From contig CACAYQ010000010.1 in NCBI GenBank assembly GCA_902536695.1, forward strand, positions 1 to 33,601: a stretch of DNA of 33,601 nt, given 5' to 3'. The stretch comes from an uncultured Bacteroidota bacterium. Its GTDB lineage: Bacteria; Bacteroidota; Bacteroidia; Flavobacteriales_D; Parvicellaceae. How positions within the stretch are numbered: position 1 is the first letter of the stretch; each line of letters opens with the position of its first letter. Under the pieces are notes generated by a model. That model saw only the letters and a list, made by a program, of their open reading frames with translations, was not told the origin of the DNA and searched no databases. This document shows positions 1 to 33,601 of this stretch, in pieces. Both the position numbers and the translations under genes were made by a program.

Positions 1-111
1 ATTGAAATAGGGATGATAGATAGAGAAATTGAAAGTAAATTAAAATCCATCTTTGGCAGTAAATTAGCGGAATTTTACCACCAAAAACCCCTAAAATTAA
101 AACCGCTTTGA
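1..111 (+). CDS. 3' end of an unidentified gene (partial)
   Basis: An open frame runs in from the left edge and stops with TGA at 109-111, giving the last 36 residues of a protein that ends in KLKPL. The TGA overlaps the TTG start of rsmD in a TTGA arrangement, so this gene is probably the upstream, translationally coupled member of the rsmD-coaD operon. No motif in the fragment identifies it. In many Bacteroidota a DUF3822 protein sits here, but the visible residues do not confirm that. Confidence 0.6.
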   Translation: MEIGMIDREIESKLKSIFGSKLAEFYHQKPLKLKPL

Positions 112-638
112 GAATTATAGGAGGTAAATACAAATCTTATATCATCCCGACAAGTAAAAAAATCAAAGCTCGTCCAACAACAGATATGGCCAAAGAAGCC
201 CTATTTAATATTCTTGAAAATAAAATTGATTTTAATCAAATTTATGTACTTGATCTATTTTGTGGAACTGGGAATATTTCTTACGAATTTGCTTCAAGAG
301 GAGTTAAAGAAATTACTGCTGTTGATCATCAAATCAATGCTTTACAATTTATACAAAAACAAAGCTCTCATTGGGGAATGAACATCAATACTAAAAAGAA
401 GAATGCATTGTCTTTTTTAGAAATAACAGATGATAAATATGATGTCATTTTTGCTGACCCTCCTTATGATTTTAAACGAATTGATGAAATTCATGACATT
501 ATATTTAATCGAAAGCTACTTCGAGACCATGGTTTATTTGTATTAGAGCATGCCAAGAACAAAAACTTTACAAATTCTTTTAACTTTATGGAGCAAAGAA
601 CGTATAGTAGCGTAAACTTTTCATTTTTTGGTGCTTAG
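108..638 (+). CDS. rsmD: 16S rRNA (guanine(966)-N2)-methyltransferase RsmD
   Basis: RsmD methylates N2 of G966 in 16S rRNA of the small ribosomal subunit, using S-adenosylmethionine, in the cytoplasm. The 176-residue protein shows the family pattern in order: MRIIGGKYKS at the N-terminus, ARPTTDMAKEALFNIL at about 21-36, the SAM-binding VLDLFCGTGN at 47-56, and the DPPY catalytic motif at 117-120. The start is TTG at 108, chosen because it gives the family's MRIIxGK opening and overlaps the upstream stop codon. The stop is immediately followed by the ATG of coaD, so the two are surely co-transcribed. Length is normal for the family. Confidence 0.94.
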   Translation: MRIIGGKYKSYIIPTSKKIKARPTTDMAKEALFNILENKIDFNQIYVLDLFCGTGNISYEFASRGVKEITAVDHQINALQFIQKQSSHWGMNINTKKKNALSFLEITDDKYDVIFADPPYDFKRIDEIHDIIFNRKLLRDHGLFVLEHAKNKNFTNSFNFMEQRTYSSVNFSFFGA

Positions 639-1100
639 ATGAATTCAAATGTGGGCATATTTCCAGGATCTTTTGACCCTATCACAAAGGGACATGAATA
701 CGTTATTAAAAAAGCAGCCAACATGGTTAATGAACTCATTGTGGCTATAGGAGAAAATTCTACTAAAAAATACTTATTTAGTCTTGAGGATAGAAAACAG
801 TGGATAGAAAAAACATTTAAAAAAGTAGATAATATTTCTGTAAGAACATATACTGGGCTAACTATTGATTTTGCTAAAAAAGTGAATGCTAATCTAATTT
901 TCAGAGGTCTAAGATCGGGTGTGGACTTTGAATATGAAAAGCCAATTGCAGAAACTAATCAAATCTTGGACCCGAGTGTAGAAACTGTTTTTTTAATCAC
1001 GAATAAAGAATTTGGCATGATTTCTTCATCTATTGTGAGAGAAATTATAAGAAACAATGGAAATGCAAATTCTTTTCTTCCTGATGCCATTAACATCTAA
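639..1100 (+). CDS. coaD: Phosphopantetheine adenylyltransferase CoaD
   Basis: CoaD catalyses the penultimate step of coenzyme A synthesis, transferring AMP from ATP to 4'-phosphopantetheine to give dephospho-CoA. The 153-residue sequence opens with GIFPGSFDPITKGH, containing the nucleotidyltransferase TxGH motif at residues 16-19. It continues with the RGLRSGVDFEYE segment and the C-terminal ISSSIVREI motif (usually ISSTxVRE), which binds ATP phosphates. The ATG abuts the rsmD stop without a gap, and the next gene starts 2 bases after the coaD stop. The rsmD-coaD pair is widely conserved in bacteria. Confidence 0.95.
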   Translation: MNSNVGIFPGSFDPITKGHEYVIKKAANMVNELIVAIGENSTKKYLFSLEDRKQWIEKTFKKVDNISVRTYTGLTIDFAKKVNANLIFRGLRSGVDFEYEKPIAETNQILDPSVETVFLITNKEFGMISSSIVREIIRNNGNANSFLPDAINI

Positions 1101-1102
1101 TT

Positions 1103-2560
1103 ATGTTTAATTACGTTTTTTTGCTGATAGCTTTTTTTTCAGTGGTAAATAACTCGCTATTTGCCATTGAAATTCAGATTAACGCTCCTGATTATCAGGG
1201 AAAAAATGTGAAATGGCGAAAAAAGACTGATTACATCACAAATCAATATCAACTATTAGCTGAATCTAAAATTGATACTAATGGCCTAGTTACTCTCAAT
1301 AAAAAAATAGAAAAGATTGAACTTACTGAAATTGTCATTGGCAAAAGTTTTGGGCTATTATATTTAGATACAGCTACTCAATTCTACAACATTTATTTCC
1401 CAAAAGACACCGTCTTAGACACCATGTCACTCAAAAAAAATCAAATACAATTGGTTTTTTTGGATCTGCCTGATAACGATATCAATCGACTCATTCTTGA
1501 TTTCAATCTTCAATATGATTACTTTCTTTATGGCGATACCTCTAAGCTCATCAGATTGGCTCTACAAGAAAAAGAGTTTCAAGATAGTTTAAATGCATTC
1601 AAAGTTTTTATTAGCAACAGATATCAGAACGATCTTATTAAGTTTTTGCATGTTTCCATTCGATATGAAATTGCTTTAATTGAACAAATGGCTCACCAAA
1701 GCAAGGGTGAATTTTATAAAAATTATCTGTTCCATACTTATCTAAAAAAAAGTAGTGTAGAATATTCAAATCCTGCATTTATGGAATTTTTCAATCTCTT
1801 TTATAGAAAACCATTTAAAATTGGTGGAGACGAGATTTTTGAGAGAATTAAATTTTCTATCAATCAATATCACGATTTAGATCACCTGAAAAATGCTATG
1901 TCAAATTCATCTTTCTACAGCCACCAGAAACTAAAAGAACTGATCATTGTTAAAGGCTTATATGACAATTATAATTCTAGAGAATTTTCAAATGCTTTTG
2001 TTTTAGAACTACTGGAAGAAATTTCAGAAAATGGAAATTGGGCAGAAAACAGATCTATAGCTAAAGAATGCTTACGCGAGTTATCCTATTTAAAAAATGG
2101 GACTACTGCACCAAATTTTAGCTGGATAGACGTTGAAGGCATAAAGCATGAGCTAATGGATTTCAAAGGCAAACATATTTACATCCATTTTTTCTCATCA
2201 TTGAATTACATGAGTCTTAAAGAAATGGAAATAATTGAACAACTGGCAAATAAATACAATGCCATTCAATTTATATCAGTAAATCTAGACGAAACAGAAA
2301 ATTCCTTTGCTAATTTTTTAAGAACAAACCAATATAAGTGGGAAATTGGAAGACCTCAAAATCCTCAAGATGTAATAGAACTCTTTAAATTAGATCATTT
2401 ACCAACCTATATTTTTATTGACACTGACGGGGTAATTGTCCAATATCCTGCATATACTCCAAGTCCTTTGTATAATAACCAAAGTATTGATGTTACTTTT
2501 TTTAATTTACAAAAAAAGTTAGATCAGCGTCAGCGTCTCCGTATTGGCGTCAAAGGGTAA
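1103..2560 (+). CDS. Exported protein with a cysteine-less thioredoxin-like (TlpA/AhpC) C-terminal domain
   Basis: The 485-residue protein begins with a signal peptide (hydrophobic stretch at 4-22, likely cleaved after LFA). A middle region of about 310 residues without recognisable catalytic motifs follows; its first part resembles the DUF4369-like beta domains often fused to TlpA proteins in this phylum. From about residue 336 there is a thioredoxin-like domain: APNFSWIDVEG, then KGKHIYIHFFSS, and a cis-proline loop HLPTYIFID. Where TlpA has WCxxC this protein has Leu367-Asn368-Tyr-Met-Ser371, so both redox cysteines are gone. It therefore cannot do dithiol exchange and is more likely a binding or structural protein in the envelope. 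It starts 2 bases after coaD and its last 11 bases overlap the convergent NUDIX gene. Function unknown. Confidence 0.85.
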   Translation: MFNYVFLLIAFFSVVNNSLFAIEIQINAPDYQGKNVKWRKKTDYITNQYQLLAESKIDTNGLVTLNKKIEKIELTEIVIGKSFGLLYLDTATQFYNIYFPKDTVLDTMSLKKNQIQLVFLDLPDNDINRLILDFNLQYDYFLYGDTSKLIRLALQEKEFQDSLNAFKVFISNRYQNDLIKFLHVSIRYEIALIEQMAHQSKGEFYKNYLFHTYLKKSSVEYSNPAFMEFFNLFYRKPFKIGGDEIFERIKFSINQYHDLDHLKNAMSNSSFYSHQKLKELIIVKGLYDNYNSREFSNAFVLELLEEISENGNWAENRSIAKECLRELSYLKNGTTAPNFSWIDVEGIKHELMDFKGKHIYIHFFSSLNYMSLKEMEIIEQLANKYNAIQFISVNLDETENSFANFLRTNQYKWEIGRPQNPQDVIELFKLDHLPTYIFIDTDGVIVQYPAYTPSPLYNNQSIDVTFFNLQKKLDQRQRLRIGVKG

Positions 2561-3134
2561 GTACTGCTGTGTCAAAAACAGATAAAATTGAAGGATAAGA
2601 TTTATGGGCTAAACTCATAGATTCATCTTTAGACTTCCAACTTACTTGTGTAATGCCTTCCTCCAACTGTGGAATAGTATTTGGCGCCCCATCGAAATGC
2701 ATGAAAAACCAATGCGTCTCTTTTAAAACTTTGACATCCCTGAGCTGATACGTGTGGTGAGTTACTATTATTTTATGACTAATTTCTATCATGCCTTTTA
2801 ACCCACATTCTTCCTTTACTTCTCTCAAAGCAGCATCGGTAATGGACTCATTATTTTCAATCTTACCTTTTGGTAAATCCCAAATATTGTTTCGGTAAAT
2901 CCACAAAAAATAGCCATCATTTTGAACTAGACCACCAGCAGCTTTTAACAACTTATGATCAGCATAATATTTCATTATTTCATCATAAGGGTCCTTACTG
3001 AACACGTATTCTATGACTTCTTTATCATTTGTGTTTTTACTTCTATTACCTTTTGATGAATTTCCAAGTTGTTTCTCAGTATTAATGAAAATGACTTCTT
3101 TTTTGGGTTCAAAAACTTTATACATTTGCAGCAT
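2550..3134 (-). CDS. NUDIX hydrolase with N-terminal extension
   Basis: NUDIX enzymes hydrolyse nucleoside diphosphates linked to another moiety; the substrate cannot be told here. A complete NUDIX box GX5EX7REVXEECGL occupies residues 90-112, beginning GKIENNE. About 65 residues precede the catalytic domain, with a low-complexity Asn/Ser/Lys patch at 20-40, an arrangement I associate with Bacteroidota NUDIX proteins next to pyrE. Two starts are possible: ATG at 3134 and ATG at 3125. The first overlaps the divergent pyrE start by two bases. The 3' end overlaps the convergent upstream gene by 11 bases. A promoter-like pair lies inside the pyrE coding region (listed separately). Confidence 0.88.
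   Translation of the reverse strand: MLQMYKVFEPKKEVIFINTEKQLGNSSKGNRSKNTNDKEVIEYVFSKDPYDEIMKYYADHKLLKAAGGLVQNDGYFLWIYRNNIWDLPKGKIENNESITDAALREVKEECGLKGMIEISHKIIVTHHTYQLRDVKVLKETHWFFMHFDGAPNTIPQLEEGITQVSWKSKDESMSLAHKSYPSILSVFDTAVLTL
3121..3128 (+). promoter_or_regulatory. Probable -7 promoter element of pyrE
   Basis: TACATTTG matches the Bacteroidota -7 consensus TAnnTTTG exactly and ends 4 bases before the pyrE ATG, so transcription would start at or very near the start codon (leaderless mRNA). A TTTTG lies upstream at 3101-3105, but the 15-base spacing is shorter than the usual 17-23. The element lies inside the first codons of the divergent NUDIX gene. Confidence 0.5.
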
Positions 3135-3771
3135 GATTCAATCCAATTTTAACTCTGCTAAAATAGCAGAATTCCTTTTGAAGATCAAAGCGATCAAATT
3201 ACAGCCAAAAGATCCATTTACTTGGGCTTCAGGCTGGAAATCACCTATATATTGTGATAATAGAAAAATATTAAGTCATCCTCAAATAAGATCAGCAGTA
3301 AAGGATGAATTTGTGAAAGCTATAAAAGCAAATTCACTTCTTCCAACTGCCATTGCAGGAGTTGCAACTGGCGGAATTGCAATTGGTGCATTAGTAGCTG
3401 AATCACTAAATCTACCTTTTTGTTATGTTAGATCTTCTGCAAAAGCACACGGTTTGAATAACCAAATTGAAGGAGGATTAAAAACAGATGAGAAAGTACT
3501 TGTTATTGAAGATTTGATATCATCTGGAAAAAGCAGTTTAGCCGCTGTAAAAGCTTTAACTGAAAATAACTACAATGTGATAGGGTTAGGTGCTATTTTT
3601 AGCTACGGCTTTAAAAAGGCAGAGGAAAACTTTCAAATGGCAAACTGTACTTATTTTACATTAACTAATTATGCATCCCTAATAGAAATAGCTGCGAGCA
3701 ACCGTTACATTGATAACAATGAAATTGACACCTTAAATAATTGGCGAAAATCTCCTGAAACTTGGTCATAG
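3133..3771 (+). CDS. pyrE: Orotate phosphoribosyltransferase PyrE
   Basis: PyrE converts orotate and PRPP to orotidine 5'-monophosphate, the fifth step of de novo pyrimidine synthesis. I place the start at ATG 3133, not at the upstream in-frame ATG at 3013, because 212 residues fits the family and residues before it would be antisense to the NUDIX gene. Visible signatures are FTWASGWKSPIYCDNR at about 29-44, AGVATGGIAIGALVA at about 75-89, and the PRPP-binding VLVIEDLISSGKS at 122-134. The next gene starts 1 base after the stop. The pyrE, START-like and birA grouping is common in Bacteroidota. Confidence 0.95.
   Translation: MIQSNFNSAKIAEFLLKIKAIKLQPKDPFTWASGWKSPIYCDNRKILSHPQIRSAVKDEFVKAIKANSLLPTAIAGVATGGIAIGALVAESLNLPFCYVRSSAKAHGLNNQIEGGLKTDEKVLVIEDLISSGKSSLAAVKALTENNYNVIGLGAIFSYGFKKAEENFQMANCTYFTLTNYASLIEIAASNRYIDNNEIDTLNNWRKSPETWS
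3155..3169. repeat. Short perfect inverted repeat at the pyrE/NUDIX divergent start
   Basis: CTGCTA and TAGCAG flank a 3-base AAA spacer, 22 bases inside pyrE and 21 bases upstream of the NUDIX start. It overlaps the proposed NUDIX -7 element (3158-3165). It could be an operator or simply coding sequence; nothing else supports a regulator. Confidence 0.35.
3158..3189 (-). promoter_or_regulatory. Candidate promoter of the NUDIX gene
   Basis: On the minus strand, TTTG (3186-3189) is followed after exactly 20 bases by TATTTTAG (3158-3165), a 7-of-8 match to TAnnTTTG. Spacing fits the Bacteroidota -33/-7 arrangement and leaves a 23-base gap before the ATG at 3134. The whole element lies within the pyrE coding sequence. 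Confidence 0.45.
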
Positions 3772-3772
3772 T

Positions 3773-4189
3773 ATGTTGAAAATTCAAAGTGAAGAGGTTA
3801 CCTCAAAAGCAAATATTATTCAAGTGCATACTTTTTTAAATAATCTGAATAATTTCGAGCATTTATTTCCAAAAGATAAAATAAGTGATTGGGTATCTAA
3901 CAAAGAAGAGTGCAGCTTGAAAATTCAAAAAATGTACACTCTTGAGCTGAAAAAAGTCGAAGTAAAACCAGCTTACATTAAGCTATCAAGTGGAAAAAGC
4001 GCTTCCTTTAAGTTTGACATGCAAATAAATTTAATTGCATTAGATGATGAACACACAACTGCTCAAATTCTATGTAATATAGATATCAACCCCATTTTAA
4101 AAGCTATGGTATCCAAACCTCTGAATGAGCTTTTTAATTACATGGCTAATAAAATTGAGAAAGCTATAAAACTTGGCGAGCTTGATTAA
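3773..4189 (+). CDS. START-like (SRPBCC) domain protein
   Basis: This 138-residue protein has no signal peptide or membrane segment. Its pattern of short beta strands ending in an amphipathic C-terminal helix (NPILKAMVSKPLNELFNYMA) resembles the SRPBCC/START-like fold that Bacteroidota commonly encode beside pyrE. Such folds form a hydrophobic pocket for small ligands; no ligand can be inferred. It begins 1 base after the pyrE stop, so it is almost certainly co-transcribed. Its last 26 bases overlap the 3' end of convergent birA. Assignment rests on fold-like pattern and gene neighbourhood, not on a catalytic motif. Confidence 0.75.
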   Translation: MLKIQSEEVTSKANIIQVHTFLNNLNNFEHLFPKDKISDWVSNKEECSLKIQKMYTLELKKVEVKPAYIKLSSGKSASFKFDMQINLIALDDEHTTAQILCNIDINPILKAMVSKPLNELFNYMANKIEKAIKLGELD

Positions 4190-4919
4190 GACTGTATATA
4201 CCTATGTCTCCATTGAGTTTCTCCAATTTTATTAAACCATCGTTGTTAACTTCTCTTATAAAGACATCCTCTAATTTATTTTCAATCAAGAATTGACATT
4301 TTTTATTTAGAGAAAATAGAGCAGATTGATAATCCATATTGATTTTTTGAAATTGACCATCAAGCAACGAATGATAAAACCAATTAAAAGATTCACAAAA
4401 TTGGGAAAGTAGATCTTCTAAATCGTGATGTTGATTACTTAACAGCTTTAAACTTGTTGCATTTAACTCATCACTAAACTTAATTTGATTAACGTTAATC
4501 CCGACCCCAACAATGGAAGCATATAAATTACTTCCCTTCCATTGGTTTTCAATTAGAATTCCAGCAATTTTTTTCTTATCAACATAAACATCATTTGGCC
4601 ACTTTAGGCTTACGCTTTTGTTTGTAAATTGTTCTATTAAATTCTTAATGGATATCGCCACACATTTACTTAATAAAAAAAAGGGTGTATTTTTTAATTG
4701 TGAACCATCAATTAAAACACTAAAAGTTAAATTTTCACCCGCTTCGCCTATCCATTGTGATCCTCTTTGACCTTTTCCTTCGTATTGGAATTGTGCCAAT
4801 ATTACAGTACCAAAAGGAATTTTTGTCTGATTTAGCAACTTGGCAGCATAATTGTTCGTAGAATCAACGCTATCAAGTCGAATTGTATGGTTTCCAATAT
4901 ATTGGTGATTCATTAGCAT
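4164..4919 (-). CDS. birA: Biotin--[acetyl-CoA-carboxylase] ligase
   Basis: The enzyme activates biotin with ATP to biotinyl-AMP and attaches it to the lysine of the biotin carboxyl carrier protein, which is needed for fatty acid synthesis. The 251-residue protein contains the DSTNNYAA motif near residue 18, the biotin/ATP loop GKGQRGSQW around 49-57, LKWPNDVYVDKKKIAGILIE around 104-123, and GVGINVN. There is no N-terminal helix-turn-helix, so this is a class I, non-repressor ligase. ATG codons at 4919 and 4913 are both possible starts. The 3' end overlaps the convergent START-like gene by 26 bases; rsfS diverges 56 bases away. Confidence 0.92.
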   Translation of the reverse strand: MLMNHQYIGNHTIRLDSVDSTNNYAAKLLNQTKIPFGTVILAQFQYEGKGQRGSQWIGEAGENLTFSVLIDGSQLKNTPFFLLSKCVAISIKNLIEQFTNKSVSLKWPNDVYVDKKKIAGILIENQWKGSNLYASIVGVGINVNQIKFSDELNATSLKLLSNQHHDLEDLLSQFCESFNWFYHSLLDGQFQKINMDYQSALFSLNKKCQFLIENKLEDVFIREVNNDGLIKLEKLNGDIGIYSLNQARQVL

Positions 4920-4970
4920 AAATTAACGATTATAGCACAAACAAATCAAATGTTTTAATCTTAAATTAAC

Positions 4971-4978
4971 TACTTTTG
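4971..4978 (+). promoter_or_regulatory. Probable -7 promoter element of rsfS-ftsH
   Basis: TACTTTTG matches TAnnTTTG exactly. It overlaps the TTG codon (4976) that would otherwise be taken as the rsfS start. No TTG lies at the usual -33 spacing upstream. By analogy with the pyrE and aminotransferase genes, transcription would begin near 4982. Confidence 0.5.
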
Positions 4979-5365
4979 CGCATCAATAATAATACTACCA
5001 AAATTAAATCTATTACAAGCGTGGATCTTAAAAACACTATAGTGGAAGGTTTTCTTGAAGGAAAGGCAAATAATGTGATTTGTCTTGACTTAAGAAATAT
5101 TGATGGCGCAGTTTCTGATTATTTTATTGTAGCTCATGGCGATTCTGCAACTCATGTGGAAGGTATTAATAGAGCTATTTATAAAAAATGCATCAGCTCT
5201 TTCAATGAAAAACCATGGAAAGAGGAAGGTAAGAGAAACTCAGAATGGATTCTTATGGACTATGTGAATGTAGTCGCTCATATTTTCTACAAAGAAAAAA
5301 GAGGCTATTACAATATTGAAGATTTATGGGGAGATGCTCCTAGAGAAGAATTTAACACAGACTAA
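4976..5365 (+). CDS. rsfS: Ribosomal silencing factor RsfS
   Basis: RsfS binds ribosomal protein L14 (uL14) and blocks subunit joining, lowering translation when nutrients are scarce. The sequence carries the family core: NVICLDLRNIDGAVSDYFIV, then the SATHVEGI helix, WKEEGKRNSEWILMDYVNVV and HIFYKEKRGYYNIEDLWGDA. The start is uncertain. TTG at 4976 gives 129 residues, but it lies inside a -7 promoter box, so an mRNA from that promoter could not contain it. The next ordinary candidate is GTG at 5021 (114 residues). ATC at 4982 would suit a leaderless message but is a rare start. ftsH begins 2 bases after the stop. Confidence 0.85.
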   Translation: MRINNNTTKIKSITSVDLKNTIVEGFLEGKANNVICLDLRNIDGAVSDYFIVAHGDSATHVEGINRAIYKKCISSFNEKPWKEEGKRNSEWILMDYVNVVAHIFYKEKRGYYNIEDLWGDAPREEFNTD

Positions 5366-5367
5366 TT

Positions 5368-7371
5368 ATGCTAAATAAAAAAAACAATAAAAAGAGTAAT
5401 AATAGCTCGAATAATAAATTACCTAAGTTTAATTTTTATTGGATATATGGTATTGTTGCAGTTGTACTCATTGGAATTAATCTAATGAACTTTAATGGTT
5501 TTTACACCAAAAAAATTGAAGAAAATCAACTTTGGGAATGGATTGACAAGCAGAAAGTACAACAAGTTGAGATTGTAAATAATTCTGAAGTAAAAGTATA
5601 CATAAACAAAAAATACATCAATGACCCTGAATTCACTAACAACGGTAAAAACAGGAACAATTACCAGTATTCGTTTGAAATACCTAAAGATCATTCATCC
5701 GAATTGTACCAAAAATTATTAGATAAAGCTCGCAAAAATAAAGAAGAAGGACTGTCAAACGAGAACAACTTTAAGGTAAAAGTGAAAACAGAAGAAAACT
5801 TTGGACGAGAAATTGTGTATTGGATTATTTTCTTTGGTATCATGATTGCCATTTGGTCATTTTTCATGAGGAGAGTTTCTGGAGGCGGTGGTGCCGGCGG
5901 TCAAATATTCAATATTGGCAAATCAAAAGCTCAAATGTTTGGACAAGGAAAATCTACGAATGTTACTTTTGACAATGTTGCGGGTCTTCAAGAAGCTAAA
6001 GAGGAGGTTAAGGAAATTGTAGATTTCCTTAAAAATCCTAAAAGATATACCGCGCTTGGTGCTAAGATTCCTAAAGGAGCTTTACTAGTTGGACCTCCAG
6101 GTACAGGAAAAACCCTTATTGCGAAAGCGGTTGCAGGTGAAGCTAAAGTCCCTTTCTTCTCATTGTCAGGTTCTGATTTTGTAGAAATGTTTGTTGGAGT
6201 TGGTGCATCTAGAGTTAGAGATCTTTTCAAACAAGCAAAGGAAAAAGCTCCTTGCATCATTTTCATCGATGAAATAGATGCCATTGGTAGAGCAAGAGGA
6301 AAGAATCCAAATATGGGATCAAACGATGAGCGTGAAAACACCCTAAATCAGTTATTGACTGAAATGGATGGATTTGGAACAAATTCAGGTGTAATCATCT
6401 TAGCTGCTACCAATAGAGCTGACATCTTAGATAGAGCCTTAATGAGAGCTGGTAGATTTGATCGACAAATCTATGTTGACATGCCAGATTTAAATGAAAG
6501 AAAAGATATTTTTGAAGTTCATTTAAAACCTTTAAAACTAGAAAAAGAATTAGATAAAGATTTCCTAGCTAGGCAAACTCCTGGGTTTAGCGGTGCAGAT
6601 ATTGCTAATATTTGCAACGAAGCTGCTCTAATTGCAGCAAGAAAGAAAAAAGAAAATGTTCAAAAACAAGACTTTCTAGATGCTGTTGATAGAATTATTG
6701 GAGGTCTAGAAAAGAAAAATAAAATTATTACCAAAGAAGAAAAGAAGACCATTGCTTATCATGAAGCAGGTCATGCGACCGTAAGTTGGATGTTAGAACA
6801 TGCAAACCCGCTGGTAAAAGTAACTATAGTACCAAGAGGAAGAAGTCTTGGAGCAGCATGGTACTTACCCGAGGAAAGATCATTAAATACGACTGAACAA
6901 ATATTAGATGAAATGTGTGCCGCCTTAGGTGGTAGAGCTGCAGAATCTATTATTTTTAATAAAATTTCTACCGGTGCATTAAGTGACTTGGAAAAGGTTA
7001 CTAAACAAGCCATGGCTATGGTAACTATCTATGGGTTAGATGAAAAAATTGGAAACATCTCTTATTATGATTCACAAAATCAAGGATATGGTTTCACCAA
7101 GCCTTACTCCGAAGAAACAGCTAAAATCATTGATCAAGAGATAAAGAAAATTACTGATGGTCAATACGAAAGAGCAAAAGCTATACTAAAAAAGCATGAA
7201 GATAAACTTCATAAGTTAGCAAATAAATTATTAGAAACTGAAGTGATTTTCAAAGAAGATCTCGAAGTTATTTTTGGAAAAAGACCTTTTGAAAAAGAAG
7301 TAGTTAAAAAAGAAGAGAAAGCAAAGAAGACTGAAGATGACACAAAAACCTCTTCTAAAAAATCAGCTTAA
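5368..7371 (+). CDS. ftsH: ATP-dependent zinc metalloprotease FtsH
   Basis: FtsH is a membrane-bound hexameric AAA+ protease that degrades misfolded membrane proteins and selected regulators. The 667-residue protein has two membrane segments (about 20-44 and 148-166) flanking an extracytoplasmic domain, then a Gly-rich linker. The AAA domain has Walker A GPPGTGKT at 242-249, Walker [13 protein letters not shown], and a second-region-of-homology arginine finger in [12 protein letters not shown]. The zinc site HEAGH is at 465-469 within the M41 peptidase domain. The C-terminus is a Lys/Glu-rich tail of about 30 residues. It lies 2 bases after rsfS and 29 bases before cdsA, so these likely form one operon. 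Confidence 0.97.
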
Positions 7372-7400
7372 CTTTTTACTGATCATTTCTGTCATCACCC

Positions 7401-8054
7401 ATGAATGAATTACTGAAAAGGATTTTTTTTGGTGCAATATATGTTGTCATCATGTGGTTCGGAACAGCTTACTCAAAAAAGACATTTCAAATCTTGTTTC
7501 TCATACTTGGATTATGGTCTATCTACGAAATGTGGAAATTAAGAAAAGGGAAGCCTAAATTAGTAGCACTCTTAATTATAATCATTCCTTTTTTCACTAT
7601 ACAATTTTTTGGGATGACGGATTTAAATTACCCAGATTTACCATTTAATCCTTCTGTCATCCTTTTAATGTTTATACTTACCTGGACTTTTGATTCATTT
7701 GCTTATTTAATAGGAAAAAAACTAGGAAAAACAAAGATTCTACCAACAATTTCGCCCAAAAAGTCATGGGAAGGTTTTTTTGGAGGTTATTTGTTTTGTA
7801 TACTCGCAAGTAGTTTATCGTACTTTGTTTTCGAAGATTATTTTAATCATATTTCTACCTTTTCATATATTCTTATAACTATTATTCTACCTATTACTGC
7901 AACTACAGGGGATTTTATTGAGTCTTACTATAAAAGAAAAGCTGGGGTTAAAGATTCTGGTAAAATTATGCCAGGTCATGGTGGAATTTTGGATAGAATG
8001 GACGCATTTCTAATCACAATTCCCGTAATTTACATCATCATAAATATTACCTAA
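7401..8054 (+). CDS. cdsA: Phosphatidate cytidylyltransferase CdsA (compact form)
   Basis: CdsA makes CDP-diacylglycerol from phosphatidic acid and CTP in the inner membrane, the branch point for bacterial phospholipids. The diagnostic C-terminal signature is intact: YYKRKAGVKDSGKIMPGHGG followed by ILDRMD. The cytidylyltransferase segment around WTFDSFAYLIGKKLGK and ISPKKSWEGFFGG is also typical. At 217 residues it is clearly shorter than the 285-residue E. coli enzyme; the missing part appears to be about two membrane helices in the middle, since both the N-terminal opening and the C-terminal half align with the family. Its stop overlaps the ATG of psd by one base, so CDP-DAG synthesis and phosphatidylserine decarboxylation are coupled genetically. 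Confidence 0.92.
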   Translation: MNELLKRIFFGAIYVVIMWFGTAYSKKTFQILFLILGLWSIYEMWKLRKGKPKLVALLIIIIPFFTIQFFGMTDLNYPDLPFNPSVILLMFILTWTFDSFAYLIGKKLGKTKILPTISPKKSWEGFFGGYLFCILASSLSYFVFEDYFNHISTFSYILITIILPITATTGDFIESYYKRKAGVKDSGKIMPGHGGILDRMDAFLITIPVIYIIINIT

Positions 8055-8707
8055 TGAGAATACACAGAGAGGGATATGCAACTATAGTAATAGTCCTTAT
8101 TTTTTTAATTTCAATTAACGGCTTAGCCTATTATTTTAATCCTATTTGGATTATTAACGTCATCTTTTCTTTCTTATCATTGTTGTTTTTTTATTTAATT
8201 CTTCATTTTTTCAGAAATCCAGAGAGAGATATTGCCATAAATGATAAACATATTTTAGCACCAAGTGATGGCAAATTAGTAGTTATAGAAAAGGTATTTG
8301 AAGATGAATATCTAAAGGAAGAATGTACACAACTTAGCATATTCATGTCTCCGTTAAATGTACACAAACAATGGTATCCTTCAAATGGTAAAGTCATTTA
8401 CAGTCAATATCACCCTGGTAAATACTTAGTGGCTTGGAATCCTAAATCTAGTATTGAAAATGAAAGAACGAGCATTGTTATTCAATCCAATACAAAGCAC
8501 CGAATTTTATATCGACAAATTGCTGGAGCAGTAGCAAGAAGAATCTGTAATTATGCTAAGCAAAATGATATTGTTGATCAAAGTCTTGAGGCAGGTTTTA
8601 TTAAGTTTGGTTCTAGAATTGATGTCTTTATTCCAAAAAGTGCAGAAATCAAAGTTAAATTAGATGATACCATTGTTGGAGGTGAAACAATATTGGCCAT
8701 TATTTAA
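8054..8707 (+). CDS. psd: Phosphatidylserine decarboxylase proenzyme (short form)
   Basis: Psd converts phosphatidylserine to phosphatidylethanolamine at the inner membrane. The 217-residue proenzyme has N-terminal hydrophobic segments (about 8-29 and 34-54). The catalytic core includes LAPSDGKLVVIE, SIFMSPLNVHKQWYPSNGKV and the near C-terminal AGFIKFGSRIDVFIP. In this last motif the Gly-Ser bond is the self-cleavage site at which the Ser becomes the pyruvoyl prosthetic group. The short length and FGSRxDV cleavage motif match the compact Psd class found in Bacteroidota and alphaproteobacteria, not the longer LGST class of E. coli. Translation is coupled to cdsA through a one-base overlap. The stop codon sits in a hairpin-forming tandem repeat. 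Confidence 0.94.
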   Translation: MRIHREGYATIVIVLIFLISINGLAYYFNPIWIINVIFSFLSLLFFYLILHFFRNPERDIAINDKHILAPSDGKLVVIEKVFEDEYLKEECTQLSIFMSPLNVHKQWYPSNGKVIYSQYHPGKYLVAWNPKSSIENERTSIVIQSNTKHRILYRQIAGAVARRICNYAKQNDIVDQSLEAGFIKFGSRIDVFIPKSAEIKVKLDDTIVGGETILAII

Positions 8708-8715
8708 CCAATATT
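8689..8715. terminator. Hairpin at the psd stop codon, possible weak terminator
   Basis: AATATTGG (8689-8696) and CCAATATT (8708-8715) are perfect inverted repeats with an 11-base loop that contains the psd stop codon. No run of T follows, so it is not a classical intrinsic terminator. It could stabilise the 3' end or reduce read-through into the small downstream gene. Confidence 0.35.
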
Positions 8716-8729
8716 TGCCATTGTTTAAC
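8689..8729. repeat. Imperfect tandem repeat, 21-base period
   Basis: Two 20-base units (8689-8708 and 8710-8729) separated by one C differ at only two positions. The first unit contains the last codons and stop of psd; the second lies in the intergenic gap. It looks like a local duplication of the psd 3' end. Confidence 0.7.
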
Positions 8730-8817
8730 ATTGTTCATCTACAATCGTAACAATTTATAAACTAAAGCGTATTTATTAACATTTTTTATATTTTTAAACA
8801 TCAAACAGATTACGATC

Positions 8818-9036
8818 ATGAAAAAATTATTACTGGGATTTTCTTTAATAGCCGTTTTTGGAATTGGAATAACAGCTGCTAGTTTCACCTTACCTGAAAA
8901 TACAAATACAACAGTTGAAGTAAAAGAAGGTGATGGCAAAAAGAAAAAGAAGGATAAGAAGAAAGCTAAAGCAAGTTGTTGTAAGCCTGAAGCGAAAGGG
9001 AAATCTTGTTGTAAAAAACCTACAACTGAATCTTAA
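8818..9036 (+). CDS. Small exported Lys/Cys-rich protein
   Basis: A 72-residue protein of unknown function. Residues 1-21 form a signal peptide (MKKLLLGFSLIAVFGIGITA). Next comes a short Thr/Glu-rich segment, then an intensely basic stretch (KKKKKDKKKAKA), then two adjacent-cysteine pairs in SCCKPEAKGKSCCKKP. Paired cysteines in a basic, disordered tail suggest metal or thiol chemistry outside the cytoplasm, but no known family is recognised. Reality as a gene is supported by the clean signal peptide, the ATG start and its placement filling the gap exactly: its stop is one base from the stop of the convergent dehydrogenase gene. A weak -7-like TATATTTT lies at 8787-8794. Confidence 0.75.
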   Translation: MKKLLLGFSLIAVFGIGITAASFTLPENTNTTVEVKEGDGKKKKKDKKKAKASCCKPEAKGKSCCKKPTTES

Positions 9037-9037
9037 A

Positions 9038-10183
9038 TTATTTCGACCATTTTCTAATTAATGGAGAACATCGATATCGATCTTCATGATATTGATTGTA
9101 AAGTGCATCTAATTTCTTTTCGCACCAATCAAATCCATATTCTCTGCCCCAACTAATTAATCCTTTGGGATAATTAACTCCTTTTGTCATCGCTAATTCA
9201 ATATCCTGCTCAGATGCTATTTGTAAATAAAGCGCATCTACAGCTTCATTGATAAGCATTACTAATATTCTTTCAAAAATATCTTTAGCCTTACCATTTT
9301 CTACACTTTCCATTTTAACTGGCTCATCATTATAATGGTAATAACCCCTACCCGATTTTCTACCTAACCAACCTGCCTCTGCATATTGCTTTTGAGTAAA
9401 TGAAGGTTTATAGCGAGGATCGAAATAAAATGCCTCAAATACAGATTTTGTTACCGCATAATTTACATCATTACCTATGAAATCCATTAATTCAAATGGC
9501 CCCATCCTAAAGCCACCTTGCTTTAGAGACTCATCTATAAAATGGAAGTCTGCAATACCCTCTTCATAAATACGAAGTGCTTCTCCGTAAAAAGGTCTAG
9601 CAATTCTATTTACTATAAATCCGGGCGTATCTTTTGCTATAACAGGCGTCTTCTTCCAATCGTTTAACATAGAAATTACATTTTCTAATACCGTAGCGTC
9701 TGTCTGTAATGCTGGTATGACCTCAACTAAAGGCATAAGAGGTGCAGGATTAAAAAAATGGACACCAAGAAAACGTCTTGGGTCAATGAAAGATGATGCA
9801 AGGTTAGTTACAGATAAGGAAGAGGTGTTAGTGGCTAAAATACAGTCTTTCATAATGACTTGAGAGAGGGCCTTAAAAAGTGTTTTCTTTATTTCAAGGT
9901 CTTCTATAATAGCCTCTATCACAAAATCCGCTTTACTGAATTCACTAATTTGGTCTATAACTGTGATGCATTTTAATATTTGTTTTTTCTCCTCTTTTGA
10001 AATTCGGTGTTTCTCAATTAGTCGATTTAAAATAGCATCTAATTTGTCTATAGCACTTTTTACGGTTTCTTTATTTTGATCATAAAGATAAACCGTATAA
10101 CCTGCCATGGCTGCTACTTGTGCTATACCCGCACCCATAGATCCAGCACCTATAATTCCTATGTTATCTATTTTTTTCATCAT
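9038..10183 (-). CDS. 3-hydroxyacyl-CoA (3-hydroxybutyryl-CoA) dehydrogenase
   Basis: The protein oxidises 3-hydroxyacyl-CoA to 3-ketoacyl-CoA with NAD(P), or the reverse, in fatty acid or butyrate metabolism. Its 381 residues begin with a Rossmann fold (IGIIGAGSMGAGIAQVAAMAG), followed by ATNTSSLSVT and the HFFNPAPLMPLVEVIP signature that carries the catalytic His. Two helical C-terminal domains follow: one with DTPGFIVNRIARPFYGEA and a second from about residue 295 with GVNYPKGLISWGREYG. The double C-terminal arrangement resembles PaaH-like enzymes of phenylacetate and beta-oxidation pathways, so substrate specificity stays open. It starts 11 bases after the GH171 gene, probably as the second gene of a two-gene operon. 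Confidence 0.88.
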   Translation of the reverse strand: MMKKIDNIGIIGAGSMGAGIAQVAAMAGYTVYLYDQNKETVKSAIDKLDAILNRLIEKHRISKEEKKQILKCITVIDQISEFSKADFVIEAIIEDLEIKKTLFKALSQVIMKDCILATNTSSLSVTNLASSFIDPRRFLGVHFFNPAPLMPLVEVIPALQTDATVLENVISMLNDWKKTPVIAKDTPGFIVNRIARPFYGEALRIYEEGIADFHFIDESLKQGGFRMGPFELMDFIGNDVNYAVTKSVFEAFYFDPRYKPSFTQKQYAEAGWLGRKSGRGYYHYNDEPVKMESVENGKAKDIFERILVMLINEAVDALYLQIASEQDIELAMTKGVNYPKGLISWGREYGFDWCEKKLDALYNQYHEDRYRCSPLIRKWSK

Positions 10184-10194
10184 CCTAATTGAAT

Positions 10195-11415
10195 TTAGTT
10201 CTCATAATCCTCATAAATCAAATATTTCTTTCTCTTTTCCTTAAATACAGTTAACTCATTTTGATACGTTTCTCTTATTTGATTTGCATTCGCACCTCCC
10301 TTAATAAGGTTCACAAGTTTATCCGATCCTGCAAGCAAATTAAAAAAGTTATTTTTATTAAAGAATGTGGGGTCATCATTAAAAGTGTGGTAAGCATGAA
10401 TTAACCATTCAAAATTTAACTTTTGTGATGTAAATAAAGAATCTTCAGAAAGTGTACTAAAGTTTGAACCATAACAAACTTTCCCTTGGTGTTTAGGGTG
10501 TTTTGCTCCAGAGGTAGGTTTGGGTGTAAATTCAAATGACATTTGCCTCATGTAAGGTGATCCATAGACTTGAAATGGAAAAGCCGTTCCCCTCCCAATA
10601 CTCACATTAGTGCCTTCAAAAAAACAGAGTGAAGGATAGAGATACACACTAATCATGTTTGGCAAATTTGGAGATGGTGGAACAGGAAGCTTATACTGCG
10701 TAGAATGATTATAATTTTTACATGGAATAATTTCCAAAGTACATTTTAACTCATCCAGAAGCCATCCTTCACCATTAATCATTTGTGCGTACTCCGCAAT
10801 AGTTAACCCATGAACTACAGGAATTGGATGCATACCCACAAATGATTTAAATTTTAAATCAAGAATAGGCCCATCCACATAATGCCCGTTAGGGTTTGGC
10901 CTATCCATAATAATGAGTGGGATTTGATTTTCTGCACAAGCTTCCATTACATAATGTAGTGTGCTGATGTAAGTGTAAAACCTAGCCCCCACATCTTGTA
11001 AATCAAATACCATAGCATCAACATCTTTTAAAAGTTCCTTACTCGGCTTTCGTTTTGCTTTCCCATACAGAGAATAAATTGGTAATCCAGTTTGTAGATC
11101 AAATTCATCTTTCACTTTTTCTCCTGCATCATTCTTTCCTCGAAAACCATGCTCAGGAGAAAATACTTTTTGAACCTGTATTCCTTCGTTTAATAGCACA
11201 TCCACCAAATGCTCTCCTCTTACTAATGAGGTTTGATTAGCTACCAATGCTATATTCTTATTTTTAAGTATGGGAAGATAAACCTCTAATCTTTCGGATC
11301 CTGTAATTACATTTTTTGACTGCGCGAAAAAAATTAGCGTATGAAGCAATAAAACTAACAAGCATAATTTTTTATGATAATTAAAATAACCATGTTTGTA
11401 ATTGACTAACTTCAT
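10195..11415 (-). CDS. Exported exo-beta-N-acetylmuramidase-like protein (DUF1343, GH171, NamZ family)
   Basis: Characterised members of the DUF1343 family (NamZ of Bacillus subtilis and Tannerella forsythia) release MurNAc from the non-reducing ends of peptidoglycan fragments. The 406-residue protein has an N-terminal hydrophobic signal (about 17-31, likely cleaved near FFAQ). The conserved family blocks follow: ALVANQTSLV, VFSPEHGFRGKNDAGE, VFDLQDVGARFYTYISTL, IIMDRPNPNGHYVDGPIL and PVVHGLTIAEYAQMINGEGW. The acidic residue in PEHG is the likely catalytic Glu by family analogy. No lipobox Cys is present, so it is probably periplasmic and soluble. It diverges from the permease gene with a 19-base gap. 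Confidence 0.87.
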   Translation of the reverse strand: MKLVNYKHGYFNYHKKLCLLVLLLHTLIFFAQSKNVITGSERLEVYLPILKNKNIALVANQTSLVRGEHLVDVLLNEGIQVQKVFSPEHGFRGKNDAGEKVKDEFDLQTGLPIYSLYGKAKRKPSKELLKDVDAMVFDLQDVGARFYTYISTLHYVMEACAENQIPLIIMDRPNPNGHYVDGPILDLKFKSFVGMHPIPVVHGLTIAEYAQMINGEGWLLDELKCTLEIIPCKNYNHSTQYKLPVPPSPNLPNMISVYLYPSLCFFEGTNVSIGRGTAFPFQVYGSPYMRQMSFEFTPKPTSGAKHPKHQGKVCYGSNFSTLSEDSLFTSQKLNFEWLIHAYHTFNDDPTFFNKNNFFNLLAGSDKLVNLIKGGANANQIRETYQNELTVFKEKRKKYLIYEDYEN

Positions 11416-11419
11416 TTTA

Positions 11420-11427
11420 CAAATTAA
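11420..11427 (-). promoter_or_regulatory. Possible -7 element of the GH171 gene
   Basis: TTAATTTG on the minus strand matches TAnnTTTG at 7 of 8 consensus-or-free positions and ends 4 bases before the ATG, the same geometry seen at pyrE and the aminotransferase. It sits in the 19-base divergent gap. No -33 element is evident. Confidence 0.3.
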
Positions 11428-11434
11428 ATAAAAA

Positions 11435-12955
11435 TTGAACGTTGAATTCTTTATAGCTAAAAGAATGCTTCAAAACAAAAAGCATTCCAAAAGCTTTTCC
11501 AGTGCTATTGTATTGATTTCACTAATTGGAATTATGCTTGGTGTTAGCGTTATGATTTTAACTGTAAGTGTTGCTGTGGGTTTCCAAACTGAAATTAAAA
11601 ATAAGTTAATGAGCTTTGGAAGTCATATTCAGGTTGAATCACTTTACCTAAACAACAACAATGAAACAAGTCCTATAATTACCCTTCAACACAACATTGA
11701 TTCAATATCCAATGAAAATGCAATAGATGGCATTTATCCTTATGTGCTTAAATCTTCCATAATTCAACATGTTGATGGAAATAAAGAAAGTGAAATTTCA
11801 GGCATTGTATTTAAGGGTGTTTCACAAGGAAACCAGACATTTTTGAACCAATATGTTGTTCAAGGGGTTATTCCTCAATTTGGATATGAAAATGATTCTA
11901 TTCTACTTTCTAAGAATATGACTAAAAAATTAAAGGCTTCTGTTGGGGATAAGATTAGTGCCTTCTTTATCATTAATGGAAAACCCAAACAGCGAAATTA
12001 TTTTATTAGTGGAATTTATGAAACAGGGCTTGATAAAATTGATGACCAGTTTGGGTTCATCGATATAAAACAGCTTACTAAAATTAATAAATGGGGGTTA
12101 ACTATTAAAGCAAAGAGCTTTTTCACCAGTGACACTACTATTGAAATCAATTGTTATACGAAATCAAAAGAAGGTGAAATTTTATATGCATTAGAAAAGG
12201 AAAAAATAACATCACTATCTTCTTACATTATTGATGTTAAAAAAGATACCAATGTTACACTAGTTGCCTATGAAGTAGATAACGTAGAATCGAACAATTT
12301 AATTAGTGTTCCTGACACGCTCATATTCAATGTGAATTTTAACGAAAAAATAATTACCCAAAATAATACAGATGGAAGTGGCAAATTTTATACCGGTGGT
12401 TACGAAATCATGCTCACTGATTTGGAGAATGATAAGAACACGCTAAATAGCCTAAAATCATATTTTGGCCCGGAATATTTAACACTTCCTATCGAGAAAC
12501 GATTCGAGGACTTATTTTCTTGGCTGAGTCTAATTTACCAAAATGTATACATTATAATTCTCTTGATGATTGCTGTTGCGATAGTAAATATGTCAACTGC
12601 TCTACTTGTTTTAATTGTTGAAAAAACAAAAATGATCGGTATTTTAAAGTCAATTGGAATTTCCAATAAATCACTTATTCGAGTTTTTGTGATTCATGGG
12701 GGTATTTTACTTGCCATAGGATTCACCGTAGGAAATTTGATTGCTTATGGCATCATGTTTCTACAAAATAAATATCAATTTTTAACACTCCCAAAAGAGA
12801 ACTATTACATAGATGCCGTACCTATGCACTACCCAATAGAACAATTTTTAGCACTTAATGGAATTGCCTTCATCATTTGTTTTGCTGCTTTGATTTTACC
12901 GTCCTTATTAAGCAGTAGGATTTCACCAGTAAAGGCAATTAGTTCAGAAATTTAA
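11435..12955 (+). CDS. LolC/LolE-like ABC transporter permease (FtsX family)
   Basis: Permeases of this family pair with an ATPase (LolD type) to release lipoproteins from, or act on substrates at, the inner membrane. The 506-residue protein has a first membrane segment at about 25-48 (AIVLISLIGIMLGVSVMILT), a large periplasmic region of about 320 residues, and three C-terminal membrane segments, the last ending in SSRISPVKAI. The opening NVEFFIAKRMLQNKK is the classic LolC/E N-terminus and supports the TTG start at 11435. It is longer than the roughly 400 residues usual for LolC/E, owing to the periplasmic part. No ATPase gene lies nearby. Its stop overlaps the convergent aminotransferase by 4 bases. 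Confidence 0.85.
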   Translation: MNVEFFIAKRMLQNKKHSKSFSSAIVLISLIGIMLGVSVMILTVSVAVGFQTEIKNKLMSFGSHIQVESLYLNNNNETSPIITLQHNIDSISNENAIDGIYPYVLKSSIIQHVDGNKESEISGIVFKGVSQGNQTFLNQYVVQGVIPQFGYENDSILLSKNMTKKLKASVGDKISAFFIINGKPKQRNYFISGIYETGLDKIDDQFGFIDIKQLTKINKWGLTIKAKSFFTSDTTIEINCYTKSKEGEILYALEKEKITSLSSYIIDVKKDTNVTLVAYEVDNVESNNLISVPDTLIFNVNFNEKIITQNNTDGSGKFYTGGYEIMLTDLENDKNTLNSLKSYFGPEYLTLPIEKRFEDLFSWLSLIYQNVYIIILLMIAVAIVNMSTALLVLIVEKTKMIGILKSIGISNKSLIRVFVIHGGILLAIGFTVGNLIAYGIMFLQNKYQFLTLPKENYYIDAVPMHYPIEQFLALNGIAFIICFAALILPSLLSSRISPVKAISSEI

Positions 12956-14160
12956 TTTAGTTGAGAAATTGCTGATTTAATTCGATAAACAGCTTCTTTT
13001 AATTGCTCCATTGATGCAGCATAAGATATTCTAATGCAATTTGGTGAACCAAATGCGTTTCCTGTCACCAAGGCTACTTTTGCTTCTTCAAGTAAAAACA
13101 AACAAAGATCATCTGCATTATTTACTGTTTTCTCGTCAAAGTGCTGTCCAAATAACTCACTCACGTCAGGAAATAAATAAAATGCACCCTTGGGTTCGTT
13201 AATTTTGATACCTTTAATATTTCTGAGCTCCTTCAACATGAAGTTTCTTCTTTCTAAAAATGCTTCCTTCATTGGTAAAATCACATTAGGACTAGAACTT
13301 ACCGCAGCAAGAGCAGCACGTTGAGAAATACTTGAAGCCCCAGAAGTAAATTGACCTTGAATTTTTGTGCAAGCCTTCGCAATCCATTCTGGAGCACCAA
13401 TATACCCCAATCTCCAACCCGTCATTGCAAATGACTTTGAGACACCATTTACGGTCACTACTTGCTGATACATATCATCGAAAGCTGCCATTGAAAAATA
13501 AGAGTCTGTAAAATTAATATGCTCATAAATCTCATCACTTACCACCACTACAGAGCTATATTGAACTAGTACATCTGCCAAACTTCTTAGCTCTTCTTTG
13601 GAATATACACTTCCGGAAGGATTACATGGAGAGCTGTAAATCATCAACTTTGTCTTTTCATTAATAGTATTTTTTAATTGTTCAGCTGTAATTTTAAAAT
13701 CATTCTCAATAGTGGTTTCAATTGGAACGATTACAGCTCCTGCCATTTTAAAAATCTCTTCATAGCTAACCCAGTACGGTGCTGGGATGATAACTTCATC
13801 CCCTGGGTTAATTAAGCTTAGAGCTACATTTGCGATGGATTGTTTTGCACCTGTTGAAACCACAATCTGATTAACATTGTAGGAAACATCATTATCTCTT
13901 TTGAATTTATCACAAATGGCTGTTCTTAGGTCTTCATAGCCATTAACTGCCATGTATTTTGAATAATTTTGATCAATGCCTTCCTTAGCTGCTTCTTTAA
14001 TAAAATCGGGGGTATTAAAATCAGGCTCTCCCAAACTCAGGCTTATTACATCAATGCCTTGAGCTTTTAATTCCCTACTTTTTCTAGCCATAGCAATAGT
14101 TGCCGACTCTGACAGATTATTAACTCTTTCTGAAAGAAGATTTTTTGGTGTTTTTTCCAT
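12952..14160 (-). CDS. Class I/II pyridoxal-phosphate aminotransferase (aspartate aminotransferase type)
   Basis: The enzyme moves an amino group between an amino acid, most likely aspartate, and 2-oxoglutarate. The 402-residue sequence shows the fold type I pattern: SLSLGEPDFNTPDFI near the N-terminus, NPGDEVIIPAPYWVSY, the NPSGSVYSKEEL loop, VVVSDEIYEHINF with the PLP-contacting Asp and Tyr, and the PLP lysine in NGVSKSFAMTGWRLGYIGAP. The C-terminal Arg in CIRISYAAS would bind the substrate carboxylate. It resembles the thermophile-type (subgroup I-gamma) AspC, though related prephenate or alanine activities cannot be excluded. A perfect -7 element lies 4 bases upstream of the ATG. Confidence 0.9.
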   Translation of the reverse strand: MEKTPKNLLSERVNNLSESATIAMARKSRELKAQGIDVISLSLGEPDFNTPDFIKEAAKEGIDQNYSKYMAVNGYEDLRTAICDKFKRDNDVSYNVNQIVVSTGAKQSIANVALSLINPGDEVIIPAPYWVSYEEIFKMAGAVIVPIETTIENDFKITAEQLKNTINEKTKLMIYSSPCNPSGSVYSKEELRSLADVLVQYSSVVVVSDEIYEHINFTDSYFSMAAFDDMYQQVVTVNGVSKSFAMTGWRLGYIGAPEWIAKACTKIQGQFTSGASSISQRAALAAVSSSPNVILPMKEAFLERRNFMLKELRNIKGIKINEPKGAFYLFPDVSELFGQHFDEKTVNNADDLCLFLLEEAKVALVTGNAFGSPNCIRISYAASMEQLKEAVYRIKSAISQLN

Positions 14161-14164
14161 GCCG

Positions 14165-14172
14165 CAAAATTA
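14165..14172 (-). promoter_or_regulatory. Probable -7 promoter element of the aminotransferase gene
   Basis: TAATTTTG on the minus strand matches TAnnTTTG exactly and is separated from the ATG by only CGGC. This predicts a leaderless mRNA. No clear TTG is present at the -33 distance. Confidence 0.5.
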
Positions 14173-14277
14173 ATTATTTGCTTTGCTTTACCATGTTTTT
14201 AGCAAAAAGAAATAAACAGATTATTCACTTTTGTAACATATGATCTATAAATTCGTTTTTAAATTAAAAAGCTGATT

Positions 14278-14796
14278 ATGAAAGATGCCATAATATTACT
14301 CATACCACTTGCAGGAATGTTGTTATTAACCTATCTATTACTACAACATTTCTTTAATAAGCAATTAAAAGAAAATGACAAAGAGTTAATTAATCACAAG
14401 GCAAAATCCTACTTACCACTAAAAATTCAGGCTTATGAAAGAGCTATTTTATTTTTAGAAAGAATTGACCCAAATAACTTAATAATTAGAATTCACAAAC
14501 CATCCATGAATGCGGCTAAACTTCATCTTGAAATTTTGAAACAAATTCGTGAGGAGTATAACCATAACATGTCTCAACAAATCTATATAAGTCCTAAATC
14601 TTGGGCTGAATTGATTAAAGGAAAAGAGGAGACGATTCAAATAGCCAACACTGCACTGGGCCAATTAAAAAATGATGCTAATTCTATAGAGTTGAGCACA
14701 AAAATCTTTGAGATCATTGCAAAACTACCACACAATCCTGCTGCTAATGCAAGAAAATTGATCATTAACGAATTCCAAAGATCCGTTTTAAAGTAG
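14278..14796 (+). CDS. Small membrane-anchored protein, Bacteroidota-conserved (DUF7935-like)
   Basis: A 172-residue protein of unknown function. One N-terminal membrane segment (about 4-24, AIILLIPLAGMLLLTYLLLQ) is followed by a helical cytoplasmic region with LPLKIQAYERAILFLERIDP, IREEYNHNMSQQIYISPKSW and AELIKGKEE. I recall these motifs from an uncharacterised Bacteroidota family, probably DUF7935; this comes from memory and was not checked. It diverges from the aminotransferase gene across 117 bases, where CACTTTTG at 14226-14233 is a 7-of-8 match to the -7 element. Its stop lies 4 bases from the stop of the convergent S46 peptidase. Confidence 0.75.
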   Translation: MKDAIILLIPLAGMLLLTYLLLQHFFNKQLKENDKELINHKAKSYLPLKIQAYERAILFLERIDPNNLIIRIHKPSMNAAKLHLEILKQIREEYNHNMSQQIYISPKSWAELIKGKEETIQIANTALGQLKNDANSIELSTKIFEIIAKLPHNPAANARKLIINEFQRSVLK

Positions 14797-14800
14797 GGGT

Positions 14801-17035
14801 TTATTGTGCTATTACTGGTTCAGGCTTTTCTTTCTTTTGAGCAGGTAGATCAACATGGCTTTCCGTAATGATATTCATTTCATCAATTAGATGAGAAGCA
14901 CCAGCATATTTATCAATGATAAATAATGTGTATCGAACATCAACCGAAATAGTACGCTGAATATTTGGTTCAAAATATATATCACCACTCATTGCCTCCC
15001 AATTACCATCAAATGCAGTTCCTATTAATTCACCATATGCATTGATGACGGGACTTCCCGAATTTCCACCAGTAATATCATTATTTGATAAGAAACCAAC
15101 AGGTAACTTTCCATCTTCTTTTCTAGCATACGGACCATAATCTTTTGCCTCAAATAAATCTTTTAAACGTTGTGGAACATAAAATTCATGATTTTTATCA
15201 TCTGTAATCACTTCCTTTTGCATTACTCCTTCTAGCGTAGTGTAAAAATCATAATGCACTGCATCTGCTGGATCATATGGAAGAACGTTTCCATAGGTAA
15301 ATCGCATAGTAGAATTGGCATCAGAAGCCTTATTCATACCCATTTTTTGAAGACCATCTACAAACAAACGCATCCCTTTATTATAATCACTATCAAAAGC
15401 TGATTTTGGCATCATTATTTTAGATCTATAAACTGCCAAAAACTCTTTTTGCAATTGATAAACTACATCTTTTTCTAATGATTTTAAGGTAATTTTATTG
15501 TTAATCCATTCTTCAAATAGTTCATAAGAACTAAAAGGTGTTTTCTTAAAATATTTATTAGCAAAATTGGTAAAGTCACCCTTACTTTTTTTGTGCACGG
15601 TAGCCAATAGTGATGGATGAAATTCCTTTGGCACATCATTGTAATATAAATTTAGGGCTGCAGCTAAAATATTTTTATCTATCGTAGCATTATAGTCCTT
15701 AAAATAAGACTTGGCTTTTTCAAGCAATATTGTCTTTGCATCTGCAGGGTCTGAACCTGATTTAAGCGCTTGATACATAGGAGATCTTTCACTCAAGTTT
15801 CTTATCATAAAAAGCATTATTTCAGATCCTGCTATAGCCTCTTGAAAATACACATTAGGAATAGTGTATTTTGAGGAGCCCTCTATTGATTTTTCAATTA
15901 AAGCTAAAGCATCTCCATATTTGTCTTCAAGCTTGTTGTTGGTATACCATTCTGAAAAACTTGACTCAATAACCTCTTTCTTTTGTTGGACATTATTATT
16001 GACCAATTGCTCACTTTGACCAATAAAATATTTCCAATAATTACTAACTCTTGCGTGTTTTGAAGCATATTGAATTCTAGTTTTTTGACTCTTATTCATT
16101 TCCTCTTCCATAAGATCTAATTTCTGTCGTCTAATCTTAACTCTTGCAGGTTGTTCAACTTCAACTGCTTGCTCAACTCCCCAAGATGTTAAATATCTAT
16201 CCGTACTTCCAGGATAACCCATGATCATAGCGTAATCCCCTTCTTCTACTCCTGCAATAGATACAGGTAAGGCATGTTTTGGATCATAAGGCTTGTTATT
16301 TTCATCGTATGCACATGGCTCATTGCTATCGTTAGCATAAACTCTAAATAAAGTGAAATCTCCTGTATGTCTAGGCCACATCCAATTGTCTGTATCTCCA
16401 CCATACTTTCCAATTGAACTTGGAGGTGCACCAACTAGTCTTACATCATTAAAGATATTGTATGTAAACATGTAGTAATAATTGCCGTAATAAAACGGTT
16501 TTACCTTTACAGAAAATGTTTCATCTGATTTACCTTCTTTTGCTTTTTTAGTCAACCTGCTTATATTTTCTCTAATTTTTTTAGATCGGTCTGTCTCTGA
16601 CATATCATCATTTACTCCTTCCAACACACTTTCGGTAACGTCTGTAATTTTATCTAAAAACCAAACGCCAAAGTCAGCAGGAATTTCATCTGCTTTTTTC
16701 ATAGCCCAAAAGCCATCTGTTAAGTAATCATGTTCAGTTGTACTGTTAGCTTGAATAGTCCCATATCCACAGTGATGATTGGTCAACATTAAGCCCTGCT
16801 CAGAAATTATTTCACCAGTGCAAAAACCACCTCCTAAAGCCACGATTGCATCTTTAAGACTTGAATTATTAGCATCATATATCTGTTTTGGAGATAGCCT
16901 AATACCGCATTCTACCATGTTTTTGTATGTTTCTTCACCTAATAACATAGGTAACCACATTCCTTCGTCAGCTCTACCAATAAAACTCTGTAGAATTAAG
17001 AGTAAGCTTAAAATAATTTTTGAGATTGATTTCAT
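14801..17035 (-). CDS. Family S46 dipeptidyl peptidase (DPP7-like)
   Basis: S46 enzymes remove dipeptides from peptide N-termini in the periplasm and feed amino-acid uptake in Bacteroidota. The 744-residue protein has a signal peptide (1-22, cleavage after GRA). Its catalytic residues by motif are His88 in MLTNHHCGYG, Asp226 in WPRHTGDFTLF and Ser659 in GGNSGSPVIN. Eighteen residues after that Ser lies Gly677 (in AFDGNWE). In Porphyromonas gingivalis this position is Gly in DPP7, which prefers hydrophobic P1 residues, and Arg in DPP11, which prefers acidic P1, so DPP7-type specificity is inferred. Residues 28-36 (LPMLLGEET) start the mature family-conserved region. It has its own candidate promoter 70 bases downstream of the cell-wall operon's last gene. 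Confidence 0.92.
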   Translation of the reverse strand: MKSISKIILSLLLILQSFIGRADEGMWLPMLLGEETYKNMVECGIRLSPKQIYDANNSSLKDAIVALGGGFCTGEIISEQGLMLTNHHCGYGTIQANSTTEHDYLTDGFWAMKKADEIPADFGVWFLDKITDVTESVLEGVNDDMSETDRSKKIRENISRLTKKAKEGKSDETFSVKVKPFYYGNYYYMFTYNIFNDVRLVGAPPSSIGKYGGDTDNWMWPRHTGDFTLFRVYANDSNEPCAYDENNKPYDPKHALPVSIAGVEEGDYAMIMGYPGSTDRYLTSWGVEQAVEVEQPARVKIRRQKLDLMEEEMNKSQKTRIQYASKHARVSNYWKYFIGQSEQLVNNNVQQKKEVIESSFSEWYTNNKLEDKYGDALALIEKSIEGSSKYTIPNVYFQEAIAGSEIMLFMIRNLSERSPMYQALKSGSDPADAKTILLEKAKSYFKDYNATIDKNILAAALNLYYNDVPKEFHPSLLATVHKKSKGDFTNFANKYFKKTPFSSYELFEEWINNKITLKSLEKDVVYQLQKEFLAVYRSKIMMPKSAFDSDYNKGMRLFVDGLQKMGMNKASDANSTMRFTYGNVLPYDPADAVHYDFYTTLEGVMQKEVITDDKNHEFYVPQRLKDLFEAKDYGPYARKEDGKLPVGFLSNNDITGGNSGSPVINAYGELIGTAFDGNWEAMSGDIYFEPNIQRTISVDVRYTLFIIDKYAGASHLIDEMNIITESHVDLPAQKKEKPEPVIAQ

Positions 17036-17072
17036 GAAATATAATTTAATTGATTTGCACCAAAATGCGGAC

Positions 17073-17100
17073 CAAAAATAATAAATAAAATGAATACAAG
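17073..17100 (-). promoter_or_regulatory. Candidate promoter of the S46 peptidase gene
   Basis: On the minus strand, CTTG (17097-17100) is followed after 16 bases by TATTTTTG (17073-17080), an exact match to TAnnTTTG. Spacing is slightly shorter than usual. It would give a leader of about 30 bases, so unlike pyrE this transcript would not be leaderless. Confidence 0.45.
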
Positions 17101-17105
17101 GTTTC

Positions 17106-17747
17106 TTAGTTTTTGATCATGAGCATCATACCATCTCTCACAGGAAATAACACATTTCTAACTCTACTGTCAAGATGTACTTTTTCATTAAACTTTTGAA
17201 GAATTATAGTTTCTTTATCTTTTACATCAGGCTCTTCTAGCACTTTCCCGCTCCATAGGACATTATCCGCAATTATCCATCCTCCTTTCTTAACTTGATC
17301 AATAACTAAATCAAAATAATTAATGTAGTTTTCCTTATCTGCATCTATAAACACCAAGTCCCATTCCAAATTTAAGGTTGGAATCACATCAATTGCATCT
17401 GCATTAATGAACTCAATTTGATTTTTATAAGAAGAATCGTTAATATATTTTTTTACCATTGTTTCTAACTCTATATTTTTATCAATGGTAACCAGTTTTC
17501 CATTTTTAGATAACCCCTCGGCCATACACAAAGCACTGTAGCCGGTATAGGTGCCTATCTCAAGGATGTATTTAGGTTTAATTGCGGAAGACAAAAAGCT
17601 TAGTATTCTACCCTGAAGATGTCCAGATAGCATTCTAGGCTGTAACACTTTTAAATGAGTTTGTCTATTTAAATTAAATAAGAGATCACTTTCTTTCTCC
17701 GAATGTTCTAGAGCATAAGCCTCAATTGAAGGATCTATAAAATCCAT
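17106..17747 (-). CDS. Class I SAM-dependent O-methyltransferase (caffeoyl-CoA OMT-like)
   Basis: The 213-residue protein has the family-3 O-methyltransferase pattern: LEIGTYTGYSALCMAEGL for SAM binding near residues 61-78, LVTIDKNIE, and the metal-binding WDLVFIDADKENY followed by GGWIIADNVLWSGKV. Such enzymes methylate catechol-like hydroxyls with a divalent metal; the acceptor here is unknown. It starts 4 bases after yqeY and is the last gene of the long cell-division operon. The conserved ftsZ-yqeY-methyltransferase order may reflect only shared transcription. No signal peptide is seen. Confidence 0.88.
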   Translation of the reverse strand: MDFIDPSIEAYALEHSEKESDLLFNLNRQTHLKVLQPRMLSGHLQGRILSFLSSAIKPKYILEIGTYTGYSALCMAEGLSKNGKLVTIDKNIELETMVKKYINDSSYKNQIEFINADAIDVIPTLNLEWDLVFIDADKENYINYFDLVIDQVKKGGWIIADNVLWSGKVLEEPDVKDKETIILQKFNEKVHLDSRVRNVLFPVRDGMMLMIKN

Positions 17748-17751
17748 TATT

Positions 17752-18201
17752 TTAGCTTAAAAGTGCTTTAACTAAAGATGATATTTTTGATCCATCCGCT
17801 TTGCCTCCTAAATTCTTCATTGCCACACCCATTACTCTGCCCATATCTTTCATCCCACTTGCCCCTAAATTAGAAATGATTGAACTGATTTGAGCTTTAA
17901 GTTCTTCATCAGAAACAGGCTTAGGCAAGTACTCCTTATATATGTTGGACTGAAGTAATTCCTCTTCTGCTAAGTCTTCTCTATTTTGTTCTTTATAGAT
18001 GTCATAAGCATCTATCCGTTGCTTATTTAACTTCGCTATAATCTTTACTAAAAGATCATCTTCAATTTCGTCTTTTTTACCTGTCTTTGTTTTTTCAATA
18101 AGAATAGCAGACTTAATAGCTCTAAGCGCCTCCAATCTTACTTTGTCTTTGGATAACATTGCAGACTTAATGTCACTACCAATCTTACTTTCTAGGCTCA
18201 T
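17752..18201 (-). CDS. GatB/YqeY domain protein
   Basis: A 149-residue stand-alone YqeY-type protein, homologous to the C-terminal helical domain of the GatB subunit of the Asp/Glu-tRNA amidotransferase. Recognisable features are the SAMLSKDKVRLEALRAIKSA N-terminus, NIYKEYLPKPVSDEEL and the C-terminal GAKDMGRVMG-like segment (SGMKDMGRVMGVAMKNLGGK), where tRNA-binding helices lie in GatB. The biological role is not settled; a link to tRNA quality or amidation is inferred from the domain. It begins 8 bases after the ftsZ stop and is 4 bases from the methyltransferase, so it belongs to the same transcript. Confidence 0.9.
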   Translation of the reverse strand: MSLESKIGSDIKSAMLSKDKVRLEALRAIKSAILIEKTKTGKKDEIEDDLLVKIIAKLNKQRIDAYDIYKEQNREDLAEEELLQSNIYKEYLPKPVSDEELKAQISSIISNLGASGMKDMGRVMGVAMKNLGGKADGSKISSLVKALLS

Positions 18202-18209
18202 GATGATTA

Positions 18210-19856
18210 TTAATCCACGTTGTCGTGAAGAAATGAGTTATTATCACTTAGTCCTGTTCTTTTTTCACCATTATCATCTTCACTTTCCCAAAGCGTATAT
18301 TTGGAAACTTCAGATTCTGATGAAGGATTGACATCGTCTAATTCGATATTTCTTCTTTTATAAGCCGGCACATTCTCCATTTCATTTAACCCTAGAGGAG
18401 ATCTTAGTTTTTGTGTAGCTTTTTTAATCCTCTCTAATCTTTCGTCTATAATTTCTTTTGCTTCGTTTAATTTATTTTCCTCTTGAGATTGAAATGATAT
18501 AGATTCTTCTGTATTTTGATCTACTTTTAATTCAATTTCTTTTTCACTAACCTCATCCTCAACATCATCATCTTCTAACAAAAATCTGATTTTACCATCA
18601 TTCTTTTCTAACTCAGGGGAAGGAGTAGGTGCAATATAATCCGTATTACTTTCAGTTAGAATTTGGCTATTTTCCTTTTCCTCTGCAATAGAGTGGTCTA
18701 CCTCTTCTTCCTCTAAGAAATACTTTTTTGTTGTAGTTTCATCTACATCCTCAACTGATTTTGGTTCTTTATCGACTGTAATATTCGTTTCTTCTCCAAC
18801 CGGAGATTCTATCTCTTGAGTAATTTCTGTTGGTCTTTCATCCTCTAAATTCATACGCTTTTTCTTAGGAGCTTTAAATGAAAGTCCAGTGTGTGGAGTG
18901 GTTTTAAATCCAGTTGCAATAATAGTAACACATAGTTTTTCACCAAGAGTTTCATCATGGCCATGTCCCCATATTACATCAGCGGTACTACCAGCTTCTT
19001 CTTGTATATAATCTGTGATATCTGAAATTTCATCCATTAAAACAGCCTTATCTCCGTAAGTAATGTTCAGTAATACATAAGTTGCTCCTTCAATATTATT
19101 GTCATTCAATAGAGGAGAACTTAATGCTTGTTCCACACATTTGGTTGCTCTGTCATCTCCTTCGGCTTCAGCTGATCCCATGATAGCTACACCACTATCT
19201 TTCATGACGGTATTGACATCATTGAAGTCAACATTGATTTGGCCTGTTACAGAAATGACTTCTGCTATTCCTTTGGCAGCAATGGCCAATACATCATCAG
19301 CTTGTTCAAATGCGTTTACGAGAGAAAGGTTTCCAAACATTTCTCGTAACTTATCGTTATTGATGACCAAAAGTGTATCTACAGCGTCTCTCATCTGCTC
19401 TATTCCATCCTCTGCCTGAGTTCTTCTTTTTCGGCCTTCAAAGGTGAATGGTACGGTTATAATTCCAACCGTTAAAATGCCCATATCTCTAGCGGTTTGA
19501 GCGATTACAGGCGCAGCACCTGTACCAGTTCCTCCACCCATTCCAGCTGTAACAAAAATCATTTTTGTATTCTTTGCTAGAATATCTTTTATTTCGTCCA
19601 AGTTTTCAATAGCTGCATTTTTTCCTATTTCTGGAATAGATCCCGCACCTCTACCTTCAGTCAAACTTTGTCCTAATGGAATTTTTGTGGGTACAGGACT
19701 TATATCCAAAGCTTGGTGATCAGTGTTACAAACTATGAAATCAACTCCTTTGATTCCTTGTCTATACATGTGATTTACAGCATTACTTCCGCCACCTCCA
19801 ACACCAATTACTTTGATAATGGAAGATTGTTCTTTTGGCATATCGAATCTCATCAT
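18210..19856 (-). CDS. ftsZ: Cell division protein FtsZ
   Basis: FtsZ is the tubulin-like GTPase that forms the division ring. The 548-residue protein has the N-terminal GVGGGGSNAVNHM loop, the tubulin signature GGGTGTG at 107-113, and the T7 catalytic loop NVDFNDVNTVMKDSG that completes the GTPase site of the neighbouring subunit. After the globular part (about 325 residues) comes a long, strongly acidic linker of about 170 residues. The C-terminal peptide VPAYKRRNIELDDV near 496-509 would bind FtsA. About 40 further residues end in NSFLHDNVD, a Bacteroidota trait. Start codons at 19856 and 19853 are adjacent ATGs. It follows ftsA by 16 bases. Confidence 0.97.
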   Translation of the reverse strand: MMRFDMPKEQSSIIKVIGVGGGGSNAVNHMYRQGIKGVDFIVCNTDHQALDISPVPTKIPLGQSLTEGRGAGSIPEIGKNAAIENLDEIKDILAKNTKMIFVTAGMGGGTGTGAAPVIAQTARDMGILTVGIITVPFTFEGRKRRTQAEDGIEQMRDAVDTLLVINNDKLREMFGNLSLVNAFEQADDVLAIAAKGIAEVISVTGQINVDFNDVNTVMKDSGVAIMGSAEAEGDDRATKCVEQALSSPLLNDNNIEGATYVLLNITYGDKAVLMDEISDITDYIQEEAGSTADVIWGHGHDETLGEKLCVTIIATGFKTTPHTGLSFKAPKKKRMNLEDERPTEITQEIESPVGEETNITVDKEPKSVEDVDETTTKKYFLEEEEVDHSIAEEKENSQILTESNTDYIAPTPSPELEKNDGKIRFLLEDDDVEDEVSEKEIELKVDQNTEESISFQSQEENKLNEAKEIIDERLERIKKATQKLRSPLGLNEMENVPAYKRRNIELDDVNPSSESEVSKYTLWESEDDNGEKRTGLSDNNSFLHDNVD

Positions 19857-19872
19857 AATTTCTGTTTTTAGA

Positions 19873-21135
19873 TTAATCTACTTTTTCGTCAAAAAATGTT
19901 TTAATTTTTTCAAAGAATCCACCTTTATACTTTTGAGAGTGCATTCTTGTACTTATTTTTTCGTTTCTAGCTTTTAACAATTCAAATTGTTCAAACCCTT
20001 TTGCTACTAATCCTACTCCAGTTGCAAATAGTGGGGATGTCACATTTATGTTGGTATTTGCGCTTAAATGTTCATTGGGATATCCTATTCTGGAATCAAT
20101 TCCAGTTGTAAATTCCATTAACTGATTTATATGCTTTAACTGAGAACCTCCACCTGTAACTACAATTCCACCTATTAATTTTTTATCAAATCCGGAATTC
20201 TTAATTTCAAAATAAATATGTTCGATTATTTCAGACATTCTAGCACTAATGATGTTGGCTAGATTCTTTACCGATATTTCTTTAGGATCTCTTCCTCTTA
20301 GCCCAGGGATACATACGATTTCATTATCTTGAGTAGCTTGAGGTAATGCTGCTCCAAATTTAGTTTTAAGCAATTCAGCTTGTCTGTGCATAATGGTACA
20401 ACCTTCTTTGATATCCTCAGTAATCACATTGCCTCCAAATGGAATCACGGCAGTATGTCTAATGATACCATCGTGAAAAATAGCGATATCCGTTGTACCA
20501 CCTCCAATATCAATTAAAGCCACACCTGCCTCTTTTTCTTCTTCACTCAGAACAGCCGAAGAAGAAGCTAAGGGTTCAAGAATGAGTTCAGCAACTTCTA
20601 ATCCTGCCTTATTTACACATTTAAAAATATTTTTTGCAGCAGCAATTTGACCTGTTATGATGTGGAAATTAGCTTCAAGTTGAACCCCTGACATTCCTAT
20701 TGGATCCTTGATTCCAGGTTCCCTATCTACAATGTATTCCTGAGGTAATACATGTATGATTTCCTCACCAGGCATCATCACCAATTTATACATATCATCT
20801 ATTAGCTCATCCACATCTTTTTGTGAAATTTCTTCATCTATGGTATCACGAGTAATCATACCTCGGTGCTGTAAACTTTTTATGTGTTGACCTGCAATTC
20901 CCACATTCACCACATTAATCTCTATGCCTGATTTTGCTTCTGCCTCCTCAACTGCAGCTCTAATGGATTGAACTGTTTTTTCAATATTTGAAACAACTCC
21001 TCGCGTAACGCCTAAACTAGGAGCTTTTCCAACTCCAAGAATTTCAATTTTACCATGTTCCGTTTTCCTACCTACAAGACAAGCAATTTTAGTCGTTCCA
21101 ATATCCAAGCCAACAACAATTTCTGGTGCATCCAT
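19873..21135 (-). CDS. ftsA: Cell division protein FtsA
   Basis: FtsA is an actin-like ATPase that tethers FtsZ filaments to the membrane. I use the ATG at 21135 (420 residues), one base after the ftsQ stop; an upstream in-frame TTG at 21159 would add eight residues but overlaps ftsQ. The opening MDAPEIVVGLDIGTTKIACL is the phosphate-1 motif. AEAKSGIEINVVNVGIAGQH lies in domain 1C, VALIDIGGGTTDIAIF is phosphate-2, and GGIVVTGGGSQLKHI is the adenosine motif. The C-terminal GGFFEKIKTFFDEKVD is an amphipathic helix suited to membrane targeting. It is translationally close to ftsZ in the usual order. Confidence 0.96.
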   Translation of the reverse strand: MDAPEIVVGLDIGTTKIACLVGRKTEHGKIEILGVGKAPSLGVTRGVVSNIEKTVQSIRAAVEEAEAKSGIEINVVNVGIAGQHIKSLQHRGMITRDTIDEEISQKDVDELIDDMYKLVMMPGEEIIHVLPQEYIVDREPGIKDPIGMSGVQLEANFHIITGQIAAAKNIFKCVNKAGLEVAELILEPLASSSAVLSEEEKEAGVALIDIGGGTTDIAIFHDGIIRHTAVIPFGGNVITEDIKEGCTIMHRQAELLKTKFGAALPQATQDNEIVCIPGLRGRDPKEISVKNLANIISARMSEIIEHIYFEIKNSGFDKKLIGGIVVTGGGSQLKHINQLMEFTTGIDSRIGYPNEHLSANTNINVTSPLFATGVGLVAKGFEQFELLKARNEKISTRMHSQKYKGGFFEKIKTFFDEKVD

Positions 21136-21136
21136 A

Positions 21137-21913
21137 TTAATTAATTTTTGAGCAAACAATTTGATCGTTAAACATCACATTAAGTGTATCATATAAATTC
21201 AACTCTTTAGGCGAAGGTCCTTCAGTGTAAAAGAGTTTTATTTTTTTAAATTTCTTTTCCATATTATCACTAGATCCAAATAAGATTTTATGATTACCTA
21301 TTCTTGGAATTAGTTCAAAGTACCCATTATTATTTATGTGAATTTGAACTATTTGAGATTTTAAGAACGGGTCATTGTTAATTATTCTACTCATATTGTA
21401 GATTTGACTATGTAGACTTCCATTTACATTACTAACAAGATTAGAATCTGACCATTTAAATTCACCTGAAAATAGAGGTAATTTGGCCACATAAGAATCA
21501 CTTGTTCTCATCAATAGGCCATGCTCATCTATGTATACATTATATCTTGGATCATTAGCTATTAATCTTGCAATTGGTGTACGCTTACTTAAATTGACAT
21601 TTAATTTTCCCGTATTCAAAAAATAAACTTCTGCATTTTCTAGTGCAAAATGAGTATTTAATTTCTTCTCAACTTCTCGAGTATTGATCTCTTTATTTAA
21701 TGTAATACCCTGTACTAGTCCTAAGTCTTTAATGATTTCGATTACATCTGACTTTTTTATTAATTGATGCTCATTGTCCTTAGTGAATTTAATTTCTAGG
21801 GAATTATAAACAATATGATGATGTGTATTGTTTACAAACGCAGTTAAAACAACCCATATTGAAATGACTCCAATCCAAAAAAATATGGTTAGGATTTTTC
21901 TAACTAATTTCAC
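21137..21913 (-). CDS. ftsQ: Cell division protein FtsQ
   Basis: FtsQ is a bitopic membrane protein linking early and late division proteins in the periplasm. The 258-residue sequence has one N-terminal membrane segment (about 8-27), then a periplasmic POTRA-like region (KFTKDNEHQLIKKSDVIEII onward) and a beta domain with LSKRTPIARL and DEHGLLMR. Similarity to FtsQ elsewhere is weak by motif, but position between murC and ftsA and topology support the call. The start is GTG at 21913; no ATG occurs near it, and it overlaps the murC 3' end by 14 bases. Confidence 0.85.
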   Translation of the reverse strand: MKLVRKILTIFFWIGVISIWVVLTAFVNNTHHHIVYNSLEIKFTKDNEHQLIKKSDVIEIIKDLGLVQGITLNKEINTREVEKKLNTHFALENAEVYFLNTGKLNVNLSKRTPIARLIANDPRYNVYIDEHGLLMRTSDSYVAKLPLFSGEFKWSDSNLVSNVNGSLHSQIYNMSRIINNDPFLKSQIVQIHINNNGYFELIPRIGNHKILFGSSDNMEKKFKKIKLFYTEGPSPKELNLYDTLNVMFNDQIVCSKIN

Positions 21914-23255
21914 TTAGAAAAGATTTAAGAGGGTTTATTAAACGATCGATATCACCAGCTCCGATAGTAGAAACAACAAACTTTTTTTCTTGTTTTAATG
22001 CCATGTAAAGATCTTTTTCACTGACTAATAATGATTTTTGATCCATTTCGATACCCTCTAACAATACTTCGGCATTAACACCCTCAATAGGCATTTCTCT
22101 AGCTGGGTAAATTGGCATCACAAATAAGGTGTCAAATTCACTTAATACACTTTGAAATTCCATTAAAAAATCACGGGTTCTAGAATATAAATGAGGTTGA
22201 AATACACCAATAAGTTTGTAATCTGGATAAAATTCTCTAAGACCCTCATACAGTACCTTTATTTCATTAGGGTGATGTGCATAATCATCTACATATACTC
22301 TTTGACCATCATTATGATGTATCTCAAATCTTCTCTTTACCCCATTGAAATTTGCAAGTGCACTTTTTAATTTTTCAAATGACACACCCCATTCTAAACA
22401 ACTAAGTATAGCTCCAGCAGCGTTCAGTAAATTGTGTCTGCCAGGTAAATGAAATTCAAAATTTTCATAGACTACCTCCTTGTAGTTCACATTAAAAATG
22501 TAATAACCTTCTTTTAACCTTACGTCATAAACAAATAATGTAGATGAAGTTTGATAACCATATGTTAACGCAGTTGGAAATTGATTTTTTAAATCTTCCT
22601 GAACATATAAACTATCTTCATTTTTTAATAGATCAACAAATAATTTAAATCCTTCTGTTACTGATTCTTCATCCCCATAAATATCCAAATGGTCTGGATC
22701 CATTGAAGTTAAAATGATAGCATTAGGATGTAGCTGCATAAAGGATCGGTCATACTCATCAGCCTCAACTACCGCGTTTTGACCTTCCTGAAGCAGAATG
22801 TTTGAATTATAGTTTGTACATATCCCCCCTATAAACGAAACCCCTCCACAATTATTTTGTTGTAGTAAATGAGCCAGAATTGAACTAGTTGTGGTTTTAC
22901 CGTGTGTTCCAGCAACAGCAATGGTTTGATATGACTTTGTAATTTCTCCTAAGATATATGCTCTTTTATGAACTGGAATATTGGTCTTTTTAAAATGATT
23001 TAATTGTACGTTGTTAGACGAAATGGCTGGAGTGAAAACAACTAAATCTACTGATTCAATATCCTTAATTGAAGAGATATCATCATGGTATATAATATGA
23101 GATCCAAGATTACTTAACAATATTGTTATTTCCGTTTTTGACCTGTCATAGCCGCTTACTTCTACTCCCTTGTACAAAAAGAATTTTGCTAAAGCACTCA
23201 TACCAATACCACCAATTCCAATAAAATGAACTCTATTTATGCTCTCTAAATTCAA
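21900..23255 (-). CDS. murC: UDP-N-acetylmuramate--L-alanine ligase MurC
   Basis: MurC adds L-alanine to UDP-MurNAc with ATP, the first amino acid of the peptidoglycan stem. The 451-residue protein has VHFIGIGGIGMSALAKFF at the N-terminus (UDP-MurNAc binding), VAGTHGKTTTSSILAHLL (ATP loop), ADEYDRSFMQLHP, the LTSMDPDHLDIYG block and VYVDDYAHHPNEI in the C-terminal domain. The start is TTG at 23255, giving the usual short lead-in to the Rossmann motif; the first in-frame ATG would delete it. The gene starts 5 bases after murG and overlaps ftsQ. Confidence 0.96.
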   Translation of the reverse strand: MNLESINRVHFIGIGGIGMSALAKFFLYKGVEVSGYDRSKTEITILLSNLGSHIIYHDDISSIKDIESVDLVVFTPAISSNNVQLNHFKKTNIPVHKRAYILGEITKSYQTIAVAGTHGKTTTSSILAHLLQQNNCGGVSFIGGICTNYNSNILLQEGQNAVVEADEYDRSFMQLHPNAIILTSMDPDHLDIYGDEESVTEGFKLFVDLLKNEDSLYVQEDLKNQFPTALTYGYQTSSTLFVYDVRLKEGYYIFNVNYKEVVYENFEFHLPGRHNLLNAAGAILSCLEWGVSFEKLKSALANFNGVKRRFEIHHNDGQRVYVDDYAHHPNEIKVLYEGLREFYPDYKLIGVFQPHLYSRTRDFLMEFQSVLSEFDTLFVMPIYPAREMPIEGVNAEVLLEGIEMDQKSLLVSEKDLYMALKQEKKFVVSTIGAGDIDRLINPLKSFLSEIS

Positions 23256-23260
23256 TGGAT

Positions 23261-24367
23261 TTAAATAAGTTTTTCGATTTCGTTTACTATATCCCTTGCA
23301 GCATTTGGTTTGCCCATTCTCTTGGCGTTTCTTGAGATTTCTAAAATCTGCCTTTCATCTTTTAATAACATCAGTGCTTTTTCCAATACCGTTCTAGTTT
23401 CATTGTCATTTACCAAAACAGCTGCCTTTTGTTTTACTAATGCCATTGCATTTTTTCGCTGGTGATCTTCAGCGACATTGGGTGACGGAATTAATAGACT
23501 AGCTTTTCCCGTTAACGTAATTTCGCTAAGGGATAGAGCCCCAGCTCTAGAAATGACTAAATCAGCAACTTCGTATGCCAAATTCATTTTTTTAATGAAA
23601 GGCATAGCCTGGACATTTTTATATTCTTTTAATTTTTTATTATTAGTAAGTTGATCAAAATACCTCTTACCTACTTGCCATATGAGTTGAACAGGTTGGT
23701 TTTTTAACACCTCTAAAGAAGACAATAGACCCTCGTTAATGGATTTGGCTCCTAAACTTCCTCCTACGACTAGGATGACTTTATATCCTTTGTCAATATT
23801 AAAATGTTTTAACGCCAAATCACTTTTTTGACCCATATCCATTAAATCCTTTCTAACAGGATTGCCTGTTAAGACAAGTTTTGTTTTTGGAAAAAATTGA
23901 TCCATGTTCTCATAGGCCACACATATTTTATGTACTTTTTTACTTAGCCATTTATTCGTCAATCCAGCGTAGGAGTTCTGTTCTTGAATTAGAGTGGGAA
24001 TACCTAGTCTATTTGCCATTCTTAAGGTTGGACCACTAGCATAACCTCCTACACCAATGACTGCATCAGGATTAAAAGATTTTATAATTTTTTTAGCGGC
24101 AATTAAGCTTTTGAGTAGACGAACAGGAAAAGAGAAATTTTTTATTAATGAGTTGATTGAAAATGATCTTTGTATTCCTACTACATCAAGCCCTTTGATA
24201 GTGTAGCCAGCATCTGGAATTTTTTCCATCTCCATTCTACCGTTTGCCCCAACAAATAAAATTTCACAATTTGAAAATTTATGTTCTAGTTCTTGAGCTA
24301 TTGCAAGAGCCGGAAAAATATGTCCACCTGTTCCTCCACCACTTATGATAAACTTCAATTTTTTCAT
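23261..24367 (-). CDS. murG: UDP-N-acetylglucosamine--undecaprenyl-PP-MurNAc-pentapeptide transferase MurG
   Basis: MurG transfers GlcNAc onto lipid I to make lipid II on the inner face of the membrane. The 368-residue sequence begins with FIISGGGTGGHIFPALAIAQ, the Gly-rich loop of GT28 glycosyltransferases. It continues with VIGVGGYASGPTLR, PTLIQEQNSYAGLTNKWLS, VVGGSLGAKSINEG and the donor-site segment ADLVISRAGALSLSEIT. The start codon abuts the ftsW stop. Lipid II made here is the substrate of FtsW and FtsI encoded upstream. Confidence 0.97.
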   Translation of the reverse strand: MKKLKFIISGGGTGGHIFPALAIAQELEHKFSNCEILFVGANGRMEMEKIPDAGYTIKGLDVVGIQRSFSINSLIKNFSFPVRLLKSLIAAKKIIKSFNPDAVIGVGGYASGPTLRMANRLGIPTLIQEQNSYAGLTNKWLSKKVHKICVAYENMDQFFPKTKLVLTGNPVRKDLMDMGQKSDLALKHFNIDKGYKVILVVGGSLGAKSINEGLLSSLEVLKNQPVQLIWQVGKRYFDQLTNNKKLKEYKNVQAMPFIKKMNLAYEVADLVISRAGALSLSEITLTGKASLLIPSPNVAEDHQRKNAMALVKQKAAVLVNDNETRTVLEKALMLLKDERQILEISRNAKRMGKPNAARDIVNEIEKLI

Positions 24368-25486
24368 TTAAGCATCTTTGTAAACCGTTCTACTCACATT
24401 AATGATAATGCCTAAGGCAACACAACTAAAAATAATGGAAGTACCTCCCATGCTTATGAGAGGAAGTGGCTGCCCTGTAACTGGGAATAAATTAACCCCA
24501 ACACCCATGTTGATTAAAGATTGAAAAACCAATAAAAAACTCAATCCAAATACGACATAAGCTCCAAATAAACTTTCAGTTTTATTCATTATTCGAATGG
24601 ATCTAAAAAATAGAATCGTGTACATTATGACTAAACCTAAACCACCAAAAATAGATCCAAACTCTTCGATTGAGGATGCATATATGAAATCAGATTGTGC
24701 AGAATACAAGTCGTTTTTTACATGACCTTTACCTGGTCCCTTTCCAAATAAAAAACCATTAGCCACAGCTCTTTTAGCCATTTCAGCTTGGTAATTTTCT
24801 TTTTGACTTCCACTTTCAAAACTGGTAATTCTTTTTTGCCATGTATCTACTCTAGGCAATAAGCCTGGAAAAGCTAAATTTAACAAAATCAATATGGCAA
24901 AACCGGCAATTGAAACTCCAATCATTGCAGATAAATGTTTTAACTTTGCACCTCCAACAAACAGCATAATAAAACAAACAATAAACAACATAGCTGCCGT
25001 TGAAAAATCAGCTGGTAGAATTAATCCGCAAATAATAACTATAGGCCATAAAATAGGAGCTATGCCTAATTTAAAATCTTTGATAACTTCCTTTTTGTGC
25101 ACCAACATTCTAGCCACATATATTACGAGAATCAACTTAGCTAAATCGGAAGGCTGAAACCCCATAATCCACCTAGAGGCATTTCCTTTATTTACACCAA
25201 ATAATAAGGTAACAAAAAGCAATACAATTGAAATAAAAATACCTATTTGTGAAAGCCTTGAAAAATACTTAAAATTGAAAAACTGTAGATAGATGATGAT
25301 TACAATCCCGATCATCAATATTAACAAATGCTTAATTAAAAAAGGGACCACATTCCCACCTGCTAATCTAAAAGCTAAATTAGAACTGGAACTGTAAGCC
25401 ATTACAAGTGAATAAAGAGACAATACAACGATAATAGTCCATATGACTTTATCCCCTTTTATATATTTTTCAATAAACTTTTGCAC
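24368..25486 (-). CDS. ftsW: SEDS peptidoglycan glycosyltransferase FtsW
   Basis: FtsW is the SEDS-family polymerase that builds septal glycan strands from lipid II with its partner FtsI. The 372-residue protein has about ten membrane segments. Family marks include WIMGFQPSDLAKLILVIYVA, ILPADFSTAAMLF, the periplasmic YQAEMAKRAVANGFLFGKGP loop with its conserved GxGPG-like end, DFIYASSIEEFGSIFGGLGL and the C-terminal GQPLPLISMGGTSI. The start is GTG at 25486, 3 bases after the stop of the mini-MurD gene; no nearby ATG would fit. It could in principle be RodA, but its place in the dcw cluster favours FtsW. Confidence 0.94.
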   Translation of the reverse strand: MQKFIEKYIKGDKVIWTIIVVLSLYSLVMAYSSSSNLAFRLAGGNVVPFLIKHLLILMIGIVIIIYLQFFNFKYFSRLSQIGIFISIVLLFVTLLFGVNKGNASRWIMGFQPSDLAKLILVIYVARMLVHKKEVIKDFKLGIAPILWPIVIICGLILPADFSTAAMLFIVCFIMLFVGGAKLKHLSAMIGVSIAGFAILILLNLAFPGLLPRVDTWQKRITSFESGSQKENYQAEMAKRAVANGFLFGKGPGKGHVKNDLYSAQSDFIYASSIEEFGSIFGGLGLVIMYTILFFRSIRIMNKTESLFGAYVVFGLSFLLVFQSLINMGVGVNLFPVTGQPLPLISMGGTSIIFSCVALGIIINVSRTVYKDA

Positions 25487-25489
25487 GTT

Positions 25490-25981
25490 TTATAATTGAG
25501 CAACAAGGGTTTTAAAATGATAACCTCTTTCTCTAAAATTTTTATAGTTAAGGAAACTAGTACAAGCAGGCGAAAAAAGCACGATTTGACCTGGTATTGC
25601 ATTGGAATGAGCTAGTTGGATAGCCTCGTTCAATTCTTTTTTATAAGCATATTTTATTTTGGATGCAAAATGGTATTTAATTTCCGTTTCAAAATGGCCA
25701 TAACATATAATTTGATCTACTTTATCAATAGCTACATCCGTTACAATATCTAAGTTTCTTTTATTTTCATCGTATCCTACAATCCAGATGATATTTTCAT
25801 GTAAATTTTCTAATGAAAAACAAGATGCTCCCATATCAGTAGACTTTGAATCATTAATCCATAGGACATCATTCTTTTCACGAATTACTTCTAATCGGTG
25901 TTCAATAGAAGAAAAGGAAGCTAAAGATTGTAGTCTATTTTGTACTAATAAGCTGGTTGTTTTTTCTTTAATTTTGTTCAT
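25490..25981 (-). CDS. Stand-alone MurD C-terminal domain (mini-MurD), function unknown
   Basis: A 163-residue protein encoded directly downstream of murD. It aligns along nearly its whole length with residues 300-448 of the neighbouring MurD, at about 30 percent identity by eye. Shared landmarks are EHRLE (27-31), INDSKST (42-48), IIWIVG (64-69), IICYG, SPACTSF (137-143) and KNFRERGYHFK (147-157). It has no UDP-binding Rossmann domain and no GSNGKTT ATP loop, so it cannot be a ligase alone. Positions equal to E. coli MurD Thr321, Ser415, Asn421 and Phe422, in its substrate-binding domain, are kept; Asp417 is Leu. I start it at ATG 25981, 10 bases after the murD stop; the frame is open to 26089 but that part overlaps murD. 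It sits 3 bases before ftsW. Most likely a diverged partial duplication kept under selection. Confidence 0.85.
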   Translation of the reverse strand: MNKIKEKTTSLLVQNRLQSLASFSSIEHRLEVIREKNDVLWINDSKSTDMGASCFSLENLHENIIWIVGYDENKRNLDIVTDVAIDKVDQIICYGHFETEIKYHFASKIKYAYKKELNEAIQLAHSNAIPGQIVLFSPACTSFLNYKNFRERGYHFKTLVAQL

Positions 25982-25991
25982 ATCATTGGAT

Positions 25992-27338
25992 TTAAAGTGA
26001 TCTGACTGCTTTTTTAAATTGATGACCTCTGTCTTCATAATTCTTAAATAGATCAAAACTTGCGCATGCAGGCGACAGTAAAACGGCATAGCCCTTTTTG
26101 GCTATTCTGTAACTAATTTGAACGGCTTGTGACGCAGACTGAGCTTCATAAATTGGAGATACAATTTCTCCAAACTCCTCCTGAATTTTATTATTCTCTT
26201 TGCCTAAGCAAATGATTCCTAACACCTTTTGTTTTACTAAACCTTTAAGGGATGAATAATCATTTCCTTTATCCACACCTCCAACTATCCAAATGGTAGG
26301 CTTTTGCATACTCTCTAATGCATACCATGTTGCATTTACATTGGTAGCCTTTGAGTCATTAATAAAATCTATACCATGAATTTTTGCTACTTTTTCTAAG
26401 CGATGCTCTACATTCTGAAAATCGCTTAAACTATCGCGAATAATCTCTTTTCTTATATCCAACACCTTAGCCGCGATTCCCGCTGCCATGGAATTGAATA
26501 CATTGTGCTTACCCTGCTGGGCCAGTTGATGTATTGACATAATTGTTTGTTTTTGGTTGTTTATTTTTATTATTATGGATTCCTTTTCAAGCCAAGAATC
26601 CACACCATCTTTTTGAAATATGGATACTGGGTGAGTTTGACATTCTAAATTTCTTTTTGCTAATGCTTCTTTGATAACAGGGTCATCATAATTGTAAATG
26701 AAATGATCATTTACAGTCATATTTTGAGTTATTCTAAACTTACTGTTGACATACAGATCAAATGAATTTTCATATCTGTCTAAATGGTCAGGAGTAATAT
26801 TTAGCAGCAAGGCAATATCTGCCTTAAAAGAGAACATAAAATCTAACTGAAAACTGCTTAATTCAATCACCTGGTAATCTGGAGGATCAATAGCAACGGA
26901 CATGGCATAACTCTCGCCTACGTTTCCTACTGCCTTTGCACTCAAACCAGCATTATTTAATAAATGAGTAATTAATAAAGTGGTGGTGGTTTTACCGTTG
27001 CTTCCAGTTACACATATCTTTTTAGAATTGCAGTAATGATATGCAAACTCAATTTCTGAAATTATGGGAATTCCTAAAGAAGATATCTTTTGAACGAATG
27101 GGGATGAAGGTGGAATCCCAGGACTTATTATTACACTTTCAGCTTTGTCTAGTATATAATCACTGTGACCATTTTCTTCCCACTTAATATCATAGTTATT
27201 GAGTATTGATTTATATTCTAATGTGATAGAGGAAGCATCCGAAACAAATACATTTTTTCCTTTTTTTTGTGCTAAAACAGCCGCACCAACACCACTTTTA
27301 CCTGCACCCAAAACAACGATATTTTCAGCACTAAACAT
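25992..27338 (-). CDS. murD: UDP-N-acetylmuramoyl-L-alanine--D-glutamate ligase MurD
   Basis: MurD adds D-glutamate to UDP-MurNAc-L-alanine with ATP. The 448-residue enzyme looks complete: N-terminal VVLGAGKSGVGAAVLAQKKG, ATP loop GSNGKTT at 112-118, ELSSFQLDFM, LNITPDHLDRYE, and the likely carbamylated lysine at Lys200 in NSKFRI. Domain 3 has EHRLE (311-315), NDSKAT (327-332), GGVDKGND and SPACASFD (422-429). The start abuts the mraY stop. Because the full enzyme is intact, the adjacent mini-MurD is not needed to restore a broken gene. Confidence 0.97.
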   Translation of the reverse strand: MFSAENIVVLGAGKSGVGAAVLAQKKGKNVFVSDASSITLEYKSILNNYDIKWEENGHSDYILDKAESVIISPGIPPSSPFVQKISSLGIPIISEIEFAYHYCNSKKICVTGSNGKTTTTLLITHLLNNAGLSAKAVGNVGESYAMSVAIDPPDYQVIELSSFQLDFMFSFKADIALLLNITPDHLDRYENSFDLYVNSKFRITQNMTVNDHFIYNYDDPVIKEALAKRNLECQTHPVSIFQKDGVDSWLEKESIIIKINNQKQTIMSIHQLAQQGKHNVFNSMAAGIAAKVLDIRKEIIRDSLSDFQNVEHRLEKVAKIHGIDFINDSKATNVNATWYALESMQKPTIWIVGGVDKGNDYSSLKGLVKQKVLGIICLGKENNKIQEEFGEIVSPIYEAQSASQAVQISYRIAKKGYAVLLSPACASFDLFKNYEDRGHQFKKAVRSL

Positions 27339-28568
27339 TTACCGGATCTTCAGGGTTACAATTGAGAGAACTGCAAGTAGAATTCCTAGAATCCAGAATC
27401 TTGCTACTATTTTGGCTTCATGAACACCTTTTTTTTGATAGTGGTGGTGTATAGGAGACATTAGAAAAATTCGTCTTCCCTCGCCATATTTTTTCTTAGT
27501 ATATTTAAAATAACTAACCTGTAGAATGACACTCAGGTTTTCTATCAAAAAGACACCGCAGAAAACAGGAATTAACAACTCTTTTCTAATCGCGATTGCA
27601 AAAACAGCGATAATACCACCAAGAGCTAAACTCCCCGTGTCGCCCATAAATACTTTGGCCGGGTAAGAATTATACCATAGGAAGCCAATGCATGCTCCAA
27701 TAAACGAACTGATGAAAATGACCAATTCTGATGAGTTAGGAATAAAAAGAATATTTAAATAATCAGCAAATACAAGGTTTCCAGATAGATATGCAAAAAT
27801 GGCTAGTGTTGTTCCAATAATAGCACTTGTGCCTGTTGCTAACCCATCTAATCCGTCAGTAATATTGGCTCCATTCGAAACTGCGGTAACAATGATAATT
27901 ACCAGTGGAATGAATATAATCCAGGTATACTTTTCAAGATCTTTATTCAACCATACAAGTAACCAACTGTAATCAAACTCATTATTCTTTACAAACGGAA
28001 TAGTAGTCTTAGTTGATCTCATTTCAACCCAACTCGGACCCACTTCAGAATCAGCCTCCAACTGCTGAACTGATGATTCATTTACCTTAGATTTAATCGT
28101 CACATCTTGATGGAAATAAAGTGAAGAAGCCACAATTAAGCCTACAGCAATTTGTCCAAAAACCTTAAATTTCCCTGCTAGTCCTTCTTTGTTCTTTTTG
28201 AATACTTTTATATAATCATCTACGAAACCAATAGCCCCTAACAATACTGTAGAAATCAACATCAGTTGGATATAGATATTTGATAAATCGGCAAATAAAA
28301 GTGTTGGAACCAAGATTCCAGCTAAGATGATAATGCCTCCCATTGTAGGAGTTCCCGTTTTTTCTAATTGACCATCAAGACCTAAGTCCCGAACTGTTTC
28401 TCCTACTTGTTTTTGATGTAAAAAGCGTATTAATCTACCACCGAATACAAGAGTGATAACTAATGAGGTTAAAACAGCAAGAGCTGCTTTAAATGAAATA
28501 AATTCAAACAATCCCGAACCTGGGAAATCAAAACGATTATTTAAGTATGTAAATAAATGGTATAGCAT
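27339..28568 (-). CDS. mraY: Phospho-N-acetylmuramoyl-pentapeptide-transferase MraY
   Basis: MraY moves phospho-MurNAc-pentapeptide from UDP to undecaprenyl phosphate, giving lipid I in the inner membrane. The 409-residue multi-spanning protein has [13 protein letters not shown], the catalytic [43 protein letters not shown] and the [11 protein letters not shown] loop near the C-terminus. It is about 50 residues longer than the E. coli enzyme because of a hydrophilic insert around residues 155-200, which I recall as usual in Bacteroidota. Its ATG overlaps the murE stop by one base. Confidence 0.97.
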
Positions 28569-30031
28569 TATTTCTTTAGTTTTTTGAAAATGTGTATTGT
28601 ATTTTCCATATCATCAAAGTGCAGAGATTCATTACCGATAATTTGATAGTTTTCGTGTCCCTTACCTGCAATCAAAATGACATCTCCTGCTGAGGCCATC
28701 TTACATGCCATTTCTATGGCTTCCATCCTATCAGTAACCGTAAAAACTTTTTCTTTTAAAACAGAAGGAACACCATGGTATATTTCATTTATTATTGAGT
28801 CTGGATCTTCATCCCTTGGGTTATCAGAAGTAATTAAAACCTGATCACTTAATCGTGATGCTATTTCTCCCATTAATGGTCTCTTACCTTTATCACGGTT
28901 TCCACCACAACCAAAAACAGTTATCAACTTTTCTGTTCCTTTTTTTAAGTCGAGTAATGTTTTTAGTACATTTTCTAATGCATCTGGAGTATGTGCGTAG
29001 TCTATTACAGCTGTTATTTTGTGATCAGATAAGAAATATTCAAATCTCCCCTGAGGTGCTTTGACAGAGCTTAAAATGGTAAGCAGACTTAATTCATCTT
29101 GACCTAGATATTTTCCTACAGCAAAGGCTACCAGTAAATTGTAAGCATTAAATCTACCCACCAATCTCGATGTCATTTCATGACCGTTAATTTCTAAGGT
29201 TAAACCAGAAATATCATTTTCTAAAACCTTGCTTGAAACGTTTGTATTTCCCTTTAGCCCAAAAGAAATAATCTTTGCACAGGTGTTAGCTCCCATAATT
29301 TCACCATGTTTATCGTCATAATTTATAATGGCAAAAGCATCATCGAAAAGGTTATCAAATAGTTTCTTTTTACATGATATGTATTCATCAAATGTGTTAT
29401 GATAATCTAAATGATCACGTGAAATGTTTGTGAAAACAGCTATTTTAAATTTCAATCCATGAATTCTGTTTTGATCTAATGCATGAGAACTTACTTCCAT
29501 AAAGACGTGAGTACATCCAGTAGAAACCATTTCATGTAATACCTCGTTTATTCTAATTGCATTTGGTGTAGTATGAGTGGACGGATAAGTTTTGTGAAGA
29601 ACCCTTATGTTAATGGTGGAAATCAAACCTGTCTTGAAACCTAACAAACGAAATAAATCATATAGGATAGTGGCACAAGTCGTCTTCCCATTAGTTCCTG
29701 TTATTCCAATGAGTTGTAGTTTTTCAGATGGATTATCATAAAAATTTGATGCGATAAGTCCTAGTGCAGAAGAAGAATCTGGAACTTTGATGTAAGTAAC
29801 ATCCTCTTTAAGATTTTCGGGAAAGGTCTCGCATATTATAGCAGAAACTCCAGCGTTTTCAGCATTTGAAATAAAATCATGACCATCAGACTTAGAGCCA
29901 ACAACTGCTACAAAAAGAGATAAATTCTGAACTTGTCTAGAATCAAATGTCAGCTTTTCTATGGCAATATTTGTATTCCCTTTAATCTCTAAAATACTTA
30001 CACCGTATATAATTTCCCTTAATAACTTCAT
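28568..30031 (-). CDS. murE: UDP-MurNAc-L-alanyl-D-glutamate--2,6-diaminopimelate ligase MurE
   Basis: MurE adds the third residue to the peptidoglycan stem. The 487-residue protein carries the ATP loop GTNGKTT at 112-118, [35 protein letters not shown] and [17 protein letters not shown]. The DNPR motif at 403-406 is the signature of meso-diaminopimelate-specific MurE (lysine enzymes differ here), so the wall is predicted to be of the A1-gamma type. Its ATG overlaps the ftsI TGA by 4 bases. murF, which normally follows in other phyla, is missing from this cluster and must be elsewhere. Confidence 0.96.
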
Positions 30032-32118
30032 GCAAGGAAAAGTTTAATGGTTTGGCCTTTTTTAATTCTCAATCCTGCTCTTAAGGACTGTTTCCTCACG
30101 ATACCAACCCCCTCAACATGCACTACTAATCCTTTTTTTTCAAGCAAATAGGCTGCATCAACCAGACCCATACCTACTACATTAGGTATTAACCCTTTCA
30201 CCTCTTTTGAGTCTGTAATCTTAATGGCTTTACTACCAGTATTTGTATTTATCCAGCTTGCATTAGACAAGCTTTTGTCCTCTAATGGTATGTTCATAGA
30301 TTTTGCTGCTGTGATGAAATCAGCTTTAGAACCGGGTCTAGAATAGGGATAGTATTCAGGTAATTTTATAGCTAGATCGGATTGATTAAACTCATGAGCA
30401 TATACCTTATCTGCAATTTCTTTAAAAACAGTACCTGAAACGACTGAACCGAAAATATTTTTCGTAGGACCTTGGATAACAACTATACAACTGTATAGAG
30501 GATTTTTAGCGGGGAAATAACCGCAAAAAGAAGCCTGATATTTCTTTCCATAACCACTTGACCCTATTGCAATTTTTGATGTCCCTGTTTTTCCTGCTAT
30601 TTTAAACCCCCGTGCCTTAATATTCTTTGCTGTACCTCTTTCAACAACACCTTCTAGTAATTCTTTTAAGTCTCCTAAGGTTTCATCCGAACATAGGGAA
30701 GAGTTTAATACAATCGGCTCGAATTCTTTTTCTAATGCAACACCTTTTTTGATGTACTTTACAAATTGAGGCTTCAATAGTACCCCTTCATTCGCAACCC
30801 CATTATAAAACGCTAGTGTTTGAAGTGGGGTCAGTTTTACTTCATATCCTATGGACATCCAAGGAAGTGAAATTCCTGTAAAAGTGGGGTCAGAAGCATC
30901 CTTTATTAATGGTGCCCCTTCTCCAAGGATATCTAGGCCTAATTTTCTATTTAATCCTAGTTGCTTTAGACCATCAACAAATTCTTGAGGTTGCTGCTTA
31001 TAGTTATCGTAAATTAATTTGCTAATTACATTAGATGAAACTTCAAATGCGTTTTTTATCGTGTTTTTACCATACACTTTCCCACCATCAGTCAATGCTT
31101 TATCATAAAACTCATACCTACCAGACATGAAAACTGAATCTTCAATATTGATTTTGCCTTGTTCAAGAGCTACAAGTAGTGACGCCAGTTTAAACGTAGA
31201 CCCAGGTTCTGAAGCCAATCCAACAGCATGGTTTTGAGATTCAAAATAAGTATCCGTTTTTTTATTGTATGATAGATTTGCAATTGCTTTTACAAATCCA
31301 GTACTAACCTCCATAAGTATGACACAACCCCGATCTGCTTTTTGTTCTTTTAGCTGGTGTAGCAATGCTGTTTCAGCCACATCCTGAATATTCACATCCA
31401 AACTTGTATAAATGTCAGAACCAGGTACTGGCTCAATAGAATAATTATCATCTACTGGTTTCCAATCATTTCCACGGACCTTTTCCATTAGCATTTGGCC
31501 GTTTTGTCCTTTTAAATAATCATTAAAAGCTCCTTCCAATCCAACCAAAATGGGCTTTTCATTCTCGTGATCAACAACATAGCCGATTGTCCTATTTGCT
31601 AAAAGTCCATAGGGCTTAATTCGTTGATTTGTTTTAATAATTATCCGACCTCCTCGGTACTTACCTAAATTGAAAATGGGAAACTTCTTTAATCGTTCTA
31701 TCTCACTATTATTTAGGTTTCTTGCGATAAAAAAGTATCTATTACCATTTTCCCTTTGTTGTATTAGGGTTTCTTCCCATAATTGAGCAGATCTATAAGG
31801 GAAAAGTTGATGTAATGAGTCAGACAATGCACCAATACTATCTGTAAAGATTTGATCTTTAATTGTCAATAGATCCACATACACCTTAAACCTAGGAACG
31901 GAAAGTGCTAACGATGTCTTTTGCTCATTTGAAGCATAAATATTGCCTCTAGGAGCTGTGATATTTTTATATACAAATATTTGCTTTTCAGCATCTTGTA
32001 TGAGTTCGGAACCCTTATAAAATTGCAGATAAAAGATTTGACCGACTACCCCACCGCCTAATAGGAGAATGATGAAATATATTACATATACTCTTGTTAA
32101 AGTTTCTCTATTCTTCAT
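30028..32118 (-). CDS. ftsI: Class B penicillin-binding protein FtsI (PBP3) with PASTA domain
   Basis: FtsI is the septal transpeptidase that cross-links new peptidoglycan with FtsW. The 696-residue protein has an N-terminal membrane anchor (about 10-30), a dimerisation region with APRGNIYASN and GLEGAFNDYLKGQNGQ, then the transpeptidase domain. The active serine is Ser307 in EPGSTFKLAS; SSNVI is the SxN motif and GKTGTSK the KTG motif. The last 60 residues form one PASTA domain (LIPNVVGMGLVDAAYLLEKK onward), common in Bacteroidota and Gram-positive FtsI but absent from the E. coli protein. It overlaps ftsL by 11 bases. Confidence 0.96.
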   Translation of the reverse strand: MKNRETLTRVYVIYFIILLLGGGVVGQIFYLQFYKGSELIQDAEKQIFVYKNITAPRGNIYASNEQKTSLALSVPRFKVYVDLLTIKDQIFTDSIGALSDSLHQLFPYRSAQLWEETLIQQRENGNRYFFIARNLNNSEIERLKKFPIFNLGKYRGGRIIIKTNQRIKPYGLLANRTIGYVVDHENEKPILVGLEGAFNDYLKGQNGQMLMEKVRGNDWKPVDDNYSIEPVPGSDIYTSLDVNIQDVAETALLHQLKEQKADRGCVILMEVSTGFVKAIANLSYNKKTDTYFESQNHAVGLASEPGSTFKLASLLVALEQGKINIEDSVFMSGRYEFYDKALTDGGKVYGKNTIKNAFEVSSNVISKLIYDNYKQQPQEFVDGLKQLGLNRKLGLDILGEGAPLIKDASDPTFTGISLPWMSIGYEVKLTPLQTLAFYNGVANEGVLLKPQFVKYIKKGVALEKEFEPIVLNSSLCSDETLGDLKELLEGVVERGTAKNIKARGFKIAGKTGTSKIAIGSSGYGKKYQASFCGYFPAKNPLYSCIVVIQGPTKNIFGSVVSGTVFKEIADKVYAHEFNQSDLAIKLPEYYPYSRPGSKADFITAAKSMNIPLEDKSLSNASWINTNTGSKAIKITDSKEVKGLIPNVVGMGLVDAAYLLEKKGLVVHVEGVGIVRKQSLRAGLRIKKGQTIKLFLA

Positions 32119-32428
32119 CCTCTACGTTTGAATTGATAATTACGGGAGGATCAATTGACTCGTATAACCCCCATTTTGATGTTTCCTCAGCTATTTTACT
32201 TTGTAAACTCTCCTTATCATAGAGCTCTAAAGCAGATTGCAACTCAGAATACAGCTTTTCCCCTTCTTTATTCGCCTTAGATATTGACAATACTGTATTA
32301 TCAACATGATATCCGTAGGCAACGTACACCAACATAAGAAACGTGATGTATGAAAGAAAGGGTATATTGTTTAGTACAATCCCTTTTTGAAATAAATCAC
32401 CAGAAAATATTTTTTTAAAAACACTCAT
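32108..32428 (-). CDS. ftsL: FtsL-like cell division protein (FtsL_2 type)
   Basis: A 106-residue bitopic protein in the position of ftsL. It has a short cytoplasmic start, one membrane segment (about 23-40, IPFLSYITFLMLVYVAYG), then a predicted coiled-coil or helical periplasmic region (SISKANKEGEKLYSELQSAL) and an acidic tail NVEDEE. FtsL forms a complex with FtsB and FtsQ and activates FtsW-FtsI. Sequence conservation is low in this family, so the call leans on size, topology and synteny. Its ATG abuts the rsmH stop and its end overlaps ftsI. Confidence 0.85.
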   Translation of the reverse strand: MSVFKKIFSGDLFQKGIVLNNIPFLSYITFLMLVYVAYGYHVDNTVLSISKANKEGEKLYSELQSALELYDKESLQSKIAEETSKWGLYESIDPPVIINSNVEDEE

Positions 32429-33340
32429 TTACAATCTTTTTGCCATTCTTAATTTTGCGCTACGAGCTCTGGGGTTTTCATTGATTTCTACATTGGATGG
32501 AACTATTGGCTTCTTGTTCACCAATTCAAATGGTTTCAATATTTTCCCATAAAAATCTTTGGTCAACTCTCCGTCAGTATTTCCAGACTTAAAAAAATTT
32601 TTTACCATCCTATCTTCGATGGAATGGTAGGTGATGAAAGCGGCAACACCATTTGGATTCAGGCAATCAACAAGTTGATTTAACAACTCTTTCAATGCTT
32701 GCATTTCTTCATTGACCTCGATTCGAATAGATTGAAAAATTTTGGATAGATTTTTATTCAAAAACCGAGTAGGGAAGATTGGATCTAATATTTCCTGCAG
32801 ATCCTTAGTTGTTTTAATCGATTTAATGCAACGGTTTTCATCGATTTTTCTAAAAATTTTTCTTGCCTCTCCTCTTTTAAACTCTCCGTAAGAAACTAAT
32901 ATCCTAACTAGATTTTGTTCATCATATTCATTCACCACTTGAAAGGCAGTGGTAGACGAATTTACATTCATTCTCATATCTAATTCTCCATTAAAACGGT
33001 AGGAGAACCCCCTTTCCGGAGTGTCAAATTGATATGATGAAACACCCAAATCTGCTAGAATCCCATCTACTTTATGGATTCCTCTTGAGAGAAGAACATT
33101 TTGAACATATTTAAAATTCTGTCTTACAAGTGTAAACCTGGCATCGTCTATATCATTACGAAATGCATCTTCATCTTGATCAAATGCGATCAACTGCCCA
33201 TCTTTAATTTTATTTAATATAGCCTTCGAATGACCACCTCCACCGAATGTTAAATCGATGTATAATCCATTTTCTTTGGTTATTAGAGCATCAGTAGCAA
33301 CATGTAAAAGAACTGGTATATGATATGGACTATTCTCCAT
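32429..33340 (-). CDS. rsmH: 16S rRNA (cytosine(1402)-N4)-methyltransferase RsmH
   Basis: RsmH (MraW) methylates N4 of C1402 in the ribosomal P site. I start it at ATG 33340, giving 303 residues beginning MENSPYHIPVLLHVATDAL, the family's usual opening; an upstream in-frame ATG at 33361 adds seven odd residues inside mraZ. Signatures are YIDLTFGGGGHSKAIL (SAM binding), LIAFDQDEDA, GILADLGVSSYQFD, the RFNGELDMRMN block, and the C-terminal PRARSAKLRMAKRL. It overlaps the mraZ 3' end by 11 bases, the usual dcw layout. Confidence 0.96.
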   Translation of the reverse strand: MENSPYHIPVLLHVATDALITKENGLYIDLTFGGGGHSKAILNKIKDGQLIAFDQDEDAFRNDIDDARFTLVRQNFKYVQNVLLSRGIHKVDGILADLGVSSYQFDTPERGFSYRFNGELDMRMNVNSSTTAFQVVNEYDEQNLVRILVSYGEFKRGEARKIFRKIDENRCIKSIKTTKDLQEILDPIFPTRFLNKNLSKIFQSIRIEVNEEMQALKELLNQLVDCLNPNGVAAFITYHSIEDRMVKNFFKSGNTDGELTKDFYGKILKPFELVNKKPIVPSNVEINENPRARSAKLRMAKRL

Positions 33341-33601
33341 CAGAAGAATCACCCATAACATCCTGTGCTAGTTGATCAAATCCTTCCCAGTCTTCTTTCA
33401 TTATTTCGTCATACCTCTGTTTATCCCACAATTCCCATAAATCTACATTAGCCACAAGAACTACCTCTTTTCTTAATGAAGCCCAAGCAGATAAACCTTT
33501 TGGAATCAAAATTCTTCCACTTCCGTCAACCATGACCTTGGTAGCTCCTTTTTGAAACATTCTTGCGAATTTTCTATCCTTTGGCTTAAAGCGATTGAGT
33601 T
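33330..33601 (-). CDS. mraZ: Transcriptional regulator MraZ (5' part missing at window edge)
   Basis: MraZ is an AbrB-fold DNA-binding protein that regulates the dcw operon it heads. The reading frame is open from 33601, past the internal ATG at 33560, so the real start lies outside the window. The visible 89 residues include the family segment KFARMFQKGATKVMVDGSGR and LIPKGLSAWASL, which form the second of the two MraZ swapped-hairpin repeats, and end in an acidic tail GDSSDGE. The operon promoter and MraZ binding sites would be upstream, beyond the window. Confidence 0.9.
   Translation of the reverse strand, partial: LNRFKPKDRKFARMFQKGATKVMVDGSGRILIPKGLSAWASLRKEVVLVANVDLWELWDKQRYDEIMKEDWEGFDQLAQDVMGDSSDGE

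Follow-up and report, generated by a model that had tools for sequence, protein, structure and literature searches.

Our results leave little doubt that the 163-residue protein encoded between murD and ftsW in the window (i.e., the whole stretch of 33,601 nucleotides that was analysed) represents a gene family which originated from a duplicated C-terminal domain of MurD, is old in one class of bacteria, and has been kept between these two genes. To our knowledge, this family, hereafter referred to as mini, had until now gone unrecognized as a conserved free-standing gene of the dcw cluster, although the domain itself was already known; as in the initial annotation, which knew of no such protein, no description of a lone MurD domain 3 was found in the literature searched (open-licence PMC). 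On its minus strand, the window carries a division and cell wall cluster of standard content (ftsI, murE, mraY, murD, ftsW, murG, murC, ftsQ, ftsA and ftsZ), in which the mini start lies 10 bp after the murD stop and the mini stop 3 bp before ftsW, all on that same strand. The lone domain 3 had been annotated between murD and ftsW with the correct coordinates, strand, length (163 aa) and 10-base gap, and the genes concerned are the following:

25490..25981 (stop codon 25490-25492), minus strand: mini gene, a free-standing MurD domain-3 paralogue of 163 aa plus stop, based on the ORF, homology, same-slot homologues and a structural model
25992..27338, minus strand: murD, intact and full-length (448 aa) with all MurD domains (Pfam), neighbour and paralogue of mini
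24368..25486, minus strand: ftsW, 3 bp downstream of mini, the neighbour with which mini stays upon cluster breakage

A longer mini frame of 199 aa (window positions 25490-26089) opens at an ATG inside the 3' end of murD and may be chosen by gene callers; the 163-aa start is preferred because it is supported by the relatives. A scan for promoters and terminators returned signals at chance level. An assembly artefact or a frameshifted second murD, raised in the initial annotation as a sequencing error joining a second full murD, was ruled out, since three further genomes of the genus display the same arrangement.

Within its own genome, mini matched the C-terminal third of MurD only (mini residues 18-161, 35% identity to the adjacent MurD, E=4.6e-25). 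It passed the gathering cutoff of Pfam Mur_ligase_C (PF02875; 36.6 bits against 28.4), a domain that was found by profile search in 16/17 diverse minis at E<=0.01, and it aligned to positions 292-440 of the 441 positions of the murD equivalog TIGR01087 with 126.9 bits, below the cutoff of 211.95; hence mini has neither the above-cutoff score nor the three domains that together define a MurD. The UDP- and ATP-binding domains of MurD are absent, and with the lack of domain 2 the D182 contact and the ATP site of MurD are missing (Pfam, TIGR01087). An AlphaFold2 model built on an alignment of 17 minis displayed a confident MurD domain-3 fold (pLDDT 89.2, pTM 0.82), and its best 33 PDB fold matches by Foldseek were all MurD (TMq 0.69-0.81), followed by MurE, pseudomurein ligases and, weakly, the MurE-like subunit of plastid RNA polymerase. 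The isolated domain 3 of E. coli MurD (301-437) gives uniform NMR spectra (PMC4652230), and therefore mini can be expected to fold on its own. The elements located by alignment, and for the first of them also in the model, are these:

25910..25978, minus strand: mini residues 2-24, N-terminal helix modelled with less certainty (block pLDDT 52-71), a lineage-specific extension
25838..25855, minus strand: residues 43-48, NDSKST loop equivalent to E. coli MurD N316-T321 and better conserved than any other loop of the family
25763..25777, minus strand: GYDEN, residues 69-73, replacing MurD GGxxK, with Asn73 at the Lys348 position
25523..25573, minus strand: SPACTSFLNYKNFRERG, residues 137-153 (E. 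coli S410-G426), with the S415 and F422 equivalents retained

D-Glu binding by MurD needs T321, K348, S415 and F422 of domain 3 plus D182 of domain 2 (PMC4652230). With the E. coli numbering checked against 1e0d, the alignment bore out the annotated retention of T321, S415 and F422 equivalents in the window mini, in which K348 is replaced by Asn73. This lysine is kept in 72/73 MurDs versus 4/73 minis (0/20 in the window's family, one being undetermined, 0/21 in the rest of the order, and 4/32 in the rest of the class). Three of the four minis bearing it belong to family f24, whose members retain all four D-Glu contact positions. Residues R302, K319, T321 and S415 are kept near-always in the window's family and lost in several other lineages, N316/D317/S318, S410-P411 and R425-G426 persist in nearly all minis, and the active-site face is largely gone in f3 copy 1, f4 and f8, yet the gene is retained there. 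Judging from these sequences, mini cannot act as a ligase, since it has no domains for UDP and ATP and the D-Glu lysine is almost always absent.

As for its distribution, mini was identified in 33/37 genomes of the window's family, and thus the absence from close relatives that the initial annotation had set as a check was not observed. Three of the four genomes without it also lack any MurD match, and the fourth has MurD alone in a 720-contig assembly; every family genome with an intact locus carries mini in its slot, and the order murE-mraY-murD-mini-ftsW-murG-murC was found in 20/20 loci examined, murD and mini being parted by additional genes in genus g9. The gene is likewise carried by six other families of the order, either as two tandem copies (f2, f3 and f7), as one (f10 and f11), or as one plus a strongly diverged second (f4), and a class-level sample added 17 further families with mini in the same synteny, for a total of 24 sampled families of the class, plus a 25th (f8) with a barely recognisable form. 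The second tandem copies L032-L038 have in common an N-terminal FTIHKxKKSQ-like motif, absent from the first copies, which is a possible docking peptide. The slot is empty in families f6, f9 and f13 and in the examined named loci of Bacteroidales, Flavobacteriaceae, Weeksellaceae, Hymenobacteraceae, Sphingobacteriaceae and Chitinophagaceae, and outside the class mini was found in 0/68 genomes of the phylum (18 families). Since many relatives lack mini, it is not universally required. Based on the one named carrier, L072 (JAQWRG010000077.1), a 'Flavobacteriales bacterium' MAG, the carrier class would be Bacteroidia.

Second, unlinked mini-type genes were observed in f16, f56 and f52 (L193 4783-5322, L195 4617-5156, L199 4602-5144, L191 4695-5333 and L198 4871-5488); those of f16 and f56 adjoin an aldehyde dehydrogenase gene, and in f16 photolyase, MerR-type regulator and ECF sigma genes are also nearby. 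As to whether homologues always lie between murD and ftsW, a check proposed in the initial annotation, they did so at nearly all loci, the departures being these few extra copies and the broken clusters described below.

An extremely diverged branch was recognized from one f8 genome with a 157-aa ORF in the slot, at first seemingly unrelated to minis. Counting this ORF itself, the form was found in 9/16 f8 genomes, in each case immediately upstream of ftsW. The f8 form has no Mur family match in Pfam, but a profile-profile comparison by HHalign matched it to the minis with 96.9% probability (E=1.8e-10, 146 columns); the family therefore exceeds the reach of annotation pipelines, and absences in other lineages may be under-called.

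Regarding selection, dN/dS was estimated by the Nei-Gojobori method with a custom script, leaving out pairs with saturated dS. The three pairs with usable dS in the window's family gave 0.040, 0.115 and 0.179, other families gave 0.026 to 0.232, and for the pairs of the window's family domain 3 of MurD itself gave 0.015-0.023. Mini evolves faster than MurD domain 3, yet it is plainly constrained. These values, together with same-slot retention across the class, uphold the earlier suggestion of an old duplication under selection as opposed to debris; mini combines the loss of the catalytic apparatus with purifying selection, as a pseudoenzyme does.

The neighbour to which mini is bound was best seen where the cluster is broken. 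In G212 (L196/L197), the sole available genome of its family and order, the cluster is split, with murD on one contig and mini 6 bp before ftsW on another; in genus g28 (L242, L244) the f8 form is still beside ftsW, with murD ~6 kb off in G115 and on a separate contig in G059; and in genus g9 murD is separated by one or two inserted lipoprotein-like genes from mini, which still adjoins ftsW. Upon breakage, linkage to ftsW was thus maintained in these three cases, with a partial exception in f24, where a small single-TM ORF, diverged and present in all three loci (L200, L202 and L203), lies between mini and ftsW. Other than this inserted ORF, no reverse case (i.e., mini kept with murD and parted from ftsW) was seen; in the order of G182, murD and mini are side by side in 6/6 genomes. 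The inserted g9 genes (L065, L066, L067 and L068) have a common VVHxGxxQKRKYxKG motif. Across 59 loci, the mini-ftsW spacing had a median of 3 bp, with 20/59 overlapping or touching, versus a median of 15 bp and no overlapping or touching for murD-mini; spacing is weak alone, because the loci are non-independent and ftsW is often near whatever precedes it, and where murD directly precedes ftsW without mini the two are closely spaced as well, so a short gap before ftsW is not specific to mini. The rearrangements hence weigh more than the spacing. A column-by-column search of six neighbouring proteins for residues co-varying with mini presence returned no FtsW-specific signal, a result that speaks neither for nor against the link to FtsW. 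On the whole, the link to ftsW, one of several options in the initial annotation, is the one favoured by synteny.

With the integration of these findings, we tentatively propose, at somewhat less than an even chance, that mini, a non-catalytic paralogue of MurD domain 3, has taken on the role of a cytoplasmic adaptor or regulator on the axis of FtsW and precursor supply. Mini would be a soluble cytoplasmic pseudo-domain produced together with FtsW, which would bind either FtsW itself or the precursor machinery associated with it (MurG/MraY); once docked, it would display a MurD-domain-3-like surface, and this mimicry may tether or tune the Mur-ligase supply where septal peptidoglycan is made. 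The proposal is favoured by the retention of the gene in lineages that have each lost different ligand residues, by a gene that follows ftsW and not murD, by the conserved slot, by the domain-3 fold, by the likelihood of a single mini clade and by selection; it is opposed by the f24 ORF between mini and ftsW, the D-Glu positions kept in f24, the unspecific short gap before ftsW, the lack of mini in many relatives and the extra unlinked copies. A broader reading, possible although rather doubtful, is that mini would be a class-wide division component, namely a cytoplasmic subunit, derived from MurD, by which the FtsW complex would couple precursor synthesis with septal wall synthesis, present in about 25 sampled families and beyond annotation pipelines in at least one.

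The main rival to the adaptor proposal is a regulator of MurD acting in trans, for which mini would dock on MurD domain 2, replace the enzyme's own domain 3, and inhibit or gate the ligase. MurD is controlled by the opening and closing of domain 3 (PMC4652230), mini derives from MurD and adjoins murD in nearly all genomes, and its most conserved loops (NDS, SP and RG) belong to the active-site face of domain 3. However, three separate rearrangements have parted mini from murD but not from ftsW, and f3 copy 1, f4 and f8 have lost most of that face despite retention of the gene. The MurD columns that best distinguish carriers from non-carriers do cluster at the domain 2/3 hinge (residues 305, 306, 323 and 325 of the window MurD), but these differences are probably phylogeny, as non-carrier relatives in the order share the hinge columns. 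On balance, regulation in trans, offered in the initial annotation as a swap with or control of MurD, may apply but is rather unlikely.

It is less probable still that a hot spot of tandem partial murD duplication has produced separate copies in each lineage, in place of one old family. In a tree of the order members, all 40 MurD domain-3 sequences formed one clade (support 99), separate from every mini; with the class added, a free tree placed the f24 minis, with their D-Glu contact positions kept, among the MurDs, and the copy number varies from one to two, as recurrent duplication would have it. Against it, a constrained search with all minis as one clade reached a better likelihood (p-AU 0.894), and thus a single old origin is not rejected; the f24 minis may nevertheless have had a separate origin, the deep branching being unrooted, with long branches. 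Furthermore, purifying selection was found in every pair with usable counts, and the slot and the pattern of loss are common to the minis.

A D-Glu or ATP sensor is very improbable. The equivalents of R302, D317, K319, T321 and S415 are kept in most window-family members, which favours a sensor; nevertheless, K348 is rare among minis and the other contacts are lost lineage by lineage, and therefore neither ligase activity nor D-Glu sensing is a shared role. In addition, apo MurD does not bind D-Glu by NMR and ITC, domain 2 being needed (D182, ADP, Mg and UMA are required; PMC4652230). D-Glu sensing or binding, which the initial annotation had offered as a role, is consequently unlikely to be common to the minis. 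Finally, decaying duplication debris, to which fast evolution and the extreme divergence in f4 and f8 could point, has a negligible probability given dN/dS well below 1, open frames and retention across about 25 families, and at the window locus it is refuted by family conservation together with dN/dS of 0.026-0.232.

Several known systems resemble mini in part. Mini shares with MurD domain 3 the fold, 35% identity to the adjacent MurD and most loop motifs, but it lacks domains 1 and 2 as well as Lys348, and is a separate gene beside an intact murD. Mur ligases including MurD bind MurG and MreB (PMC4929429, PMC6420597); in the MurG scaffold such ligases are held near the membrane by protein contacts (PMC6420597, PMC4929429). 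Unlike mini, MurG is an enzyme with a general role, and a lone domain is not described there. PAP11, the MurE-like protein of the plastid-encoded RNA polymerase, is likewise a Mur-ligase relative serving as subunit of another machine (PMC9456514), but it is a full-length MurE relative from plants, presumably non-enzymatic there, in an unrelated complex. The trypanosome prozyme, a dead paralogue regulating its enzyme, follows a similar logic, as an inactive duplicate that selection has retained (PMC5201418). In contrast to the prozyme, mini keeps one domain only and its linkage is to ftsW.

Few bacterial gene clusters have been studied as much as dcw, and yet an additional gene, conserved there over a large part of one class, has seemingly been overlooked. 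Short 'MurD' matches in carrier genomes are not misannotations. The family portrays an enzyme domain turned into a non-catalytic part, with surviving stages that range from an almost intact form (f24) to one that is hard to recognise (f8). With a natural mimic of a single MurD domain encoded next to ftsW, the recruitment of Mur ligases to the membrane machinery becomes directly testable.
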